NCBI RefSeq assembly: GCF_036323475.1
Contig: NZ_AP028934.1
Location: 2,418,001 to 2,482,000 of the forward strand
DNA length: 64,000 bases
Origin: Solobacterium moorei
Lineage (GTDB): Bacteria; Bacillota_I; Bacilli_A; Erysipelotrichales; Erysipelotrichaceae
Reading direction: 5' to 3'
Shown: positions 1-64,000 of the stretch, in pieces
Numbering within the stretch: position 1 is the stretch's first letter
Layout of the letters: each line of letters begins with the position of its first letter
Translations under genes and position numbers: made by a program
The notes under the pieces: model-generated
The model's input: the letters and a program-made list of their open reading frames with translations, nothing else
Told to the model about the DNA's origin: nothing
Database searches by the model: none

Positions 1-252
1 ACCGCAGCAGATATCGTTATCCACTATGATCCTTGGTGGAATACAGCAGTTGAAAACCAAGCAAGTGACCGTGCACATCGTATCGGTCAAACAAATGTAG
101 TAAATGTCTTCCGTTTAATTATCAAGGATACCATCGAAGAGCGAATCATTCAGCTACAAAAAGAGAAATCTAATCTAGCTGACCGTATTCTATCTGGTGA
201 AGGTGTTTCCAGTGCTACATTATCCAGACAGGATTTATTAGAATTACTCTAA
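1..252 (+). CDS. SNF2-family helicase, C-terminal end (partial)
   Basis: This frame is open from the first base to a TAA at 250-252 and gives the last 83 residues of a larger protein. It contains DPWWN, then AVENQASDRAHRIGQ, which is motif VI of SNF2/Rad54-type helicases, followed by the usual IEERI and LQKEK tail. Such proteins are double-stranded DNA translocases that remodel protein-DNA complexes. The N-terminal domains lie outside the window, so the subfamily (RapA-like or the common Firmicute SNF2 protein) cannot be decided. The gene ends just before a hairpin shared with the convergent gene. Confidence 0.88.
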   Translation, partial: TAADIVIHYDPWWNTAVENQASDRAHRIGQTNVVNVFRLIIKDTIEERIIQLQKEKSNLADRILSGEGVSSATLSRQDLLELL

Positions 253-260
253 ATCAAGCA

Positions 261-290
261 AAAGAGACTGCGAGGTCTCTTTCATTATTT
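261..290. terminator. Bidirectional terminator between convergent genes
   Basis: An 8-bp perfect stem, AAAGAGAC at 261-268 and GTCTCTTT at 275-282, has a 6-base loop and is followed by a T-rich stretch. It sits directly after the helicase stop and before the stop of the minus-strand gene, so it can serve both. Confidence 0.7.
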
Positions 291-1628
291 CCGATATGTT
301 AAGAACTGATTGTTCTTGTCTGCAAGCCACTTGTTTTTACCAATTTGATACCAAGTGTAATCACTTGTCTGTTCAACAGAAAGTACTGTAAACTTCTCTC
401 CACGCTTTGCGCTTCCCACTACATCAAAGTTTGTGCCTGCACCTCCACGAATATTCAAGGAGTCAATTACAACTTCAACTTCACCTAGTGTCTCTGGCGT
501 GGGTTCTGGAGTTGCTGGTGTAGCAGTAGGCTCTGGTGTCGCATCAGAGTTTGCGACTACGCTAGTTGTCTCATTCTTTGATCCAAAAAGTGATTTGAAA
601 TCAAACTTTCCACCCATTGAATCATATACAATCCAAGCTAGCCCAGCCAATAACATTAATGTTAGAATCACAATTAAGAATTTTACGAAGAAACTTCCAC
701 CCTTGGATTCCTCCTCTTCAATATCCTCAACCTCTCCATCATTCTCATCAAATAAATCTTTCTTGAGAACTTGAGTTGCAGAGGACCGCACCTCTTGTTC
801 ATGAGAAATTGGGGTCGGTTCTTCCTTCTCTGTTGGAAGTGATAATGTATCCTCAATTTCATCAGATCCTGATGTGGATGGTAAATCTGGAAATTGCACT
901 TCCTTACTCTTTTCTTGTGGAAGAGATGGTGTCTCTACTGGCTTCACAGTTTCTTCCGGTTGTGCAAATACACCACTGAGAATATCATTCTCTGCTGACT
1001 GTAGTGCAAGGTCATCTTGCATCTTCAAAACCAATGCACGCGATGATACTGGATTTAACTTATCCATCAATACGATTAATGTTCCTAAGTTGAAACCTCC
1101 ACTCATCAGTGTATCCTTGGCTTCCGTTAACCAACTCATTACAGATTGAGGTGTTGTCATCAATAGCTTTGCACTTTCCTCAATGGACAAACCATCATAT
1201 AAGTGAAGTGCTAAAGCAGCTCTAGCTCCCGTGCTAAGCTTATCCATCATCTCTAATACTTGGTACTTCTTTCCTTCAACTGTTTCAGGTAAAACTGCCA
1301 TGTAGTTAGGGATTTCATCTGCTTCCGTGTACATGTTGCTGTTGGTTGTAGATTCTTTTAATGGTAATACGTGGGCGATAGCTTCCTTACGAACAATTTC
1401 TGCTGCCCAGCACTCAAACCATTCCGAATTCGTTACTTCCTTTAGATTTGAGAATACCTTCTTTAGCCCAGCCTGTTCTACTTTTCTAGCTTGCTCGTGA
1501 TCTGCCACATATAATCTCGTAATAAAGTACATCTTATCTGAAATACGTCTGAGTATCTCCTTTGCGGCCTCAATATCACGTTGTTTTGCTTTTGTTAGTA
1601 ATTCCTGTATTGTCTGATTTTCTAACAT
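285..1628 (-). CDS. Membrane-anchored sigma-factor-like protein with outside SH3 domain
   Basis: The 447-residue protein has an unusual order of parts. Residues 1-85 resemble sigma-70 region 2 and residues 121-175 resemble region 4, with a helix-turn-helix-like LSIEESAKLLMTTPQSVMSW. An acidic, Pro/Ser/Thr-rich linker (about 215-310) follows, then one membrane helix (about 313-336), a Thr/Pro-rich stalk with repeated TPEPT-like units, and a C-terminal bacterial SH3 domain (about 383-443) with the typical LNIRGGAGTNFDVVG segment. This places the N terminus in the cytoplasm and SH3 outside, where such domains bind cell wall. The likely role is wall sensing or transcription control. This is inference: the sigma similarity is by eye and could reflect a non-sigma HTH protein. 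It lies 14 bases downstream of the UPF0210 gene in the same direction. Confidence 0.6.
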   Translation of the reverse strand: MLENQTIQELLTKAKQRDIEAAKEILRRISDKMYFITRLYVADHEQARKVEQAGLKKVFSNLKEVTNSEWFECWAAEIVRKEAIAHVLPLKESTTNSNMYTEADEIPNYMAVLPETVEGKKYQVLEMMDKLSTGARAALALHLYDGLSIEESAKLLMTTPQSVMSWLTEAKDTLMSGGFNLGTLIVLMDKLNPVSSRALVLKMQDDLALQSAENDILSGVFAQPEETVKPVETPSLPQEKSKEVQFPDLPSTSGSDEIEDTLSLPTEKEEPTPISHEQEVRSSATQVLKKDLFDENDGEVEDIEEEESKGGSFFVKFLIVILTLMLLAGLAWIVYDSMGGKFDFKSLFGSKNETTSVVANSDATPEPTATPATPEPTPETLGEVEVVIDSLNIRGGAGTNFDVVGSAKRGEKFTVLSVEQTSDYTWYQIGKNKWLADKNNQFLTYRK

Positions 1629-1642
1629 AATTCCCTCCAGTA

Positions 1643-3004
1643 TTAATTCTTCAAACTATGTATCGGGGCCGGAATTCTTCCACCACGATTGATTAGTTTA
1701 TCTGCTTTTGTCATCTTCACTGGCATGATTGGTCCTTCACCTAAAAGACCGCCAAATACTAGTTTATCCCCTGCATCCATGCCAATTGCTGGTATCAATC
1801 TGCATGCAGTTGTCTTATTGTTAATCATACCGATGGCAGCTTCATCTGCAATTATAGCAGATAGTGTCTCTGCTGTCGTATCACCAGGCACAATAATCAT
1901 ATCTAATCCAACGGAACATACCGCTGTCATTGCTTCTAATTTTTCAATTGTTAGGATTCCTCGCTCTGCTGCTGCAATCATCCCAGCATCTTCTGATACC
2001 GGAATAAACGCACCAGATAAACCACCTACACTTGAGGATGCCATGACGCCACCCTTCTTCACCGCATCATTTAACATTGCAAGCGCTGCAGTTGTTCCAG
2101 GACCACCACAAACTTCTAGACCAATCTCTTCTAGGATTTGCGCAACGGAATCGCCTACCGCAGGTGTTGGAGCTAATGATAAATCAACAATCCCAAATGG
2201 AACATTTAATCGCTGTGACGCTTCACGACCAACAAGCTGTCCCATACGCGTAATCTTAAATGCAGTTTGTTTTATGCATGCCGCAACTTCATCCATGCTC
2301 GCATGCTCTCCTAATTTTTGTAAAGCAGCACGCACTACACCAGGACCTGATACACCAACATTGATAACACAGTCTGGTTCAGATACGCCATGGAAGGCAC
2401 CTGCCATAAATGGGTTATCTTCTACCGCATTGCAGAATACAACAAGCTTTGCTGCGCCAAAGCAGTTATTATCTTTTGTGACCTCCGCACATTTACGAAC
2501 AATCTGCCCCATCAGTTTAACTGCATCCATGTTAATTCCAGCTTTAGTAGAGCCAATATTAACACTCGAACAAACAATATCTGTTTCCTTCAAAGCTTGT
2601 GGAATTGACATAATCAGCTCACGATCACCCTGTGTCATTCCCTTTTGAACTAAAGCAGAATATCCGCCAATAAAGTTAATGCCAATTTCTTTACCCGCTT
2701 TATCTAGTGTCTTCGCATATTTTACACAATCACCACCAGATACACTCTGTAATAGTGCAATTGGGGTTACTGATACACGCTGGTTGATAATTGGAATCCC
2801 ATATTCACGTGAGATATCCTTTGCAACTTTTACAAGGTCTTTTGCTTTTGTTGTAATTTTTTTATAAATCTTTTCGCATGAGCAATCAATGTCTTCATCT
2901 GCACAATCGAGCAGGGAAATTCCCATTGTAACTGTGCGAATATCTAGACAATCCTCCTCAATCATATGAATCGTTTCTAGTATATTATCACTTTCAATAC
3001 GCAT
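1643..3004 (-). CDS. UPF0210/PFL-family protein (DUF711)
   Basis: The 453-residue protein matches the UPF0210 family (DUF711, structurally related to glycyl radical enzymes but not proven to be one). Recognisable parts are the N-terminal IETIxMI-type start, the [15 protein letters not shown] segment, the [19 protein letters not shown] segment and the conserved C-terminal [18 protein letters not shown]. Length is usual for the family. No cellular role is established. It follows the ACT-domain gene by 8 bases; that pairing is conserved in many Firmicutes and argues for a shared function, perhaps amino-acid-responsive control. Confidence 0.88.
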
Positions 3005-3012
3005 AGATTCAC

Positions 3013-3282
3013 CTATATTGTATGCATGCTATTGAAGATATCTTCATGCATGACATGTACTTTGAGATGTTGTTCATCTCCAGCGCTTTCTAAATCATCA
3101 GCGACTTTACGGAAATTCTCTAGATTACTTGGAACTTCCACAATCATAATCATTGTAAATAAATCCTGTAGTACTTTCTGTGTTACATCAACGATATTGA
3201 TTTCTCTTTCAGCACATTTTGTTGCGATATATGCTAGAATGCCTGGCTTATCTTTGCCAACAACTGTAATAACCGCTCTCAT
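3013..3282 (-). CDS. ACT-domain protein, UPF0237 family
   Basis: This 89-residue protein is a single ACT domain ([17 protein letters not shown] at the start, then a second beta strand MIMIVEVP). ACT domains bind amino acids and regulate partner proteins. The size and the partner gene downstream (UPF0210) are both typical of the UPF0237 family, related to the GcvR regulator. It is cytosolic, with no signal or membrane segment. It probably acts as the regulatory partner of the UPF0210 protein; this is inferred from gene pairing. Confidence 0.87.
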
Positions 3283-3292
3283 ATATTCTCCT

Positions 3293-4453
3293 TTATTCAG
3301 CTTGTAGTTTTTCTAATGATAAACCACAGTAATACAATTCCATCCGTAAGAATAATTTTGTCTTTTTGACAAACTCAACAGTGCTATCTTCACATGTTGA
3401 TGTTTGACTATTATTCACAAAATCATACTGACATGCACCTAAACTACCATTATCACCCTTCCAACTATATACATAAGTGATCGAGCGATTGCTATAGGTA
3501 AATGTCTTATTCGCAAAATCAATGCGATAACTTTCATTCTCATTGAATTTATTGCTATATACATCTTCTGATTCCTTCGTGTAGTTTAAGCGTGATACCA
3601 GTCTCTTCTTAAAGGTTGCTGTAACAGTATCCTCTGGAGAATCATCATCTGTTGTCACTGTCTGAATCGAGTTTGTATCGATGTCCTTGTAATATACGTA
3701 TGCACTCTCAGCTTGTTTTGTTTCATCACTGATAGATACCGTTGTTTCACCAAACTTTAGATAGTTAATTTCACTTTCATATTTGACATTTACTGACTGT
3801 CCATTTGTTGTGATTGTAGTATCGAATAGTGCCGTTTCTTTCACGTAGTGCTGGTCTTCATCAAATGTCACATGAATTTCATTACTTGTGATATCAAATG
3901 AATCAAAGTTCTTTAAACCATAGGAATCATATCTACTTAAGAAGAGTTCTTTTGCACGCTCTGCTTGGAGTTGAATCGTATATTCATTTTTATCTTTCGT
4001 TATGGAGGCGATATCTCCAGCCTCAAATACATATGGATCTAGTGGAACTAACATCGTCTTCTTTAGATTACTAAAGTCCATATCTTCATAGTAATTGACA
4101 GAGTTATATGTGTTATACAATCTACCGCCGTAATAATCTCCATTTAGCTCTGATAACATTCCATCCGCATTGATGTGTTGTTCATAGTGAGCACTATCAC
4201 CATCTGTTTCTAACACTCCATCCATGAGATAAGTATCTAGTGTTTTATCGCTATATGTCATCGTATATTTTGACTGAACGCTTACTGTCCAAGAAGATTC
4301 AATCTTACGATTTTTAAGGGTTGTAGTATATTCTCCTAATGTGGAATCATCTGTCTGAATCGTCTGCTCTATACTGGATTGTTGTTGTGCTGTACGCTTT
4401 CCGCATCCTACTAACAGTAAAGCGGTAATACATAATATTTTTATCATTTTCAT
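3293..4453 (-). CDS. Lipoprotein of unknown function
   Basis: The 386-residue product starts with a short signal peptide and lipobox LLVGC, giving lipid-modified Cys17. The mature protein is rich in Thr, Ser, Asp and Tyr and in beta-strand-like stretches, with no family I recognise. It is an outside, membrane-anchored lipoprotein. The gene ends 10 bases upstream of the ACT-domain gene and may be the first gene of that operon. The two later cysteines in the C-terminal third (near GACQYDF and STCED) could form a disulfide. Confidence 0.75.
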   Translation of the reverse strand: MKMIKILCITALLLVGCGKRTAQQQSSIEQTIQTDDSTLGEYTTTLKNRKIESSWTVSVQSKYTMTYSDKTLDTYLMDGVLETDGDSAHYEQHINADGMLSELNGDYYGGRLYNTYNSVNYYEDMDFSNLKKTMLVPLDPYVFEAGDIASITKDKNEYTIQLQAERAKELFLSRYDSYGLKNFDSFDITSNEIHVTFDEDQHYVKETALFDTTITTNGQSVNVKYESEINYLKFGETTVSISDETKQAESAYVYYKDIDTNSIQTVTTDDDSPEDTVTATFKKRLVSRLNYTKESEDVYSNKFNENESYRIDFANKTFTYSNRSITYVYSWKGDNGSLGACQYDFVNNSQTSTCEDSTVEFVKKTKLFLRMELYYCGLSLEKLQAE

Positions 4454-4529
4454 ATGTTATTATTATATCAATCTTTAAACTCTTATACGATAGAAAGCCA
4501 TAAAATCTTCATACAAAACTAATCTAAGC

Positions 4530-4560
4530 TTTAAAAAACCAGAAGATTAATCCTCTGGTT
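4530..4560 (-). terminator. Rho-independent terminator after PTS IIBC gene
   Basis: Reading the minus strand, AACCAGA...TCTGGTT pairs across 4537-4560 with a small inner GA/TC pair, followed by a run of T (4533-4538). It lies just downstream of the PTS gene stop. Confidence 0.75.
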
Positions 4561-4568
4561 ATTATGGT

Positions 4569-6155
4569 TTAGTCTAATCCAAGAATATCTTTTACAGCCG
4601 TTGTAATCGCATTGACATGTACACCATAAATAATCTGATAACTCTTGCCATTATGTACACAGCCAATAGCCTCTAAGTATTTTTGCCAATCCTCATCATC
4701 AACGACTTTTGTTTCATCTTTGACTGATACGCGTAAACGTGTTGCACAGCATGTAACACTATCAATATTATCTGCACCCCCAAAGGCTTCAACAATTCTC
4801 GCCTCTAAGCTATCGTTATTTATTGTACCATTTTTGATTTGTTGATATTCCTTCTTACTCATCAACTTAATATCATCATCTCCTCTTCCTGGAGTCTTAA
4901 TATTAAATTTTTTAATCATAAATTTAAATGCTGCATAGTATGTAACAAATGTCAGTGGCAATAGATAGAGTAATGAGAAGATATGTACCTTATTCGGTTG
5001 GAATAAGTTTGGAATCATGAAGAATAATGCATTGCCATTGATTGACACCTTTGTTAACTCTGTCAATACATAGCATAATCCGCAAAGTGGAGCATATACT
5101 AACCAATATAGTACTGGTGATGCAAACAAGAATGTATATTCAATTGGTTCAGAAATTCCTACTAACGCAAGTGTAAGTACAGCAGGGACTAACAATGAAG
5201 CTACTTTCTTTCTATTCTCAACCTTTGCACACTTATACATCGCAAATGCAGCGCCAGGTAGACCTGCAAGTTGGAATAAGATTCTTCCTGTTGTAAAATT
5301 ACGCACAATATATCCAGTTGCACTAGCAGATCCTGCTTGACCAACAATAATATTTTTTACGCCTTCATAAACAGTTCCGTCAATTGTCATTGTTCCACCT
5401 ACAGCTGAATATTCGATTGGAAATGCAATTAGATGGTGAATTCCAAATGGTAATAATGCTTTGTCAATAAATCCAAACAGCCATGTTCCAAAATATCCTG
5501 ATGTTGTAATCAAATGTGTAATAGATTGCAATACGCCGGCAACAACTGGCCATACATAGTAAGTCAAAATTCCTAATGGAATTGCAATAATTGTAATCAT
5601 AATAATTACAAATTTTGTTCCTTGGAAGAATGCAAACATGGAGTTGAACTTTGTTTCGCAGAATTTATTATGAATGAGGCCTGCAGAAACACCAGCAACA
5701 ATGCCGCTAAATATACCCATGTTGAAAGTAAATACGCCGGCAACAGTATCCCATAATGCATTAAAGTTTAAAGCAGCTTCTTGTGTATATCCAATTTCGA
5801 TTAAATGTTCAATTGTAACTGTATCTGCTGTCCATCCCTGTGCCTTTGCAAATGCGCCAATACATGTGATGTAGCAGAAGAACATAACGATACCACCAAA
5901 AGCAGCCCAACCCTTCTCCTTTTTTGCTAAAGTAAATGAAATGCCAACCGCAAACCATACAGGTAGATAATTCATAAACATAAATCCCATCCTTGTAAAC
6001 ATTGAGAATAATGTATTTATGATATTATCCCCTGGCATGATGTAGTTTGTTACGGCAGCACCAATACCTACATAAAAACCAACTAGTACCAATAAAATAA
6101 TTGGAACCATCATTGCTCCCGCAAATGATTGTAATTTTTCCTGAATATGTTTCAT
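4569..6155 (-). CDS. PTS transporter, glucose/alpha-glucoside-type EIIC-EIIB
   Basis: The 528-residue protein is a glucose-superfamily PTS permease. The EIIC domain (about 1-400) has some ten hydrophobic segments and family motifs such as LLPFGIHHLI and GISEPIEYTFLF. The C-terminal EIIB domain carries CATRLRV with the phosphorylatable Cys470. There is no EIIA domain, so phosphate must come from an EIIA encoded elsewhere. It imports and phosphorylates a sugar; the substrate is not evident (alpha-glucoside-like permeases are close relatives). It is divergent from a PRD regulator. A strong cre-like site lies 28 bases and a shared 20-base motif 66 bases upstream of the start, which has an AGGAGG ribosome site. 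Confidence 0.88.
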   Translation of the reverse strand: MKHIQEKLQSFAGAMMVPIILLVLVGFYVGIGAAVTNYIMPGDNIINTLFSMFTRMGFMFMNYLPVWFAVGISFTLAKKEKGWAAFGGIVMFFCYITCIGAFAKAQGWTADTVTIEHLIEIGYTQEAALNFNALWDTVAGVFTFNMGIFSGIVAGVSAGLIHNKFCETKFNSMFAFFQGTKFVIIMITIIAIPLGILTYYVWPVVAGVLQSITHLITTSGYFGTWLFGFIDKALLPFGIHHLIAFPIEYSAVGGTMTIDGTVYEGVKNIIVGQAGSASATGYIVRNFTTGRILFQLAGLPGAAFAMYKCAKVENRKKVASLLVPAVLTLALVGISEPIEYTFLFASPVLYWLVYAPLCGLCYVLTELTKVSINGNALFFMIPNLFQPNKVHIFSLLYLLPLTFVTYYAAFKFMIKKFNIKTPGRGDDDIKLMSKKEYQQIKNGTINNDSLEARIVEAFGGADNIDSVTCCATRLRVSVKDETKVVDDEDWQKYLEAIGCVHNGKSYQIIYGVHVNAITTAVKDILGLD

Positions 6156-6182
6156 TGTATCCTCCTGGATTTAGTTTAACAA

Positions 6183-6197
6183 GGAAAACGCTTACAT
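6183..6197 (-). promoter_or_regulatory. cre-like catabolite site upstream of PTS IIBC
   Basis: The minus strand reads ATGTAAGCGTTTTCC, which fits the Bacillus CcpA consensus WTGNAANCGNWNNCW at all but the last base. It lies between the PTS start and the shared motif, where CcpA would repress. Function is inferred. Confidence 0.65.
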
Positions 6198-6220
6198 ATT
6201 TTATTTTGAGATAACACTTC

Positions 6221-6240
6221 ATTGTGGTAATTATATACAA
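6221..6240 (-). promoter_or_regulatory. Predicted operator/promoter motif, copy 1 (PTS side)
   Basis: The minus strand reads TTGTATATAATTACCACAAT. An almost identical sequence occurs upstream of the alcohol dehydrogenase gene at 9139-9158 in the same orientation to transcription and at nearly the same distance from the start codon (the core ATTACCACA ends 68 or 69 bases from it). It lies in the 97-bp divergent region and 12 bases before the longest start of the PRD regulator, so it could also mediate autoregulation. Confidence 0.55.
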
Positions 6241-6252
6241 ACATAAGTATTC

Positions 6253-7785
6253 ATGCATATAATGATAAAAACGGAGAACATCACCAACATGCCAATAAAT
6301 ATTGCTAATATCGCTATCGCAATGCTAACTGAAAAAGACTTATTTACTTATGAAACCATTTCTCAAAAAGTCAATTTATCAAATAAGACTGTTCGAAATA
6401 ATATGCCAGATATTATCTCACTGTTCCAAAAATATAATATTAATATCCAAAAAAGCCCAGGTATTGGTATTCGTCTCTTTGGGAAAAAGGAAGATATTCT
6501 AAAGTGCTATAAATACTGTGAAAGTATGATTCATAAAAGCACTCAGATTTCATCAAAAATTCGTCAGAATAGTATTACATTTCTTTTATTAACAAGTTTC
6601 CGTAAGGTAACCATATCTTCGTTAGAAAGAAAATTATATATTACACGACCAAGCATTTATAATGATTTAAAGAATATTATAGCTTTTTTATCAAAATATA
6701 GTATTGTACTTACTAAAAGCAGAAAGAATGGCTTGTGCATTTCTTCTGGAGAAAAACGCGTTCGCCATTGTTTATTAGATTTAACATTCCACATGTTAGA
6801 ATCCAATCTATCTTCATATTCACTAATTCCGGAGATATATCAATATTTATCTAATGTATCAAGATCTACCGATATACAGAAGATTCGTAAATTTATTCTT
6901 ACAACTGCCAAAGAAACATCTACCGAAATTACAGAAAGTGATTTATTTCGGGCTATCTTATTTGTTTATATTGCATTCTATAGAATGCAGAATCAGCATT
7001 TTACTTCTCTAAATACAAGTATTGAAAAGAAAATAAAAAATAGTATAGTACGAGAATATCTTGCCAATAATTTAAAGAATCTTTCACGCTATTTTGGAGT
7101 GCAATTATCCGAAGAAGAAGCAATTTATATTACTGCACAGCTTTCTGTATATTTAAGTTCGAAAGATGAGTTTGTTTACCATGATTACACCAATCAGATA
7201 TCTACACTTGACTTTACAAAGCAATTTACTGCATATTTAAATACAATTATAAAAATAAAAAATACTAGTGCATTTGAAAAGCAACTATATCCTTTTTTAG
7301 AAAAAACAATCCAAAAGTTTAATTTTGATTATGATTGTTATAATCCAAATACTAATCTAATTATACAGCAGTATCCTAAACTATTCGAAATCGCAAGTTC
7401 TATTAATACATTTACCGAACATTCCATGTATGTCACCTTGCCAAATGATGCTATTGCCACTATTACTTTATTACTCGCTTCTGTACACGAAAAGCAAACT
7501 GCCACCATTATATGTGGTTTTTGGTCACAAGTTCATCCATTTAAGAAAGAATTATTTTTAAATATTTTGCATACATCAATACTCAACATGAAATTAGTAG
7601 ACTTGAAAAATGAAGTTGAACTAAAATCTTTTAAAGGTGATTTGATTTTGAGCACTGCTGACCAACTACATACTACGATAGAAGTAATTCCAATCCCAGA
7701 ATTAATTAATCAAGAATTTATTCATTTACTAAATGAGAAGATACAGGATATTAGAGAAAAAAAGAGAGCTTCTTTCTTTAGATAA
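6253..7785 (+). CDS. PRD-containing transcriptional regulator (BglG/LicR-like)
   Basis: The 510-residue protein has two N-terminal helix-turn-helix parts (LTEKDLFTYETISQKVNLSNKTVRNNM, about 25-55, and a second near 100-135 with LERKLYITRPSIYNDL), then regions resembling PTS regulation domains (about 180-390) and a degenerate C-terminal EIIB/EIIA-like part. This matches PTS-controlled DNA-binding activators. The longest start at 6253 has no clear ribosome site; ATG 6289 has GGAG 12 bases upstream and begins right at the first HTH, so it is a good alternative. Divergence from the PTS gene suggests it controls that gene and, through the shared motif, the dehydrogenase operon. Confidence 0.8.
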   Translation: MHIMIKTENITNMPINIANIAIAMLTEKDLFTYETISQKVNLSNKTVRNNMPDIISLFQKYNINIQKSPGIGIRLFGKKEDILKCYKYCESMIHKSTQISSKIRQNSITFLLLTSFRKVTISSLERKLYITRPSIYNDLKNIIAFLSKYSIVLTKSRKNGLCISSGEKRVRHCLLDLTFHMLESNLSSYSLIPEIYQYLSNVSRSTDIQKIRKFILTTAKETSTEITESDLFRAILFVYIAFYRMQNQHFTSLNTSIEKKIKNSIVREYLANNLKNLSRYFGVQLSEEEAIYITAQLSVYLSSKDEFVYHDYTNQISTLDFTKQFTAYLNTIIKIKNTSAFEKQLYPFLEKTIQKFNFDYDCYNPNTNLIIQQYPKLFEIASSINTFTEHSMYVTLPNDAIATITLLLASVHEKQTATIICGFWSQVHPFKKELFLNILHTSILNMKLVDLKNEVELKSFKGDLILSTADQLHTTIEVIPIPELINQEFIHLLNEKIQDIREKKRASFFR

Positions 7786-7788
7786 AGA

Positions 7789-9006
7789 TCAAACTCTCCA
7801 TTCTCCATTTTCCATTAATAGTATTTCTTCATTATTGTTTGAACTAGCTGTAATTGTTACTCTAGAATCTCCAAACATTACATCCACGTGATAATTAGAA
7901 TAATTTATACCCAACCTTTCGAACTCTTTTCTTCCATACTCTATCTTGTGATTAATACTGCATGGGTACGCGCAACCAATTGCTAGATGGCATGCTGCAT
8001 TCTCATCAAGTAATGTTGTCTGAAAAATAATGTTCGTTTTAGATATTTCTGTTTCTCCTGGCAAAATGGCAATTTCTCCAGGATATCTATTGTTTTCATC
8101 TAAATTGATAATTTCATCGAGTATAGATTTATTATCTGTTGCACAATAATCTAATATTTTACCCTTTTCAAAATGTAAACTAAACTCATTGATAAGCCTA
8201 CCGCTATAATTCAGTGGCTTTGTATTATGCATTATACCAGTTATCCCAGTTTTCTTTGGCGCTGTAAATATCTCTTGAGTTGGAAAATTAGGCATATAAC
8301 GAATTCCTTTTTCTGTAATTTCGCACCCTCCTGTCCATTTATGATTCTCTGCTAGCTCCACATATAATTGAGTTTTATCTGTTTTAAAGTATAGTGATTT
8401 AAATTGTTGTTGATCAAGATACTTTACCCTTTCTTGAATTTCATTTATTCGCCGGTTCCATATTTCGACAGCATTATCAAAATTTGCTAATGTAATTTGA
8501 AGATATACTTCCCATAACTTATCTAATGGTCGTAATTCTTCAGGGAAGATACATTCTGCCCAATATTTTGTTGGTATGACAGTTTTGCAAGATGCAATAT
8601 TTCCAACTTTTCTTTTTTCATTTCTAAACTTCAAGTTATATTTCTTCTCAATCTGTTTCAACTGCTGTAATTCCTGCTTTTTCTCTTCGTCAAAAAAATC
8701 TATACCTCTCTTAGCCTCAAAAAACACACAGTTTTGTTCCAACAGACTTAACTTCTTTGATGTAATCTCTGATAAATAACTATCATAGATTTGATAGTTA
8801 TTTTTATATTTTTCTAGTAATTGATTATAGTCATCTGTAAATTGATATATAACCTCCATACCTTTCAATTGTTTAGTTTTCTTATCAAATATATCTTTTA
8901 ATGATATATATTCGGATGGAATTGTTACATATAGCAATTGATTTGGCTGAATATTAACACCGACTCTCAACCATACATCAACTAGATTTTCAAGATATTT
9001 ATACAT
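7789..9006 (-). CDS. M29-family aminopeptidase (AmpS/PepS-like)
   Basis: The 405-residue cytosolic protein matches the M29 (thermophilic) aminopeptidases, which use two metal ions to remove N-terminal residues. Conserved features in order are a GVNIQPNQLLYV start, NFPTQEIFTAP with Glu245, GEIAILP with Glu311, LLDENAACHLAIG with His340, and YHVDVMFGD with His373 and Asp375, the expected metal ligands. Length is normal. It converges on the PRD regulator with only three bases between stops and diverges from the dehydrogenase operon. Its role inside this sugar locus is unclear. Confidence 0.87.
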   Translation of the reverse strand: MYKYLENLVDVWLRVGVNIQPNQLLYVTIPSEYISLKDIFDKKTKQLKGMEVIYQFTDDYNQLLEKYKNNYQIYDSYLSEITSKKLSLLEQNCVFFEAKRGIDFFDEEKKQELQQLKQIEKKYNLKFRNEKRKVGNIASCKTVIPTKYWAECIFPEELRPLDKLWEVYLQITLANFDNAVEIWNRRINEIQERVKYLDQQQFKSLYFKTDKTQLYVELAENHKWTGGCEITEKGIRYMPNFPTQEIFTAPKKTGITGIMHNTKPLNYSGRLINEFSLHFEKGKILDYCATDNKSILDEIINLDENNRYPGEIAILPGETEISKTNIIFQTTLLDENAACHLAIGCAYPCSINHKIEYGRKEFERLGINYSNYHVDVMFGDSRVTITASSNNNEEILLMENGEWRV

Positions 9007-9062
9007 TTTTCTATTCTCCTAATATAAACATTATACATTTCGGGTGTATTATGATAATTAAT

Positions 9063-9073
9063 TATTACCACAT
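9063..9073 (+). promoter_or_regulatory. Weaker copy of shared ATTACCACA motif
   Basis: The sequence TATTACCACAT repeats the core of the 9139-9158 motif 84 bases further upstream, close to eight helical turns. It lies in the divergent region between the aminopeptidase and dehydrogenase genes, so it may be a second, weaker operator. Confidence 0.35.
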
Positions 9074-9138
9074 ATTATAGGAAAGATATTACAAGTCTCT
9101 TTAACCTATAGCAAATAACGCATTTATAGTATTCCTCT

Positions 9139-9158
9139 TTGTATAAAATTACCACATT
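9139..9158 (+). promoter_or_regulatory. Predicted operator/promoter motif, copy 2 (dehydrogenase side)
   Basis: The plus strand reads TTGTATAAAATTACCACATT and matches the site upstream of the PTS gene in 18 of 20 bases. The core ATTACCACA ends 69 bases before the dehydrogenase start codon. A TATAAT at 9200-9205 lies between the motif and the gene. The most likely binder is the PRD regulator encoded at 6253-7785. Confidence 0.55.
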
Positions 9159-9224
9159 CAATGGGTATGAATTAGCAAAAACAATTATATATTTTCTTTT
9201 ATAATTCTTTTATCAGGAGGTGCT

Positions 9225-10385
9225 ATGGAATTTGTAAATTATCAACCCACTAAAATTATCTTTGGAGAAAACAAGATTGATTTACTAGAAACCTTGATTC
9301 TCCAATATGGTAAAAAAGCATTTATTATTGGACCTATTGTATGCGATGCGATTATACCCTTATTTAACCGAATTGAAAAAAATATATCTAATAAAATCTC
9401 ATTTAAGACGTTTTATAAAGTTGAGTCAAACCCATCTATTAACACAGTCAATTCTGCTCTTAGGGCAATTCACAAATTTGACCCCGATATTATTATTGGT
9501 ATTGGAGGCGGTTCTGTACTCGATGTTTCAAAAATCTGCTCTATTCTTTATAATAACCCACATTACACTTGGGAGTATATGTTTAATACATTTACGGACT
9601 TCCGTAAAGATTATGAACAAATCAATAATAAATTGCCTATGATTGCAATTCCTACAACATCTGGGACAGGATCGCAATGTACACAAGCCTGTGTATTGAC
9701 GGATATTGACAATCTCAAGAAGACAATTTTTCATCAAAACTTGTATGCAACCATAACCATTTTAGATCCAACACTTACTTTATCACTCCCACATACCATA
9801 ACTAGAGCAACAGCATTTGATGCTTTCTCACATTGCCTAGAATCATTTTTGAGAAGTGATAATCCTATATGTAACCTTCTTGCAAAGGAAGGTATCAAAA
9901 AAATCATATATAATCTACCACTTGTATTAGGCTCAAATAATATCGAATATCGCAAGGAACTAATGCTATCTGATACATTTGGGGGTATATCCCTGAGCAA
10001 CTGTGGTGCAATGTTGCCACATCCACTCTCAGAAATAATTGGAAGCTATACAAATATATGTCACGGAGAAGCCTTGGCACTTGTATATCCATCTTTCTTA
10101 CGAAATACAAGTCAAAAGTATTCCAAAAAATATGCCGAATTAGCAGATTATCTATTTCCTTCAGAAGAATTCGTAGATGATGTTGAGGCCGCAAATTATT
10201 TCATCAAAAGTATAATCACATTCATGCATGAATGTGATTTAGAAAAGAAAATTTCTGATTACGCAGTGGACAAAAAAATTATTGATCGAATATATAATTT
10301 TATTACTACTATACATTTACCAATGGAATCCACAGATACTATCGACACTATTTTAAATGAAATATTATATGAAAAAGGAGAATAA
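9225..10385 (+). CDS. Iron-containing alcohol dehydrogenase
   Basis: The 386-residue enzyme belongs to the group III (iron-dependent) alcohol dehydrogenases. It shows the NAD(P)-binding GIGGGSVLDVSK (94-103), the TTSGTGSQ segment (144-151), and metal ligands Asp199 and His203 in FDAFSHCLES, His266 in LPHPLSE and His280 in ICHGEALA. It reduces an aldehyde or ketone or oxidises a polyol; the substrate is not evident. A GGAGG site precedes the ATG. It is the first gene of a three-gene operon (3-base gap to the next gene) that probably serves the same sugar or polyol pathway as the PTS. Confidence 0.88.
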   Translation: MEFVNYQPTKIIFGENKIDLLETLILQYGKKAFIIGPIVCDAIIPLFNRIEKNISNKISFKTFYKVESNPSINTVNSALRAIHKFDPDIIIGIGGGSVLDVSKICSILYNNPHYTWEYMFNTFTDFRKDYEQINNKLPMIAIPTTSGTGSQCTQACVLTDIDNLKKTIFHQNLYATITILDPTLTLSLPHTITRATAFDAFSHCLESFLRSDNPICNLLAKEGIKKIIYNLPLVLGSNNIEYRKELMLSDTFGGISLSNCGAMLPHPLSEIIGSYTNICHGEALALVYPSFLRNTSQKYSKKYAELADYLFPSEEFVDDVEAANYFIKSIITFMHECDLEKKISDYAVDKKIIDRIYNFITTIHLPMESTDTIDTILNEILYEKGE

Positions 10386-10388
10386 AAT

Positions 10389-11105
10389 ATGAAACACATT
10401 AAAATAGCAGCTGGACTTGCTCACATTAATTATGGAAAATTAACACAACTTGTAAAAGAAGCAGAAGCAGCAGGAGTTGATTACATTCACTCAGATGCAG
10501 CCGACATGCATGATCTACAGAATATGAAGTTAATGGGTGGCTGGCAAATTATTCAAGCTATTCGTCCTGAAGTAAAAATTCCTGTTGAATGCCATATTTA
10601 CACAGTTTCAATGGACAAAATGTTTATCGAACAGATTCATTCTGCAGGCGCAAATATGCTCATTATCCCTGCCGAACATTTCATTGGTGCTCAGCTCACA
10701 TATATCATTAATTGGTGCAGAGAAAGAAAGATTAAAGTAGGTTTGACAATTGGGTGTTATACGCCCCTATGCTTTGTGGAAGAGTCCATTTATGATATTG
10801 ATCGTCTCCAGATTGTTACGCATGGTGTTGATGAAACTGATGGTGCTGATAACTGGGGCTGGAGAAGAAGTGTCACTGACCTTGTTAGACGTGCGCGTAA
10901 GTTAATTGATGAAAAAAATCCAAAATGTGAACTAGCCTTGGATGGTGGGTTACGTGTAGATAACATGGAACCATTAATTGAATGTAATCCTGATGTTATA
11001 GTTATGTCTTCTGCTTTATTTAAGGATCCAGATGGAATTACGGCTGCTGTAAAGAAATGTCGTAAAGTTATTGATGATGCTGCAATAAAGTATAACTTAG
11101 AGTAA
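10389..11105 (+). CDS. Ribulose-phosphate 3-epimerase-like enzyme
   Basis: The 238-residue protein is a TIM-barrel member of the ribulose-phosphate 3-epimerase family. The catalytic and metal residues appear kept: His34 and Asp36 in YIHSDAADMHD, His69 in ECHIYT, and Asp185 in ALDGGLRVDN. The second strand motif is less standard (no usual GHFVPN after HSD), which argues for a different phosphosugar, as in allulose-6-phosphate 3-epimerases. Its place behind a polyol/aldehyde dehydrogenase and across from a PTS permease suggests epimerisation of the imported sugar phosphate. Substrate is inferred only. Confidence 0.78.
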   Translation: MKHIKIAAGLAHINYGKLTQLVKEAEAAGVDYIHSDAADMHDLQNMKLMGGWQIIQAIRPEVKIPVECHIYTVSMDKMFIEQIHSAGANMLIIPAEHFIGAQLTYIINWCRERKIKVGLTIGCYTPLCFVEESIYDIDRLQIVTHGVDETDGADNWGWRRSVTDLVRRARKLIDEKNPKCELALDGGLRVDNMEPLIECNPDVIVMSSALFKDPDGITAAVKKCRKVIDDAAIKYNLE

Positions 11106-11686
11106 TGTCAAGAATATCTTATAAAGAAATTATATATTTGGCTGTTTCTTCATTCTTAACAGTTCTTGCGGTAAGATTATTCTTTATAGAATATTCTCTT
11201 ACACCTGGGGGAATAACCGGACTTTCAATTACCTTAAGTGCAATACTACGGTTGCCAATCGATTTGATCTCTCTTTGTATTTCAGTTCCATTACTGATTG
11301 TGAGTTACTTTATTCTTGGTAATAGATTTGCATTTAAAACTATTTTTGTAACAATTACAATTCCTCTATTTCTCCGTATTGTACCGCAAATACATCTTGT
11401 AAATAATATTTTACTTGCTGCAGTTTTGGGAGGTATTCTTGTTGGAATATCCATTTCCATTGCAATTTGGAATGAATGTGCAACTGGAGGAACTGATACA
11501 ATCGCTTATCTAATTAGATATATTTTTAAAAATTGGGAATTATCAAAAATCATCTTTACAATTGATATGATTATCGTCCTATCATCATTTGCTATCTCAA
11601 ATAAACTGTACACATCTATTTACTCAGCAATTTCTTTAGTTTTTATAGTAATAACTATACAATTATTAACAAAATCTAAATCATAA
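11105..11686 (+). CDS. YitT-family membrane protein
   Basis: The 193-residue protein has five or six hydrophobic helices and the family's TPGGITGLS segment near residue 34 and the ATGGTD segment in the second half, typical of YitT/DUF161 integral membrane proteins. It lacks the C-terminal cytosolic DUF2179 domain that makes most relatives about 280 residues, so it is a short form. Its ATG overlaps the preceding TAA (TAATG), which indicates translational coupling. A transport role is often assumed for the family but is not proven. Confidence 0.83.
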   Translation: MSRISYKEIIYLAVSSFLTVLAVRLFFIEYSLTPGGITGLSITLSAILRLPIDLISLCISVPLLIVSYFILGNRFAFKTIFVTITIPLFLRIVPQIHLVNNILLAAVLGGILVGISISIAIWNECATGGTDTIAYLIRYIFKNWELSKIIFTIDMIIVLSSFAISNKLYTSIYSAISLVFIVITIQLLTKSKS

Positions 11687-11727
11687 AAAGCGTCCACATA
11701 TCTTACAAGATGATATGTGGACGCTTT
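11687..11727. terminator. Strong bidirectional terminator
   Basis: A 16-bp perfect stem runs from 11687-11702 to 11712-11727 (AAAGCGTCCACATATC and its complement), with A and T runs at its two ends. It separates the YitT gene from the convergent hydrolase gene and can stop transcription from both sides. Confidence 0.85.
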
Positions 11728-11737
11728 GGTCTATCTT

Positions 11738-12679
11738 CTACCTTGCTAACTTATCTTCAAAGAAGTCTACAGTATTTTCTACAACAATTCTTTTTACATA
11801 TGCTTTATCACTATAAAACCCATAACTGTGTCCATCTTCTGGAGTCATAATTATTTCAGAACCCAATTCATTCGCTACAGACTTACTTACAGAAGGTGAA
11901 ACCGCTGTATCATCTACTGCATAGATCACCATTGATGGGCCGTTATATGACAGCTTAACTTCCTGCATTAATGTTGCAAAATCTTTTTCCTCTAAATCCG
12001 CAAACCATTTTTTACTTAATTCTTGTTTCTGACCATAAAGCGTCGTGAAGTCTGTATATCCATCTTTCGATTCTTGCGCCGTTTTCTTTAATAATTCCCA
12101 ATTTTCCGCTCCACCAAATAATTTCTTTAAATCTTCCGTATCTGCTGCAGGTGCTAGTAGGCACACTGCTTTAAAGTTATATTTCTTACTCGCTAGCATT
12201 TCCAGAGAAATTCTACCTCCCATTGAATAGCCGAATATACCAATAGAATCTTTATTTACCGCGTAATGATCGTTCATATATTTCATTGCATATTCGGTAT
12301 ATTGAATCATATTTGTTAGGGTATTATTTCTAAACTGTTCTTTTGAATCACCACATCCTGGATAATCCATACGAATACTCGCAATTCCTTTTTCAGCTAA
12401 GCCTTGTGCAATCGCATCAAGTCCGCCATTTTCACTTCTTGTTCCACCATGTCCATGGCAAATTAGAACATATGGTACCTTTTCTTTGGTTACAGGCATG
12501 GTAACAGTCGCATGTACATCTATACCTCCAGATTGGTACGTAACATCTTCCTCAGTATACTTCTCATCCATTGTTTCCTGTGAAGACATTTGTGTAGATT
12601 GCTTATGATCCTCCTTTTTACATCCTGCTAGACTAATTAGTAGAAAAACTGTCGAAAGAACACAATAAAATTTTTTCAT
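11738..12679 (-). CDS. Alpha/beta-hydrolase lipoprotein
   Basis: The 313-residue product has a signal peptide with lipobox LAGC (lipidated Cys20). The mature part is an alpha/beta hydrolase: oxyanion-hole CHGHGGT (75-80), nucleophile elbow GYSMGG with Ser152, acid Asp256 or Asp257 in YAVDDTAVSP, and catalytic His284 in EDGHSYG. It resembles S33-type or dienelactone-type esterases and acts outside the membrane. The substrate is unknown. It has its own promoter and lies alone beside the IS30 element. Confidence 0.85.
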   Translation of the reverse strand: MKKFYCVLSTVFLLISLAGCKKEDHKQSTQMSSQETMDEKYTEEDVTYQSGGIDVHATVTMPVTKEKVPYVLICHGHGGTRSENGGLDAIAQGLAEKGIASIRMDYPGCGDSKEQFRNNTLTNMIQYTEYAMKYMNDHYAVNKDSIGIFGYSMGGRISLEMLASKKYNFKAVCLLAPAADTEDLKKLFGGAENWELLKKTAQESKDGYTDFTTLYGQKQELSKKWFADLEEKDFATLMQEVKLSYNGPSMVIYAVDDTAVSPSVSKSVANELGSEIIMTPEDGHSYGFYSDKAYVKRIVVENTVDFFEDKLAR

Positions 12680-12741
12680 ATATTATCCTCCTGGTATACA
12701 TGATTGATGAACTTCTTTGTAAGTTCATTATTGTTAATCTT

Positions 12742-12771
12742 ATTATATTGATATTTCACATATAAATACAA
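12742..12771 (-). promoter_or_regulatory. Sigma-A promoter for hydrolase lipoprotein gene
   Basis: On the minus strand, TTGTAT (12766-12771) and TATAAT (12742-12747) are spaced by 18 bases. The leader then carries a short GAACTT/AAGTTC hairpin and an AGGAGG ribosome site before the ATG. Confidence 0.6.
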
Positions 12772-12788
12772 TATAAAAGAGGTAATTC

Positions 12789-12803
12789 CCATTTGAATTA
12801 CCC
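12789..12803 (+). repeat. Target-site duplication, left copy (IS30 element)
   Basis: The 15 bases CCATTTGAATTACCC recur at 14440-14454, directly flanking the two inverted ends of the IS30-family element. They form the right arm of a GGTAATTC...GAATTACC hairpin at the left junction. Confidence 0.7.
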
Positions 12804-14439
12804 CTCAATTATTTTTAAAAGTTCCTCTTTGCACTATTTTCTTAGTGAAAGTTCCCTTTTATGATAATGGCACAAGGGATATGTGCCAGGAAAGTGGAGA
12901 AAAGGAGGAATATTTTATGACTAGCACATACAAACAGCTTTCTTTTGACGAACGACTCATTATTCAAAATCTGTTGTCTGATCCTAACATCACGCTCAAG
13001 ATGATTGCCCTTACTCTTAACAGGAGTCCCAAGGCCATTCGCTATGAGATAACACACCATCTTAGAATTGTCGTCCGTGCCAATACTCATAATAAGTGTG
13101 GTAGACAAAATCAATGTAATCGCACAAGGTTATGTACTCACTGTCTACAAGGTCGTTGTAAGTTCTGTAAACATGATAACTGCAATGATCTATGTTCCGA
13201 TTTCATCTCTTCACCAATATGCAAACATACATCTCGTTTCCCCTATGTCTGCAACAATTGCCCAGATGCCAAAACCTGCAAGTTGCCAAAGGTATTCTAT
13301 ATGGCCGATGTTGCCCAAAAACAGAGGGATGACAATGTCAGTAGTTGGAAGGAAGGACCAAAGAAATCAGAAGCACAAATGAAGATGATTGTCGATGCCT
13401 TTGAGAAAGGCGTCAAACAGAACCTTTCACCAGACATCATCATACACAACAATCAGTTGGACATATCAGTATCTACCGCATATCGTTATATTCATTTTCG
13501 TCATATGGGCACCATCATCAATGTAGACCTCAAGCGTCAGGTCAAATATAAAACACGCTCTTCCAGCAAACATGTCGTGATACCAATCAACTATGATTGG
13601 CTTGAAGGCAGAAGATATGAAGACTATCTCGAACGTATCGAGAATGAAGATGTTTCCATCAATATATGGCAAATGGATACAATACTCGGCAAGCAAGGCG
13701 ATGAAGAGAAATGTGTCCTTTCACTCCTGCATACAAGATCGAATCTACAGTTATATTTTCTGTTAAAGGAAAAAAGCATGTTGGCTGTCCAGCGTGCATT
13801 CGAAATCATCAAGGATGTACTGGGACCTGAACTATTTTCTATGACCTTTCCAATCATTCTTACTGACAATGGCTCTGAGTTCCACGATCCTCTAAGTCTA
13901 GAGACCGATGCATATACAGGAGAAAAACTAATATCCATCTACTACTGCAAGGCCGGAAGAAGTGATCAGAAAGGTAAATGTGAGAAGAACCATGAACACT
14001 TTAGAGAATGTGTTCCAAAGGGAAAGAGTATGAATGCATTGACCCAGAAGGACATCAACTATGTGTCTGACATGGTAAACAATTATCCTCGTAGATCCTT
14101 AAACTACAATTCACCTATCGATATCGCCGCTCTATCACTAAACAAAAAGGTGTTAAGTCTTAACAAGTTGACTCACCTCAACATCAAACAAGTTAAGCTT
14201 ACACCTATCATCCACTAGCCGATTTGGCACATATCCCTAACCTACAAAAAGGAACTTTCGATGAGAAAAAATTTAAACCATCATTGAAAGCCGAGCTTTC
14301 GTATGCCCAAATCGCCTGTCTATACATATTCAATATCACAAAATATCTTATAAGTACACTATTACAGTAAAATGTTTCTTCTCTTTAGCCCTAAAAATGG
14401 GGAACTTTCGTTGAAAAGGAACTTTCGTTGAAAATTGAG
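12804..14439 (+). mobile_element. Complete IS30-family insertion sequence
   Basis: The element is about 1636 bp. Its outer ends are inverted: left CTCAATTATTTTTAAAAGTT and right, read on the minus strand, CTCAATTTTCAACGAAAGTT. Extra subterminal copies of AAAGTTCC lie on the left (around 12818 and 12847) and three copies of GGAACTTTCG on the right (14260-14425), probably transposase sites. One transposase gene fills it. It is flanked by a 15-bp direct repeat, longer than the 2-3 bp of classical IS30, though long duplications are known for some IS30 relatives in mycoplasmas. Confidence 0.8.
12917..14218 (+). CDS. IS30-family transposase
   Basis: From ATG 12917, preceded by AAAGGAGG at 12901-12908, the protein has 433 residues. 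The N-terminal helix-turn-helix (LSFDERLIIQNLL then ALTLNRSPKAIRYEI) is typical of IS30 and is followed by a Cys-rich patch (about 40-110) that may bind zinc. The catalytic DDE core shows WQMDTILG, LTDNGSEF and the final Glu in GKCEKNHEHFR. The frame extends upstream to 12845 but has no ribosome site there. The gene looks intact, so the element may be active. Transposition of the element is its only expected role. Confidence 0.88.
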   Translation: MTSTYKQLSFDERLIIQNLLSDPNITLKMIALTLNRSPKAIRYEITHHLRIVVRANTHNKCGRQNQCNRTRLCTHCLQGRCKFCKHDNCNDLCSDFISSPICKHTSRFPYVCNNCPDAKTCKLPKVFYMADVAQKQRDDNVSSWKEGPKKSEAQMKMIVDAFEKGVKQNLSPDIIIHNNQLDISVSTAYRYIHFRHMGTIINVDLKRQVKYKTRSSSKHVVIPINYDWLEGRRYEDYLERIENEDVSINIWQMDTILGKQGDEEKCVLSLLHTRSNLQLYFLLKEKSMLAVQRAFEIIKDVLGPELFSMTFPIILTDNGSEFHDPLSLETDAYTGEKLISIYYCKAGRSDQKGKCEKNHEHFRECVPKGKSMNALTQKDINYVSDMVNNYPRRSLNYNSPIDIAALSLNKKVLSLNKLTHLNIKQVKLTPIIH

Positions 14440-14454
14440 CCATTTGAATTACCC
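14440..14454 (+). repeat. Target-site duplication, right copy (IS30 element)
   Basis: The second copy of CCATTTGAATTACCC directly follows the right end of the element. Joining the outer flanks rebuilds a hairpin GGTAATTC-CCATTT-GAATTACC that would have terminated the minus-strand flavoprotein gene. Confidence 0.7.
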
Positions 14455-14483
14455 CCATCATATTTATACAATTTTATACAATC

Positions 14484-16346
14484 TTACTTCTTTGCGTATT
14501 CAGCAGCTTCTTGACCTACTAATCTACCAGATGTTAAGGAGAATCCAAGACCTACACCTTCAACATTTTGATAAGCTGCTACACTTACACCAGAAACATT
14601 GTTTCCTGTAGCGTATAGACCTTTAATTACTTTGTAATCATCTGTTAATACTTCAAGTTTATCTGTTGTATTTACCCCACCTAAAGCACCAAGTACACCA
14701 GAGTGTCCACAAGTTACATAGAACGGACCATTTTCAACAGTATATGTTAAATCCTGTGGATCCTTAAAGAAATCTGTATCACTACCATTCTTAACAAAAG
14801 TATTATATTTAGCGATTGTTTCCTTCAATGTTTCCTTATCGCAACCGATAAATTCAGCTACTTCATCTAGAGTCTGACAAATCTTACCAGCATTAGCATC
14901 TTCAAGTGCTTTCCAATCTGCGTTCCATGTATCCTTATCAATTGGCGCATGATATAGTGTTGGCTTACCATTTTCATCCTTGATACCGAAACGATCCCAG
15001 TAATGTACCCATGACCCTGTATTAGGTTGCGTAGTATCTGTCCAACGCTCTGCTGTTGTCTGATCGAAGATTGTATATGCAAGACCACCTTGTGCTACTA
15101 CTGATGATGAAAACTCTACTGTGTCTTTTAACAAGTCTTCATTCATGAAACGTTGACCTTGGCTATTTACCCAAAGGATAGGTGTATTTAAACTCAATTG
15201 AGATACTGTTTCTTCTCCTGCACCCTTGGTCACTACACCATGATTCATTGTAAGAAGTTCACCCTTTGCAGCACCTTTATCCCACATCATTTCAATGCCT
15301 GGTAATTGGTTACCTTTAATAACCATAGCATTATTGTATACAGTATCACCTAAAGTTTCTTTCATAAGCTCCTGATTAGCGGCGAAAGATCCTGTCGCGA
15401 CAATAACAGATTTTGCATTGACTGTTAACTTGGCACCATCCTGCTTTTCACAGATAGCTCCTACAACATTACCATCTTTATCTGTGATAAGTTCCTTAGC
15501 TGTTGTATTATATTTTACTTCAACACCATCTTTTTCAAGTTGTTCTGCAAAATGCTTGAATGGTTCTGCACCGCCCCAACGATGATAGATAACATCTGTA
15601 TTAAAGTGTGCAATCTGCTGAGGCATTTCAGATAGATAGAACTTTACACCTTTCTCTAAACAGTACGCAACTGTATTCTTAGCTTCTGACACAAAGCGAC
15701 GAATCAAACTACTATTTCCTAATTGGCTGTTATGATCTTGCATAAACTCATACCAGTATTCTTCATTTGTCTGCATATGATCACCATAACGCTCTTTTTG
15801 TAGTTCTGTACCAATCGCAAACATACCCTGTGCCGCATTACCAAAACCGCCAAGAACATCAGTTGCTTCAACACCAATTACCTTTGCACCTGCTTCACTA
15901 GCTGCTAACGCCGCAAGAGTTCCTGATGCTCCCATACCAACAACTAATACATCTGTATCTACAGTTTCATCTTCTCCTTTTTTAGCTGCAGTATCCTCAA
16001 CTTTTAGTCCAGCTTGTTCGAAAGCAGACTTAGCCGCTTTGATAATTGCTTTACTGGAAATTGTTGAACCAGACACTACATCCACATTAGGACTCTGCTT
16101 TTCTTTGATTTCCTTTGCTAATTGTTCCGCTGCAGCTCCACCCTTATCAGGCGTTTCTTTTGATGCATCAATTGTTACATCTTCTACTTTTCCACCACTA
16201 ACCTTTAGTGTGACCTTGATATCTCCACCAAATCCTTTTTCACTTGCTGAAAATTCTCCGTCTTTTGCTCCACCGGCTTTCTGGGTACATCCAAATAAGC
16301 TACATGCGAGCATGGCAGATAACATTAACTTGCCAAACTTCTTCAT
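14484..16346 (-). CDS. Fumarate-reductase-like flavoprotein lipoprotein (FMN-binding + FAD domains)
   Basis: From ATG 16346, preceded by a GGGGGG ribosome site, the protein has 620 residues. A lipobox LFGC gives lipidated Cys20, so it is anchored outside the membrane. Residues 30-115 form an FMN-binding domain with DVVSGST (89-95), the ApbE-type flavin attachment pattern with Thr95 as acceptor. Residues 130-620 form the FAD-dependent reductase domain with VVGMGASG (135-142). This matches flavocytochrome-c-like fumarate or urocanate-type reductases that take electrons from extracellular electron transfer chains. The acceptor is not known. No flavin transferase gene is in the window. It is divergent from an AraC regulator. 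The frame extends to 16400 without support. Confidence 0.85.
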   Translation of the reverse strand: MKKFGKLMLSAMLACSLFGCTQKAGGAKDGEFSASEKGFGGDIKVTLKVSGGKVEDVTIDASKETPDKGGAAAEQLAKEIKEKQSPNVDVVSGSTISSKAIIKAAKSAFEQAGLKVEDTAAKKGEDETVDTDVLVVGMGASGTLAALAASEAGAKVIGVEATDVLGGFGNAAQGMFAIGTELQKERYGDHMQTNEEYWYEFMQDHNSQLGNSSLIRRFVSEAKNTVAYCLEKGVKFYLSEMPQQIAHFNTDVIYHRWGGAEPFKHFAEQLEKDGVEVKYNTTAKELITDKDGNVVGAICEKQDGAKLTVNAKSVIVATGSFAANQELMKETLGDTVYNNAMVIKGNQLPGIEMMWDKGAAKGELLTMNHGVVTKGAGEETVSQLSLNTPILWVNSQGQRFMNEDLLKDTVEFSSSVVAQGGLAYTIFDQTTAERWTDTTQPNTGSWVHYWDRFGIKDENGKPTLYHAPIDKDTWNADWKALEDANAGKICQTLDEVAEFIGCDKETLKETIAKYNTFVKNGSDTDFFKDPQDLTYTVENGPFYVTCGHSGVLGALGGVNTTDKLEVLTDDYKVIKGLYATGNNVSGVSVAAYQNVEGVGLGFSLTSGRLVGQEAAEYAKK

Positions 16347-16457
16347 TATTCCCCCCCTGAGATTTATACATAGATAATAGTATTTTGATATTTTTATCAC
16401 AATGTGTATTTCTTATTTAAAAAGTGTTTTAATCTTAGGTGTATAGGAACAAACATC

Positions 16458-17252
16458 ATGATAAATAAAGATATTCAACTATTTAAATCCTCGAATGGTA
16501 AGACATCTACAATATCGATGCTATATTGTGATGAAGACACCGATATTCATCTTAAAAATCGTAATTACCAAATGTATCATGGAGATATCGTCCTCTGCCA
16601 TCCTGATATCACGTGGGCATCGACCAATAAGATAACTATTATTTCTTTTAATGAATCTTTTTTTGATTCTCTATTTTATAGTCAAATTGCAGACTGTAAA
16701 ATTATTTATGATTTTATCACTACAAGAAATTCATGCGAGCATGATTATCTATTCTTTAAGGCGGATACCTCCAACGATTTCAAAAATCTGTTCAAGTTCT
16801 TAAAACGTGAGATTCGTCATACGGATATCTACTCAGTGAAGCTTCAGCATTTACTTGCAGTGGGACTATTTACCCTACTTGATCGGAAACGCCCTACAAA
16901 TCTTGTTGTGCAAAATTCTACAATGATTGCTAAAAATCGTTTTGGAAAGATTCTAAAGTATATGGGAGATCATTTTGATGAATGTACTCTACAAGATATT
17001 GCGTCAAAGTTCTCTTATAACCCTGATTATCTTTCTTCGATGTTTAAGCGTATTACAGGTTTCTCTTTCTCAGAGAAATTACTATATATCCGGTTAGAAG
17101 AATCTTGTCGTCTTTTGAAAACATCTGATTACTCAATTGAGGAAATTTCTTCCTTAATTGGATTTAAAGATAAAAGTTATTTCAATCGTAAATTTAAAGA
17201 ACAGTATCAACTCACGCCAGCAAAATGGAAAAAGTCTCAATCAAAAAAATGA
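16458..17252 (+). CDS. AraC-family transcriptional regulator
   Basis: The 264-residue protein has a C-terminal AraC/XylS domain (about 165-264) with two helix-turn-helix units, LQDIASKFSYNPDYLSSMFK and IEEISSLIGFKDKSYFNRKFKE. The N-terminal half is a ligand or cupin-like domain. ATG 16458 has AGGA nine bases upstream; a GTG at 16404 in frame has none. The gene is divergent from the flavoprotein gene with only 111 bp between the starts, so it probably activates that gene in response to the electron acceptor. Confidence 0.82.
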   Translation: MINKDIQLFKSSNGKTSTISMLYCDEDTDIHLKNRNYQMYHGDIVLCHPDITWASTNKITIISFNESFFDSLFYSQIADCKIIYDFITTRNSCEHDYLFFKADTSNDFKNLFKFLKREIRHTDIYSVKLQHLLAVGLFTLLDRKRPTNLVVQNSTMIAKNRFGKILKYMGDHFDECTLQDIASKFSYNPDYLSSMFKRITGFSFSEKLLYIRLEESCRLLKTSDYSIEEISSLIGFKDKSYFNRKFKEQYQLTPAKWKKSQSKK

Positions 17253-17285
17253 CCGTATATCATCGATATACGGTCTATCTTTTTG
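17251..17285. terminator. Bidirectional terminator at the end of the ribosomal operon
   Basis: An 11-bp perfect stem, GACCGTATATC at 17251-17261 and its complement at 17265-17275, has a 3-base loop and T or A runs on both sides. It ends both the AraC gene and the long minus-strand ribosomal protein operon. Confidence 0.85.
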
Positions 17286-17286
17286 A

Positions 17287-17649
17287 TTAAACTAATTCGA
17301 TATAAGCCATTGGAGCAGCATCGCCACGACGAACACCTGTCTTAACAACACGTGTATATCCACCCTTGCGATCAGCATACTTAGGAGCTACTTCTTCAAA
17401 TAACTTCTTTAATACCGTCTGTCCTGCCTTTTCATCAGCTACAACATTTCTTACGAAAGCAGCAGCCTGACGACGAGCAGCTAAATCACCCTTTTTACCT
17501 AAAGTGATTAACTCGTCCACTACAGATCTCATATCTTTAGCTTTAGCTTCTGTTGTTTCTACCTTGCCATACATAATGACAGAAGTAGCTAAGTTTCTCA
17601 ACATAGCTTTGCGGTGATCAGCATTTCTGCCGAATTTACGATTCCACAT
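17287..17649 (-). CDS. rplQ: 50S ribosomal protein L17
   Basis: The 120-residue protein begins with the L17 signature ([21 protein letters not shown]) and ends in the usual [23 protein letters not shown]17 is a large-subunit protein near the exit tunnel. It is the last gene of the operon, 14 bases after rpoA, and is followed at once by a strong hairpin. Length is typical of Firmicutes. Confidence 0.97.
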
Positions 17650-17663
17650 AAACGTTCCTCCTG

Positions 17664-18623
17664 TTAATCAAAGGACTTGAAGCCCAAACCAAGTTCAATG
17701 AGCTTATCCTTAACCTCTTTTAATGATTTCTTACCGAGGTTACGGACTCTCATCATTTCATCCTCGGTCTTTTGTGTCAGTTCATCAACTGTCTGAATTC
17801 CGGCACGTTTTAAGCAGTTATAAGAACGTACAGACAAGTCAAGATCTTCAATCATCATCTGTTGTCCCTTACTTGGCTGCTCTGTATTACCTTCCTTAAG
17901 TACTTCATCCATTTGTAGTACTTCATCGTTAATACCAGCAACGATATCTAAGTGATCCATTAAAATCTTAGCTGCCATTGCAATCGCTTTTTGTGGATTG
18001 ATGGAACCATCAGTCCAAACCTCGAGTGTAACAGCATCATATTTAACATCTTCACCTACACGTGTTGGTTCAACGTTGTAAGCAACTTTTTCAACTGGTG
18101 TGTAAATAGAGTCAGTAAATACTGTACCAATTCCTTGAGAGGAACCCTGGTTTAGTTGCTTGTTTAAATCAGCACTAATATAACCACGGCCATTCTTAGC
18201 CTTTAATTCCATCTCTAATGTTACGTCTTTTTCTAGGTGCGCAATCTCCAAGTCTTTGTTAATAACTTCAACTTGAGCTGGGCAAATAATATCACCAGCA
18301 GTGATTGTGCATGGTCCCTTCGCAGAAATCTGTAATGTATAGACCTCATCGTCCTCAATCTTCATGACTAATTGCTTTAACTGCAAGATAATCATGGAAA
18401 CGTCTTCTCTCACACCTGGGATAGATGTAAATTCGTGGTATACGCCATCAACCTTGATGGAGAATACTGCAGCTCCCGGTAGGGATGAAAGCAGGACCCT
18501 GCGAAGCGCATTCCCGATTGTTGTACCAAATCCTCTCTCTAATGGAGAAAGAACAAACTTACCATAATTTTCAGATTCTACATATTCCTGTACTTCGAAA
18601 TCGGCGCGTTCAAATTTTTGCAT
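17664..18623 (-). CDS. rpoA: RNA polymerase alpha subunit
   Basis: The 319-residue protein carries the alpha N-terminal dimerisation domain ([22 protein letters not shown] near residue 30-52, with the assembly-critical GNALRR) and the C-terminal domain (about 250-315) with [16 protein letters not shown] and [13 protein letters not shown], which contacts UP elements and activators. The acidic linker between them is normal. Placement between rpsK and rplQ is the standard alpha-operon order. Confidence 0.98.
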
Positions 18624-18647
18624 GCTTCAATCCTCCTGTTCTAATGA

Positions 18648-19052
18648 TTATCCACGCGGTCTCTTTGGCGGACGACATCCGTTATGAGGGATCGGAGTTA
18701 CATCATTAATAACGGTAATCTCTAAACCTGCTGTCTGTAAAGAACGAACTGCTGATTCACGACCAGCACCTGGTCCCTTAACATTTACTTCTACGCTCTT
18801 CATACCCTGTTGAACAGCTGCTTTACCAGCTGCTTCAGCGCATAACTGTGCAACATAAGGAGTAGACTTACGTGAACCCTTATAGCCTAATGCACCAGCT
18901 GAGCTCCAAGAAATAACGTTACCTGCTTCATCAGAAATAGTAACGATTGTGTTGTTGAATGTTGAATGAATATGAGCAATACCTTTTACTACATTGCGGC
19001 GGGCCTTCTTCTTACGAATCACAGCGCCTTTTTTCTTTGTGTTAGCTGCCAT
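18648..19052 (-). CDS. rpsK: 30S ribosomal protein S11
   Basis: The 134-residue protein shows the S11 core ([18 protein letters not shown]), the [14 protein letters not shown] segment and the conserved C-terminal [12 protein letters not shown]11 lines the platform near the E site and contacts S7 and the 3' end of 16S rRNA. It sits 12 bases after rpsM in the alpha operon. Confidence 0.97.
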
Positions 19053-19064
19053 TATACCCTCCTA

Positions 19065-19430
19065 TTACTTCTTCTTATTAGCGACAGTACGACGTGGACC
19101 TTTTCTTGTACGAGCATTTGTACGTGTACGTTGTCCACGAACTGGTAATCCTCTTCTATGGCGGATTCCACGGTATGAACCGATTTCCATTAGTCGCTTG
19201 ATATCTAATGCTCTATCACGGCGGAGGTCACCCTCAGTCTTAATAGCATCAATCTTTTCGCGGATTGCAGTTTCCTGAGCTTCCGTTAAGTCGTTTGTAC
19301 GTGTGTTTTCGTCGATTCCACAAGCAGCAAGGATATTCTTAGCTGTTGTAGGGCCGATTCCATAAATGTATGTCAATGATACGCCGATAACTTTGTTACG
19401 CGGAATATCGACACCAGCAAAACGTGGCAT
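19065..19430 (-). CDS. rpsM: 30S ribosomal protein S13
   Basis: The 121-residue protein begins [12 protein letters not shown]-like ([15 protein letters not shown]) and has the H2TH region and the basic tail with [19 protein letters not shown], which reaches the P-site tRNA. It is in the head of the small subunit and contacts L5 across the subunit bridge. Standard position between rpmJ and rpsK. Confidence 0.97.
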
Positions 19431-19451
19431 ATTTAGTTATCCTCCCTTTAA

Positions 19452-19565
19452 TTAACCCTGTCTCTGCTTATGCTTAGGGTTTTCACAGATGACCATAACA
19501 ACGCCCTTGCGCTTGATCACTCTGCACTTATCACAAATTGGTTTTACAGATGGTCTTACTTTCAT
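19452..19565 (-). CDS. rpmJ: 50S ribosomal protein L36
   Basis: This 37-residue protein begins [14 protein letters not shown] and continues [13 protein letters not shown] to a C-terminal KHKQRQG. It has the zinc-type Cys/His set (CDKC, then Cys and His in ICENPKH), so it is the C+ form of L36. It is small and easily missed, but lies exactly where expected between infA and rpsM with a GGAGG site upstream. Confidence 0.96.
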
Positions 19566-19601
19566 TTTTATTTGCCTCCTGGACAATTCTACCAAAAACT
19601 T

Positions 19602-19829
19602 TTACTTATGTCTGTAGGTAATTCGCCCACGTGTTAAATCATATGGTGAAATTTCAACGGTGACCCGGTCTCCCGGTAAAATGCGAATGTAGTTCATACG
19701 GATTTTACCAGCAACGTGGGCACGGATCTCGTGACCATTTTGAAGCTTCACTAGGAAATTTGCATTAGGAAGGGTTTCTTCCACAATGCCATCAATTTCA
19801 ATAACGTCCTGTTTGCTCATCTTACTCAC
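19602..19829 (-). CDS. infA: Translation initiation factor IF-1
   Basis: The 75-residue protein is a single OB fold, with [19 protein letters not shown] and the [27 protein letters not shown]-type core (given here in part). IF-1 binds the A site of the small subunit during initiation. It is slightly longer at the N terminus than the usual 72 residues. It follows adk directly; the map gene (methionine aminopeptidase) often found here is missing. Confidence 0.96.
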
Positions 19830-19882
19830 TTTCTTTATATGAGTTCTGGAAAGGGTTTAAATCCCTTTCCAACTCAATATTT

Positions 19883-20533
19883 TTAAGCATTCTTCTCAAG
19901 AGCTTTTTTAATATCTTCAAATACTTTATCCGGTGTTTGTGCAGCATCAATATGTGTTACTACACCTTTTTGTTCATAATATTCAATGACCGGCTTTGTG
20001 CTTGATTCATAACCTTCCATACGAACTTTTAATTGTTCGACTGTATCGTCTTTACGCTGCTGTAGTTCACTTGCGCAAACATCACATACGCCTTCAACTT
20101 TACTTGGGTGATTATGAATATGATATATTGCCCCGCACTTTGGACAGATGCGACGTCCGGTAATTCTTTCTTCTAGAATTTCGAACTTCACCTGCAAGTC
20201 AATAACAGTATCAACTTTTTTTCCAATCTTCTCAGCAATCTTGTCAAAGACTTCAGCCTGTACTAATGTACGTGGAAATCCATCTAACAGATAACCATTT
20301 GCACAATCCGGTTGTTGAATACGATCTTCAACCATTGCGTTTATTAAATCATCTGGTACAAGTTTGCCTTGATTCATATAGCTTTGAGCCTCAAGGCCTA
20401 AAGCTGTGCTGTTACGCACATTCTCTCGTAGCATATCACCAGTAGAGATGTGTGCAATATTGTATTCCTTTAGGATTAGGTCAGACATTGTGCCTTTTCC
20501 TGCTCCTGCAGGACCCATGATCAGAATATTCAT
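19883..20533 (-). CDS. adk: Adenylate kinase, zinc type
   Basis: The 216-residue enzyme converts ATP + AMP to 2 ADP. It has the P-loop GPAGAGKGT (7-15), the AMP-binding STGDMLRE and GFPRTL segments, and a long LID with CPKCG and CDVC, the four-cysteine zinc knot typical of Gram-positive adenylate kinases. The PAGAGKG version of the loop is normal. The gene lies 22 bases after secY, the standard position. Confidence 0.97.
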   Translation of the reverse strand: MNILIMGPAGAGKGTMSDLILKEYNIAHISTGDMLRENVRNSTALGLEAQSYMNQGKLVPDDLINAMVEDRIQQPDCANGYLLDGFPRTLVQAEVFDKIAEKIGKKVDTVIDLQVKFEILEERITGRRICPKCGAIYHIHNHPSKVEGVCDVCASELQQRKDDTVEQLKVRMEGYESSTKPVIEYYEQKGVVTHIDAAQTPDKVFEDIKKALEKNA

Positions 20534-20555
20534 ATCTTATTACCTCTTCCCAAAC

Positions 20556-21839
20556 TTATCTCAAGAACCCCTTGTACTGCTTCTGTGTTAATTGACCCTT
20601 CAATTGTTTAACAGTTTCCATTGCGACACCGACAACAATGATGATACCAGTTCCACCTACAGCAGTTGCTTGGGATAGTGGAGTAAACATGGTTAGTAAA
20701 TAAGGAACTACAGCAATTAGTGTCAATCCAATTGCGCCAAGTACTGTAATTCGGTTTAATACCTTATGCAGATATGTCTTTGTCTCATTCCCTGGACGAA
20801 TACCAGGGATATAAGCACCAGACTTACCAAGGTTTTCAGCAACCTTTTCTGGATCTACCTGCAAGTCAGTATAGAAGAATGTGAACAGGATTGTTAATAA
20901 TGCATAGAGTCCAAGACCGGTTGGTGTACTCAATGAGAGCCACTGGCTTAGTTTATTATACAGGTCAGTATTAATAAAACTAATTACAATCTGTGGAGCC
21001 ATCATAATACTCTGTGCAAAAATGACAGGGATTACAGATGCACTATTAATTTTGAGTGGCAAGAATGTAATATCACTACCACTACGTGCTGCGGAACTGT
21101 TTGTATACTGGATAGGAATCTTACGTACTGCTGTTTCCATAATAATTACGAATACAATAACCGCTAGATATAGGACACAATACAATGCGAACTGTAGAAT
21201 ACCATTAAACAATTCACCCTGCGTTGTTCCACCAGCAAGAATCTGATATACCTGCATGAATGCTGCTGGCATATTAGAAACAATACCCGCGAAGATGATA
21301 ATGGATAAACCATTACCGATACCCTTCATCGAGATACGGTCACCAATCCAGATGAGGAACATGGATCCCGCAGTCATGACGGTTGCAGTATATAAGTATC
21401 CTGAAACATTTGCATTTGTCAGGACTCTATACTGTTTATCGAATCCATATACCAAGGAATATGCCTGAACAAATGCCAACACAACTCCCAAGTATCTAGT
21501 AATTCGTTCAATCTTCATTCGACCTGTTTGTCCAGACTTTGTCATTTCCGTTAATGACGGAATAACATCCATGGATAATAGTTGAATGATAATACTTGCA
21601 GTGATATATGGTGTAACACCCATCGCAAAGATGGATAGTCTTTCAAGTGCACCACCACCCAGCATATTCATTATGCTGAGTAGTGAGTTATTTGCAAGTG
21701 ATTGAGCTAGCGTTTCCGTATTTACACCCGGAACAGTTAGAGCAGCTCCGACGCGATAGATCAGCAGCATTGCTAAAGTAAAGAATATTCTATTGCGAGT
21801 TTCCTTATTTTTAAACAAGCTGACGAACGTATGCATCAT
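20556..21839 (-). CDS. secY: Protein translocase subunit SecY
   Basis: The 427-residue protein has ten hydrophobic segments and SecY signatures: the start RNRIFFTLAMLLIYRVG, the plug-side TVPGVN, the GGGALERLSIFAMGVTPYITASI segment, and cytoplasmic loops with GRMKIERITRYLG and RPGNETKTYL. It forms the protein-conducting channel with SecE and SecG. It abuts rplO with one base between them, so translation is probably coupled. Confidence 0.97.
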   Translation of the reverse strand: MMHTFVSLFKNKETRNRIFFTLAMLLIYRVGAALTVPGVNTETLAQSLANNSLLSIMNMLGGGALERLSIFAMGVTPYITASIIIQLLSMDVIPSLTEMTKSGQTGRMKIERITRYLGVVLAFVQAYSLVYGFDKQYRVLTNANVSGYLYTATVMTAGSMFLIWIGDRISMKGIGNGLSIIIFAGIVSNMPAAFMQVYQILAGGTTQGELFNGILQFALYCVLYLAVIVFVIIMETAVRKIPIQYTNSSAARSGSDITFLPLKINSASVIPVIFAQSIMMAPQIVISFINTDLYNKLSQWLSLSTPTGLGLYALLTILFTFFYTDLQVDPEKVAENLGKSGAYIPGIRPGNETKTYLHKVLNRITVLGAIGLTLIAVVPYLLTMFTPLSQATAVGGTGIIIVVGVAMETVKQLKGQLTQKQYKGFLR

Positions 21840-21840
21840 A

Positions 21841-22281
21841 TTAGAGTACCTCTACTTTTCCGCCTGCTGCTTCAATAGCACTCTGTGCTGTCTTTGAGAA
21901 CTTCTCAGCCTTAACAGTGAGTTTCTTCTCAAGTTTACCGCAACCAAGTACCTTAACACCATCGAGGTGCTTCTTAACAAGGCCTACAGCCTTAAGAGCT
22001 TCGTAGTCAACTGTTACGCCATCTTCAAACTTGTTTAAGTCCTCAACGTTAACAATTGCATACTCCTTACGAGTATAGTTTGTGAAACCTCTCTTAGGCA
22101 TTCTCTTGAAGAACGGAGTCTGTCCACCTTCAAATCCGATCGCAACACCACCGCCGCTACGAGCGTTCTGACCTTTGTGACCCTTTCCGGAAGTCTTACC
22201 TGTACCGGAACCTTGGCCACGACCGATTCTCTTTCTGTTAGAACGGGAACCTTCTGTATATGTTAATTCATTTAGTTTCAT
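21841..22281 (-). CDS. rplO: 50S ribosomal protein L15
   Basis: The 146-residue protein has the Gly/Arg-rich N-terminal extension ([19 protein letters not shown]) and the [18 protein letters not shown] segment of L15. The rest is the globular C-terminal domain. It follows rpsE by only 11 bases; rpmD (L30), which lies between these two genes in most bacteria, is absent. Confidence 0.97.
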
Positions 22282-22292
22282 CAGGACCCTCC

Positions 22293-22811
22293 TTATCGAA
22301 TCTCAGCGACTTTCTTATCGCGAGTCTTAGCAATTTCATCTACTGTACGCATACCCTTTAATGCTTCTAATGTTGCATAAACCACATTGACAGGTGTGCG
22401 TGAACCAATAACCTTAGAAAGGACATCAGATACACCAGCAAGCTCTAATACGGAACGTACTTCACCACCGGCGATAACACCAGTACCAGGTGCAGCTGGA
22501 GCCAAGAATACAGTTGTTGAACTGTGCTTGCTCTTAATTGCATGTGGAACTGTACGATAGTTATCAACAAGATTAACTCTGAATACATTCTTTGTAGCTG
22601 CTTCTGTAGCCTTCTTGATAGCATCTGGAACTTCGGCTGCTTTACCCATACCAAATCCGATTCTACCCTTCTTATCACCAACAACAACTAGTGCTGCAAA
22701 GCGCATTCTACGTCCACCCTTTACGGTCTTGCTGACACGGTTAATGGAGACTACTACTTCTTCGAACTCTTTTGGTTCGCGTTTCTTGAAACTCTTCTTA
22801 TCGTTCTGCAT
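22293..22811 (-). CDS. rpsE: 30S ribosomal protein S5
   Basis: The 172-residue protein carries the double-stranded RNA-binding domain with [19 protein letters not shown] and the second domain with [18 protein letters not shown] and the [17 protein letters not shown] segment. S5 contributes to decoding accuracy and the mRNA entry channel. No rpmD follows it. Confidence 0.97.
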
Positions 22812-22827
22812 TTCGTACTCTCCTTCC

Positions 22828-23184
22828 TTAGAACTTCAAGCCAGCTTCTCTAGCTGCATCAGCTAAAGCCTGGACTCTTCCATGATATACATAACCGCCA
22901 CGGTCGAAACGTACTGTTTCAATCTTAGCTTCTTTGCACTTATTAGCGATTGCTGTGCCAACCTTCTTAGCTGCTTCAATGTTACCGCCATTCTCTAGCT
23001 TCAATTCAAGAGAACTTACAGCACATAAAGTTGTACCTGTTGTATCATCGATTACCTGTGCATAGATATTTGCATTGGAACGGAATACATTTAGTCTTGG
23101 GCACTCAGGAGTACCGTTTACGACGTTACGTACACGCTTATGACGACGAATACGTTCTGCATTTTTATTTGCTAATTTAATCAT
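22828..23184 (-). CDS. rplR: 50S ribosomal protein L18
   Basis: The 118-residue protein has the L18 pattern [20 protein letters not shown], then [17 protein letters not shown] and the C-terminal [21 protein letters not shown]18 binds 5S rRNA with L5. It has normal length and lies between rplF and rpsE. Confidence 0.97.
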
Positions 23185-23204
23185 TACTTAGTCTCTCCTT
23201 TCCC

Positions 23205-23753
23205 TTACTTCTTGGCAGCTGCAGTCTTACCTTCCTTACGGCGAACAACTTCGTCAACATAACGAATACCCTTTCCACCGTATGGTTCTGGCTTCTTAGT
23301 AGCTCTAACTACTGCTGCAAACTGACCTACAATCTGCTTGTCAATACCACTTACGTTGATAGATGAAGCATCTGGTACTTCAACCTTAACATCTGATGGT
23401 ACTTCAAATTCTACTGGGTGTGAGAAACCAACGTTAAGAGTTAGTTTATTACCTGATAAAGCTGCACGGTAACCAATACCTACAATCTTCATCTTCTTAA
23501 CAAAGCCTGTGTGAACACCTTCAACCATGGAAGCTAGCAAGGCACGAGTTGTACCATGTAACTGCTTTGTATGTTTCTCTTCATTTGGACGCTTAACTGT
23601 AGCGACACCTGCGTCCACACTGATCTCCATTAATGGAGAGAACTTCTTTGTCAGTGTTCCCTTAGGGCCTTTTACAGTCACCTCATTACCTGCACCGATA
23701 GTAATTTCTACGCCAGCAGGAACGGTAATCGCTTTATTTCCGATACGTGACAT
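23205..23753 (-). CDS. rplF: 50S ribosomal protein L6
   Basis: The 182-residue protein has the two repeated L6 domains, with [16 protein letters not shown] at the N terminus and the C-terminal [19 protein letters not shown] signature. L6 lies near the GTPase centre and the sarcin-ricin loop. Normal length and position. Confidence 0.97.
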
Positions 23754-23772
23754 TTTTATTTCCTTTCTCTAA

Positions 23773-24162
23773 TTACCACACGTAGGCGATAACTTCACCG
23801 CCAATGTGTAATTTGCGTGCTTGTTTATCTGTCATCATTCCATTTGATGTGGAAATGATAGCAATGCCTAATCCGTTTAATACCTTAGGAATTTCATCAC
23901 CCTTAGCATAAACGCGAAGACCTGGCTTAGATATTCTCTTGATGCCACTGATTACGCGACCATCTTTGAGAGTAACAACGATCTTCTTTTCAATTCCTTC
24001 GCCTGTTACAGCGTAGTTATCAATATAGCCTTCACTCTTTAAGATCTTAGCAATTTCAACCTTAACCTTTGAAGCTGGAGCTACATCAACTGTTGTCATG
24101 CGTGCTTGAACTCCATTACGGATTCTTGTAAGCATGTCAGCAATAGGATCTGTCATATTCAT
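23773..24162 (-). CDS. rpsH: 30S ribosomal protein S8
   Basis: The 129-residue protein shows [14 protein letters not shown] at the start and the C-terminal signature [21 protein letters not shown]8 is a primary 16S rRNA binder in the central domain. The first ATG, nine bases after an AGGAGG site, is preferred to the in-frame ATG two codons on. In many bacteria S8 represses the spc operon. Confidence 0.97.
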
Positions 24163-24176
24163 CTCGTGCTACCTCC

Positions 24177-24362
24177 TTACCAGCTTGCCTTCTTAACTCC
24201 AGGAATCTGGCCCTTGTAAGCCAATTCACGGAAGCAGATACGGCATAATTTGTACTTTCTTAATACTGAATGTGGACGTCCACATCTCTCGCAACGTGTG
24301 TACTCGCGTGTGGAGAACTTAGCAGGACGTGACTGCTTAACTTTTAAACTTGTTTTTGCCAT
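24177..24362 (-). CDS. rpsN: 30S ribosomal protein S14, zinc type
   Basis: The 61-residue protein is the short C+ form of S14 with Cys24, Cys27, Cys40 and Cys43 in [20 protein letters not shown], which bind zinc. It lies between rplE and rpsH as usual. A zinc-free paralogue, often used under zinc limitation, is not in this window. Confidence 0.97.
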
Positions 24363-24379
24363 TCTCAGCTCTCCTCTTT

Positions 24380-24919
24380 CTACTTAGCAAATGGCATGCC
24401 CATTCCTTTGAGCAATGCATATGCTTCTTGATTAGATTGCGCAGTTGTTACGATAACGATATCCATACCACGAACCTTGTTAACCTTATCGAAGTTGATT
24501 TCAGGGAAGATTAACTGTTCCTTAACACCTAATGTGTAGTTACCACGACCGTCAAATGCTGTAGCACTTACACCACGGAAGTCACGTACACGTGGAAGAG
24601 AAATATTGAATAACTTATCTAAGAATTCATACATTCTTTCGCCACGTAATGTAACCTTACATCCGATAGGCATATCTTCACGAAGCTTGAAGTTTGCAAT
24701 AGACTTCTTAGCCTTTGTGATTACTGGCTTTTGACCAGCGATTAATGTTAATTCTTCAACAGCTTCGTCGAGAAGTTTTGAATTAGCAATTGCATCACCA
24801 ACACCCATGTTGATAACAACCTTAACGATCTTTGGTGCCTGCATTGTACTTGTATAGTTGAATTCCTTCATTAAGGAAGGCTTAACTGTTTCCGTGTACT
24901 TTTCTAATAAACGGTTCAT
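24380..24919 (-). CDS. rplE: 50S ribosomal protein L5
   Basis: The 179-residue protein has the L5 features VINMGVGDA, the [20 protein letters not shown] segment and the RVRDFRGV and [12 protein letters not shown] segments. L5 binds 5S rRNA and forms a bridge with S13. Its ATG overlaps the stop of rplX by one base (TAATG), which shows tight translational coupling. Confidence 0.97.
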
Positions 24920-25242
24920 TATTTCTTGCCTCCTTTAACTTCTGCTCCGGACTTCTTGTAAACGCGAACTTTCTTACCCTTGTCATCTACCTTGATAGAT
25001 ACGCGGCTAACTGCCTTTGCCTTCTTGTCATAGAGCATTACATTAGAAGCATCGATTGGTGCTTCCTTTTCAACAATGCCACCCTCTGGGTTCTGCTGTG
25101 TTGGCTTCAAAGTTTTCTTAACAACATTAACGCCTTCAACGATAACCTTGTTTGTCTTTGGATTAACTGCCTTAACTTCAGCAACAGTTCCCTTGTAGTG
25201 GCCGCTGATTACTTTGACTGTATCGCCTGTCTTGATTTTCAT
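24919..25242 (-). CDS. rplX: 50S ribosomal protein L24
   Basis: From ATG 25242, which has an AGGAGG site, the protein has 107 residues and starts with the KOW motif ([22 protein letters not shown], in part). L24 starts assembly of the large subunit. An upstream in-frame extension to 25284 overlaps rplN and adds 14 residues foreign to the family, so it is rejected. Confidence 0.96.
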
Positions 25243-25255
25243 CGATTCGGCCTCC

Positions 25256-25624
25256 TTATAACACTTCCGGAGCAAGGGAAACAATCTTCATAAATCCCTT
25301 ATCACGGAGTTCCTTAGCAACCGGACCGAAGATACGTGTTCCGACCGGTGTGTTGTCCTCTTTGATGATGACAGCCGCATTGTCGTCAAACTTAATGTAA
25401 CTGCCGTTTTCGCGACGGATACCATAGACTGTACGAGCAATTACACACTTAACAACCTGGCCCTCCTTAACGGATCCGTTAGGTGAAGCCTTCTTAACTG
25501 CACATACAACGATATCACCGATATTAGCGTTCTTGCGCTTACTGCCGCCTAAACATCTGATAACCAATACTTCTTTGGCACCGGTGTTGTCAGCAACGTT
25601 CAATCTGCTTTCATTCTGAATCAT
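25256..25624 (-). CDS. rplN: 50S ribosomal protein L14
   Basis: The 122-residue protein begins [19 protein letters not shown] and has the [17 protein letters not shown] and [15 protein letters not shown] segments of L14. It lies at the subunit interface near L19. Normal length and position. Confidence 0.97.
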
Positions 25625-25642
25625 ATTTTCTCCTCCTGTGCC

Positions 25643-25906
25643 TTAAAGAATTACTGCTTTTTCAATAATCTTCACTAAGCGGAAATACTTATCCTTACTT
25701 AATGGTCTTGTTTCCATAACTTCTACAACGTCGCCAATATGAGCTTCATTGTTTTCGTCATGAGCCTTGAAAGTATTAGAATACTTAACACGTCTGCCAT
25801 ATAAAGGATGGCTCTTTGTAGTAGCGATTTCAACGACAATTGTCTTGTCCATCTTATCGGAAACAACTGTTCCGCGAAGGACTTTACGTCTATTTCTTTC
25901 TTCCAT
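25643..25906 (-). CDS. rpsQ: 30S ribosomal protein S17
   Basis: The 87-residue OB-fold protein has the S17 core [18 protein letters not shown], then [19 protein letters not shown] and the [20 protein letters not shown] segment (in part). It binds 16S rRNA in the body of the small subunit. Normal position between rpmC and rplN. Confidence 0.97.
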
Positions 25907-25920
25907 TTTTAGCCCCTCCT

Positions 25921-26121
25921 TTATTTAGCCTGCGCACTTGCGCGTTCTGTTAATACTGTCTTAATACGAGCGATAGTCTTCTTGATATCTCTCATTCGAG
26001 CAGGATTCTCGAGGTTTCCTGTAGCCTGTGCAAAGCGCAGAGTATACAGTTCTTCCTTCAAAGATGTGACTTCCTTCTCGAGTTCTTCATTACTTAGATC
26101 TCTGATTTCCTTCACATTCAT
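25921..26121 (-). CDS. rpmC: 50S ribosomal protein L29
   Basis: The 66-residue two-helix protein has the L29 pattern with [19 protein letters not shown] and [15 protein letters not shown]29 sits at the tunnel exit near L23, where trigger factor and SRP dock. It starts five bases after rplP. Confidence 0.97.
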
Positions 26122-26126
26122 GATGT

Positions 26127-26549
26127 TTATTTAGCCTCCTCTGCTGTCTTCTTTATAAAGCGTGTCTTTACACAGAGCTTGTTTGCTGCAAGACGTAATG
26201 CCTCACGAGCAACTTCTTCGCTTACACCAGCAATTTCAAATAGGATTCTTCCCTTTTGAACTACCGCTACCCAATGGTCTGGAGAACCTTTACCGGAACC
26301 CATACGTACTTCTAAAGGCTTCTTTGTCTTTGCGAGTTGTGGGAACACCTTGATCCAAACCTTACCACCACGGTTCATATAACGTGTCATAGCGATACGC
26401 GCAGCTTCCAACTGGTTACTGCTTACATAAGCGCCTTCATCAGCAACTAATCCGAATTCACCAAATGCCAACTTTGTGCCAGCCTTTGACTTTCCTTCAT
26501 AACTTAAACGATGAGGTCTTCTGTATTTTGTTCTATTTGGCATTAACAT
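26127..26549 (-). CDS. rplP: 50S ribosomal protein L16
   Basis: The 140-residue protein begins [19 protein letters not shown] and has the conserved [19 protein letters not shown] and [15 protein letters not shown] segments. L16 helps place tRNA in the A site. It lies two bases downstream of rpsC, so it is probably translated by coupling. Confidence 0.97.
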
Positions 26550-26551
26550 AT

Positions 26552-27361
26552 TTATTCTTGACCTCCTTTAGCTTCTTCTGCTACAGGAGCAGCTTCTACT
26601 TGAGCAGGACGTGCAGCGCGATTGCCTGCCGGCTTTCTGTCATTACGGCCACCACGTCTGTTATTTCTGCGGTCATTTCTTGCTGGACGGCTAGGAGCCT
26701 CTGGTTCCTTAACCATTTGCCCTGGAAGAACTTCACCACGGCAGATCCAAACCTTAACACCTAACTTACCATAAGTTGTAGTTGCTTCTTCAGCAGCGTA
26801 GTCAATATCACTTCTGAGTGTATGAAGAGGAACAACACCTCTTGCATAACCTTCCTGACGGGCGATTTCTGCACCGCCTAAACGGCCCTTAGCCAATGTC
26901 TTAATGCCCTTAGCACCAGAGCGCATTGTCTGTTGAATTGCCTTCTTCTGTGCAATACGGAAGGACTGACGTGCTTCCAACTGTTCACAGATACGACGTG
27001 CAACAAGACGAGCATCTAAGTCAGGATTTGCTACAGCAATTACGTCAACCTTAACGTTCTTGCCACCTGTTAACTTAGATAACTTCTTCTTCAGAACTTC
27101 CATCTTATCCTTGTCGCCATCTTTTCCAAGCATAGCACCTGGACGAGCACAACGAACGATAACCTTAACGTCCTTCTTGCTTGTACGTTCAATCTCTACG
27201 CGAGAGATATATGCATCCTTTAATTCCTTTTCCAAGAAATTACGAACCTTGACATCTTCGTTCAGAAGATCTCCGAAATCAGCTTTATTTGCGTACCATC
27301 TAGAATCCCAGTCACGGATTACGCCGACGCGCATGCCGATTGGGCTAACTTTCTGTCCCAT
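26552..27361 (-). CDS. rpsC: 30S ribosomal protein S3 with long tail
   Basis: The first 220 residues are standard S3: [21 protein letters not shown], a KH domain with [14 protein letters not shown], and the C-terminal domain with [18 protein letters not shown] further 45-50 residues form a low-complexity tail, first Arg/Asn-rich ([16 protein letters not shown]) then Ala/Glu-rich. S3 forms part of the mRNA entry channel and helicase. The tail is probably disordered and outside the usual length range of about 210-220. Confidence 0.97.
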
Positions 27362-27378
27362 GTTCTGACCTTCCTCCC

Positions 27379-27714
27379 TTACTTCTCATCCGAAACCACA
27401 ACTGTGATGTGGCTTGTTCTCTTTAAAATCTGTGCCGCATTACCCTTAGCTCTAGGCATGAAACGCTTAAGGACTACGCCTTCATTTGCATAGCAAGCCT
27501 TGATATATAGGTTCTCTGCATTTAATTGATTGTTATTTGTTGCGTTGGCAGCTGCGCTCTTTACAACCTTAGCTACTGCTGTAGCTGCGTGGTTAGGAGT
27601 GAACTTTAAGATTGCCAATGCTTCTTCAACGCTTCTTCCACGTACCATGTCTAAGACAAGACGAACTTTACGAGGAGTGAAACGAACTGTCTTTGCTGTT
27701 GCTCTTACATCCAT
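27379..27714 (-). CDS. rplV: 50S ribosomal protein L22
   Basis: The 111-residue protein has the L22 start [20 protein letters not shown] and the C-terminal beta hairpin with [20 protein letters not shown], the loop that reaches into the exit tunnel and where macrolide resistance changes occur. No unusual change is obvious. Normal position between rpsS and rpsC. Confidence 0.97.
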
Positions 27715-27728
27715 GTTATTTTTCCTCC

Positions 27729-27998
27729 TTACGCCTTCTTGTCGTCGCCATGACCGCCGAACTTACGTGTTGGTACGAATTCACCAAGCTTGTGTCCAAC
27801 CATGTCTTCTGTTACATAAACCGGAACATGTTCCTTACCGTTATGAACAGCGAATGTGTGCTCAACGAAGCTAGGGAAAATCGTTGAACGGCGAGACCAT
27901 GTCTTAATTACTTCATTTTTATGTGCTTCATTCTGTGCTTCAACCTTCTTTAATAAGCTAGCGTCACAGAATGGGCCTTTTTTCAAACTTCTTGACAT
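27729..27998 (-). CDS. rpsS: 30S ribosomal protein S19
   Basis: The 89-residue protein starts [19 protein letters not shown] and has [20 protein letters not shown] and [14 protein letters not shown]19 lies in the small-subunit head, contacts S13 and the A-site finger. Normal length and position. Confidence 0.97.
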
Positions 27999-28018
27999 TT
28001 TTTATGTTCTCCTTTCAA

Positions 28019-28852
28019 CTATTTTCCATTACGTCTTCTGACGATGTACTGGTTACTCTTGTTCTTTGGCTTGCGAGTCTTAACACCCATAGCCTTCTTG
28101 CCCCATGGTGTCATAGGTGACTTACGTCCAACTGGTGCTCTGCCTTCACCACCACCGTGTGGGTGATCAACAGGGTTCATTGCAGAACCACGTACTGTAG
28201 GACGGATACCCATCCATCTGGAACGACCAGCTTTACCTAAACTAATTAAGTTATAATCACCGTTACCAACTGCGCCAACTGTTGCACGGCAGTTGCTATG
28301 AACACGGCGAACTTCACCAGATGATAAACGAAGAGTTACGAAGTTTCCTTCAGAACCAAGGATCTGAGCAGAACATCCAGCAGCACGTGCCATCTGTCCA
28401 CCCTTACCAGCTGTAAGTTCGATATTGTGAACTACAGTTCCGTCCGGAATGTTCTTCAATTCCATCGCGTTACCAATCTTGATATCCACCGCTTCACCAG
28501 AGATGACTGTGTCACCAACATGTAAGTCCGCTGGACAGATGATATAACGCTTTTCACCATCTAAATAGTGCAATAATGCAATATTTGCATTTCTGTTTGG
28601 ATCATATTCGATTCCAGCAACTTTAGCAGGAACATTATCCTTGTTTCTTCTAAAGTCGATAATTCTATACTTTTGCTTAACGCCTCCACCCTGATGACGA
28701 GTAGTAATGCGTCCTGTGTTGTTGCGTCCACCCTTTTTGTTTAGTGGCGCAAGCAGGCTCTTCTCTGGAGTTGACTTTGTGATACGGTCATTACTCAGAG
28801 TGGACATATTTCTACGTCCGGCACTGGTAGGCTTGTATTTTACGATTGCCAT
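28019..28852 (-). CDS. rplB: 50S ribosomal protein L2
   Basis: The 277-residue protein starts with [16 protein letters not shown] and has the invariant C-terminal segment [18 protein letters not shown], whose His is important at the peptidyl transferase centre. Normal length. A small hairpin (CGGAG/CTCCG) lies in the 62-base gap from rplW. Confidence 0.98.
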
Positions 28853-28914
28853 TTTCTTTTACTTTCCTTTCGCAATTTTCCGGAGATAGCGAATTCCTCC
28901 GATAGTTGATTCTC

Positions 28915-29205
28915 TTATTTCTCGCTATTGAAGATATCGATTGAAGCACCCTCTGGTAATGTAACAATTGCCTTCTTATAAGCAGATGTTGTACCTTCGT
29001 AGCGGCCCATTCTCTTCTTCTTAGGATGAACGTTAACGATGTTAACGCCTTCTACTTTAATGTTGTAGATTTCCTTGATTGCCTGAGCAACAGAAACTTT
29101 GTTTGCGTTCTTAGCAACTTCAAACGTTACCTTGTTGAAGCTGTCTTGAAGCTTCATTGTCTTTTCTGTTACGAGTGGTCTAACAATAATGTCACGTGCG
29201 CTCAT
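28915..29205 (-). CDS. rplW: 50S ribosomal protein L23
   Basis: The 96-residue protein has the L23 features SARDIIVRPLVTEKTMKL and VNIVNVHPKKKRMGRYEG. L23 is the docking site for trigger factor and SRP at the tunnel exit. Its start overlaps the stop of rplD by one base, showing coupling. Confidence 0.97.
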   Translation of the reverse strand: MSARDIIVRPLVTEKTMKLQDSFNKVTFEVAKNANKVSVAQAIKEIYNIKVEGVNIVNVHPKKKRMGRYEGTTSAYKKAIVTLPEGASIDIFNSEK

Positions 29206-29834
29206 TATGCAAATACCTCCCCAGCCTTTTCAGCAGCCTTTTCTGTGAAGACTACCTTATCAGCATTTACAATGTCATAAACGTTTAAGCTTGACACCGT
29301 TACAACTAATGCATTTGGAATATTTCTCATTGAAACATATGCATTGTCGAAGTCTTCATCAGCTTCAGCCACAAATAATGTCTTGCGGTCGAATCCGAAA
29401 GCATTCATTAAAGCTACAGCCTTCTTTGTCTTGATCTCATCGAATGATAAATTCTCAAGAACAGTTAATGAACTCTCCTGAAGTTTTTCACTCAACGCAG
29501 AACGTAAAGCTAACTGACGAACCTTGCGATTTAGCTTGAAATCATACTTACGAGGTTGTGGTCCAAATGCGATACCACCATGTCTCCACTGTGTAGCGCG
29601 TGTAGAACCCTGACGAGCACGACCAGTACCCTTTTGACGGAATGGCTTCTTGCCTGTTCCGGATACTTCAGCTCTAGTTAATGTAGCGTGTGTTCCCTGT
29701 CTTAAACCAGCCTGGTAGACGAGGATCGCATCATACATTGATTGCTGATTTGGTTCGATACCAAATACAGCATCAGATAGCTCGATGGACTTAACAGCCT
29801 TAGCTTCCTGATTGAATACATCAATTTTAGCCAT
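29205..29834 (-). CDS. rplD: 50S ribosomal protein L4
   Basis: The 209-residue protein has the long tunnel loop with SGTGKKPFRQKGTGRARQGS and the WRHGGIAFGPQPRKY segment. L4 lines the exit tunnel; in Escherichia coli it also represses the S10 operon by binding its leader. Here a structured leader precedes rpsJ, so similar feedback is possible but not shown. Confidence 0.97.
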   Translation of the reverse strand: MAKIDVFNQEAKAVKSIELSDAVFGIEPNQQSMYDAILVYQAGLRQGTHATLTRAEVSGTGKKPFRQKGTGRARQGSTRATQWRHGGIAFGPQPRKYDFKLNRKVRQLALRSALSEKLQESSLTVLENLSFDEIKTKKAVALMNAFGFDRKTLFVAEADEDFDNAYVSMRNIPNALVVTVSSLNVYDIVNADKVVFTEKAAEKAGEVFA

Positions 29835-29846
29835 TGATCAAATCCT

Positions 29847-30608
29847 CTACTTTCCTTCAGCTTCTGTAGCTACAGGTGCTGCAGCTAATTCAGCTTCGAT
29901 TGTTTCAGAAACCTTTTCTAGTTCCTCTGCAACAGAAACGCCTTCATAAGAAATTAATTCAGGAACTGCAACTTCTTTAACTGGCTTAACTGTTGTCTTG
30001 ATAACAACCAATCCCTTACGTGGTCCTGGAACATTGCCCTTTACAAGGATGTATCCTTCTTCAGCGTCAACCTTAACGATTGTTAAGTTCTGATTAGTTG
30101 TTGTGTAAACACCTTCTTGACCAGGCATTACTGTACCCTTGTTAACTACGCCGTTGTTACGACCATTAGTTGCAAGAGAGCCGATATGTCTGTGATGGCC
30201 TGAACCGTGTGTCATTGGTCCACGAGCAGCGTTGTTACGAACGATGGTTCCGCTGTAACCCTTACCCTTACTTGTTCCCTGTACGTCTACAACGTCACCA
30301 GCCTTGAACAAGTCAGCCTTAACTTCAGCACCTACTTCAAGGTTCATCATTTCATCAGCTCTGAGTTCCTTGATGTAATGCTTAGGAGCTGTATTAGCTT
30401 TCTTAGCATGTCCGATAGCAGGCTTGTTGGAACGTTGTTCCTTAACATCCTCATAACCTAGCTGAACTGCTTCGTAGCCATCAACTTCCTTTGTTTTCTT
30501 TTGTAGTACAACGTTCGGTTTTACATCGATCACTGTTACAGGAATCAGAGTTCCTTCGATCGTGAATACCTGGGTCATACCAAGCTTACGTCCTAAAATA
30601 CCCTTCAT
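29847..30608 (-). CDS. rplC: 50S ribosomal protein L3 with acidic tail
   Basis: Residues 1-210 are standard L3: start KGILGRKLGMTQVF, then RGPMTHGSGHHRHIGSLA and the VMPGQEGV segment next to the peptidyl transferase centre. About 40 extra residues follow, rich in Glu, Ala and Val (VAEELEKVSETIEAELAAAP), so the protein is 253 residues against about 210 usually. The tail is probably flexible and acidic. Confidence 0.97.
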   Translation of the reverse strand: MKGILGRKLGMTQVFTIEGTLIPVTVIDVKPNVVLQKKTKEVDGYEAVQLGYEDVKEQRSNKPAIGHAKKANTAPKHYIKELRADEMMNLEVGAEVKADLFKAGDVVDVQGTSKGKGYSGTIVRNNAARGPMTHGSGHHRHIGSLATNGRNNGVVNKGTVMPGQEGVYTTTNQNLTIVKVDAEEGYILVKGNVPGPRKGLVVIKTTVKPVKEVAVPELISYEGVSVAEELEKVSETIEAELAAAPVATEAEGK

Positions 30609-30630
30609 TTGTATTTACCTCTGTTCCTTT

Positions 30631-30942
30631 CTACAACTTGATTTCGATATCAACTCCAGAAGGCAAATCCAATCTACTTAATGCATCGATTGTTTCTGCG
30701 GATGGGCCGATAATTTCGATCAATCTCTTGTGTGTACGGATTTCGAATTGCTCACGAGCATCCTTGTACTTGTGGACAGCGCGAAGTACTGTAATCACTT
30801 CACGCTCAGTAGGCAGCGGAACAGGTCCAACGATTTTCTTTGCGCCGTGGCTTGTAGCTGTCTTAACGATCTTTTCGCTAGCAGCGTCTAAGCTTCTGTT
30901 CTCGTAAGCCTTCAGACGAATTCTTACTGAGTTCTTTGCCAT
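30631..30942 (-). CDS. rpsJ: 30S ribosomal protein S10
   Basis: The 103-residue protein starts [19 protein letters not shown] and has the [15 protein letters not shown] and [12 protein letters not shown] segments of S10. It lies in the small-subunit head and also takes part in antitermination as NusE. ATG 30942 follows an AGGAGG site; an upstream in-frame extension runs into the structured leader and is rejected. It is the first gene of the 28-gene operon. Confidence 0.97.
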
Positions 30943-30966
30943 GAATTTTTCCTCCTTATATTCACT

Positions 30967-30983
30967 CCGCCATCTTGTGGCGG
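30967..30983 (-). promoter_or_regulatory. Small hairpin just upstream of rpsJ ribosome site
   Basis: CCGCCA at 30967-30972 pairs with TGGCGG at 30978-30983 around a 5-base loop. On the mRNA it ends about ten bases before the AGGAGG of rpsJ, so its folding could affect initiation. Confidence 0.4.
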
Positions 30984-30991
30984 ATCGCTCC

Positions 30992-31057
30992 GTGGAAGTT
31001 CCCTGGTTATCACACCATGCTGTGACAACGCACATCGGCGTGCCAGCAATCTTCCAC
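30992..31057 (-). promoter_or_regulatory. Structured leader RNA of the S10 operon
   Basis: The transcribed strand can form a branched fold. An outer stem joins GUGGAAG (from 31051-31057) with CUUCCAC (30992-30998). Inside it CUGG (31043-31046) pairs with CCAG (31003-31006). Within that are two hairpins: GCAC...GUGC (31030-31043) and UCACA...UGUGA (31010-31025). This is a cloverleaf-like leader between promoter and rpsJ, suitable for ribosomal-protein feedback, perhaps by L4. The pairing is seen; the role is inferred. Confidence 0.5.
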
Positions 31058-31077
31058 ATCTACACGAGTGCTTCAAT

Positions 31078-31106
31078 ATAGTAACACTACTAAAACCCTT
31101 TTGCAA
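31078..31106 (-). promoter_or_regulatory. Promoter of the S10-spc-alpha operon
   Basis: On the minus strand TTGCAA (31101-31106) and TACTAT (31078-31083) are separated by exactly 17 bases. The predicted start near 31071 gives a leader of about 130 bases before rpsJ. No other clear promoter or terminator was seen until the hairpin at 17251. Confidence 0.7.
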
Positions 31107-31263
31107 TCACTTTTTTTGATATTTTTATACATTTTATTTCGTGATGATTTTTGAAGGTTTTTGAACAAAAATATGTTTGTTTTTATATGAAAGCAGTTGC
31201 ATTTCACTTTTATTTCATGGGTAAACCTAAGCTGTTTTTGTTTTATATATATTATATTGTTAG

Positions 31264-31289
31264 AAAAAGACCTATTATCAGGCCTTTTT
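31264..31289 (-). terminator. Terminator after HAD-hydrolase gene
   Basis: AAAAAGACCT at 31264-31273 pairs with AGGCCTTTTT at 31280-31289 with one mismatch and a 6-base loop. On the minus strand it ends in CTTTTTCT, a rho-independent terminator. Confidence 0.75.
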
Positions 31290-31308
31290 AGCATATATTT
31301 TCAATTAT

Positions 31309-31986
31309 TTACTGGTTCCACTCTGTATTTACAAGGAACATATCACGGATTTCATCATAGTTGCTTACCTGTTTCACTTCATACAGGGAGATACCACGAT
31401 GCTCATAACAATACCAAATCGGCATCATCCCAGCACGTACCGCACCTACAATATCAGTCGCAAAGGTGTCTCCAATAAACGCAATTTCTTCACATTTTAA
31501 ACCTAGATCGCTAGCTGCCCTCTCGTAAATGGATACATCTGGTTTATGAACGCCAAATGCACCACTGATAATTACGGTATCAAAATATTTACGCATATCT
31601 AGATAATCAATCTTCACAGATTGAGATTGTTCAGCACCGTTTGTGATGATACCTATCTTATATTTCTTTTTTAATTCCGTCAGAACTTCATAGGAATGTG
31701 GCATTTCAACTTGGAATTCATGGAATGTCGTATACCATTTTTCCTTCCACACCTCCACATCCAAATCAGGCACATAATGTTTCTTTAACAGTTCTAATAC
31801 ATGTACTTTGTTAATCGTTCCGTATTCATCCCACAACATACAACGCTGTACGATTCTTTCAAACTCTATATCATACACATCCATTTCCGGTAACATCTCA
31901 TGTACCATCCAACGATACATAAAGTACGCTGACTCAACACGGTTACTAAGTGTACCATCAAAATCAAATAATATTCCCTTGATCAT
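31309..31986 (-). CDS. HAD-superfamily hydrolase
   Basis: The 225-residue protein has HAD motif I FDFDGTLSN (nucleophile Asp8 and Asp10), motif II ITNGAEQSQ, motif III with HKPDVSIYERA and motif IV FIGDTFATDI. The helical cap lies between about 15 and 90. It looks like a small-molecule phosphatase of the YjjG/phosphoglycolate type; the substrate cannot be told. It starts one base after the stop of the PP2C gene, so the two are co-translated. Confidence 0.86.
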   Translation of the reverse strand: MIKGILFDFDGTLSNRVESAYFMYRWMVHEMLPEMDVYDIEFERIVQRCMLWDEYGTINKVHVLELLKKHYVPDLDVEVWKEKWYTTFHEFQVEMPHSYEVLTELKKKYKIGIITNGAEQSQSVKIDYLDMRKYFDTVIISGAFGVHKPDVSIYERAASDLGLKCEEIAFIGDTFATDIVGAVRAGMMPIWYCYEHRGISLYEVKQVSNYDEIRDMFLVNTEWNQ

Positions 31987-31987
31987 C

Positions 31988-32728
31988 TTATTCCCCTTTC
32001 AAGCGCAGCTGAAGAATTGTAATATCATCGGTTGTTAAAGAACGGTTCTTCTGTATGTATTTTTCAAAAACAAGACTATCAATATCATACCCATTCTTCA
32101 TCACAGCTTTATCCCGCAATACCGTTGACATTCCATCACTATAAAGATAGATATTCTTGATATTCTCGATTGCAACACTACCCTGTTTCCCATGCATACA
32201 TCCAACTGCGTCCAATGATCCTATCCAATATCCCTCTGGATGCTTTTCATTGTTCAATAACATCCTTGTCTCACGATGTAATGCCAACTTATCAGCGACT
32301 TCCTTTTGATTACGTTTGTTGATTCTATCAAAAGATTCATCACGATACACTGTATCATGCATGTATATCTCACAATCACCCAATCCATACCATTCAACAG
32401 TATTATCATTCACTCTAACAATAACCACCGCAAAAGTAGGTAGTTTATATTTCTCAATCAAATCATATCCAGGAATTGTTTTACGATATTCTTTTTCTAC
32501 AGATTTGCATGCATGGTATAAAATATCCGCCAAAGAATCTTGATTATTCACAAACTTCTTGAGCGCGTTCGATATCTTTCTCACACTTTTCTGTACATCA
32601 TTTCCACCAAGAAAATCATCACCAAAAAGAGGCGTTGCGCCATCGATGACCCATGCCATATTTCCTTGCCAACCAAAGACATCTTGGTTGACATGCTTTG
32701 TGCCTTCCTGTGTATATGCTTTTATCAT
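31988..32728 (-). CDS. PP2C-family serine/threonine phosphatase
   Basis: The 246-residue protein has the PPM/PP2C pattern: NQDVFGW with metal ligand Asp16, WVIDGAT with Asp29, YGLGDCEIYM, an LYSDGMS segment and the C-terminal TTDDITILQL with Asp234 and Asp235. It is short and cytosolic, with no kinase partner in the window. It probably removes phosphate from Ser/Thr of an unknown protein. It is the first gene of a two-gene operon with the HAD hydrolase. Confidence 0.8.
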   Translation of the reverse strand: MIKAYTQEGTKHVNQDVFGWQGNMAWVIDGATPLFGDDFLGGNDVQKSVRKISNALKKFVNNQDSLADILYHACKSVEKEYRKTIPGYDLIEKYKLPTFAVVIVRVNDNTVEWYGLGDCEIYMHDTVYRDESFDRINKRNQKEVADKLALHRETRMLLNNEKHPEGYWIGSLDAVGCMHGKQGSVAIENIKNIYLYSDGMSTVLRDKAVMKNGYDIDSLVFEKYIQKNRSLTTDDITILQLRLKGE

Positions 32729-32852
32729 AGCTTCTCCAATATCAAAAAAATGTTTTTTATACTGATATATCTATTATATCCTCTAAAAATGCAAATTCAT
32801 TAACAATTAATTCATCCACCCTGTTGTATAATTTAATTAGGAGGATTTTGTC

Positions 32853-34175
32853 ATGAGAGAACATCCATTAAAACACATTGTTCGTTTGCAGAAACAAGGT
32901 AAAGCTGTCGGTATTTACTCTGCTTGTACTGCAAATGAGTTGGTATTACGTGCATGTATGCAGCGTGCGAAAGAAACTAATTCCGTATTGCTTATTGAAG
33001 CGACAGCTAACCAGGTTGACCAATATGGTGGCTATACCGGTATGAAACCTAAAGATTTCATGCAATTTGTTGAAGAACTTGCAAAACTTGAAGACTTGCC
33101 TATGGACCGTATCATTTTGGGCGGCGATCACTTAGGCCCATTAACATTCGTGCAGTATGATGAAGAAAAGGCAATGCAAGAAGCTTCTGAATTAATCCGT
33201 CAGTTTGTGCTTGCTGGCTTTACGAAGATTCATATCGATACATCAATGAAAGTCGCAAGTGATGACCCAAACGTTCGTTTAAGTGATGAAGTCATTGCTA
33301 GACGTGGTGCAGAACTCGCTGTTGTAGCAGAGGAAGCTTACCAACAACTTCTGAAAGATAATCCTGACGCATTGCATCCTGTTTATATTGTTGGTTCTGA
33401 AGTGCCTATCCCAGGCGGCTCTCAAGAGGCAGTAGAAACTGGTCTACAAGTCACAAAGGTTTCTGACTTCAAACAGACAGTTGCAACATTTGAGAAAGCA
33501 TTCCATGATCATCAATTAGACGAAGCTTGGAAACATGTAATTGGTGTTGTTGTACAACCTGGTGTTGAAGAAAAAGATGCTGGTTGCACACCATACGACC
33601 GTTCTAAAGCAGTCGACCTAATGGCTTCCATCAAAGAATATAATAATCTTGTATTTGAAGGGCATTCTACCGATTATCAAACAAAGATCAGTCTTCGTGA
33701 ACTAGTCGAAGATGGGGTTGGTATCTTAAAGGTTGGTCCTGGTCTAACCTACATGATGCGTGAAGCCTTATTTGCATTAGCATATGCCGAAAAGGAGCTA
33801 TTAAAAGATCAGCCTGAAAAACAGAGTCACTTCATCGAAGTACTAGATGACGCAATGCTCAAGAATCCAAAGTACTATATCAAGCATTATCACGGTACAC
33901 CTGAAGAAATTGCATACAAGCGTAAATTCTCCTTCAGCGATCGTTCCCGTTACTATATGCCAGTCGATGAAGTTGTAGCAGCACAAAAAGTTTTATTTGA
34001 AAACTTTAAGGATGGCGTACCTCTTGGTCTATTGAGCCAATTTATGCCAATCGCATACACAAAGGTACGTGAAGGTACTTTACATAATGATCCAGTATCT
34101 CTTGTCAAAGATCGAGTTATCTATACTGTAGATGAGTATATGTACGGCTCTCACCAAGAGGAGATTACATTTTAA
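32853..34175 (+). CDS. GatZ/KbaZ-family tagatose-bisphosphate aldolase subunit
   Basis: The 440-residue protein matches the GatZ/KbaZ/AgaZ family: GIYSACTANELVLRACM near the start, LIEATANQVDQYGGYTGM, ILGGDHLGP, HIDTSMKVASD, VIGSEVPIPGG-type segment and a C-terminal SDRSRYYMP. In enteric bacteria these proteins stabilise the class II aldolase GatY/KbaY; a tagatose-6-phosphate kinase role has also been proposed for AgaZ. No GatY/KbaY or kinase gene is in the window. The ATG has an AGGAGG site, and TATAAT lies at 32827-32832. It fits the galactosamine genes downstream. Confidence 0.87.
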   Translation: MREHPLKHIVRLQKQGKAVGIYSACTANELVLRACMQRAKETNSVLLIEATANQVDQYGGYTGMKPKDFMQFVEELAKLEDLPMDRIILGGDHLGPLTFVQYDEEKAMQEASELIRQFVLAGFTKIHIDTSMKVASDDPNVRLSDEVIARRGAELAVVAEEAYQQLLKDNPDALHPVYIVGSEVPIPGGSQEAVETGLQVTKVSDFKQTVATFEKAFHDHQLDEAWKHVIGVVVQPGVEEKDAGCTPYDRSKAVDLMASIKEYNNLVFEGHSTDYQTKISLRELVEDGVGILKVGPGLTYMMREALFALAYAEKELLKDQPEKQSHFIEVLDDAMLKNPKYYIKHYHGTPEEIAYKRKFSFSDRSRYYMPVDEVVAAQKVLFENFKDGVPLGLLSQFMPIAYTKVREGTLHNDPVSLVKDRVIYTVDEYMYGSHQEEITF

Positions 34176-34214
34176 TTAGACCTAGGATAATCCTTAAGTC
34201 TTCTCTATAGAAAA

Positions 34215-34258
34215 AACTGTGTAACTCTTGAGACTATTTATCAAGATATTACACAGTT
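34215..34258. terminator. Bidirectional terminator
   Basis: AACTGTGTAA (34215-34224) pairs with TTACACAGTT (34249-34258), continued inwards by TCTTGA/TCAAGA. T and A runs lie on both sides. It separates GatZ from the convergent transglutaminase relic. Confidence 0.8.
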
Positions 34259-34262
34259 ATTT

Positions 34263-35510
34263 TTATGAAACGATTTGTACAGTGATGACACCAACATCAT
34301 CTTTCGTGATGGCATTATACCAATATCTTCCTGGGAAATACTCGCTAAAGATATTCGTAATATATCGATAGTTCTGTGACAATAATTGCTCAACAGCTAC
34401 TTGGAAGGATGCTTGATCACCAATCTGGAATGAAATCTTTTGGTATGGATCTTCATACAGCTTCTGCAACACATAGTCTCTAATCGTATAGTAGTCATCT
34501 GTTTGGAAATACGCCCCATTTTGAACATAGTATGAGAGAGAGTTATCTGTACACTGTGGGAATTTGAACGCTTCAAACGAAGAATCACCAATTACAACTG
34601 TTCCATTTAAAGAATAATGTGTACGGAATAACACTTCGTCCGTTACCATGAAGTAATAGTAAACAAGTGACTAGCTACCATCATCATTGATCGGATCTCC
34701 CCAAGTCACATCAATCCAGTAGTACTTACCATTTAACTCTACAAAGTTCCAAGCATGCGCTTAATTTGTTTGACCACGAACGGTCGCACACTTGATGCCT
34801 GCCTTCTTACAGAGATACTGGAAGGCTCTTGAATAACCAGCACAGATACTCTTTCGGAAGAGGAACACGCTTGTATAATTCTGGTCACATTTATTGTCTT
34901 CATAAACTGTCCAGTTGATAATCCAATCGTAGAAATACTTGATCTTCTCGTAATCACTTGCGCTTGCGACAGCCCCAACTACATTATCTACAATTTGGTC
35001 AACTTGTGCTTGTGTTTCAGCGTAGTCTTCGGGAACTTGGAATTTGACCTTCTTAACTTTTCCATAATCATCCGTCAAGTAACGATAGTCCCACATCCAG
35101 TAAGCTTCAGGGAAGTCATAGTTGAATGCTAGAATTGCCGTCGCAAAGTCTTCCTTCTTAACAAGTTTCTTGAATGAATACTCGGAAACCGGCTTCTGAA
35201 GTACATCATAAAGTTCCCCATAAATTGCCTTCTGTGTACTTGATAGCTGATCGTAATAATACAAATAGAGTGATTTCGTATTTAGTTTATTTTTATCTTC
35301 TTTATCTTTTACAGTGAAGCCATTTTTGTTTTGTGCCTGATTCTCTGTTGTAGTATTTGTATTTTCATAATCATTTTTATAAGAATTAATTGTTTGATTT
35401 TGGTTATCGTCTGTTACAAAGTCTAATACAGTACAGCCAGATAGGCATAACACTAACAGTATTGATATAATCTTTTTCAAAAATCCACCCACTTTCATGG
35501 CCGAAGCCAC
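34263..35510 (-). pseudogene. Transglutaminase-like lipoprotein, broken by two in-frame stops
   Basis: One reading frame covers the whole span but is cut by TAA at 34761-34763 and TAG at 34671-34673. The N-terminal part has a lipoprotein signal (KKIISILLVLCLSGC) and then the transglutaminase core with catalytic Cys in SICAGYSRAFQYLCKKAG. After the first stop the frame continues with HAWNFVELNGKYYWIDVTWGDP, which holds the catalytic His and Asp. After the second it runs to a normal end at 34263. Both stops could come from single G-to-T changes in Glu codons (GAA and GAG). The start is uncertain: GTG 35510, ATG 35498, or TTG 35480, which has GGTGG just upstream and gives the cleanest signal peptide. 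As it stands the product lacks two of three catalytic residues. Confidence 0.8.
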
Positions 35511-35675
35511 AACTGACCAACGTTCAGTTATGCATATATAATATCATATATTTAAGTTTGTTTTTAAGAAATCTTTAAATTTCTTATAATTTGAATACAA
35601 TCATCAGTTGCTAAATATTCTGCTTAATACATACTTACCCTTCGAAAACTTGTTGTGCTGTGGACTCATAATAAA

Positions 35676-35711
35676 AGAGAAGAGATTCAGACATTTCTGT
35701 AATTCTTCTCT
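35676..35711 (-). terminator. Terminator candidate after TM protein gene
   Basis: An imperfect stem joins AGAGAAGAGATTCAGA (35676-35691) with TCTGTAATTCTTCTCT (35696-35711). On the minus strand TTTTATT follows. Confidence 0.5.
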
Positions 35712-35739
35712 ATTGAACCCCGCATGTTCATGCCATGCA

Positions 35740-36447
35740 TTAAATTTTATATTTTAAGACATCCATAAAATTACGTGTTTGAATCATTTTTTGAATCTCT
35801 GGGTAATATGTCGTATCCTTCAACTTTTTTGCTGCGTGGTTTAGTGCACGCTCTGCACGATCTTTATCATCCTTTAAACAATAAGATTGTGCAGCTCTTA
35901 GATAACATACACCAGCAGGTACAGCATCTGCAATCGTATCTCCACGTTCCATTAAATCCGAAGCATACTTACCATCATGCATGACATGGATTGTATAGGG
36001 ATATTCAACCTCTCTTAGGATTTCAGAATACTTCTCTTTCTGCTTATCTGTTAACTTATCATATGTCTTATGAATTGCTTCATAGGACTGTACTGCCTTC
36101 TCATTTTCCTCTTGTGCGATATGGAATAATAGTTCCTTCTGTAATACTAGTACACGATCAGAAGAACTGAGTTTATATGCTGTTGCTCTTTCAAACAATT
36201 TATTGAGTTGTTCCTTATCACCCTTGATGAGATTTGCATCAATTGCCATTAGTGTACGTAGCTTCTTATTAAAGAACAAGCGACTGGATAAAGAATTTAA
36301 TTCTTTAAGATAACGATCCGCATCACCTTGACGATATAGCAGTAAAGACATATACATCACTTGTCTTTGTGCAAAAAACACCCAAACAACATATAGGACA
36401 ATACCAATGATCAATAAAACACCAAACACCAATAAACGTTCCCCCAT
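35740..36447 (-). CDS. Membrane-anchored helical protein of unknown function
   Basis: From ATG 36447, which has GGAGG six bases upstream, the protein has 235 residues. One N-terminal membrane helix (about 5-25) is followed by a cytosolic-looking all-helical part with repeats resembling tetratricopeptide helices (for example RAAQSYCLKDDKDRAERALNHA near the end). No family is recognised with certainty. It probably acts as a membrane-tethered protein-interaction module. An in-frame TTG at 36453 is less likely as start. Confidence 0.65.
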   Translation of the reverse strand: MGERLLVFGVLLIIGIVLYVVWVFFAQRQVMYMSLLLYRQGDADRYLKELNSLSSRLFFNKKLRTLMAIDANLIKGDKEQLNKLFERATAYKLSSSDRVLVLQKELLFHIAQEENEKAVQSYEAIHKTYDKLTDKQKEKYSEILREVEYPYTIHVMHDGKYASDLMERGDTIADAVPAGVCYLRAAQSYCLKDDKDRAERALNHAAKKLKDTTYYPEIQKMIQTRNFMDVLKYKI

Positions 36448-36488
36448 AAACAACCTCCGTATTTTAAGAATATCATGAAAAACACTGT

Positions 36489-36494
36489 TATAAT
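36489..36494 (+). promoter_or_regulatory. Extended -10 promoter for small membrane protein
   Basis: TGTTATAAT, an extended -10 box, ends at 36494, nine bases before an AAGGAG ribosome site. No good -35 is seen, as often with extended -10 promoters. Confidence 0.45.
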
Positions 36495-36521
36495 AGACGC
36501 ATAAGGAGCTAATGCATACCT

Positions 36522-36695
36522 ATGTCTATTTCCGCAACAGTAATTGCCTTATTCATATTTATCGCAGTCATCGTTGGATATGTCATCCATAACAAGAAAC
36601 GTAATCCGAATGAGAAACTTCCCCTCAGCGATGACGTACAAAAAATGTATTACGATAAATATGAACAAGAATTAAAGAACCAAGATAAACAATAA
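36522..36695 (+). CDS. Small single-pass membrane protein (57 residues)
   Basis: The frame gives a hydrophobic helix (VIALFIFIAVIVGYVI, about 7-22), then a basic HNKKR stop-transfer segment and a charged tail ending KNQDKQ. AAGGAG lies at 36503-36508, 13 bases before the ATG, a little far. An extended -10 promoter and a downstream terminator support a real transcription unit. It would sit with its C terminus in the cytoplasm. Function unknown. Confidence 0.55.
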   Translation: MSISATVIALFIFIAVIVGYVIHNKKRNPNEKLPLSDDVQKMYYDKYEQELKNQDKQ

Positions 36696-36710
36696 TCTAT
36701 ATTTAGAACA

Positions 36711-36738
36711 AAAGGGACAACCGATAAGGTGTCCCTTT
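36711..36738. terminator. Bidirectional terminator
   Basis: AAAGGGACA at 36711-36719 pairs perfectly with TGTCCCTTT at 36730-36738. It lies between the small membrane protein and the stop of the PTS IID gene. Confidence 0.75.
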
Positions 36739-36747
36739 CGTTATTGA

Positions 36748-37701
36748 TTACTTATGCCAAACGATGAATGAACCTAGAAGTTCTGGAACCTTATAGTCTC
36801 CAGCCCAAATTCCAAATATGCATCCAACGATACCGATAACTAATAAGAGCATAATGCACTTAGTTGGTGACCAACTCTTTTTCTTAATTAAGAAATAGCA
36901 CATTAATGTCAACCCTAAAGGAATAAGTGCAGGTAAGATACCATCTAACATTGCTTGAATATCAATATTAACATCTTTTAATTGTTCAACTTCTTTTTCG
37001 ACTATATTGCCATTCTCGATAACAAGCTGTTTGACTTTTTCGGCTGTTTGTCCATTAGGAATCACCATACCAAGTTTTGTAGCACCATAATTGCATGTCA
37101 ATGCACCAACTACGAATACGCCAAGCATAGACGCAGCGTGTGTAAATTCACGAGCATTAGCAGTTAATACCTCGATAGCCTTTGTACCCATGTCATATGA
37201 CCAGTACATTAACCAGTAACGAAGAGCCATCTGTACACCGAATGTAATTAAGAAATAAATGATTGGTCCTATCAAATTACCAGCAATCGCCATATTCGCT
37301 GTAATACCAGCTGTAATAGGAACTAATGTAAACCAGAACAATGCGTCACCAATACCACCTAAAGGGCCCATAGCTGCTACACGAACAGCACGGATTGAGT
37401 TGATATCAGCCTTCTGTTGTTCCATAGATAATACGATACCCATAACGAATGTTACTAAGAATGGGTGAGTATTAAAGAACTCAAGGTTGTGAGTCATAGA
37501 TGTGGATAAGTCATCCTTGTTTATGTGGATAGCTTCCAAACCTGGTAAAATACTCCATAACCAACCGGCAGCCTGCATTCTTTCATAATTGAAGGAAGCC
37601 TGTAAGTTTAGAGAACGCCAAACCATCTTATTTAAAACTGCTTTTGTAAGTGGTTTAGCAGGAGCAGTGTCCTTATATGCTAAATTGAAATTAGATTCCA
37701 T
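36748..37701 (-). CDS. PTS EIID, mannose family (N-acetylgalactosamine type)
   Basis: From ATG 37701, with GGAGG eight bases upstream, the protein has 317 residues and overlaps the EIIC stop by 11 bases. It has the EIID features: RSLNLQASFNYERMQAAGW near the N terminus, GPLGGIGDALFWF in the middle and hydrophobic segments at the C terminus. EIID forms the membrane channel with EIIC. Similarity by eye and gene context favour the AgaE group. An upstream in-frame ATG at 37716 has no ribosome site. Confidence 0.88.
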   Translation of the reverse strand: MESNFNLAYKDTAPAKPLTKAVLNKMVWRSLNLQASFNYERMQAAGWLWSILPGLEAIHINKDDLSTSMTHNLEFFNTHPFLVTFVMGIVLSMEQQKADINSIRAVRVAAMGPLGGIGDALFWFTLVPITAGITANMAIAGNLIGPIIYFLITFGVQMALRYWLMYWSYDMGTKAIEVLTANAREFTHAASMLGVFVVGALTCNYGATKLGMVIPNGQTAEKVKQLVIENGNIVEKEVEQLKDVNIDIQAMLDGILPALIPLGLTLMCYFLIKKKSWSPTKCIMLLLVIGIVGCIFGIWAGDYKVPELLGSFIVWHK

Positions 37702-38494
37702 CTCCAGCACCTCCATTATTAGATGTTAATTGCTTGATCTTAACATTTGTATTGTAGTCGTACATTGCAATTGCAAAGCCGATAAATGCTACAAGAATTA
37801 ATGTTGCGCCTTTTGTAGCCTCAATATTTCCAAGAATAGCAGCAGCTGTGAAGCCTGCGAAGTAGATACCCCACATGTCGTTTGCAAGCATGATCTTTAG
37901 TAATACTGCGAAACCTACATAACGCATCATTCCACCAGCAGCACCCAAGCCACCCATGAACCATGAAGCATTTTCAGAGAAACTCTTTAATGCTTCGCTA
38001 GCAGCATTTCCACCGAAGAAAGCAACAAGTGCTAGAACCGCGAAGAGACCACCTAAGATACACATAGAAAGAATGTTTACACCAGTGATTCCAGCTGGGT
38101 CTGCATTTTCAGCAGCCTTATCAGCCTTAGCCATAATGTATGACATAAATGTGAATGTAAATGTAACTACATACTGTCCAAATACAGAGAATACAACTGC
38201 TAGGCCTAAAGCCTGATCAACAGGTAATCCCGACTTAACAGCGAAGATCATTGCTACAATAGAACCTAATACAGCGTTTGGTGGCTGTGCTCCACCGACT
38301 GGCATGTTACCAACCATCATCAGTTCATATGTACCACCGATGACAAGGCCAGTATTTACATCACCTAAGATCAAACCAATAATTGGACAAGCGATAATAG
38401 GACGATATAAAAGCTCCGTCAGTGAGAATTGGTCAATTGCAAAGATGAATGTTGCTACAGCAAGTAATAATGCTTGTAAAATCATTTGATTCAA
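37691..38494 (-). CDS. PTS EIIC, mannose family (N-acetylgalactosamine type)
   Basis: The 267-residue protein has about eight hydrophobic segments and the EIIC signature VGGAQPPNAVLGSIV, close to the AgaW/AgaC group. It translocates an amino sugar with EIID. It lies 44 bases after the EIIB gene and overlaps the EIID gene, so IIB, IIC and IID are one operon. Confidence 0.9.
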   Translation of the reverse strand: MNQMILQALLLAVATFIFAIDQFSLTELLYRPIIACPIIGLILGDVNTGLVIGGTYELMMVGNMPVGGAQPPNAVLGSIVAMIFAVKSGLPVDQALGLAVVFSVFGQYVVTFTFTFMSYIMAKADKAAENADPAGITGVNILSMCILGGLFAVLALVAFFGGNAASEALKSFSENASWFMGGLGAAGGMMRYVGFAVLLKIMLANDMWGIYFAGFTAAAILGNIEATKGATLILVAFIGFAIAMYDYNTNVKIKQLTSNNGGAGDGI

Positions 38495-38538
38495 TCCTCC
38501 TTAAAATAGTTTTTGTAGTGAAACGGCTGTAATGATTT

Positions 38539-39015
38539 TTACCCAAAGAGCTTGCTGATGTCTTCAGCGTGTTCCTGCGGCACTCTGCGGATTTCTAACT
38601 CAACACCGAGTTCCTGTAACTTTTTGAATGCTGCTACATCTCCATCATCAACAGCAACGCTAGTAGCGACCTGACGTTTTCCTTCAGCCATGTGCATGTT
38701 ACCAATGTTTACCTTCTTAATTGGAACACCGCCTTCAACTAAACGTAATACGTCAGTAGGTGTCTCACAGACGATAAAGATGTGCTGTGATGGAGAAGCC
38801 TTGTGGATAGTTGTAATCGTTTTTTCAATTGTCCAGTAACGTGTCTGTGCATATGAAGGTGCAGCCATATCCATCAATCCTTGACGGAATGTGTTTGTAG
38901 CTACGTCATCATTTGCTACCAAGATTAAGTTAGCGCCAATTGAACCGGACCATTGTGTTGCCACCTGTCCATGAATTAGACGATTGTCAATTCTAGTTAG
39001 TACAATATCTGGCAT
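38539..39015 (-). CDS. PTS EIIB, mannose family (N-acetylgalactosamine type)
   Basis: The 158-residue cytosolic protein has the EIIB active site TRIDNRLIHGQV with the phosphorylated His15, and ANLILVANDDVA, closely like AgaV/AgaB. It passes phosphate from EIIA to the incoming sugar. First gene of the IIB-IIC-IID operon, divergent from the AraC regulator, with a cre-like site about 45 bases upstream. Confidence 0.9.
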   Translation of the reverse strand: MPDIVLTRIDNRLIHGQVATQWSGSIGANLILVANDDVATNTFRQGLMDMAAPSYAQTRYWTIEKTITTIHKASPSQHIFIVCETPTDVLRLVEGGVPIKKVNIGNMHMAEGKRQVATSVAVDDGDVAAFKKLQELGVELEIRRVPQEHAEDISKLFG

Positions 39016-39058
39016 TTCCTTACTCCTTTCTCTTTGAGTATATGCGCTATCATCAAAT

Positions 39059-39074
39059 CAGAAAGCGCTCTCAT
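39059..39074 (-). promoter_or_regulatory. cre-like catabolite site upstream of PTS IIB
   Basis: The minus strand reads ATGAGAGCGCTTTCTG, nearly palindromic around GC and one base off the common CcpA box. It lies between the IIB start and its expected promoter, where CcpA would repress. Inferred. Confidence 0.55.
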
Positions 39075-39223
39075 GGATATATATTAACATTAAGTCTCAC
39101 ATAATATTTACATTTTTGCTCAAAACTAGTGTACTTTTCGGTAACAAAAAATATTCTTTTGTTGATTTTTCATTTCTTTCAACTGCAAAGTATGCTATTT
39201 TACAGGTAAGGAGATGGTGAAAT

Positions 39224-40390
39224 ATGATTAGTAAGACTACTAGTTCCAATTTCGTTAAATTTGGTACAATTGTCCCAAATATTCCAGACGAAGATTTCAT
39301 TGTTGAAGAGTTTACAATTTCAACAAAGGAAATTCATGCGCTTCATTCCTATAATCAATCTGTATATTTAGAAGCATCTGAAGGAATGGCCATGGTTGGT
39401 ATTGTCCGCGTTCCTAAGGTTGATTCAATTGAAAGTTTTGCACTACATCGCCGTGTACGTATTGAACCTGATGTTTATTTCAATCTCACCTCAATGAGTG
39501 AACACATTGTTTATCGCTTGTATATTCCAAAACACGCAACAAAAACAACCTACACATTACCAAAACCATTTGTGTATGAAAGTATTTCACCTAAGATTCG
39601 TATCTCTGAAATCATTGCCTATTATTACGTTGTAAAACGTCCTGCATACTCCTTTTTAGGAGAGACACATAATTATTATGAATTAACTTTCGTTGATCAA
39701 GGCTCTTTGGATACGACTGTTGATGGTAAGTCTTATACGATTGGTATGAATGAATGTATGTTATATATGCCTGGTCAATTCCATGACCAAAAGGTATCCT
39801 CGGATAATCCTTGTTCATACTTAACAGTTATCTTTGCGGCAGATGGTGTACATACTGATTTAGTTTCGAATCGTGTTATCAGTTGTACACGTGAGATGCA
39901 GGATGATATCAATCGTTTTGTATCAACTTCTGAACAGGCTAATCCATTCAAGTACGATGGAATGATTTCCTGTTTAGAACAAATCTTAATTTCATTCCAT
40001 ATGTATGCAAACGCAAAGAAGATGCCTAAACCTATCACACCAGTTAATCAACACTTTGAAGATCGTCTTGTGGAGGAAATTCTTGAGTATATCCATAAAC
40101 ATATCCTAGAACCACTACCAATCGAACAAATCTGTGACCGCTTCGCTATCTCACGTAGTACTCTACAGAACTTATTCAAAAACAATCTTCAAGTTCCACC
40201 AAAACAATATATCAATACTGCAAAGTTGAATCAGAGTCGATTACTCATTCGTAAAGGAGATTACACGATTACAGAGATTGCGTCCATGTTGAGTTTCAAT
40301 TCCATTCACTACTTCTCTCGTAAATTCACACAGAGTTATGGCATCACTCCTAGTGAGTATGCCCGTAAGATTTACGACCAAATTGATTAA
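39224..40390 (+). CDS. AraC-family regulator with cupin-like sensor domain
   Basis: The 388-residue protein has a beta-rich N-terminal and middle part (ETHNYYELTFVDQGS and MPGQFHDQK, the AraC_binding cupin pattern, about 145-195) and a C-terminal AraC domain (about 285-385) with LPIEQICDRFAISRSTLQNLF and ITEIASMLSFNSIHYFSRKF. A GGAG site lies just upstream. It is divergent from the PTS IIB-IIC-IID operon and probably activates it when the amino sugar is present. Confidence 0.83.
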   Translation: MISKTTSSNFVKFGTIVPNIPDEDFIVEEFTISTKEIHALHSYNQSVYLEASEGMAMVGIVRVPKVDSIESFALHRRVRIEPDVYFNLTSMSEHIVYRLYIPKHATKTTYTLPKPFVYESISPKIRISEIIAYYYVVKRPAYSFLGETHNYYELTFVDQGSLDTTVDGKSYTIGMNECMLYMPGQFHDQKVSSDNPCSYLTVIFAADGVHTDLVSNRVISCTREMQDDINRFVSTSEQANPFKYDGMISCLEQILISFHMYANAKKMPKPITPVNQHFEDRLVEEILEYIHKHILEPLPIEQICDRFAISRSTLQNLFKNNLQVPPKQYINTAKLNQSRLLIRKGDYTITEIASMLSFNSIHYFSRKFTQSYGITPSEYARKIYDQID

Positions 40391-40399
40391 TCCATTTCT

Positions 40400-40430
40400 G
40401 TCATATCTAGTGAATCTAGATATGACTTTT
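40400..40430 (+). terminator. Terminator after AraC regulator
   Basis: GTCATATCTAG (40400-40410) pairs perfectly with CTAGATATGAC (40416-40426) around a 5-base loop and is followed by TTTTCTT. Confidence 0.85.
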
Positions 40431-40519
40431 CTTATGGATTATCTCTGATATTTCGCCAATCCTTTTTCTTCAATCATCACAATGGGTATATACTAATACC
40501 GCATAGGAGATTTAACTTT

Positions 40520-42145
40520 ATGAATGCACATGATATTTTGAATAATCCTTTCCTAAATAAAGGCACAGCCTTTACAATGGAAGAACGTAGTAAACTTGGA
40601 CTGGTTGGTCTTTTACCACCATATGTTCAAACAATTGAAGAACAGGCAAACCAGACTTATGCACAGATGCAGACAAAGGCAAATAATCTAGAGAAACGTT
40701 TGTTTTTGATGCAGATTTTTAATACAAACCGTACACTTTTCTACTATATGTTCTCTCAACATCTAGCAGAATTTAATCCTATCGTTTACGACCCAACGAT
40801 TGCGGATACAATTGAAAACTATAGCGATCTCTTTATCGATCCACAATACGCAGCATATTTGGATATTAACCATCCAGAAAATATTGAAGCCACATTAAAG
40901 AATGCGGCTGGCGAGCGTGAGATACGTTTGATTGTTGTTACAGATGCGGAAGGTATCTTAGGTATTGGTGACTGGGGTACAAATGGTGTGGATATCTCCG
41001 TTGGCAAGTTGATGGTTTATACAGCTGCTGCTGGTATTGATCCATCTATGGTATTACCACTTGTCATTGATGCTGGTACAAACCGTAAAGAATTACTTGA
41101 AAATCCTAACTACCTAGGCAACCGTCATGAACGTGTTCGCGGTGATCGTTATTACGACTTTGTAGATCAATTCGTGCAGACTGCTGAACGTCTATTCCCT
41201 AAACTATATTTACACTGGGAAGATTTCGGTCGTTCCAATGCCGCAAATATTCTTGAAAAATATCGTAATCAGATTCCAACATTCAACGATGATATTCAAG
41301 GAACAGGTATTGTAACGCTTGGTGCTATCTTCGCTTCCCTCGCTATCACTGGTGGAAAGTTATCTGAGCAGACATATCTTTGCTTTGGTGGTGGTACTGC
41401 TGGGGCAGGTATCGCTTCCCGTGTACTACGTGAGATGGTATCCGAAGGTATCTCTGAAGAAGAAGCGTATAAGCATTTCTTTATGGTTGATAAACAAGGT
41501 CTTCTTTTTGATGACATGGATGATTTAACACCTCAACAAAGACCATTTGCTAAGAAGCGTTCTGACTATCCTAACGCAAAAAAGTTAACTAACTTATTAG
41601 AGGTTGTTAAGACTATTAAACCAACCATCTTAGTTGGTACTTCAACACAACCAAATACATTCACAAAGGAAATTGTGGAAGAAATGTGCAAGATTACAGA
41701 ACGTCCAATGATTTTTCCATTATCAAATCCAACTGTACTAGCTGAAGCAAGTGCCAAAGACCTCATCACTTGGTCTGATGGTAAAGCATTTGTCGCAACA
41801 GGTATTCCTGCAGATACAGTCTCTTATAAGGGAGTTGACTACGTAATCGGCCAAGCAAATAATGCATTAATTTATCCAGGACTTGGACTTGGAATGCTTG
41901 CATCGGAAGCTAGTCTTTTAACAGATGAAATGATTGGTGCTGCTGCACATTCCTTAAGTGGTATCATTGACCAATCTCAACCAGGTGCACCTGTATTACC
42001 ACCATTCAAGTATGTCACAGATGTTTCTATCAAGGTTGCGGAAGCTGTTGCTAAAACCGCACAACAACAAGGTCTTGCACGTGTGAAGGAAACAGATATG
42101 GCAAAGGCTGTTCGCGATTTAAAGTGGTATCCAGAGTATCGTTAA
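40520..42145 (+). CDS. Malolactic enzyme / NAD-malic enzyme family
   Basis: The 541-residue protein is a large-form malic enzyme. It has [11 protein letters not shown], the [15 protein letters not shown] segment, the Lys-bearing [18 protein letters not shown], the metal-binding WEDFGRSNA and FNDDIQGTG, and the NAD-binding [11 protein letters not shown]. The start ([14 protein letters not shown]) and end (WYPEYR) look most like malolactic enzymes of lactic acid bacteria, which turn malate into lactate and carbon dioxide. Malic enzyme activity (to pyruvate) cannot be excluded. No malate transporter is adjacent. AGGAG lies upstream of the ATG. Confidence 0.85.
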
Positions 42146-42180
42146 ACAATCGATTTAATAACCATGTACTTCTTGGTAGT

Positions 42181-42212
42181 GGTCTGTTAGTGATAACAGA
42201 CCTTTTAATTTT
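42181..42212 (+). terminator. Terminator after malolactic enzyme gene
   Basis: GGTCTGTTA (42181-42189) pairs perfectly with TAACAGACC (42194-42202), with a GTGA loop and TTTTAATTTT after it. Confidence 0.85.
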
Positions 42213-42248
42213 AGAATCTTCTCACTGATGATTCTTCCTAGTCCACCT

Positions 42249-42466
42249 TTGGCACTGATAAGACCTCCCAGAGTAAGGCATATATCTTTCCTGTCATCTA
42301 CCCGCCTCAATTGAAATTCGTGACCATCGGGTCAACAGTTTGTCTAGTTCTTCCTTCCGATTCCACCTCACGATGGACACCCTTGAATTCGGCTCAACCT
42401 TAGGGACTACATCCCTTGGTTAGAGGTACCTTTCAACCCCCAAGATGTATGCCATGTCTAGCACAC
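42249..42466 (-). mobile_element. Class C group II intron relic, copy 1
   Basis: Read on the minus strand from 42466, the relic starts GTGTGCTAGACATGG and contains the domain I landmarks AAGGGTGTCCATCGTGAGG, TGGAATC-GAAGGAAG and a GAGGC segment, in the order known for class C introns such as the Oceanobacillus intron. It stops near 42249 without domain V and has no reverse transcriptase frame, so it is a 5' fragment. It begins four bases after the T-run of the agaF terminator; class C introns insert behind terminators. Its twin in the opposite orientation is at 49400-49616. Confidence 0.65.
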
Positions 42467-42470
42467 CACC

Positions 42471-42504
42471 AAAAAAATCGATATAGTTCATTCACTATAC
42501 CGAT
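42471..42504 (-). terminator. Terminator after PTS EIIA gene
   Basis: On the minus strand ATCGGTATAGT and ACTATATCGAT (42477-42487 with 42494-42504, one mismatch) form a stem followed by seven T. The intron relic starts right after it. Confidence 0.8.
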
Positions 42505-42512
42505 TCTTATTT

Positions 42513-42953
42513 TTAGATACCGTCTTCAGTTTCAACTTCTTCGTGTTGAACAAGTTCAAAACGCATAACTTGTGTCTTACCTGTCTCAATTGTTTGAGCA
42601 GCTAAGGCGTCAATGTCATTTGCGAAGCTTCTTGTTAGGTTAGCTTCCACAATCATTCCTAAGTTTGAACCAGATAATACAACAATCTTGTATTGTTCCT
42701 GTAGCTTCATTGAGAGTTCAACAGAAACCTTAAATGGTGAACCACCAACTAAGTCTGTAAATACGAGGATTCCATCTGTGCAATCCTTTAAGGAAGCGAA
42801 GGCTGCTTCTAATTTCTTTTCGAGATCATCTGTAGAATCTTCTTGAACGAAGTCTACCGCATGATAATGTTCTGGTTTACCACCAATGAGTTCTACTGAA
42901 CTTGTTAGACCACTGGCAAAATGGCCATGTCCTGTAACAACAATACCAATCAT
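42513..42953 (-). CDS. PTS EIIA, mannose family (AgaF-like)
   Basis: The 146-residue cytosolic protein has the EIIA-Man active site VVTGHGHFASGL with the phosphorylated His9 and the FTDLVGGSPF segment. It takes phosphate from HPr and gives it to EIIB (38539-39015). The tail is acidic. It lies 11 bases after the AgaS-like gene, so EIIA is made with the catabolic enzyme rather than with the rest of the permease. Confidence 0.88.
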   Translation of the reverse strand: MIGIVVTGHGHFASGLTSSVELIGGKPEHYHAVDFVQEDSTDDLEKKLEAAFASLKDCTDGILVFTDLVGGSPFKVSVELSMKLQEQYKIVVLSGSNLGMIVEANLTRSFANDIDALAAQTIETGKTQVMRFELVQHEEVETEDGI

Positions 42954-42964
42954 ATTATTCCTCC

Positions 42965-44140
42965 TTATTTAGAATATGGATATAAGATTACACCCTTTAC
43001 AACGCGGTTAACCTCACCTGTTGGACATGGGTTATCCGGTGTGAAGTGATTGCAAATTGACGCAAATAATGCCATCAATTGCGCAACTATGATAAAGTCT
43101 AAACCTACAAAGACATTATCCTTCGCTGGTGTATCAAAACAATAATAATAGTTTGCAAGAGATTTGGCTAGTTCGCATGGTGTGTTACATACGACCATAA
43201 TGCGATTTTCTTTGCGCTGGCCTGACATTTCTTTCAATAGGTCAAGTTCATATTGTCTTTGGTATTCACCATCAGAAAGATATAGAACTGTTAATGTTGT
43301 GTTATCAATGATGGACTTTGGACCATGACGGAAACCTAATGGTGTATCATACATGGTCACAATCTTACCAGCATTTAATTCCAGCATCTTTAGTGCAGAT
43401 TCTTGGGCAATACCCTTCAATGTATTTGTACCTAAGTATACGATTCTACCGTAATCAAACGCATCATCAAATTCCTTGATAGTAGACCAATCTTCTTCAA
43501 CAAGTTTCTTTGCGGCTCCAATCACTTCGTTTACAGCAGCGACTGTTTCATCATAGTGATCTAAGCTAAAGCAGAGTAGTGTTGCTAGATACATATTTGT
43601 AAAGCTGGATGTCATCGCAAAACTCTTATCCAATGTTTCAGGAGTTAAGTTGATTGCGAGGCAACGGTCGCCCTCTGCATTAGCACGCTTGCTTAAAGCA
43701 CCATCCTTATTACATGTAATGAATAAGTGATATAGATTGTCATTTACTGCTTCTACAGACTGAATTGCACCTACAGATTCGGGAGAGTCACCTGAGCGAC
43801 CATAGCTGATTAATAAAGTAGGCTTATGTGCAGATACATAATTCTCAGGTGTAGCTGTTAAGTCTGTTGTGGCGTAGCTCTTAACCTTGTAGTTTAATTT
43901 ACGATTTAAATAGGAATATAATGCATTCCCAACAAACTCACTTGTGCCTGCACCCGTCAAAATTACATCGTAATCTTCTTGATGAATAACTTTAGCGATA
44001 AATGCCTTAATCTCTTCTGCACGAGAACGTACCTGTTCGATTGTCTTCTCCCAAGTTAAGGGCTGTTGATGGATTTCTGTGGCTGTAAATGTTGCCTTTA
44101 ATGATTCTAATTCTTCATTTGTATAATTAAATATGGACAT
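42965..44140 (-). CDS. agaS: AgaS-like SIS-domain sugar-phosphate isomerase/deaminase
   Basis: The 391-residue protein has two SIS domains, with VILTGAGTSEFVGNALYSYL in the first, LISYGRSGDSPES and YLGTNTLKGIAQESALKMLEL in the second (in part). It matches AgaS, the galactosamine-6-phosphate deaminase/isomerase that yields tagatose 6-phosphate and ammonia. An AGGAGG site precedes the ATG. It forms an operon with EIIA and is divergent from the deacetylase gene, which supplies its substrate. Confidence 0.85.
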   Translation of the reverse strand: MSIFNYTNEELESLKATFTATEIHQQPLTWEKTIEQVRSRAEEIKAFIAKVIHQEDYDVILTGAGTSEFVGNALYSYLNRKLNYKVKSYATTDLTATPENYVSAHKPTLLISYGRSGDSPESVGAIQSVEAVNDNLYHLFITCNKDGALSKRANAEGDRCLAINLTPETLDKSFAMTSSFTNMYLATLLCFSLDHYDETVAAVNEVIGAAKKLVEEDWSTIKEFDDAFDYGRIVYLGTNTLKGIAQESALKMLELNAGKIVTMYDTPLGFRHGPKSIIDNTTLTVLYLSDGEYQRQYELDLLKEMSGQRKENRIMVVCNTPCELAKSLANYYYCFDTPAKDNVFVGLDFIIVAQLMALFASICNHFTPDNPCPTGEVNRVVKGVILYPYSK

Positions 44141-44176
44141 TGTTTCCTCCTTTTGTACCTGTCTTATCTAATTTGT

Positions 44177-44205
44177 ATTATAACAATCAGAATTCACGAT
44201 TAGAA
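44177..44205 (-). promoter_or_regulatory. Promoter for agaS-EIIA operon
   Basis: The minus strand has an extended -10 box TGTTATAAT (TATAAT at 44177-44182) with a weak -35 TTCTAA 17 bases upstream. Confidence 0.5.
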
Positions 44206-44276
44206 TAAATTAACTGAAAGATGTCAAATCATTATTAAAAAGTATAAGTGTCAAAAGAGATAAATAAAATCAATAG

Positions 44277-44285
44277 TGCTATGAT
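44277..44285 (+). promoter_or_regulatory. Extended -10 promoter for deacetylase gene
   Basis: TGCTATGAT at 44277-44285 is an extended -10 box, 35 bases before the ATG. No clear -35 was seen. Confidence 0.4.
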
Positions 44286-44319
44286 AAACATAGAAAGTAA
44301 TTCATGAGGGAATAAAAAT

Positions 44320-45474
44320 ATGTTTATTAAAAGTAATCGTGTATGGATAGCCGGTGACTTTATCCCAGCTGTCATTGAAATTTCTGAAGGTAAGATTAAA
44401 GGGATTTACTCTGCTGATGATCATACTGCGGATGTAGATTATGGAAATCGTCGTATTGTGCCAGGATTTATTGATATCCATTGTCATGGTGCGTATGGCT
44501 ATGATACAAACTATGCAGAACCTGAGGGACTTAAGAAATGGGCAAAAGGAATTCCAAGTGAAGGTGTTACTGGCTTCCTTTCCACAACAATCACTGAATT
44601 AAACCCAGTACTAACAAAAGCTGTTAAAAACGTAGCAGCTGTAAAGCGTGAACACGTAGCCGGTAGAGATGGTGCTGATATCATTGGTATCCATTTCGAA
44701 GGTCCATACCTTGATATGAAATACAAAGGAGCACAACCACCAGAAGCTATCGTTCCACCACGCGTAGACGAATTTATCCAATACCAAAAGGACGCGGAAG
44801 GTCTGATTAAAGTGATTACATTAGCACCTGAGCACGATCCAGAACTTGCACTTACAAAATACTGTAGTGCACATAACGTTGCAGTATCGATCGGTCACTC
44901 CGGTGCAACCTTCCAAGAAGGTATTATCGCTGTCGCAAATGGTGCAAAATCTATCACACATACATACAACGGACAATCACCATTCAACCACCGTGCCAAT
45001 GGTGTAACTGGGCTAGCTCTACGCCTTCGCGATATGTATAGCGAAATTATCTGTGACTGCAACCACTCAACACCTGAAGCACTAAATATCTTCTTTAATG
45101 CGAAAGGCAAAGACCATGCAATCATGATCTCTGATGCCCTAATGGCAAAAGGATTTGAACCAGGTTCCAAGTTTATGTTTGGTGGACATGAAATCGAAAT
45201 CTATCCAGATGGAAGTGCACACCTAACCGAAAGCGGAAGTCTTGCAGGTTCTACAATGCGGATGAACGAGGGACTTAGAAACTTAGTTGAAAGAGCTGGT
45301 GTTCCGTTCGATGCGGCCCTCAACTCTGCCACAATTAACCCTGCTACACTATTAAACTTGCACGATCATATTGGTAAGTTATGTACAGGATATGATGCGG
45401 ATATCGTTGTATTAAACGATGACTATAGTGTTGAGGAAACCTACTGTAAGGGTATTACACAGCTTCAAAAATAG
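44320..45474 (+). CDS. N-acetylhexosamine-6-phosphate deacetylase (NagA/AgaA family)
   Basis: The 384-residue enzyme removes acetate from an N-acetylhexosamine 6-phosphate. Metal and catalytic residues are present: His54 and His56 in DIHCHGAYGYD, Glu127 in IHFEGPYL, His193 in IGHSGATF, His214 in SITHTYN and catalytic Asp272 in MISDALMAKG. NagA and AgaA cannot be told apart by sequence alone; the AgaS, AgaV-type PTS and GatZ neighbours favour GalNAc-6-phosphate. It is divergent from agaS. Confidence 0.87.
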   Translation: MFIKSNRVWIAGDFIPAVIEISEGKIKGIYSADDHTADVDYGNRRIVPGFIDIHCHGAYGYDTNYAEPEGLKKWAKGIPSEGVTGFLSTTITELNPVLTKAVKNVAAVKREHVAGRDGADIIGIHFEGPYLDMKYKGAQPPEAIVPPRVDEFIQYQKDAEGLIKVITLAPEHDPELALTKYCSAHNVAVSIGHSGATFQEGIIAVANGAKSITHTYNGQSPFNHRANGVTGLALRLRDMYSEIICDCNHSTPEALNIFFNAKGKDHAIMISDALMAKGFEPGSKFMFGGHEIEIYPDGSAHLTESGSLAGSTMRMNEGLRNLVERAGVPFDAALNSATINPATLLNLHDHIGKLCTGYDADIVVLNDDYSVEETYCKGITQLQK

Positions 45475-45482
45475 GTACTTCT

Positions 45483-46052
45483 ATGATAAAAAGCCCAAAG
45501 AAAAAAAGACCATCCATCTTTGATGATGGCAATGCACAAAAGCGTGGAGCGATTGCTGGAAGAAATATATACATCGACGATAAAGGTCAAACCATCATGT
45601 ATATTTCCCGAACAAAAACAGGATATATTCTAAAAGAGAAAAATGCGAAAAACTTCAGCCTCTATCACAATCGTATCGCACTTGGTATCGCAGTAGCGAT
45701 GTTACTGATGAGCCTAACAAGTGATTGGAGAATCTCCATAATTGCTGGTTTTGTACTGTTTGGTGTACTACAATATCGCTTTGTAAAATCTTGGCTACCA
45801 ACATTACCACAGATTCCTAACTTTAAGCCAAAACAGAAAAAATCATTCATTGAAGGACTTATAGAAACAAATAACAAAGGACGTTGTGCTCTACTTGCCG
45901 TATTGTATGCTTTGCTAGGCATCTTACTGGTCGTAAACGGAATCATCATCAAGAGTGATATTATTGTAATTATCCTTGAAGTATCTACTATGCTTGCATG
46001 TTTATATATGAGTGCGCAATATATTATTGCAATCTCGAAAATGAAATCATAA
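45483..46052 (+). CDS. Membrane protein of unknown function
   Basis: The 189-residue protein has a basic N-terminal cytosolic part (about 1-60), a pair of helices (about 64-100), a basic loop (RFVKSWLPTLPQIPNFKPKQKK) and two more helices (about 133-185). I do not recognise a family. It starts eight bases after the deacetylase gene with a weak ribosome site, so it may be co-transcribed. It ends directly at the hairpin that marks the end of an IS200/IS605 relic. Confidence 0.7.
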   Translation: MIKSPKKKRPSIFDDGNAQKRGAIAGRNIYIDDKGQTIMYISRTKTGYILKEKNAKNFSLYHNRIALGIAVAMLLMSLTSDWRISIIAGFVLFGVLQYRFVKSWLPTLPQIPNFKPKQKKSFIEGLIETNNKGRCALLAVLYALLGILLVVNGIIIKSDIIVIILEVSTMLACLYMSAQYIIAISKMKS

Positions 46053-46470
46053 CCACGCCTAAAAGACGTGGTATGCTCTCGCCCTATAAGGGCATTATGT
46101 TGCGGTAAACATTCGTTTTCTGAAGAACTGAAAACCGCAACTTTTTTTTCTATCACTGCAAAGGATTCTCTGATTACCTTCTCATTTTTACCCACTGTAT
46201 CGACAAAATATCCTCTTGTCCAAAAATGCCAGCTTCCATATTTGTATTTCAGGTTCGCATGTCTATCAAATATCATCAGTGTTGATTTGCTTTTCATATA
46301 TTCCATGAATTCTGATACTAAATACTTTGGCGGTATCTCTATCAGCATATGAATATAATCAGAACACGTCTCACCTTCTATCCTACGACTTGGAATTTTT
46401 ATACCATTCTATCTCAACGCTAAAGCTATTTTATTAAACGCCATTGCAGGCATTTAATAAAATGTCCTTC
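46053..46470 (-). mobile_element. Decayed IS200/IS605 element
   Basis: One end (46053-46105) has a CCACG/CGTGG hairpin and a CGCCCTATAAGGGC hairpin, like IS605-type subterminal folds. The other end has a hairpin at 46428-46463 with an 11-bp outer stem (ATTTTATTAAA and its complement) and inner GCC/GGC. Between them lies a tnpA relic on the minus strand. No tnpB is present. Confidence 0.6.
46100..46410 (-). pseudogene. IS200/IS605 tyrosine transposase (TnpA) relic
   Basis: The minus strand encodes RRIEGETCSDYIHMLIEIPP, then SEFMEYMKSKSTLMIFDRHA and NLKYKYGSWHFWTRGYFVDT, which align by eye with the middle of IS200-type Y1 transposases. The HUH motif is damaged (Tyr-Ile-His in place of His-x-His). 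The catalytic tyrosine helix and C terminus are missing and the N terminus is cut by a TAG codon. It cannot transpose itself. Confidence 0.7.
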
Positions 46471-46641
46471 CTCTTAATTTGGCGCTCTAAAATTACTTGG
46501 GGTTGGGGTACCGCAATGAGAAGACTTGGGGTGCCTTTTTGATACTTCTTCAGAAAACTTGGGGTACCTTCAAAAATAAAAAAACCTCTCATGTTATTAT
46601 CTTTTTGCTATGAAAGAAAATGTCTTGAGAGGAGGCCATAA

Positions 46642-47970
46642 ATGGCTATTGATTATATTATCACATCTGCTTTGAACTTGTCCCAAGATCAAGTTCAAAG
46701 TCTATCTACATATCGCAATCATGATACCTTGAATATTTATCTTCTACTGATAAATAAACACCCCATTTGCCCTTACTGTGGTGCTGATACATCTAGCAAA
46801 GGACTTCTAACATATACATTCAAAACGCAAGACATCGCTGGTCTAAAAACGATTGTCAATTGGAAACGTAGACGATATAAGTGTCGTGACTGTCATCGTA
46901 CTTTTAGTGAAGACAATATCTTTACCCCTGATGGTATGCACTCCACCTTCTCTATGGTCGATCAAATCATGAAAGATCTAGGTGATATCTCCATTAACTT
47001 AAAGACAATTGCACTAAGAGCACATGTATCTATTCCTACGGTAGAACTCTATGCCGATAGTTACTTGAGAATTCCAAGGCAGTTCTTACCCGAGTATCTA
47101 GGAATTGATGAACTATATTCTGACATGGCGTTAAAAAACAGTTCTTACTTATGTGTCATGGTCGATAATAAAGCTCGTGTTCTAAACGAAGTCATACAGT
47201 CTCGTTCAAAAAAGGAACTCAGCACTTACTTTGAAAATATCCCATTAAGTGAGAGACAAAGAGTGAAGATTGTGACCATGGATATGTGGCAGCCATACAA
47301 AGATGTTGTAAAGAAATATCTGCCCAACGCCATCGTCGCTGTAGATCCTTTCCATGTCATCGAGCATCTTACATCTGGATTCTCACGTCTACGTATCGAT
47401 ATCATGAATCATTATGAAAAAGGAAGTAGAGCTTATTATCTTCTTAAAACATGGCATAAATTACTGGAAACCGACTACAACTTAGATAACGAGCCGAAAT
47501 ATAACAGTTTCTTTAGGCAAAAATTGAATTATCGAAATTTATATGATCAGTTATTGGAGATTGATCCAGTTTTAACGCTTGCCTACCACTTAAAAGAATT
47601 ATTTCGCAACTTTAATAGAACTGCTATTTACCCATCTTGTACAATCGAAATTACCTCCATACTAGATGCGTTTATTTCTGCTGATATACCTGCGTACGAA
47701 GACTTTTTGACATCTATCACAAACTGGAAAGAGGAGTATCTCAACTCGTTTAGAAGACCGTATGATGACAGAAAACAATCGAATGCACTATCAGAATATA
47801 TGAATAGTAGATTACGTGTACTGATCAATGTTTCTAATGGTCTTTCAAACTTTCCAAGATTCCGTGCTAGAGTGCTCTACGCGTTAAACAGAAAACTATA
47901 TTACACAATTACGGATCACCTTCAATCCAACAAAAGGATTGGAAAGAAGCGTGGTTCATACAAAAAATAA
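46642..47970 (+). CDS. ISL3-family transposase
   Basis: The 442-residue protein has the N-terminal zinc-binding part (CPYCGADTSSKGLL and RRRYKCRDCHRTF), a helix-turn-helix region and the DDE core with EYLGIDELYSD, VTMDMWQPYKDVV, VAVDPFHVIEHL and the C-terminal QSNALSEYMNSRLRVL (Glu of DDE). This is the typical ISL3 (transposase_12) order and length. It looks intact; a GAGAGGAGG site precedes the ATG. Confidence 0.88.
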   Translation: MAIDYIITSALNLSQDQVQSLSTYRNHDTLNIYLLLINKHPICPYCGADTSSKGLLTYTFKTQDIAGLKTIVNWKRRRYKCRDCHRTFSEDNIFTPDGMHSTFSMVDQIMKDLGDISINLKTIALRAHVSIPTVELYADSYLRIPRQFLPEYLGIDELYSDMALKNSSYLCVMVDNKARVLNEVIQSRSKKELSTYFENIPLSERQRVKIVTMDMWQPYKDVVKKYLPNAIVAVDPFHVIEHLTSGFSRLRIDIMNHYEKGSRAYYLLKTWHKLLETDYNLDNEPKYNSFFRQKLNYRNLYDQLLEIDPVLTLAYHLKELFRNFNRTAIYPSCTIEITSILDAFISADIPAYEDFLTSITNWKEEYLNSFRRPYDDRKQSNALSEYMNSRLRVLINVSNGLSNFPRFRARVLYALNRKLYYTITDHLQSNKRIGKKRGSYKK

Positions 47971-48003
47971 TTAACAATAAAACATTTCTTTCTTAGCACA
48001 TAT

Positions 48004-48060
48004 AAAAGGTAGAAATCGTAGACAAGAGACATTATTCTCATCTACAATTTCTACCTTTTT
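48004..48060 (+). terminator. Terminator inside ISL3 element
   Basis: AAAAGGTAGAAAT-GTAGA pairs with TCTAC-ATTTCTACCTTTT, with a run of T at the end, just after the transposase gene. Confidence 0.7.
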
Positions 48061-48170
48061 ACCCCCATGTAATTTTAAAGCGGTTTTTTCTAAAACCCCA
48101 AGTTATTTTACATTAGGAAATTATGTAAGTACTCTCTTTTCTATTTTCAGACTATTTCAGACGCACGGCG

Positions 48171-48199
48171 GTGGGTAGGGATCCCTACCACTGTTTTTT
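48171..48199 (+). terminator. Orphan terminator-like hairpin
   Basis: GTGGGTAGGG-ATCCCTACCAC forms a strong stem and TTTTTT follows. No plus-strand gene ends here except the IS transposase, so it may be what is left of a gene removed by insertion or deletion. Confidence 0.5.
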
Positions 48200-48220
48200 G
48201 TATTCTTGGCAAACTGGGTT

Positions 48221-49063
48221 TTAAGCTTTAGTTATTGGAATCCATAACTCCATTTTGTAATCAGGACTATGCATATCACCCTCATAGTAATATTCAAAGT
48301 CAGGCTTTCCTGAGTGAACATAGCCATGCTCGGGAAAGAATACTTCCATCGCATATTTCCATCCGGTATGAATGCAATCTGGAACACTTCCTGTTAACTC
48401 TACAACGGCATACTCTGCTTCATCAACTTCTAAAACATCTAAGCCCATGCTTCTTGCTTTGTCTACATCATTAACAATATAGCCTGCCATATAGTTTATT
48501 GTGCTTGGGTTTTCCACATCATGGCAAACGCCAACACTTTGACCGTTTCCCAAACTTGCAAGTTCATCGTGGCTATATTTTTCATACAGCTTATCCCAGA
48601 CACTTGGACATAATGATGAATTGATGCTTTGTTCATTTACCCCTGCGACTGCAAAGGCTTGTTTCTTTTGAATTGTAATATTCATGCTTCTTCCTCCTCT
48701 TACACTGAGTGCTAATTGCACCCGTGAAACTAATTTGAATGGTTTCCCATTTCTCACCTCCGAAGGAGTAAAACCATGAAAATTTTTAAATGCTGTTCCA
48801 AATGAATCTGATGACTCATATCCGAATTTGAATGCAACATCAATAATCTTTTCGTCCGTATCTCTTAATATCATGGCTGCTTCCGTCAATCTTCTGCTTC
48901 TCAAATAGTCTGAGAGTGTTGTTTCGGTTAGAATAGAAAACAAGCGGCTGAACATCGAATAAGAGTATCCGGATAACTGAGTTACTTTCTTTTCATCAAT
49001 TTCATCATCAAGAACTGTTTCAAGATAATCAATCGTATTGTTAAACGACTTGATAATATTCAT
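48221..49063 (-). CDS. AraC-family regulator with GyrI-like effector domain
   Basis: From ATG 49063, after a GGGGGG ribosome site, the protein has 280 residues. The N-terminal AraC domain (about 1-105) has KKVTQLSGYSYSMFSRLFS and IIDVAFKFGYESSDSFGTAFK. The C-terminal part (about 125-280) is an effector-binding (GyrI/Bacterial_transcription_activator) domain with IQKKQAFAVAGV and the WIPI ending. This is the Rob/SoxS-like layout used for sensing small hydrophobic compounds. Its target is unknown. It lies between mobile elements, so it may be acquired. The frame extends to 49090 without support. Confidence 0.83.
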   Translation of the reverse strand: MNIIKSFNNTIDYLETVLDDEIDEKKVTQLSGYSYSMFSRLFSILTETTLSDYLRSRRLTEAAMILRDTDEKIIDVAFKFGYESSDSFGTAFKNFHGFTPSEVRNGKPFKLVSRVQLALSVRGGRSMNITIQKKQAFAVAGVNEQSINSSLCPSVWDKLYEKYSHDELASLGNGQSVGVCHDVENPSTINYMAGYIVNDVDKARSMGLDVLEVDEAEYAVVELTGSVPDCIHTGWKYAMEVFFPEHGYVHSGKPDFEYYYEGDMHSPDYKMELWIPITKA

Positions 49064-49207
49064 TTTGATTCCCCCCCTTTCGTTCGGCATATTTTAGTAT
49101 AGAGAAAGACTTCTTTTCTTACCCTACAGTATTCGTACGAATTTTATAGGTTTCATTTCATAGAAATTTATAGCTTGCTAAGTTCGACAAACTGAAGCTT
49201 GTTTGCC

Positions 49208-49399
49208 TCATTTAGCTTTCTTAGGTTTCTTTTCGTGCAATTCCGTATACATACCTTCCAGTAGTTCTGTAATCAAATCCGTATCCTCCAATCTGTCGAA
49301 TATATGCATCAATGTCTTTGAACCTTCATCGGTTCGGTCCCTTTTTATACACATGCATTTTCTTTGCGTATATCGAAAGATTCTGTAGGTTTTTTCTTG
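49208..49399 (-). pseudogene. Gene fragment cut by group II intron relic
   Basis: A minus-strand frame gives about 63 residues, with GSKTLMHIFDRLEDTDLITELLEGMYTE (given in part) and a Lys-rich end KKPKKAK. It runs back into the intron relic at 49400 without a start of its own, though ATG 49357 is possible. I do not recognise the family. It may be the C-terminal end of a gene disrupted by the intron. Confidence 0.35.
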
Positions 49400-49616
49400 G
49401 TGTGTCAGACATGGCATATATCTTGGAGGTTGAAAGGTACCTCTAACCAAGGGATGTAGTCCCTAAGGTTTAGCCGAATTCAAGGGTGTCCATCGTGAGG
49501 TGGAATCTGAAGGAAGAACTAGGCAAACTGCTGGCCCGAGGGTCACAAATCTCAATTGAGGCAGGTAGATGGTAGGAAAGATGTATGTCTTACTCTGGGG
49601 GGTCTTATCAGTGCCG
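49400..49616 (+). mobile_element. Class C group II intron relic, copy 2
   Basis: The relic starts GTGTGTCAGACATGG, the 5' splice-site pattern of group II introns, and contains AAGGGTGTCCATCGTGAGG, then TGGAATCTGAAGGAAG, GCAAACTGCTGGCCCGAGG and TCAATTGAGGC, the domain I landmarks of class C introns. It is nearly identical to the copy at 42249-42466 but in the opposite orientation. It ends after about 217 bases, without domain V or a reverse transcriptase. Confidence 0.65.
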
Positions 49617-49654
49617 AAAAGTGCATAGTTATTAAGTTGATTGTTTAACCATAA

Positions 49655-50224
49655 TTATAGTTTAAATAAGATTCCAATGATTGCGGCTGCAATAATAAAT
49701 AGTATTGGATGTGTCTTTGGTTTAAAGTGATAAACAGTTAACATGCATGCAAATATAATAATAGGCTTCCATCTAAATAAACTTAAAAGTGATTTGGTTG
49801 TTTTGAATGTAGTGATATCGAGTAATGCCAGTAAATAGATACCTATCACTGCAGATGTGATTAAACCAACAACCGCTGGTCTTAGACCCATAAATGCATT
49901 TTGTACAATCACAGAGTCTTCAAACTTTTGAAGTGCTGTTGCGATCAGAATAATTGATAGAAATGCTGGTGCTGTAACGGAGAGTGTTGCGGCAATACCA
50001 CCGAAGAAGCCGTATATATGATTTCCTACATAGGTCGCCATGTTTACGCCCATTGGACCAGGTGTAGATTCGCTGATAGCTACCATGGTTGTTAAGTCTG
50101 TAAGGCTAAACCAACCATACTTTAGCGACATCTCTTGTAGGAAGGGTATTGTGGCTAGACCTCCACCGATAGAGAATAAACCTGTTTTAAAGAACTCCCA
50201 GCATAACAATAAAAAATTTGCCAT
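49655..50224 (-). CDS. Chromate-type transporter, half-size (CHR family)
   Basis: The 189-residue membrane protein is a single CHR domain with the N-terminal FFKTGLFSIGGGLATIPFLQE, ESTPGPMGVNMATYVGN and GFFGGIAATLSVTAPAFL segments. Half-size CHR proteins usually work as pairs made from adjacent genes. The partner here is 4.3 kb away (54524-55072), on the other side of the ABC gene unit. The ion may be chromate or another oxyanion; this is not shown. Confidence 0.85.
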   Translation of the reverse strand: MANFLLLCWEFFKTGLFSIGGGLATIPFLQEMSLKYGWFSLTDLTTMVAISESTPGPMGVNMATYVGNHIYGFFGGIAATLSVTAPAFLSIILIATALQKFEDSVIVQNAFMGLRPAVVGLITSAVIGIYLLALLDITTFKTTKSLLSLFRWKPIIIFACMLTVYHFKPKTHPILFIIAAAIIGILFKL

Positions 50225-50274
50225 GATGATTACCTCACTGGTATCTTATCACGACAAATTTTGTTGTAAATCAA

Positions 50275-50667
50275 TTATTCTGCAGAATCTTCTTCGCGAG
50301 TTTTGACGCCCCAGATAAAGTAAATCATATGAAATAACCATACGACTCCAAGAATTGCACATGGAATATATAGAGATTTGCGTATCATCATCACAAAGCC
50401 AAATAACATAAATGCACTAACGGTGCACATTACACGAATTTTTGCGGCTTTTGTCATGCCTTTGCCATTGAGATGACTCTCTAGGTTGTTTTTATATATT
50501 TTTGTATTGATAAACCAGTTGTGTAGTCTTTCAGAACTCTTACTATAGCTAAACGCTGCGAGTAGTAGGAATGGAAAGGATGGTAATAGTGGGATGAATG
50601 CTCCAATTGCACCAACCCCAAGGCTAACGCAACCTAGCACAATCCAAAATATCTTTTTTGAATTCAT
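50275..50667 (-). CDS. DUF454 (YbaN-like) membrane protein
   Basis: The 130-residue protein has three or four hydrophobic segments and the family's start GCVSLGVGAIGAFIPLLPSFPFLLLAAF (in part), then SERLHNWFINTKIYKNNLE. The family is widespread in the inner membrane and has no proven function. Its start overlaps the stop of the preceding gene by 4 bases. It is the last gene of the overlapping unit with two ABC exporter halves. Confidence 0.83.
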   Translation of the reverse strand: MNSKKIFWIVLGCVSLGVGAIGAFIPLLPSFPFLLLAAFSYSKSSERLHNWFINTKIYKNNLESHLNGKGMTKAAKIRVMCTVSAFMLFGFVMMIRKSLYIPCAILGVVWLFHMIYFIWGVKTREEDSAE

Positions 50668-51005
50668 TTCTGTTTCTCCAGTTTTCTTTTTTCTTTGATG
50701 CTTTCAATCAGATGACGAATTGTTGCGAGTGGATAATACAACAACATTCTAGGACCGCTGAAGCGCATCACAGTTTTAATTCGTTCTCTCATTTCTGGTT
50801 TATAGCAGTGAACACGGCAGTTTGCACAAAATGTTTTTGTTTCCATAAATGGGCAATGACTACTACGCATGGTTGCGTAATCAAGTAACTCTTTGCATTC
50901 GGGGCAAAGGCCATCTTTTGTATCGTGTTTCTTTCTGCAATAGACTTCAATCATCTTTGTGACGATTGAGATTTCACGTTGACGTTTTTCTTCAATTCTG
51001 CTCAT
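50664..51005 (-). CDS. Nitrous-oxide-stimulated promoter family protein
   Basis: From ATG 51005 the protein has 113 residues. It starts RIEEKRQREISIVTKMIEVYCRKKH and has a conserved Cys set (CPEC, CPF, CANCRVHCYKPEMRE) that could bind metal, as in the PF11756-type nitrous-oxide-stimulated promoter family. No biochemical function is known. It overlaps the ABC gene before it by 14 bases and the DUF454 gene after it by 4 bases. A longer start at 51062 lies deep in the ABC gene and is rejected. Confidence 0.82.
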   Translation of the reverse strand: MSRIEEKRQREISIVTKMIEVYCRKKHDTKDGLCPECKELLDYATMRSSHCPFMETKTFCANCRVHCYKPEMRERIKTVMRFSGPRMLLYYPLATIRHLIESIKEKRKLEKQK

Positions 51006-52680
51006 GCATGACACCTTCTGATGCACGATAGATGCGGTCAGCGATTGCCATTGTAGATTCACGATGGGATACCAAAATAATGCATTTATCGTGTTTTTGT
51101 TCTTTTAAGGATTTGAGAATAATACCTTCGTTGATACTATCTACGTTACTTGTAGGTTCATCTAATAGGATTAGCTTACTACCACGAAGGAATGCACGTG
51201 CTAAACCAATACGTTGTTTTTCACCTGCAGAAAGATTATCTCCAAGTGTTCCAACTTTACTTTGATAGCCATTTGGTAGTGTCATGATGAAATCATGAAC
51301 AGATGCGTTGCGGCATGCATTCTCGATTTCATCGATTGTAGCTTCCGGTTTTGCGATACGAAGATTTTCTTCAACAGTATCATCAAAGAGATACGTTGTT
51401 TGACTAACCATTGTAGCGTTAGACAATAAACTTTCTGTATTGATTTGATTGATATCAATGCCGTTGTAAAGAATATCACCTGTTTCTTTTTGCCAGAAGC
51501 GGAGTAATAGTTTTAGGAATGTAGATTTACCACAGCCTGATTCACCAACAATGCCAACGATTTCTCCGATATTTGCATGCATGGATATATCTTTTAGCAC
51601 TTGTGCTTTTCCATCATAAGAGAAGGATAAGTTATTTACTTCTAAGTTTTCGAATGTAAAGTCTTTACCACATACAATTGGAGTAACAGCTGGCTTTTCA
51701 GATAATAGATTCAGTACACGGTCACCAGACGCAAATGTCTGTGTTAAGTTTCCAGGCAGTGCAGAGATAGCGATGACGGGACCGAAAGATCCAAATACTG
51801 CTGTTACACCAATTAACATCTTACCGATTGTTAGACTGTTGTTTGCGACTAGGATAATACCTACGATTAATGTGAGGATGATAAAGATAGAGACACTCAG
51901 TTCAGTTTCAGCAGTAGCTCTCGCTGTATCATGCTTCATCTTCTTCGTTTCAAGAAGAAGGGAATCAGAACGCTTATTTACTTCATCTTTACGCTGATCT
52001 TGTGCGTGCATGAGCACGATATCCTTAATACCCTTGATACTATCTAAGAAGTAAGCGTTAAAGGATGAAAATTCTGCACGGTAACGTACACCAGATTCCT
52101 TTAATCGACTAGAGGAAATCATTGGGACAATAATACCAATTGTTAGATAGCCAAGTAATGCGATGAGCGCAAGATACCAGTTTACGGTAAATCCAACAAA
52201 TAAAGTAACGCAGGTAGATACGATCACCGCAATACAGATTGGAGAAATCGTATGTGCGTAGAATACTTCTAATGTTTCAATATCGGCTGTAATCATGGAG
52301 ATAATTGCACCTTTTTGTTTGCTTTCAAGTTTTGCTGGGCAAAGAATACGCAGTGCGCGGAAAATCTTGTCGCGTAATACTGCTAGTAACTTGAATGCGA
52401 TGTAGTGATTGCTGTATTGTTCTAGGTAACGTAAGAAACCACGTAATACACCAAAGCCAATTGTTAAGGCGATGATTGCTCCATAAGATAGAGGAACTGC
52501 TTCACCGAGTGATTTTGCAATACCAACTGCACCCATGAGAGTAACACCTATCGCAACGATAAAGCCTACGGAACCGTTAATAACGGCAAGAATCATAATA
52601 TATGCAAGCGAACCTAGTAGGGTAATCAAACTTGCCATAATTTTAATGCCACTACGGCGGATGTATTTTTCATTTGTCAT
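50992..52680 (-). CDS. ABC exporter half, CydC-like (permease + ATPase)
   Basis: The 562-residue protein has six hydrophobic segments (about 10-300) and a C-terminal ATPase with Walker A VGESGCGKST, signature LSAGEKQRIGLARAF and Walker B LILLDEPTSNVD. The layout is that of type IV exporters of the CydDC/lipid-peptide group. It should form a heterodimer with the product of 52677-54416, whose stop it overlaps by 4 bases. The substrate is unknown; a thiol, heme or peptide is possible. Confidence 0.85.
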   Translation of the reverse strand: MTNEKYIRRSGIKIMASLITLLGSLAYIMILAVINGSVGFIVAIGVTLMGAVGIAKSLGEAVPLSYGAIIALTIGFGVLRGFLRYLEQYSNHYIAFKLLAVLRDKIFRALRILCPAKLESKQKGAIISMITADIETLEVFYAHTISPICIAVIVSTCVTLFVGFTVNWYLALIALLGYLTIGIIVPMISSSRLKESGVRYRAEFSSFNAYFLDSIKGIKDIVLMHAQDQRKDEVNKRSDSLLLETKKMKHDTARATAETELSVSIFIILTLIVGIILVANNSLTIGKMLIGVTAVFGSFGPVIAISALPGNLTQTFASGDRVLNLLSEKPAVTPIVCGKDFTFENLEVNNLSFSYDGKAQVLKDISMHANIGEIVGIVGESGCGKSTFLKLLLRFWQKETGDILYNGIDINQINTESLLSNATMVSQTTYLFDDTVEENLRIAKPEATIDEIENACRNASVHDFIMTLPNGYQSKVGTLGDNLSAGEKQRIGLARAFLRGSKLILLDEPTSNVDSINEGIILKSLKEQKHDKCIILVSHRESTMAIADRIYRASEGVMHEQN

Positions 52681-54416
52681 GCGATTACCTCCGTATAGCC
52701 TTCTTCTAAATTCTTTTGTGTTGTATATAGCTTTGCATAACCTTCATGCATGTTCATTAGTTCTGCGTGAGTACCGTGTTCTTTAACCTCTCCATCTTCG
52801 ATGTAGTAAATGGTATCAGCGGCGATGACATTTGCTAGACGGTGAGAAATAACAATAACGGACTTCTCTTTTGATAGTTCCTTAATGTTGTTCATGATGA
52901 TAGCTTCACTTTCAATATCAATATTGCTTGTGGCTTCATCGAAGATGTAGATATCTTTGTTTGCGACTAGGTTGATTGCAAGTGCTAGTCGTTGTTTTTG
53001 GCCACCAGAGATGTTTGTGGCGTCTTCTGTAATGATTTTATCTAATCCACCGTTTCCAATGATGAAATCATAGAGATTTACTTTCTTAAGCGCATTATAG
53101 ATTTCTTCATCTGTAACATCAGCTTTAGCAAGCATAAAGTTTTGACGAATTGTTTCGTTAAAGATATAGGTGTTATAACTTACAACTGAAATATGAGAGT
53201 AATAGGCTTCTCTATTTAATGTCTCTAGTGGTTTATTGCCAACAAGGATAGAACCTTGTTGAGGATGATATGCACCTAATAGTAGGTTAACGACTGTAGA
53301 CTTACCGGAACCGGATTCACCAACGATTGCATGCATGCCAGTTGAACCAAAGCTCATGGATACATGTTGTAATACATCACGTGTTCCATCATAAGAGAAG
53401 GTAACATCTTTTATTGCAATTTTCGTACTGTCTACTGTTCCATTACCCCATACTGAATCTGGTTGAGCAAGCAATGAAAGAATCTTATTCCCTGCACTTG
53501 CACCATTCATCGCAATATGGAATGCAGAACCAAACGCACGTAGAGGTAAGAAGAAGTCTACCGCAACGAGTATTAAGAATAGCGCTGCGTAAGCAGATAG
53601 GGTTCCATTTACGACTGCGAGCATCGTTAATGCAATACCAAGGCCTGCGCCACCATAGGCAACCATGTCCATGATTGTTGTACTAGCTAACTGCATTACT
53701 AATACTTTCATCGTAATCTTACGGAACTCTTCGCTTGTCTCATTCATTTTAATATTTTGTGCAGCATCAGCTTGGAAGATCTTTAATTCTTTTAAACCTT
53801 GTACACTATCTAAGAAACTATCTCCCATGGATGTATATTTACCCCAGTACTTCGCAAAGATTTTCTTTGCGTAACGGGATACTGCAATAATGGACATAGG
53901 AATTAGCGGTACGCATGCAAGTAATACAAGTGCGACTGCCCAATTGATACGTACAGTGACTACAAACAAAATGATTGGTGCGATCATCGCATAAAAGAAC
54001 TGTGGAATGTATGCGGAATAATATAGGTCTAACTGTTCAACACCCTCCATGGATAGCTGTGTTAAACCTGCCATACTCATGTTGTCAGTTGTACGAACAC
54101 CTAGCTTGATAATCTTGTCATAGATGCGTTGACGCAAGTTCTTCTTCACATTTCTTCCTAATGTATCCTTCAAGTCACCGATACTACGAGAAGTTATATA
54201 ACGTATTGCCATCGCAATGATTACAATCACCGTTGGTAGGATAAATCCTTGTGCATTACTACCAGAGGATGCATATTCTGCTGCATATTGAATGGCATAG
54301 CAGATGGAAGCGGTGATTGCAAGATTAGCGAATAAACCCACAATCATAAGACCAACTGTATAGAATATATATTTTTTATTTCCCCCTAAAAGGGCTAAAA
54401 GTTTCTTATCTATCAT
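52677..54416 (-). CDS. ABC exporter half, CydD-like (permease + ATPase)
   Basis: The 579-residue protein has six hydrophobic segments (about 15-310), then an ATPase with Walker A VGESGSGKST, signature ISGGQKQRLALAI and Walker B IYIFDEATSNID. It is the partner of the downstream exporter half. It is the first gene of a four-gene unit in which every start overlaps the previous stop, so the proteins are probably made in fixed ratio. Confidence 0.86.
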   Translation of the reverse strand: MIDKKLLALLGGNKKYIFYTVGLMIVGLFANLAITASICYAIQYAAEYASSGSNAQGFILPTVIVIIAMAIRYITSRSIGDLKDTLGRNVKKNLRQRIYDKIIKLGVRTTDNMSMAGLTQLSMEGVEQLDLYYSAYIPQFFYAMIAPIILFVVTVRINWAVALVLLACVPLIPMSIIAVSRYAKKIFAKYWGKYTSMGDSFLDSVQGLKELKIFQADAAQNIKMNETSEEFRKITMKVLVMQLASTTIMDMVAYGGAGLGIALTMLAVVNGTLSAYAALFLILVAVDFFLPLRAFGSAFHIAMNGASAGNKILSLLAQPDSVWGNGTVDSTKIAIKDVTFSYDGTRDVLQHVSMSFGSTGMHAIVGESGSGKSTVVNLLLGAYHPQQGSILVGNKPLETLNREAYYSHISVVSYNTYIFNETIRQNFMLAKADVTDEEIYNALKKVNLYDFIIGNGGLDKIITEDATNISGGQKQRLALAINLVANKDIYIFDEATSNIDIESEAIIMNNIKELSKEKSVIVISHRLANVIAADTIYYIEDGEVKEHGTHAELMNMHEGYAKLYTTQKNLEEGYTEVIA

Positions 54417-54482
54417 TACTAGAATTCCTTTCGCACAGACTATTTTACACGATAAGTTAGTTATATATAACTAAAATACTAT

Positions 54483-54509
54483 AAAAAACAACAATCTTTG
54501 AGATTGCTG
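54483..54509 (-). terminator. Terminator after upstream CHR transporter gene
   Basis: On the minus strand CAGCAATCT pairs with AGATTGTTG (54489-54497 with 54501-54509), then TTTTTT. It separates the CHR gene from the ABC unit. Confidence 0.75.
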
Positions 54510-54523
54510 TGAAAAGGCACAGA

Positions 54524-55072
54524 TTATTTGAGGTGAATCTTATTTTTGTATGTATAGAATACGTAGCCAAACACCGCGGCTAGTATTACCAATAGTACAG
54601 TTGGGATGTTTGTAAAGTATGCTAGCAAGAATGCAACAAGACAGATGAGTAGACTAGGAATATCCACAATGCTTGTTTTAAATAGGTTTTTGACTGCACC
54701 AAACATCAACACACATACAGCAATCTGAATTCCAGCGAGTGCGTGTTTTACAACTTCTAATGAAGAGAAGTTAGATAAGAAAGCCGCGATGATACTAATG
54801 ATAATAATAGATGGTGTAATAACCCCCAGTGTAGAAATAAGCGCCCCAAAGAAACCATCAATTTTTCCGCCGATGAATGTGGATAAGTTGACAGCGATTG
54901 CGCCTGGTGTACATTGGCTAATTGCATAGTAATTTAGGATATCTTCCGCCGTTACCCAACGGTGTTTATCAACAATTTCTTTTTGAATCATCGGAATCAT
55001 TGCGTATCCACCACCGAAGGTAAATAGACCAATTTTGAACCATGAAATATATAGTTTTACAAATTTATTCAT
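54524..55072 (-). CDS. Chromate-type transporter, half-size (CHR family)
   Basis: From ATG 55072 the protein has 182 residues: one CHR domain with WFKIGLFTFGGGYAMIPMI, SQCTPGAIAVNLSTFIGGK and FFGALISTLGVITPS. It is probably the partner of the half-size CHR protein at 49655-50224. The frame extends to 55189 but the extra 39 residues are unlike the family. Divergent from the XpaC-like gene. Confidence 0.85.
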   Translation of the reverse strand: MNKFVKLYISWFKIGLFTFGGGYAMIPMIQKEIVDKHRWVTAEDILNYYAISQCTPGAIAVNLSTFIGGKIDGFFGALISTLGVITPSIIIISIIAAFLSNFSSLEVVKHALAGIQIAVCVLMFGAVKNLFKTSIVDIPSLLICLVAFLLAYFTNIPTVLLVILAAVFGYVFYTYKNKIHLK

Positions 55073-55176
55073 ATTACCTCGTATTCTCGTTTTCAACACT
55101 AGCATTTTTCTGGTGATTCGTAAATGAAATGAAGTATGTAGAATGCGATTGAAGAGATATAAAAAATCGTGTAATA

Positions 55177-55185
55177 TGCTATAAT
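55177..55185 (+). promoter_or_regulatory. Extended -10 promoter for XpaC-AAA operon
   Basis: TGCTATAAT at 55177-55185 is a consensus extended -10 box, 23 bases before the first gene's start. Confidence 0.5.
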
Positions 55186-55207
55186 TCACTAGTGAGAGGT
55201 TATAAAA

Positions 55208-56173
55208 ATGAGAAACAGAAAGAACTCTGATTTTGGTTGGATATTCTTCTTAATATTTTTTCTTGGCGGAGGAACATTTATACCTATGTTAATTATTGTT
55301 GGTATCGTATTTGCGATTGTAATGGCAGCGGTAAATGCCTCGAAGAGAAACGAGCAAAGATCAAACCCATATGCTAGCTATTCGTCATCTACATACTATG
55401 CTAGAAATCGTGCATCAAATATTTCTGCATCACAGATGGCAAAGAATAACATCTTCTTACGTAAGTGGTTTAGAACACATACTGCGTTAAACGTTAGTAC
55501 AGGAATTGAACTACGTGTACGTAACGGTGAATATAAGTCACTATCTAATTTAGATGTATATCGTAATGGTATCTTGGTAAGTGGACTAAATGTATTTGGT
55601 GCTAACTATCCTGAATCTTATGAACAGATTTTAAGAGAAGTTTCTAAGCAGGCAGATGACTATCAGAATACAGATGTTATCGATGTACAAGCTACACCAA
55701 CAAATATGAGGAAGGAAGAGGTTAAGGCTGAAGAACCATCCTCCAGTGCACAGACCTATATTGACCAGATTAATGCATTAAACGATACAATCCCAGATGA
55801 AGAAATTTCAAATGGATTATTTGAAACATGCACACTTCTAAAACAGGCACAGAAGTTAGAAACAACCTTCCCTGCATCCAAAGGAAAGCTTAAGAAGTTG
55901 TATGAATACTATTTGCCAATCCTTGTTCGTATTCTAAAACAATATGATGCTCTTCAGACTGCACAGACAGACCCTAACTACGAAGAAACAAAAGAGAAGC
56001 TAGGCAAGACGGTCGTATTAATCAATGATGCGATGAAGAATATGATTGCAAGTTACACAGACCAAGACTTTATTAATCTATCTGCTGATATGGCTACTTT
56101 AAATGCTGTATTAAAGAAGGATGGTTTAACAAGCGATGGCATGTTTGAAGTTGGACATAAAGGAGGCGAGTAA
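55208..56173 (+). CDS. XpaC-like membrane protein
   Basis: The 321-residue protein has one or two N-terminal membrane helices (about 11-43), a Ser/Tyr/Asn-rich linker, and a middle domain of unknown type (about 85-160). The helical C-terminal part (about 185-315) has YEYYLPILVRILKQYDALQ and a DFINLSADMATLNAVLKKDGL segment, which resemble XpaC proteins (5-bromo-4-chloroindolyl phosphate hydrolysis family). XpaC genes are often near telA, as here. Function is unknown; the family name comes from an old phenotype. It overlaps the AAA gene (TAATG). Confidence 0.7.
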   Translation: MRNRKNSDFGWIFFLIFFLGGGTFIPMLIIVGIVFAIVMAAVNASKRNEQRSNPYASYSSSTYYARNRASNISASQMAKNNIFLRKWFRTHTALNVSTGIELRVRNGEYKSLSNLDVYRNGILVSGLNVFGANYPESYEQILREVSKQADDYQNTDVIDVQATPTNMRKEEVKAEEPSSSAQTYIDQINALNDTIPDEEISNGLFETCTLLKQAQKLETTFPASKGKLKKLYEYYLPILVRILKQYDALQTAQTDPNYEETKEKLGKTVVLINDAMKNMIASYTDQDFINLSADMATLNAVLKKDGLTSDGMFEVGHKGGE

Positions 56174-58317
56174 TGTCGAAAGATCGTAGAACAGAGGAAA
56201 AAGAAAGACTTTGGAATGAGGTCTTAGGCAAAAAGCGTGCTTATGAATCCACAGATGCGTCTGAACAAATTACATTAAGTATTGATAGTAATGAACAGAA
56301 CCAGAATTTAAATATTCTAAAACAGCCAGATCGAGCAATGCAGGAATTGAATGCAATTTTGCGTAAACAACAAAAAGATTTAGAGAATATGCATGCGGCA
56401 TTGCAGAAGAAGGATGAACCTTTAGATATCTCCGCAATGAGTATGGATGTATTAGAGCGTGATTTAAAGCGCGACTATGGTTTAAGCGAAATTGAACAAA
56501 AACCTACAGAGAAGAAGGAATTTAATTCACAGAAACTGTTCGATGATATCTACAATGTCATCATTTCAAGGGTGATGGGTCAAAAAGACGCAATCCATCA
56601 GATGGTAAATGCGTTTAGAAGACCATATTTAATGGGTGAAGAAGCAGGAAAAGCGAAGAATGTCATTCTTGTCTCTGGCCCTGTGGGTTCTGGTAGACAC
56701 GAAGCAGTTACGCAGATGGCACGTTCTTTATATGAACGTCAAGTATTTATCAGTGATGAAGTATATACGATTGATATGGGTCGTTATACATCATCAGGGC
56801 AGGAACAGATTTTCTTACAGGACTTATATGAGGCAATCTCTGGTAATGGTTCTGTTATCTGCTTTGAGAACTTTGAAAATGGTTTCCCAGCATTCTTACG
56901 TATGATTAGTTCGCTGGTTACGACAGGTAGCTGTGTATTAAACAAGCGCTATGTTTTAAATAAGGGTGTACTTGTAGAAAATCAAACCGGCCTTGTGAAG
57001 GATAGCGTTGATACTTTAAGCGTTGGTGGTAAATATCTTGTATTTATGACAACTGGTAGTGTATCGAAGGTCCAAGATGCCTTTGGTGCAGACTTTATGT
57101 ACCATGTGTTGGATACTGTTACATTAAAGAAGTTAGATGATGAAAGTATTCGCTCGATTGTTCAGGTGCAAGCAGCGAACTTAATCAAGAAAGCAGAAGA
57201 AAACCTAAAGATTAAATTAGTGGTTGAAGATTCTGTTCAGGAATGGGTAATTCAACACTTTAATAAGGATTTAGGTGCTGCTTCTATTAGTTCTAACTTC
57301 TATGATTTCTATGTATCTCTAGGACAGGCGGTATTAGACCATTCCCTGGGAAATATGGAAGAAATCAAGATGACAGTGAAGAATGATATTCCTGTTATCA
57401 CAATCAAGGAAGAAGATATTCAGATGAGTCGCTCACGGAATAGCAGTGAGGAACTAGAAGAAGTAAATCGTGAATTAAGTGAGATTATTGGCCTTGATGA
57501 AGTGAAGGCTTATATCACTTCCTTACAATCCTTGGTTGCGATGCAACAAAAGCGTCGAGAGCAGGGTATGAAGACTGCGACACTTTCCAAACATATGATT
57601 TTTACAGGTAATCCTGGTACTGGTAAAACAACGATTGCGAGATTGATTTCTCGTTATATGAAGGCAATCGGTGCATTAACACAGGGACAGCTTGTGGAAG
57701 TATCGAGATCAGATTTGGTAGCGCAGTATGTTGGACAGACTGCTCCATTAACGATGTCAGTTATCAAGTCTGCGATTGGCGGTGTGCTTTTTATCGATGA
57801 AGCGTACTCTCTACATCGTGGAAAAGATGACGCGTTTGGATTGGAGTGTATCGATACACTTGTAAAGGCAATGGAAGATAACCGTGATAACTTAATCGTT
57901 ATCCTAGCGGGATATAAGAAGGAAATGTCTGTATTCCTAGAGTCTAATTCTGGTTTAAAGTCACGTTTCCCAAATATCATCAACTTCAAGGACTACACAG
58001 GTGAAGAACTCTATCAGATTGCTTGTCTACAAGCAAAGGGCAAAGGCTATCATATTGATGAAGCTCTTGCGGATAAGTTGACAGCGTACTTCAATGAAGT
58101 ACAAAGTATCAATCCAATGGAAGCTGGTAACGGTAGACTTGCACGTAATATGATTGAAGATGCAATCTTACGTCAATCCACAAGGTTAGTGTCAAATCCG
58201 GATAGTGATATGAGTGAACTTGTTGAGGCTGACTTTGATTTCACAATCAAGATTCAACCTCCAAAGACAAGTGATTCTCCTACACTAGAAGATTTATTAA
58301 AGATGTCACAGAAATAG
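56173..58317 (+). CDS. Tandem AAA+ ATPase with degenerate first domain
   Basis: The 714-residue protein has a charged helical N terminus (1-115), then a ClpB-like AAA domain (about 120-410) whose Walker A is GPVGSGRH (169-176, Lys replaced by Arg) and whose Walker B is VICFEN (228-233, no Asp-Glu), so it probably cannot hydrolyse ATP. The second domain (about 430-690) is CbxX/CfqX or SpoVK-like and looks active: GNPGTGKTT (479-487), VLFIDE (538-543) and arginine finger in GLKSRFP near 598. It probably remodels a protein partner, perhaps the XpaC-like protein with which it is co-translated. A strong terminator follows. Confidence 0.82.
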   Translation: MSKDRRTEEKERLWNEVLGKKRAYESTDASEQITLSIDSNEQNQNLNILKQPDRAMQELNAILRKQQKDLENMHAALQKKDEPLDISAMSMDVLERDLKRDYGLSEIEQKPTEKKEFNSQKLFDDIYNVIISRVMGQKDAIHQMVNAFRRPYLMGEEAGKAKNVILVSGPVGSGRHEAVTQMARSLYERQVFISDEVYTIDMGRYTSSGQEQIFLQDLYEAISGNGSVICFENFENGFPAFLRMISSLVTTGSCVLNKRYVLNKGVLVENQTGLVKDSVDTLSVGGKYLVFMTTGSVSKVQDAFGADFMYHVLDTVTLKKLDDESIRSIVQVQAANLIKKAEENLKIKLVVEDSVQEWVIQHFNKDLGAASISSNFYDFYVSLGQAVLDHSLGNMEEIKMTVKNDIPVITIKEEDIQMSRSRNSSEELEEVNRELSEIIGLDEVKAYITSLQSLVAMQQKRREQGMKTATLSKHMIFTGNPGTGKTTIARLISRYMKAIGALTQGQLVEVSRSDLVAQYVGQTAPLTMSVIKSAIGGVLFIDEAYSLHRGKDDAFGLECIDTLVKAMEDNRDNLIVILAGYKKEMSVFLESNSGLKSRFPNIINFKDYTGEELYQIACLQAKGKGYHIDEALADKLTAYFNEVQSINPMEAGNGRLARNMIEDAILRQSTRLVSNPDSDMSELVEADFDFTIKIQPPKTSDSPTLEDLLKMSQK

Positions 58318-58321
58318 TATT

Positions 58322-58353
58322 AAAAAGTGCTAGGTGGAAGTTTAGCACTTTTT
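58322..58353 (+). terminator. Terminator after AAA+ gene
   Basis: AAAAAGTGCTA (58322-58332) pairs perfectly with TAGCACTTTTT (58343-58353) around a 10-base loop. Confidence 0.85.
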
Positions 58354-58539
58354 CTATATACATGCATGCACGTTTGTATGTATAAAATAGTTGAATATGC
58401 AAGTATTTTTTGAAAGTGATTTATATATATTATGCATGCATGTTTTGATACAATAAACATTATGGTAATTTTGTGTGAAAATTGAGCATTTTATGCGCTA
58501 AATTTGACGTTTTAATTAATTTTTGTGTATGATTTTTAT

Positions 58540-59607
58540 ATGAAATATAGATTGCAAATGATGACAAAGAAATTTCTTGCGTTTGGTTTGACTGCTTGCA
58601 TGGTAGGTGGTACGGCACTTAGTTATGTGCTCGCAAGAAGAGACTATATGAATAAGCAGATGTTATTATCACAGGCTAAGTTATATGATTCATTAAGACT
58701 TAACATGAGCGGTATTACGACAGCTGAGTATGGAAGTACATTTGATGTACACACACTCGTTGCGGAACATACTGGTGATTTAAAGATTGATGGACAGATT
58801 GATGCTAGTGCAATTGGATCATATCCAATCAAACTGATTTTATCTGGTAAGGAGTCTAAGTTTGGTTTAACAAATTCCAAGACATTTACAGCAAGTGTAA
58901 ATGTTGTGGACACAAAACCGGCAGAGATTACTTTAGCTGCTAGCAGCGTTGATATTAAGGCTGGAAGCTCCTATGACCTTTTCTCAAATATTGTCTCAGT
59001 CATTGATCCGATTGATGGTAGCTTAACTGCTTCAACGGAAAACGGAAAGGGCAACTATACAGTTGCGGTCGATGGTGATATCTCAAAAGCAGGAACATAT
59101 ATAGCGACAGTAACTGCGACGGATAAGAACGGTAATGTTTCTACTGTCTCTTATACAATTAATGTCACAAGAGCGTATGTATCCTCTGGTCCAGTAGATA
59201 CTTCTGGCAACTATCAGACAATCTACTCTTACTTAACAGGTACACTTGGATTGTCTAAGGCTGCAGCTTGTGGTGTTCTTGCGAACATGTGGCAAGAATC
59301 CAAGTTTAATCCAACTGCAGGCTCATCCTATTACGGTTTATGTCAATGGGGTGGCGGTAGATATACGAACTTAGTAAACTATTGTGCAAATAATGGACTC
59401 GACTACACAACAGTTGAAGGACAGCTAGCTTTCTTAACACATGAGTTAACAGGTGCGTATAACAGTACTTTTGTTGGATTACAGAATGTTGCGGATTCAG
59501 CAGAAGGTGCAGCTGAGGCAGCTACAATCTTCGTTACAAGATATGAAGGTGCTTCTCATACAGCTGGACGTGCTGAAAAGGCATATGCATATTATTTAGA
59601 AGGATAA
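58540..59607 (+). CDS. Membrane-anchored lysozyme-like protein with Ig-like domains
   Basis: From ATG 58540 the protein has 355 residues. One N-terminal helix (FLAFGLTACMVGGTALSYVL) anchors it; there is no obvious lipobox. Two beta-rich Ig/cadherin-like regions follow (about 45-210), ending SYTINVTRAYV. The C-terminal domain (about 220-355) has IYSYLTGTLGLSKAAACGVL, NMWQESKFNP with a likely catalytic Glu, and YYGLCQWGGGRYTNL, the pattern of phage tail lysozymes. It probably cuts peptidoglycan. No clear ribosome site is seen; GTG 58525 and ATG 58555 are alternatives. Confidence 0.8.
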   Translation: MKYRLQMMTKKFLAFGLTACMVGGTALSYVLARRDYMNKQMLLSQAKLYDSLRLNMSGITTAEYGSTFDVHTLVAEHTGDLKIDGQIDASAIGSYPIKLILSGKESKFGLTNSKTFTASVNVVDTKPAEITLAASSVDIKAGSSYDLFSNIVSVIDPIDGSLTASTENGKGNYTVAVDGDISKAGTYIATVTATDKNGNVSTVSYTINVTRAYVSSGPVDTSGNYQTIYSYLTGTLGLSKAAACGVLANMWQESKFNPTAGSSYYGLCQWGGGRYTNLVNYCANNGLDYTTVEGQLAFLTHELTGAYNSTFVGLQNVADSAEGAAEAATIFVTRYEGASHTAGRAEKAYAYYLEG

Positions 59608-59621
59608 ATATATAAAATTAT

Positions 59622-59652
59622 GAAAGAATGGGGTTTCCTCATTCTTTTCATA
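59622..59652 (+). terminator. Weak terminator after lysozyme-like gene
   Basis: AAAGAATG (59623-59630) pairs with CATTCTTT (59640-59647) and T-rich sequence follows. Confidence 0.5.
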
Positions 59653-59660
59653 ATGCAAAA

Positions 59661-59669
59661 TGATATAAT
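59661..59669 (+). promoter_or_regulatory. Extended -10 promoter for phosphoesterase gene
   Basis: TGATATAAT at 59661-59669 is an extended -10 box, 25 bases before the ATG, followed by a GAGGTG ribosome site. Confidence 0.5.
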
Positions 59670-59693
59670 CTAAAGCGCAGAGGTGCTAGCAAC

Positions 59694-61598
59694 ATGAAGA
59701 AATTTTTATTAAAAATTATAACTGCAATGACAGTACTGACAAGTACGATTTCCACAGTTGTATACGCTGATGAAGAACAGACATCAAATGATAGTTCGAC
59801 GGTACGTATTCTATTTACGCATGATTTACACGACCATATTGATTCTTATCGTGTAACGAATACAGAAACAAGAGAACCAGAAGTGATTGGTGGATATGCG
59901 CAATTAGCAGGAGCCATTGCGGCAAATCGCAACGATCATACGGTACTAGTAGATGCTGGTGACTTTTCAATGGGAACTTTTTATAATGCATTATTTGAAA
60001 AGAGTGCACCTGATTTATCTTTATTAGGAATGATGGGCTATGATGCGACGACCCTTGGAAACCATGAGTTTGATTATGGTGTCACTTCTCTTACAAAGAT
60101 GATTGAAAGTTCTATCAACACACCTCCAATCCTCTGCAGTAATCTTACATTTGGCGAGGATGAAAAATCACAGGCGCTGAAGAAAGCTTGGGAAGATCAT
60201 GGTGGTGCAGAATATAAAATCATTGACCGTGGTGGGTATAAGATTGGCTTATTTGGGGTAATGGGTGAAGATAGTGTCTATTACACAGCCGCTGGAAATA
60301 ATACATTCCCAGATCGTATTGAAGCAGCCAAGAAGACGGTACAGAAGCTAAAAGAAGAAGGTGCACAAGTGATTGTCTGCCTTTCTCATAGTGGCACAAA
60401 TAAAGATCCTAGTAAATCAGAGGATGAAATCCTTGCGGAGAAGGTAGATGGCATCGACGTTATTGTCAGTGGTCATACCCATACCGTGTTAACAGAACCG
60501 ATCCATAAGAATAAAACGTGGATTGTATCTGCGGGATGCTTTGGCAAGTATCTTGGCTTGTTAGATATCAACGCTGAGACAAAAGAGAAAATCGATTATC
60601 AATTGATTCCAATTACGGCAGAAAGCCCAGTCGATCAAACGATCAACGCAAAGATTCAAGAATATAAAACAGATATAAATGAGAATTATCTCAAGCAATA
60701 TGGATATACAATGGATCAATCAATTGGGTATACTAATTTCCCACTAACAGATGTATATGAAGACTACCCAGCCTTTACAGGAAACTCCATGGCAGACCTC
60801 ATTACAGACGCCTATGTATATGCAAGCAAGTTAACTACAAAAGATACTTCATTTACGATAGGCTTAACCGCAAAAGGTATTATCCGTTCTGGACTTGTGA
60901 AGGGCGATATCACAGTTGGAGAAGTATATGATGCGGTAAATCTTGGCAAAGGAAATGATGGTTTACTTGGATATCCACTGATTCGTATATACATGAAGGG
61001 TTCTGATTTAATCAAAGTTGCAGAATTAGACCGCAGTGTGGGTAAGGACATGATGGTGGATGGACAGTTATTCTTTAGTGGTATGCAGTATCATTACTCC
61101 GATTACCGCTTTATCTTAAATCATGTAGTTGATGCGGAAATTCGAACGAATGCAGGTTTCTATATACCTGTAGAAAAAGATAAGCTATACCCTGTGGTAA
61201 CGAACTTATATATCGCAAATATGTTGCCATCGGTAGTTAAGAAGACATTCAACCAGTTAGATATTCATACATACGATGCCTCAGGCCATGAGATTAAAGA
61301 TTTCTCGGATATGATCCTATATAATGCAGATGGCACAGAGCTAAAAGAATGGCAAGCAATCACACGCTATATCTTAGATATGGGCAAAGTAAACGGAGTA
61401 TCTGAGATGAAAGCACAATACCAAACCGCAAGAGTACAGAAGAATAAGGATAAGCATTTCAGTTTCATACGCTTCTTCCAAAACACCTCAGCCTTTGGCT
61501 ATCGCATCTATCTAGCAATCATTATTGCAATCACAGTACTGCTAGGAATTATTAGACTTATTACATATCTGATTCGTAGACAGCGCGAGAAAAAATGA
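59694..61598 (+). CDS. Surface 5'-nucleotidase/cyclic phosphodiesterase family protein
   Basis: The 634-residue protein has a signal peptide (about 1-25), a metallophosphoesterase domain (about 35-310) and a UshA-type C-terminal nucleotidase domain (about 330-560), then a C-terminal membrane helix (about 605-627) and a basic end. Metal ligands are Asp44 and His46 in FTHDLHDHI, Asp90 in VDAGDFSMG, Asn123 and His124 in LGNHEFDYG, CLSHSG and VSGHTHT. It releases phosphate from outside nucleotides or similar compounds. The cell-surface anchor is a helix and not LPXTG. Confidence 0.87.
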   Translation: MKKFLLKIITAMTVLTSTISTVVYADEEQTSNDSSTVRILFTHDLHDHIDSYRVTNTETREPEVIGGYAQLAGAIAANRNDHTVLVDAGDFSMGTFYNALFEKSAPDLSLLGMMGYDATTLGNHEFDYGVTSLTKMIESSINTPPILCSNLTFGEDEKSQALKKAWEDHGGAEYKIIDRGGYKIGLFGVMGEDSVYYTAAGNNTFPDRIEAAKKTVQKLKEEGAQVIVCLSHSGTNKDPSKSEDEILAEKVDGIDVIVSGHTHTVLTEPIHKNKTWIVSAGCFGKYLGLLDINAETKEKIDYQLIPITAESPVDQTINAKIQEYKTDINENYLKQYGYTMDQSIGYTNFPLTDVYEDYPAFTGNSMADLITDAYVYASKLTTKDTSFTIGLTAKGIIRSGLVKGDITVGEVYDAVNLGKGNDGLLGYPLIRIYMKGSDLIKVAELDRSVGKDMMVDGQLFFSGMQYHYSDYRFILNHVVDAEIRTNAGFYIPVEKDKLYPVVTNLYIANMLPSVVKKTFNQLDIHTYDASGHEIKDFSDMILYNADGTELKEWQAITRYILDMGKVNGVSEMKAQYQTARVQKNKDKHFSFIRFFQNTSAFGYRIYLAIIIAITVLLGIIRLITYLIRRQREKK

Positions 61599-61654
61599 AT
61601 ATCAATTGAAAAACAACGTGGTATACTAAATCTATATGACAGAAGGGGAATGAC

Positions 61655-62890
61655 ATGAGCGAGAATAATACAAATCAAACACAAACACAGGCACAGGCAC
61701 AGACACAAACAGAGCCAGAAATCACTCTTACGCTAACGCCTGATGAGCTTCAAGAAGAAAATCAAAAACAGTTAGCTGACTTAGAAGAGAAAAAGGCAGC
61801 TGAAGAAGATGAGAAACTAAAATCTATTGACCCAATCGAGGCAACAGAATTCAGTGATGCAGAAAAAAAGACAATCGATACCTTCTCACAGAAGATCGAT
61901 ATCATGGATTCCAATACAGTTCTCCAGTATGGTTCTGCTGCACAGAAGAAAGTAACGGATTTCTCAAATACAGCATTAAAGAATGTACGTACAAAGGACT
62001 TAGGTGAAATCGGAAATATCCTCACAGATCTTGTTGTAAATTTAAAGAATACATCTGACTCTGATGAGAAGAAGGGATTTTTCGCAAACTTATTTGATAA
62101 AGGTAAATCAAAGGTTGAAGAGTTTAGAGCTCGCTATGACAAGGCAGAAGCTAACGTTGAAAAGATTGCAGGTGTCTTAGAAGATCATCAGATCCAATTG
62201 TTAAAGGATATCGCTTTATTAGATGAACTCTATGAACGCAACCAAATAAACATCAAGGAATTAAGCATGTATATCGTTGCTGGACGTAAGAAGCTAAAGG
62301 ATGTTCGTGCAAATGAATTACCTGCATTAATCGCAAAGGCAAAGCAGACAGGCTTACCTGAAGATGCGCAGAAGGCAAATGACTTAGAGCAGGCTTGTGT
62401 ACGCTTTGAAAAGAAGCTCTATGACCTTGAACTAACAAGACAGGTTTCTATCCAGATGGCTCCACAGATTCGTTTGGTACAGAACAACGATACTCTTATG
62501 ACTGAGAAGATTCAGAGTACTCTTGCGAATACAATTCCACTTTGGAAGAATCAGATTGTATTATCTTTAGGTATCACACACTCTAAGCAAGCAATGGAAG
62601 CGCAACGCGAAGTTACAAATATGACAAACGAACTTCTCAAGAAGAATGCGAAAACATTGCACCAAGCAACTGTTGAAACAGCGAAAGAGAGTGAACGTGG
62701 TATTGTTGATATCGAAACATTACAGCACACAAATGAACAGTTAATTTCTACATTGGATGAAGTATTGAGCATCCAGAAGGAAGGCCGTGACAAGCGTGAA
62801 GCTGCACAGCTTGAATTACGTCGTATTGAAAACCAATTAACAAATAAGTTATTGGAAATCAATGCAGAAAAAGATGTCACAAAGAGATAG
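61655..62890 (+). CDS. TelA-family (toxic anion resistance) protein
   Basis: The 411-residue protein has a Gln/Thr-rich repeat at the N terminus (QTQTQAQAQTQTEPE), then the TelA family body: KKTIDTFSQKIDIMDSNTVLQYGSA (in part), FDKGKSKVEEFRARYDKAE, DHQIQLLKDIALLDELYERN and the TRQVSIQMAPQIRLVQNND segment, with long coiled-coil helices. TelA is linked to tellurite and cell-envelope stress resistance, but its mechanism is unknown. Pairing with the XpaC-like gene upstream is recurrent. A TATACT box lies at 61622-61627 with no good -35. Confidence 0.88.
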   Translation: MSENNTNQTQTQAQAQTQTEPEITLTLTPDELQEENQKQLADLEEKKAAEEDEKLKSIDPIEATEFSDAEKKTIDTFSQKIDIMDSNTVLQYGSAAQKKVTDFSNTALKNVRTKDLGEIGNILTDLVVNLKNTSDSDEKKGFFANLFDKGKSKVEEFRARYDKAEANVEKIAGVLEDHQIQLLKDIALLDELYERNQINIKELSMYIVAGRKKLKDVRANELPALIAKAKQTGLPEDAQKANDLEQACVRFEKKLYDLELTRQVSIQMAPQIRLVQNNDTLMTEKIQSTLANTIPLWKNQIVLSLGITHSKQAMEAQREVTNMTNELLKKNAKTLHQATVETAKESERGIVDIETLQHTNEQLISTLDEVLSIQKEGRDKREAAQLELRRIENQLTNKLLEINAEKDVTKR

Positions 62891-63734
62891 TTCTATCCCA
62901 AGGCATGAATTTAAACGACACCCATATTGAGGATAGGGATAGCAAAACACTCTAATACATGAGAAGAATAAAGTGAACTCCTAAAAGTTGGACAATGACT
63001 AAGGTGGTTCACTTTATTTCTTATTGTATAAGTCGATATAACTGATTTTGTGTTTAAATACTTGAATTAGATAATCCAGAAGTTATTTACACAAATATAG
63101 CCAAAAGCGATAGTTTCTGTTTCTTTTCAATGAACAAAATCAGATTATCTTATCAAGTCGTTATTGTGGTTCACTATATAACGGCTTTTATTCTTATTGG
63201 CAGAAAAATACCATGCTTGCAGTCAGGTAATGAGTTATCAAAATATATTCATTCGTTTTCATCTATTAGTTCATTTCAATCCTCGTAAACATCTCCAAGC
63301 GTTGCACATGCAATGATAAAAAATATCAAGGTATATACAAAGTCTCAGAAAGACATATCTAGGTCATTATGCGATCCTTCTTCATTGGTGCGAGAAAGAT
63401 GAGGGAGAATTACAAAAGAAGAAAAATATATCAAAATGCTAACGGACGATTTACCAGTATTTCATGCCCGCATTGGAATCTTGCAAGAAGAGTTATATGT
63501 GATTCTAAGTATCTTTCGTCAGATATATATTGCAGTGGGAACCGGCAGACGTGAAATGAGTTAGCATACATTCTAACACGACTACTGTATTTTAGTTACA
63601 ATGTTAAAACAAAAACCATGCTAGAAGATAGTGAAATCATTTCTGGAACGTTAGAGGAATTACTAAATTACATACGTCGCTAATTGGAATGATGAATATA
63701 GTGTTATAATAAAAACCAATTACGGAGGTACCAA
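62891..63734. other. 844 bp without an intact gene; decayed mobile or gene relics
   Basis: The stretch holds a 9-bp inverted repeat AAAGTGAAC (62970-62978) with GTTCACTTT (63007-63015), a second GTGGTTCACTATA at 63166-63178, and interlocked inverted pairs CTGATTTTGT/ACAAAATCAG (63042 with 63134) and AGATAATC/GATTATCT (63069 with 63143). Short protein-like frames occur near 63415-63559. I recognise no family. It looks like the remains of an insertion sequence, but this is a weak inference. Confidence 0.4.
63702..63710 (+). promoter_or_regulatory. Extended -10 promoter for zinc-ribbon protein gene
   Basis: TGTTATAAT at 63702-63710 is an extended -10 box, 24 bases before the ATG, with GGAGG between. 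Confidence 0.5.
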
Positions 63735-64000
63735 ATGATTTGTAGGGATTGTGGAAAAGAAATATCTGACAAAAGCAAGTTCTGCGGCTATTGCGGCGCA
63801 AAAACTGTAGAGCAGCTGGTACAATCACAGCCTCAGGCTGTGAAAGAAAGTATATTTTCAAGGTTTCATTTCTGCAAGTTCGATCTTATTACTCTGTGGA
63901 AAGTCGTGAAAAATCCTTTTCAAGGTAGTGAGTTATCATTTCCGGCATCAGTTGTCATTGTAGTATTGAATCTGATTGCGAATATTCTAATCTTAAGATG
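63735..64000 (+). CDS. Zinc-ribbon membrane protein, N-terminal part (partial)
   Basis: The first 88 residues are present. They start with a zinc ribbon (CRDCGKEISDKSKFCGYCGAK), then a spacer and the beginning of a hydrophobic helix (SVVIVVLNLIANILIL) at the window edge. This is the layout of many Firmicute zinc-ribbon membrane proteins of unknown function. GGAGG at 63724-63728 supports the start. The gene continues beyond the window. Confidence 0.8.
   Translation, partial: MICRDCGKEISDKSKFCGYCGAKTVEQLVQSQPQAVKESIFSRFHFCKFDLITLWKVVKNPFQGSELSFPASVVIVVLNLIANILILR

Follow-up and report, generated by a model that had tools for sequence, protein, structure and literature searches.

Within the 64,000-nucleotide stretch of Solobacterium moorei DNA analysed here (the window), a gene with an ATG start and a product of 447 aa lies on the minus strand at 285..1628, positions at which the plus strand is full of stops. 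From N to C terminus the product consists of ECF-type sigma2 and sigma4 regions (a putative pseudo-sigma, as argued below), an acidic linker or tether, one membrane helix, a TPEPT stalk and an SH3_3 domain, and we refer to it here as sigma-SH3. A reading made from the sequence alone had listed these same parts in a single chain, and profile searches, a predicted structure, hydropathy and the sequence itself recover every one of them. The gene begins 15 bp downstream of a DUF711 (PFL-like) gene (1643..3004, minus strand; PF05167, E 2e-195), with an ACT-domain gene (3013..3282, minus strand; PF13740, E 2e-14) and a lipoprotein gene (3293..4453, minus strand) further upstream; gene order is conserved, and the DUF711 and ACT-domain genes likely share an operon with sigma-SH3.

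Related genomes show the same domain order in at least 20 species of the genus. We found the architecture in about 23/70 genomes of the genus, a strong ortholog being present in 21 of them and a diverged one in G046 and G064, both small, and the sigma domains of the orthologs are from about 24% to 84% identical to that of the window protein. Measured against the closest ortholog (G059), dN/dS is about 0.08 for the whole gene and 0.045 for sigma4; the MAG SUG162 (L033), the sole match in the scan of genome contigs, has the same sequence as G059. With a dN/dS of about 0.08 the gene is constrained and under continuing strong selection, which shows that the protein still matters. Orthologs, conserved order and dN/dS together rule out an artefact or chance reading frame. 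A phage or plasmid origin was likewise rejected, there being no phage match and a single weak plasmid match (25%) to an ordinary sigma factor. In a tree the SH3 orthologs group with the SH3 paralogs at a support of 100/100, apart from both the soluble and the membrane-anchored canonical ECFs.

The lipoprotein is predicted to adopt a LolA/LppX/LprG/RseB-like fold (model pLDDT 85.6), its N-terminal domain matching LprG (Z 10.9), LppX (10.7), RseB (9.2) and MucB (6.7). It accompanies sigma-SH3, or the slot for that gene, in 20/21 loci, usually in the order lipoprotein-(ACT)-DUF711-sigma-SH3 and often downstream of ribosomal-protein/rpoA/rplQ genes, and in two small genomes it adjoins sigma-SH3 directly without ACT or DUF711. 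A role in sensing is attractive, since RseB, of like fold, acts outside the E. coli membrane as a regulator of sigmaE signalling (PMC8103513). We first favoured an obligate pair on the strength of the 20/21 loci, a view then weakened by the mostly empty slots: in the loci examined that lack the sigma-SH3 gene, lipoprotein-ACT-DUF711 mostly stands alone. Because 66/70 genomes of the genus have the lipoprotein and most of these have no sigma-SH3 ortholog, we regard its link to sigma-SH3 as suggestive only. Genus-wide, the DUF711 gene, often together with the ACT-domain gene, sits with the lipoprotein just past rpoA-rplQ (L058-L077). In about 8 loci (e.g. L034 1283-4329) genes for SPFH, zinc-ribbon and TPM-domain proteins also lie at a distance of two to three genes from sigma-SH3, a set that we take to resemble B. 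subtilis ydjGHI.

A TATAAT box of the sigmaA -10 type lies about 8 nt ahead of the lipoprotein start codon (4462..4467, within 4454-4470, minus strand). Similar boxes were seen by eye in most of 19 upstream regions, most members (L058-L077) having theirs about 8-15 nt ahead of the start codon, and the lipoprotein mRNA is probably leaderless. As these boxes recur in most members and no ECF-type motif was noticed by eye in the regions upstream of the operon, we see no sign of autoregulation, a point that counts against sigma-SH3 being an active ECF sigma factor, the main rival to the reading that we develop below.

Sigma fold and membrane anchor

The N-terminal half of the protein divides into a region 2-like domain (residues 1-92; 1353..1628, minus strand) and a region 4-like domain (residues 116-178; 1095..1283, minus strand), followed by two additional predicted helices (residues 181-191 and 196-220; 963..1094, minus strand), the second of lower confidence in the AF2 secondary structure. 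Pfam Sigma70_r4_2 (PF08281) matches residues 123-173 with an E of 9e-9, over its curated cut-off, and a Pfam region-4 match is found in 20/21 scanned orthologs. NCBIfam ECF models span regions 2 to 4 (residues 9-174) with a best E of 5e-14, under those models' equivalog cut-offs, and Pfam Sigma70_r2 gave no match in the window protein or in the scanned clade members. An AlphaFold model of residues 1-225, built with 41 relatives, reached a pLDDT of 91.5. In this predicted structure region 2 superposes on E. coli sigmaE region 2 (1or7, Z 14.1; 4lup, Z 14.0 over 90 residues), region 4 has a Foldseek match to sigmaE region 4 (2h27), and the full sigma domain superposes on SigW in its complex with RsiW (5wur, Z 13.6, 149 residues, rmsd 5.6). 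The N-terminal half is thus ECF-derived by profile and by predicted fold, as the sequence-only reading had supposed.

The predicted fold of the full domain also resembles CnrH in CnrH/CnrY and, more weakly, PhyR. Likeness to sigma factors in their anti-sigma complexes (SigW/RsiW, CnrH/CnrY) is what a PhyR-like sigma mimic might show, one that titrates an anti-sigma factor and thereby frees another sigma factor. We consider such a role very unlikely for sigma-SH3: a receiver domain is absent, and the genome offers little to pair with it. The window's genome contains sigmaA, a factor like SigH, and two short ORFs resembling mobile-element sigma or HTH genes; we found no further clear ECF there and no zf-HC2 anti-sigma protein that passed the cut-off, and it is this that disfavours titration. 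Nor does any anti-sigma gene adjoin the sigma-SH3 gene.

C-terminal to the sigma fold runs an acidic cytoplasmic tether (residues 223-316; 681..962, minus strand) with 25% D/E and a net charge of -19 over residues 196-316. Most clade members have tethers of 23-41% D/E, compared with 0-16% in their canonical anchored cousins. The one hydrophobic segment of the protein, residues 317-335 (624..680, minus strand; mean hydropathy 2.6), forms the predicted transmembrane helix. Its positive-inside signal is weak in the window sequence alone (net -3 before the helix) and clearer in several orthologs (+3 to +8). Outside follow the TPEPT-rich stalk (residues 336-381; 486..623, minus strand), with the TPEPT motif at about residues 360-381, and the bacterial SH3_3 domain (residues 382-447; 288..485, minus strand), for which PF08239 matches over 389-429 with an E of 2e-7 and 31.3 bits, against a curated cut-off of 27; the domain is recognised in 17/21 scanned orthologs. 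The genome also encodes a protein resembling LytR-CpsA-Psr wall enzymes whose C-terminal SH3 is 40% identical to that of sigma-SH3 (L002, G000:C1:2267558-2267806).

Contact residues for polymerase and promoter

The acidic DAED motif in region 2.2 is what ECF factors use to dock on the RNA polymerase beta-prime coiled coil, and those without it are intrinsically inactive (PMC8999054; PMC8103513). Acids of the DAED type are absent from region 2.2 of the window protein, which has QARK in their place (residues 46-49; 1482..1493, minus strand). With near-copies removed, we compared 20 members of the sigma-SH3 clade with 34 other ECFs from the same bacterial family, and found the fourth-position acid in 1/20 of the clade as against 32/34 of the others, and the E407-equivalent residue in 1/20 as against 25/34. 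The acid is kept by the paralogs L125_1, L126_2 and L128_8, which counts against the pseudo-sigma reading. Region 2.3 has changed as well: the Asn that corresponds to N88 of M. tuberculosis sigmaH is found in 4/20 clade members and 26/34 other ECFs. The sigmaH mutants N88A and W81A are both defective, and the N88 site varies with promoter specificity in some working ECFs (PMC6411747). In region 4 the recognition-helix segment (residues 161-174, QSVMSWLTEAKDTL; 1107..1148, minus strand) lacks the canonical Arg of the SRL motif. This sigma4.2 Arg, or any basic residue in its place, occurs in 0/20 of the clade, compared with 23/34 other ECFs, the Arg itself standing in 18/20 canonical membrane-anchored ECFs, and the first two positions of the segment carry acids in 11-13/20 clade members and 0/34 other ECFs. 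These marks were partly picked after the alignment had been seen, and the clade is one lineage, so that Fisher p-values on the residue counts overstate their independence.

The rest of the fold has been kept. Positions that form the conserved core of canonical ECFs (A47, W74, L131, R136, L141 and L167) remain at 80-100% in the clade, with W74, the equivalent of sigmaH W81, in 20/20 members, whereas the conserved contact positions 49, 77, 81, 162 and 166 fall to 0-20%, and the three acid-contact positions drop in conservation rank from the 75th percentile in canonical ECFs to the 18th in the clade. In the linker between sigma2 and sigma4 (residues 93-115; 1284..1352, minus strand), Y100, D104 and E105 rise to the 98th percentile of clade conservation; E105 is present in 20/20 members and D104 in 18/18 where aligned, and acids here are more conserved than in canonical ECFs. 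Together with W74, R136, L167 and A47, the linker acids hold at 90-100%. As read from the alignments, then, the clade has lost three functional surfaces together, while fold, core and linker acids remain conserved.

Could region 4 instead serve as an ordinary HTH, in a membrane-bound one-component DNA-binding regulator of the ToxR or CadC kind that does not dock on RNA polymerase? Its retention of the Pfam match across orthologs fits, as does its conservation, the highest of any part of the protein when the two closest orthologs are compared (92% identity at its dN/dS of 0.045). The surface that would read DNA behaves otherwise, with the recognition helix only at the 35th conservation percentile in the clade and with acids gained there, and we regard this alternative as unlikely.

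A proposed retooled sigma domain tied to the wall

We favour the view that the sigma part is a retooled pseudo-sigma that would not initiate transcription and would act by protein contacts within a wall-facing, membrane-anchored signalling or adaptor protein, and we would give it about an even chance of being right. As its sigma part has lost the residues that grip RNA polymerase and promoters, the protein would sooner be a sensor or adaptor put to new use than a one-piece transcription switch, and its cytoplasmic ECF fold would no longer dock on polymerase or promoters in the canonical way. In such a protein the SH3 domain may hold or read peptidoglycan through the stalk, the single helix would relay tension or contact to the cytoplasmic side, and there the sigma fold and the acidic tether would bind a protein. 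A candidate partner is the flap or clamp of RNA polymerase, contacted in a non-initiating mode; alternatively another partner might bind at the conserved surface formed by R38-L39-Y40, W74 and Y100/D104/E105. The adjacent LolA/RseB-fold lipoprotein may work outside the membrane in the same pathway. A more elaborate version, in which the acidic juxtamembrane tether of a wall-tethered, non-initiating domain derived from a sigma factor has taken over the charge for polymerase contact that the sigma2.2 helix once held, and in which wall contact through SH3 and helix governs the capture of polymerase at the membrane, strikes us as a long shot.

The pseudo-sigma view is preferred over that of an active one-piece ECF sigma factor, kept at the membrane until the SH3 domain detects damage to the wall and then either cut free by regulated proteolysis or rearranged, which we consider possible and rather doubtful. 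Such a factor would fit the full-length ECF profile match on a sigma fold, the canonical membrane-anchored cousins in the same genus, some of them SH3-bearing (L129), and the precedents of IutY (PMC8999054) and of ECF52/SCO4117, which is thought to work in this way (PMC5826349). Its best argument is the retention of W74 and the linker acids. In real ECFs this linker enters the active-site cleft of RNA polymerase (PMC6411747), and since its acids are so highly conserved, contact with polymerase may persist, which would count against the pseudo-sigma view; the changes in the recognition helix could also mean a different promoter. Set against an active factor are the clade-wide loss of DAED, the sigma4.2 Arg and the Asn, the acids found where the recognition helix begins, and a chain that carries no anti-sigma-like zinc finger. 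The sequence-only reading had envisaged a one-piece sensor running from wall to polymerase without a separate anti-sigma factor. The SH3 tether and the want of an adjoining anti-sigma gene, or of a zf-HC2 protein above cut-off in the genome, agree with that picture, but its sigma-type link to RNA polymerase has become doubtful with the residues lost in the clade.

If the pseudo-sigma view is true, a sigma fold in Bacillota has left transcription initiation and yet stays tied to wall sensing, and the working one-piece cousins in the same genus form a natural comparison set. If instead the sigma domain is active, it would be an ECF that docks on polymerase with no DAED contact, and this would have a bearing on our understanding of that contact. 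On both views, one-piece membrane sigma proteins are numerous in the Erysipelotrichaceae.

Comparison with known systems

The order of domains, which had seemed unfamiliar for Firmicutes, is not unique: Actinobacteria have one-piece proteins that join an ECF domain to a membrane segment and a wall-binding part, as described for ECF52 (PMC5826349), and the genus itself contains canonical-looking examples (L129), of which some carry a similar SH3. Our literature search on ECF sigma factors in Erysipelotrichaceae returned no description, and a search for proteins combining SH3, sigma and transmembrane parts found none described in the titles and abstracts of the papers returned. The canonical membrane-anchored ECFs of the same family (L129, L110-L124) are similar to sigma-SH3 in joining an ECF domain, one transmembrane helix and an ectodomain, and several in L129 end in a similar SH3; they differ in keeping the DAED acid (18/20) and the sigma4.2 Arg at the frequency given above, and in having neutral tethers, unlike sigma-SH3. 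L129 itself (G013:C60:26000-44000) is a tandem array of at least four full-length ECF genes with near-identical canonical sigma domains and differing ectodomains, three of which end in an SH3 like that of the window protein and one of which has long VWA/calcium-repeat-like sequence. In other genera of the family, G157 and G162 (L110-L120) show expansions of one-piece membrane-anchored ECFs with 71 and 31 matches; ORFs of about 330-600 aa lie behind about 60 and about 28 of these, respectively, most ORFs measuring 330-490 aa, and the proteins that we read have canonical DAED-type motifs and usually one transmembrane helix.

Loss of the DAED motif of region 2.2 is shared with the ECF43 factors EcfP and EcfK, which are inactive until phosphorylated at that site (PMC8999054). 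ECF43 proteins have a phosphorylatable Thr at the site and a kinase gene nearby, whereas sigma-SH3 has QARK, and Ser/Thr is not conserved at the motif in the clade, which rules out an EcfP-like phosphoswitch. We found no Ser/Thr kinase gene among the window neighbours, the other loci being compared by gene cluster only. PhyR of Alphaproteobacteria resembles our proposal in using a sigma fold for protein contact, the relationship shown being one of fold only. It is a soluble response regulator with a receiver domain, whereas the window protein has only Sigma70_r4 and SH3_3 above Pfam cut-off. The RseB/LppX/LprG/LolA fold, in turn, belongs to the neighbouring lipoprotein and not to sigma-SH3.

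The closest known architecture is ECF52 (SCO4117 of Streptomyces), which runs from an ECF domain through a zinc finger, a membrane segment and a proline-rich stalk to a carbohydrate-binding domain (PMC5826349). Similar to sigma-SH3, it is a single chain with the ECF domain inside, a membrane segment, a proline-rich stalk and a binding domain outside, and needs no separate anti-sigma gene. Between sigma4 and the membrane helix no zinc finger matched among the families listed for 21 sigma-SH3 members. Thus ECF52 combines an anti-sigma-like zinc finger with a carbohydrate-binding domain, whereas sigma-SH3 combines an SH3 domain and an acidic tether with a sigma fold that has lost its residues for contact with RNA polymerase.

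Follow-up and report, generated by a model that had tools for sequence, protein, structure and literature searches.

A predicted S10 leader RNA that appears to share nucleotides with a putative WhiA operator upstream of rpsJ in Solobacterium moorei and its relatives

What lies between the promoter and the first gene of the S10 operon in Solobacterium moorei? We looked at this in a window of 64,000 nucleotides (contig NZ_AP028934.1), for which an initial annotation, made from the letters alone, had proposed a cloverleaf-like leader RNA involved in ribosomal-protein feedback. We compared the stretch with loci from the order Erysipelotrichales, from the rest of the class and from a sample of the phylum. 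Our answer is that the roughly 130 bp between the promoter and rpsJ probably serve twice, as an RNA leader and as a DNA operator that share nucleotides, both of them regulatory.

The S10 operon and its leader are on the minus strand, and rpsJ (30942–30634) is the first gene, followed by rplC, rplD, rplW and rplB. The promoter with 17-bp spacing is present as it had been described (TTGCAA-17-TACTAT, sigma-70-like), though it is weak, with 8 of 12 consensus bases as counted by eye; it is absent from the output of our promoter scan, which has a threshold of 9 of 12. From the predicted transcription start at about 31071 to the ATG at 30942 the leader is about 129 nt long. The element spans about 31071–30941 (minus strand), directly upstream of rpsJ. 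The interval 30992–31106 therefore does not cover the full element, which reaches on to the start codon. In relatives, a -10 hexamer with 0–1 mismatch is found just upstream of P1 in 125 of 141 cases, compared with 56 of 279 control windows further up, and the commonest gap between it and the 8-nt P1 arm is 19 nt. For this reason the transcript is predicted to start with the leader, and the promoter was rightly placed upstream of the fold.

Further up, a hairpin (AAAAAGGCCU-GAUAAU-AGGUCUUUUU, 31289–31264, minus strand) lies 3' of the upstream HAD-type hydrolase gene (31986–31309). By eye it looks like the terminator of that gene, and if it is one, it would insulate the S10 promoter. It is unlisted under the rules of our terminator scan.

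Table 1. Features of the rpsJ upstream region in window coordinates, in the direction of transcription.
Feature	Position	Strand	Basis
-35-like hexamer TTGCAA	31101..31106	-	direct reading; 17-bp spacer to -10
-10-like hexamer TACTAT	31078..31083	-	direct reading; predicted transcription start ~31071
P0 5' arm UCGU, outermost stem	31064..31067	-	4 pairs, 91.4% of cells paired, two-sided change 4/4
P1 5' arm UGUGGAAG; inner 7 bp are the outer stem of the initial annotation	31051..31058	-	7 pairs, 96.3% paired, two-sided change in 5
Internal-loop strand RUUG, here AUUG	31047..31050	-	GUUG 122, AUUG 18, GUUA 2 of 142 order leaders
P2 5' arm CUGG	31043..31046	-	4 pairs, 98.5% paired; strand-swap z -7.6
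WhiA-operator-like core GGCACGCC, one mismatch to GAYACRCY, overlaps P2 and P3	31037..31044	-	core definition from PMC11701221
P3 5' arm CACGCC	31037..31042	-	strand-swap z -6.1, 0/2000, n=30; column alignment weak (58.6% paired)
Auxiliary motif GTTGT, 8 nt after the ACRC of the core; also apical-loop CGUUGUC	31025..31029	-	motif from PMC11701221
P3 3' arm GGUGUG	31011..31016	-	fold comparison and strand-swap test
P2 3' arm CCAG	31003..31006	-	covariation alignment
Internal-loop strand GKAA, here GGAA	30999..31002	-	GGAA 106, GUAA 34, AGAA 2 of 142
P1 3' arm CUUCCACG	30991..30998	-	covariation alignment
P0 3' arm GCGA, inside conserved GGAGCGA	30985..30988	-	covariation alignment
H4 hairpin UCCGCC/GGCGGA, without U-run 3'	30966..30984	-	6 pairs, two-sided change 6/6, 78.2% paired
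P5 5' arm GUGAAU; P5 loop holds the Shine-Dalgarno	30960..30965	-	strand-swap z -5.0, 0/2000, n=35
Shine-Dalgarno AAGGAGG	30951..30957	-	direct reading
P5 3' arm AUUCAU, including first two start-codon bases	30941..30946	-	fold and duplex comparison
rpsJ (uS10), first gene	30634..30942	-	NCBIfam equivalogs

The leader is structured, as had been claimed. Its minimum-energy fold is -48.8 kcal/mol (z = -3.60), with 1 of 200 shuffles equally good, and its stems covary in 97 sequences. The cloverleaf was right in part. An outer 7-bp stem (GUGGAAG/CUUCCAC), an inner stem (CUGG/CCAG) and two hairpins are what the minimum-energy fold has, but comparison favours one apical stem, P3. In the window sequence the two are about 1 kcal/mol apart, at -49.8 kcal/mol for the fold with P3 and -48.8 kcal/mol for the fold first drawn. 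The 7-bp stem stands as part of P1, but it is not the outermost, as an extra 4-bp stem, P0 (UCGU/GCGA), encloses P1. The further hairpin before the ribosome site is where it had been seen and is H4 in Table 1. Comparison of sequences supports an architecture of nested P0, P1 and P2 with P3 as the one apical stem.

We found no leader match in the window at Rfam gathering thresholds. At permissive thresholds RF03136 (S10-Clostridia) is the best match of the region and covers the full length of the model (1–81 of 81) with 21.7 bits against a cut-off of 35.1 (E 0.016–0.040), so that the Rfam search which had been proposed gave a full-length, sub-threshold hit. Stricter filters miss the leader, and in the leader search no other r-protein leader family was matched at E up to 5. 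Because 21.7 bits is below the gathering score, we file the leader as a diverged relative of RF03136, outside Rfam's own membership rule.

We then used a covariance model, R1, made from 71 order leaders only, thinned at 86% identity (alignment A1), which scores 114.9 bits on the window. Elsewhere in the class R1 recovers 30 of 30 loci found with RF03136 (weakest E 0.0013). Since 24 of these are over the RF03136 cut-off, homology between our leader and RF03136 is reached through intermediates that Rfam itself would accept. Within the order, rpsJ was detected in 180 of 196 genomes and R1 in 179 of 196, one copy each. The sole genome with rpsJ and no R1 match (G138) has a contig that begins 10 nt before the gene, and in G153 and G158 the R1 match and the rpsJ match are on different contigs, among the matches listed. 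In the 295-genome phylum sample RF03136 matches 139 genomes at E 0.1, with 24 over the cut-off and none of these in the order, and R1 matches 164 genomes at E 0.01. The position is also that of a 5' UTR, as the 142 order leaders that could be parsed were all cut from just upstream of rpsJ. The Rfam cut-off therefore misses a leader that R1 detects in all but one of the 180 sampled order genomes with rpsJ. The leader is a diverged Erysipelotrichales form of the Firmicutes S10 leader, a kind of RNA already described. In the sections covered here, PMC7247131 (Eckert and Weinberg 2020) sees no fundamental difference between its S10 leader motif and the already established Firmicutes S10 leader, which it credits to Yao et al. 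2007, and adds many new Clostridia examples.

Other Rfam matches over their cut-offs were two to the group II intron family RF02001 in the window, in opposite orientation (42278–42377, minus strand, 67.8 bits; 49489–49588, plus strand, 65.8 bits), and one to the L10 leader RF00557 at 138–267 of locus L264 (45.9 bits against a cut-off of 44), about 1.2 kb upstream of rpsJ in an f15 genome.

For covariation we used an alignment (A2) of 97 realigned sequences out of 98 sources, with L158 left out as it was missed at E 0.001. In this alignment 86.8% of cells are paired and 23 of 25 pairs have two-sided change; because it was fitted to the model's structure, these figures lean towards that structure. 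None of 500 shuffles attains any of five covariation measures, and slid versions have no more than 50.9% of their cells paired. RNAalifold recovered P0, P1 and P2 from the same alignment, and neither P3 nor H4. In fixed columns P3 shows up poorly (58.6% paired), since its 3' arm shifts in position.

We therefore also give a strand-swap test, in which each 5' arm is paired with its own 3' arm and with that of another leader. The order provided 144 loci with upstream sequence, including the window copy (L001); L143 was excluded for too little upstream sequence, and 142 were parsed, as the contigs of L010 and L039 end. With order leaders thinned at 80% identity, P1 (z -6.5), P2 (z -7.6, n=35) and P3 (z -6.1, n=30) each had 0 of 2000 permutations as good, while P0 was weak (z -2.2, n=34, 21 of 2000). 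The 29 class leaders used (of 30; L159 was unparsed) gave z -8.2 for P1, -4.7 for P2, -5.3 for P3 (n=22) and -3.5 for P0. The permutation and shuffle tests all ignore relatedness among the sequences. Across the 97 sequences P0, P1, P2 and H4 covary, which is the opposite of the result that had been named as speaking against the leader.

The internal loop RUUG/GKAA is nearly invariant among the 142 order leaders. L089 and L101 are the sole leaders with GUUA and also the sole leaders with AGAA, a double A change hinting that a purine-purine pair may have been exchanged as a unit.

The apical part of the leader has a second likeness, to a DNA site. Its consensus in order leaders, GRCACRC-N8-GTTGT, is highly conserved. 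According to the parts of PMC11701221 covered here, WhiA of Mycoplasma gallisepticum acts as a repressor of the rpsJ operon by way of two motifs, the core GAYACRCY and, downstream of it, GTTGT; GACAC is common to the WhiA sites of Streptomyces (PMC3781837, likewise in part). The operator-like site in the window is GGCACGCCGATGTGCGTTGTC (31044–31024, minus strand), and its core differs from GAYACRCY at position 2, where it has G and not A. The fit to GAYACRCY among the 142 order leaders is exact in 24, with one mismatch in 107 and two in 11. Both motifs are present in 121 of the 142, and in every one of these core and auxiliary motif are 8 nt apart. Between P2 and CGTTG there are always 16 nt (120 of 120), while on its 3' side this hairpin has anything from 16 to 48 nt. 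The window core is at about +28 from the predicted start at 31071, and of the 125 leaders that have a good -10, 104 have a core beginning at +25 to +29 of the predicted start. PMC11701221, in the same parts, puts the WhiA site 25–30 nt downstream of the transcription start in most mollicutes except acholeplasmas, and 22 nt downstream in M. gallisepticum.

In GTDB genome contigs the core plus auxiliary pattern has 62 matches, of which 60 are 60–80 nt before rpsJ and 2 are off contig ends, with none away from the rpsJ position. The names attached to them are Erysipelotrichaceae, Erysipelothrix, Traorella, Solobacterium, Anaeroplasmataceae, Acholeplasmatales and similar, or only Firmicutes/Mollicutes. 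A slightly different pattern occurs once each in 70 of 196 order genomes, and its reversed control nowhere. From these motifs, the apical segment appears to be a putative bipartite WhiA operator.

The genome of the window has whiA (G000:C1:64450-65358, E 6.1e-83, with WhiA_N, LAGLIDADG_WhiA and HTH_WhiA domains), as do 191 of 196 order genomes and 292 of 295 phylum-sample genomes. With the gene nearly universal, losses of protein and site can hardly be compared. Among the genomes with no whiA match, G096 (100% complete) and G444 keep the leader and the spaced site, G412 has neither site nor leader, G180 (= L118) lacks GTTGT, and G041, G062 and G078 are also without an rpsJ match. We gave up whiA loss against site loss as a test, as there were too few whiA-less genomes and the cases were mixed.

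The two layers can be seen apart from each other. With a loosened core, the spaced pair is found upstream of rpsJ in 13 of the 14 f4 loci, and also in one locus each of f16, f17 and f18, and in these loci neither R1 (at E 0.1) nor RF03136 (at E 1) gives a match; L261 has one partial R1 match (15.2 bits, E 0.25). The f4 cores are mostly AACACRC, with exact GAYACRCY in 3 of 14. Conversely, 20 leaders of g4, g8, g11 and g37 are without GTTG and have TGTGT or something shorter in the place of GTTGT, and L031 has a leader with CGTGGAC and an incomplete operator. In the class, the operator is incomplete in 8 of 29 leaders, 7 of them (f5) without the core and one (L162) with the core and no GTTG. Outside the order, both layers are together in five f10 loci, picked via R1 matches, which have the complete RNA around GATACAC-N8-GTTGT; in one example CUGAUAC/GUAUCAG encloses GATACACT-N8-GTTGT, with AUUG opposite GUAA. 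Two more f10 loci, L272 and L273, gave no R1 match. From the small size of the f10 genomes we would guess that they are relatives of Mycoplasmoides. Operator-only and leader-only loci fit two separable layers better than one.

Some of these groups have features of their own. Genomes of g4, g8, g11 and g37 (e.g. L087, L097, L104, L118) nearly all have whiA, the exception being G180 = L118; in this group either the site changed together with its protein or the function of GTTGT was lost. The f5 genus g76 (L148, L158, L160, L164, L169, L171, L175) has small genomes that kept the leader RNA and in which the WhiA core is gone, and its WhiA is a weaker match to the family (E about 1e-32 to 1e-38) than the WhiA of the window's order. 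Most f4 loci (L248–L263) have, by eye, a second conserved stretch close to GCATGTRTATTTTGTGTGC just before the WhiA-like site, which could be a small stem or the site of another protein.

Could one layer account for everything? If there were only an RNA, GRCACRC-N8-CGUUGUC would be the part of the S10 leader that contacts protein or makes tertiary contacts, and the likeness to WhiA sites would be a coincidence. Several observations go with this: the swap test backs the apical stem P3, the RNA is kept in the 7 f5 leaders without the core and in the 20 order leaders without GUUG, the window core is one base off GAYACRCY, and G096 and G444 keep the site without a detected whiA. We nevertheless consider it unlikely, as the operon, both motifs and the distance from the start all agree with the WhiA work, the spacing stays at 8 although the hairpin varies in length on its 3' side, and the spaced motif stands before rpsJ in f4, f16, f17 and f18 loci with no detected leader RNA. 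The converse, that the conserved stretch is a WhiA operator plus promoter region and the RNA fold is incidental, is extremely improbable to us. The operator does coincide with some of the most conserved letters, but there are compensatory changes in P0, P1, P2 and H4, P1 and H4 are outside the WhiA motifs, and detection is reciprocal with a curated RNA family, RF03136.

Two further readings keep the RNA and change what it does. An E. coli-type leader, in which L4 binding causes attenuation and translational repression, would suit an operon that includes rplD, and in E. coli the S10 operon is known to be regulated by uL4 (PMC10931766, in the parts covered). We think such a leader highly improbable here: we found no U-run terminator hairpin in the leader, fold and sequence match RF03136, the sole r-protein leader family with a match at E up to 5, and according to the same parts of PMC10931766 an L4 site of the E. 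coli type lacks wide conservation even within the gammaproteobacteria. This different RNA could nonetheless have L4 as its ligand, which is compatible with the explanation that we prefer. The other reading is an alternating switch between P3 (CACGCC/GGUGUG) and the second hairpin of the initial annotation (GUUGUCACA/UGUGAUAAC). The small energy difference between the folds in the window speaks for it, as does the joint presence of GUUG and GAYAAC in 29 of 142 order leaders, but the partner strands separate, with GUUG alone in 92, GAYAAC alone in 20 and neither in 1. As the two strands are not retained as a pair, we rejected a conserved apical switch, and we consider a switch very unlikely.

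We return to the reading with two layers and to how they might work. At the 3' end of the leader, the P5 duplex reaches -4 kcal/mol or lower in 75 of 142 order leaders, and 67 fall short. Its arms change together in relatives (GUGUAUU/AAUACAU, GUGUAAU/AUUACAU and UGGAAU/AUUCUA). Between 29500 and 32500 there were 0 terminator-like sites under the rules of our scan. With P5 around the ribosome site and no terminator found, control of translation start would be favoured.

The RNA layer would then consist of P0, P1 and P2 around the conserved 4x4 loop RUUG/GKAA, the apical P3 and H4; in this genome, as in part of the order, it would end in P5, with the ribosome site in its loop. An operon protein in excess would bind the domain of P1, loop and P2/P3 and lower the translation of rpsJ, and this in turn may lower the rest of the operon; attenuation has no U-run terminator to back it. 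In the DNA layer, by analogy with M. gallisepticum, WhiA would bind GRCACRC-8 bp-GTTGT at about +28 and repress initiation, and ATP would loosen its hold on the GTTGT part.

Our tentative guess for the ligand of the leader is uS10, and uL4 would be a more doubtful one. We looked at two possible sources of evidence. We tried rRNA mimicry, with the RUUG/GKAA loop as a copy of 16S helix 39, which would have pointed to uS10, and rejected it. For helix 39 the suspected likeness was to the E. coli and B. subtilis sequence. In the organism's own 16S/23S loci, R1 with filters off had a best E of 0.2 outside the rRNA gene and of at least 3.5 inside, and a scan of its own rRNA for the loop with flanking stems found 0, 0 and 1 sites (exact, relaxed and loosest), with null means of 0.04, 0.24 and 0.2. 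With no rRNA-like site in its own 16S/23S, nothing there points to the ligand. As for gene order, rplC is next after rpsJ in 116 of 116 loci with enough sequence, from a sample of 123 loci in which 5 were too short, 2 were without an S10 match, and the window locus, and perhaps other genomes too, was counted twice. Since rpsJ and rplC are not split in these loci, operon break-up gives no discrimination between ligands. It is also conceivable, if very improbable, that WhiA itself, a DNA-binding protein whose domains resemble homing endonucleases, binds the folded apical P2/P3 as RNA in addition to the operator DNA, so that an ATP-sensing regulator and not an r-protein is the ligand. Binding to both DNA and RNA would explain why the operator coincides so exactly with the RNA's tip, both in Erysipelotrichales and in the small-genome f10.

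If both layers are real, the same roughly 25 bp are under an energy-sensing repressor and within a leader RNA, in the largest r-protein operon, in Erysipelotrichales and many mollicute relatives. Because the nucleotides are shared, base changes that test one layer (e.g. reporter variants of the core motif) also alter the other. There are two lines of work on the stretch before rpsJ, the RNA survey and the WhiA study, each silent on the other in the main texts as far as these were covered. In the main text of PMC11701221 the words leader, hairpin, secondary structure, RNA structure, untranslated and riboswitch are absent. WhiA and operator are absent from the covered text of PMC7247131, and its covered sections give no ligand evidence for the S10 leader. 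In the literature searched, some of it covered in part, we found no report of an overlap between the S10 leader and a WhiA operator. It is this overlap that looks new.

The E. coli S10 leader, controlled by L4, belongs to the same operon and has the feedback role that is proposed here, but a leader of that type would carry an intrinsic terminator; none was found here, and the leader matches RF03136. The initial annotation was thus correct to suspect a fold distinct from the E. coli one. The rpsJ motif RLC-47-1 of Peptostreptococcaceae is likewise a candidate leader before rpsJ, compared here by its description in part of PMC11109978. The closest RNA is RF03136. It too lies before rpsJ and has a stem with GAG-GUUGC opposite GGU/GG(K)AA, a conserved CGGAGCGA 3' of the stem and a second hairpin before the ribosome site, but its structure is without the P0, the P3 with GUUGUC loop and the start-codon hairpin that we found in order leaders. 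Three strong members of RF03136 carry 19–23 apical nt, GUUGUC among them, that the model has only as an insertion, and the WhiA-like core overlaps modelled columns; the Rfam consensus suggests that Clostridia may be without the operator. The closest DNA site is the WhiA operator of M. gallisepticum, which shares with our locus the core with a downstream GTTGT, the place 3' of the start site, the rpsJ operon and the presence of whiA; it has a GAYACRCY core, whereas here the core is GGCACGCC and is set inside a covarying leader RNA.
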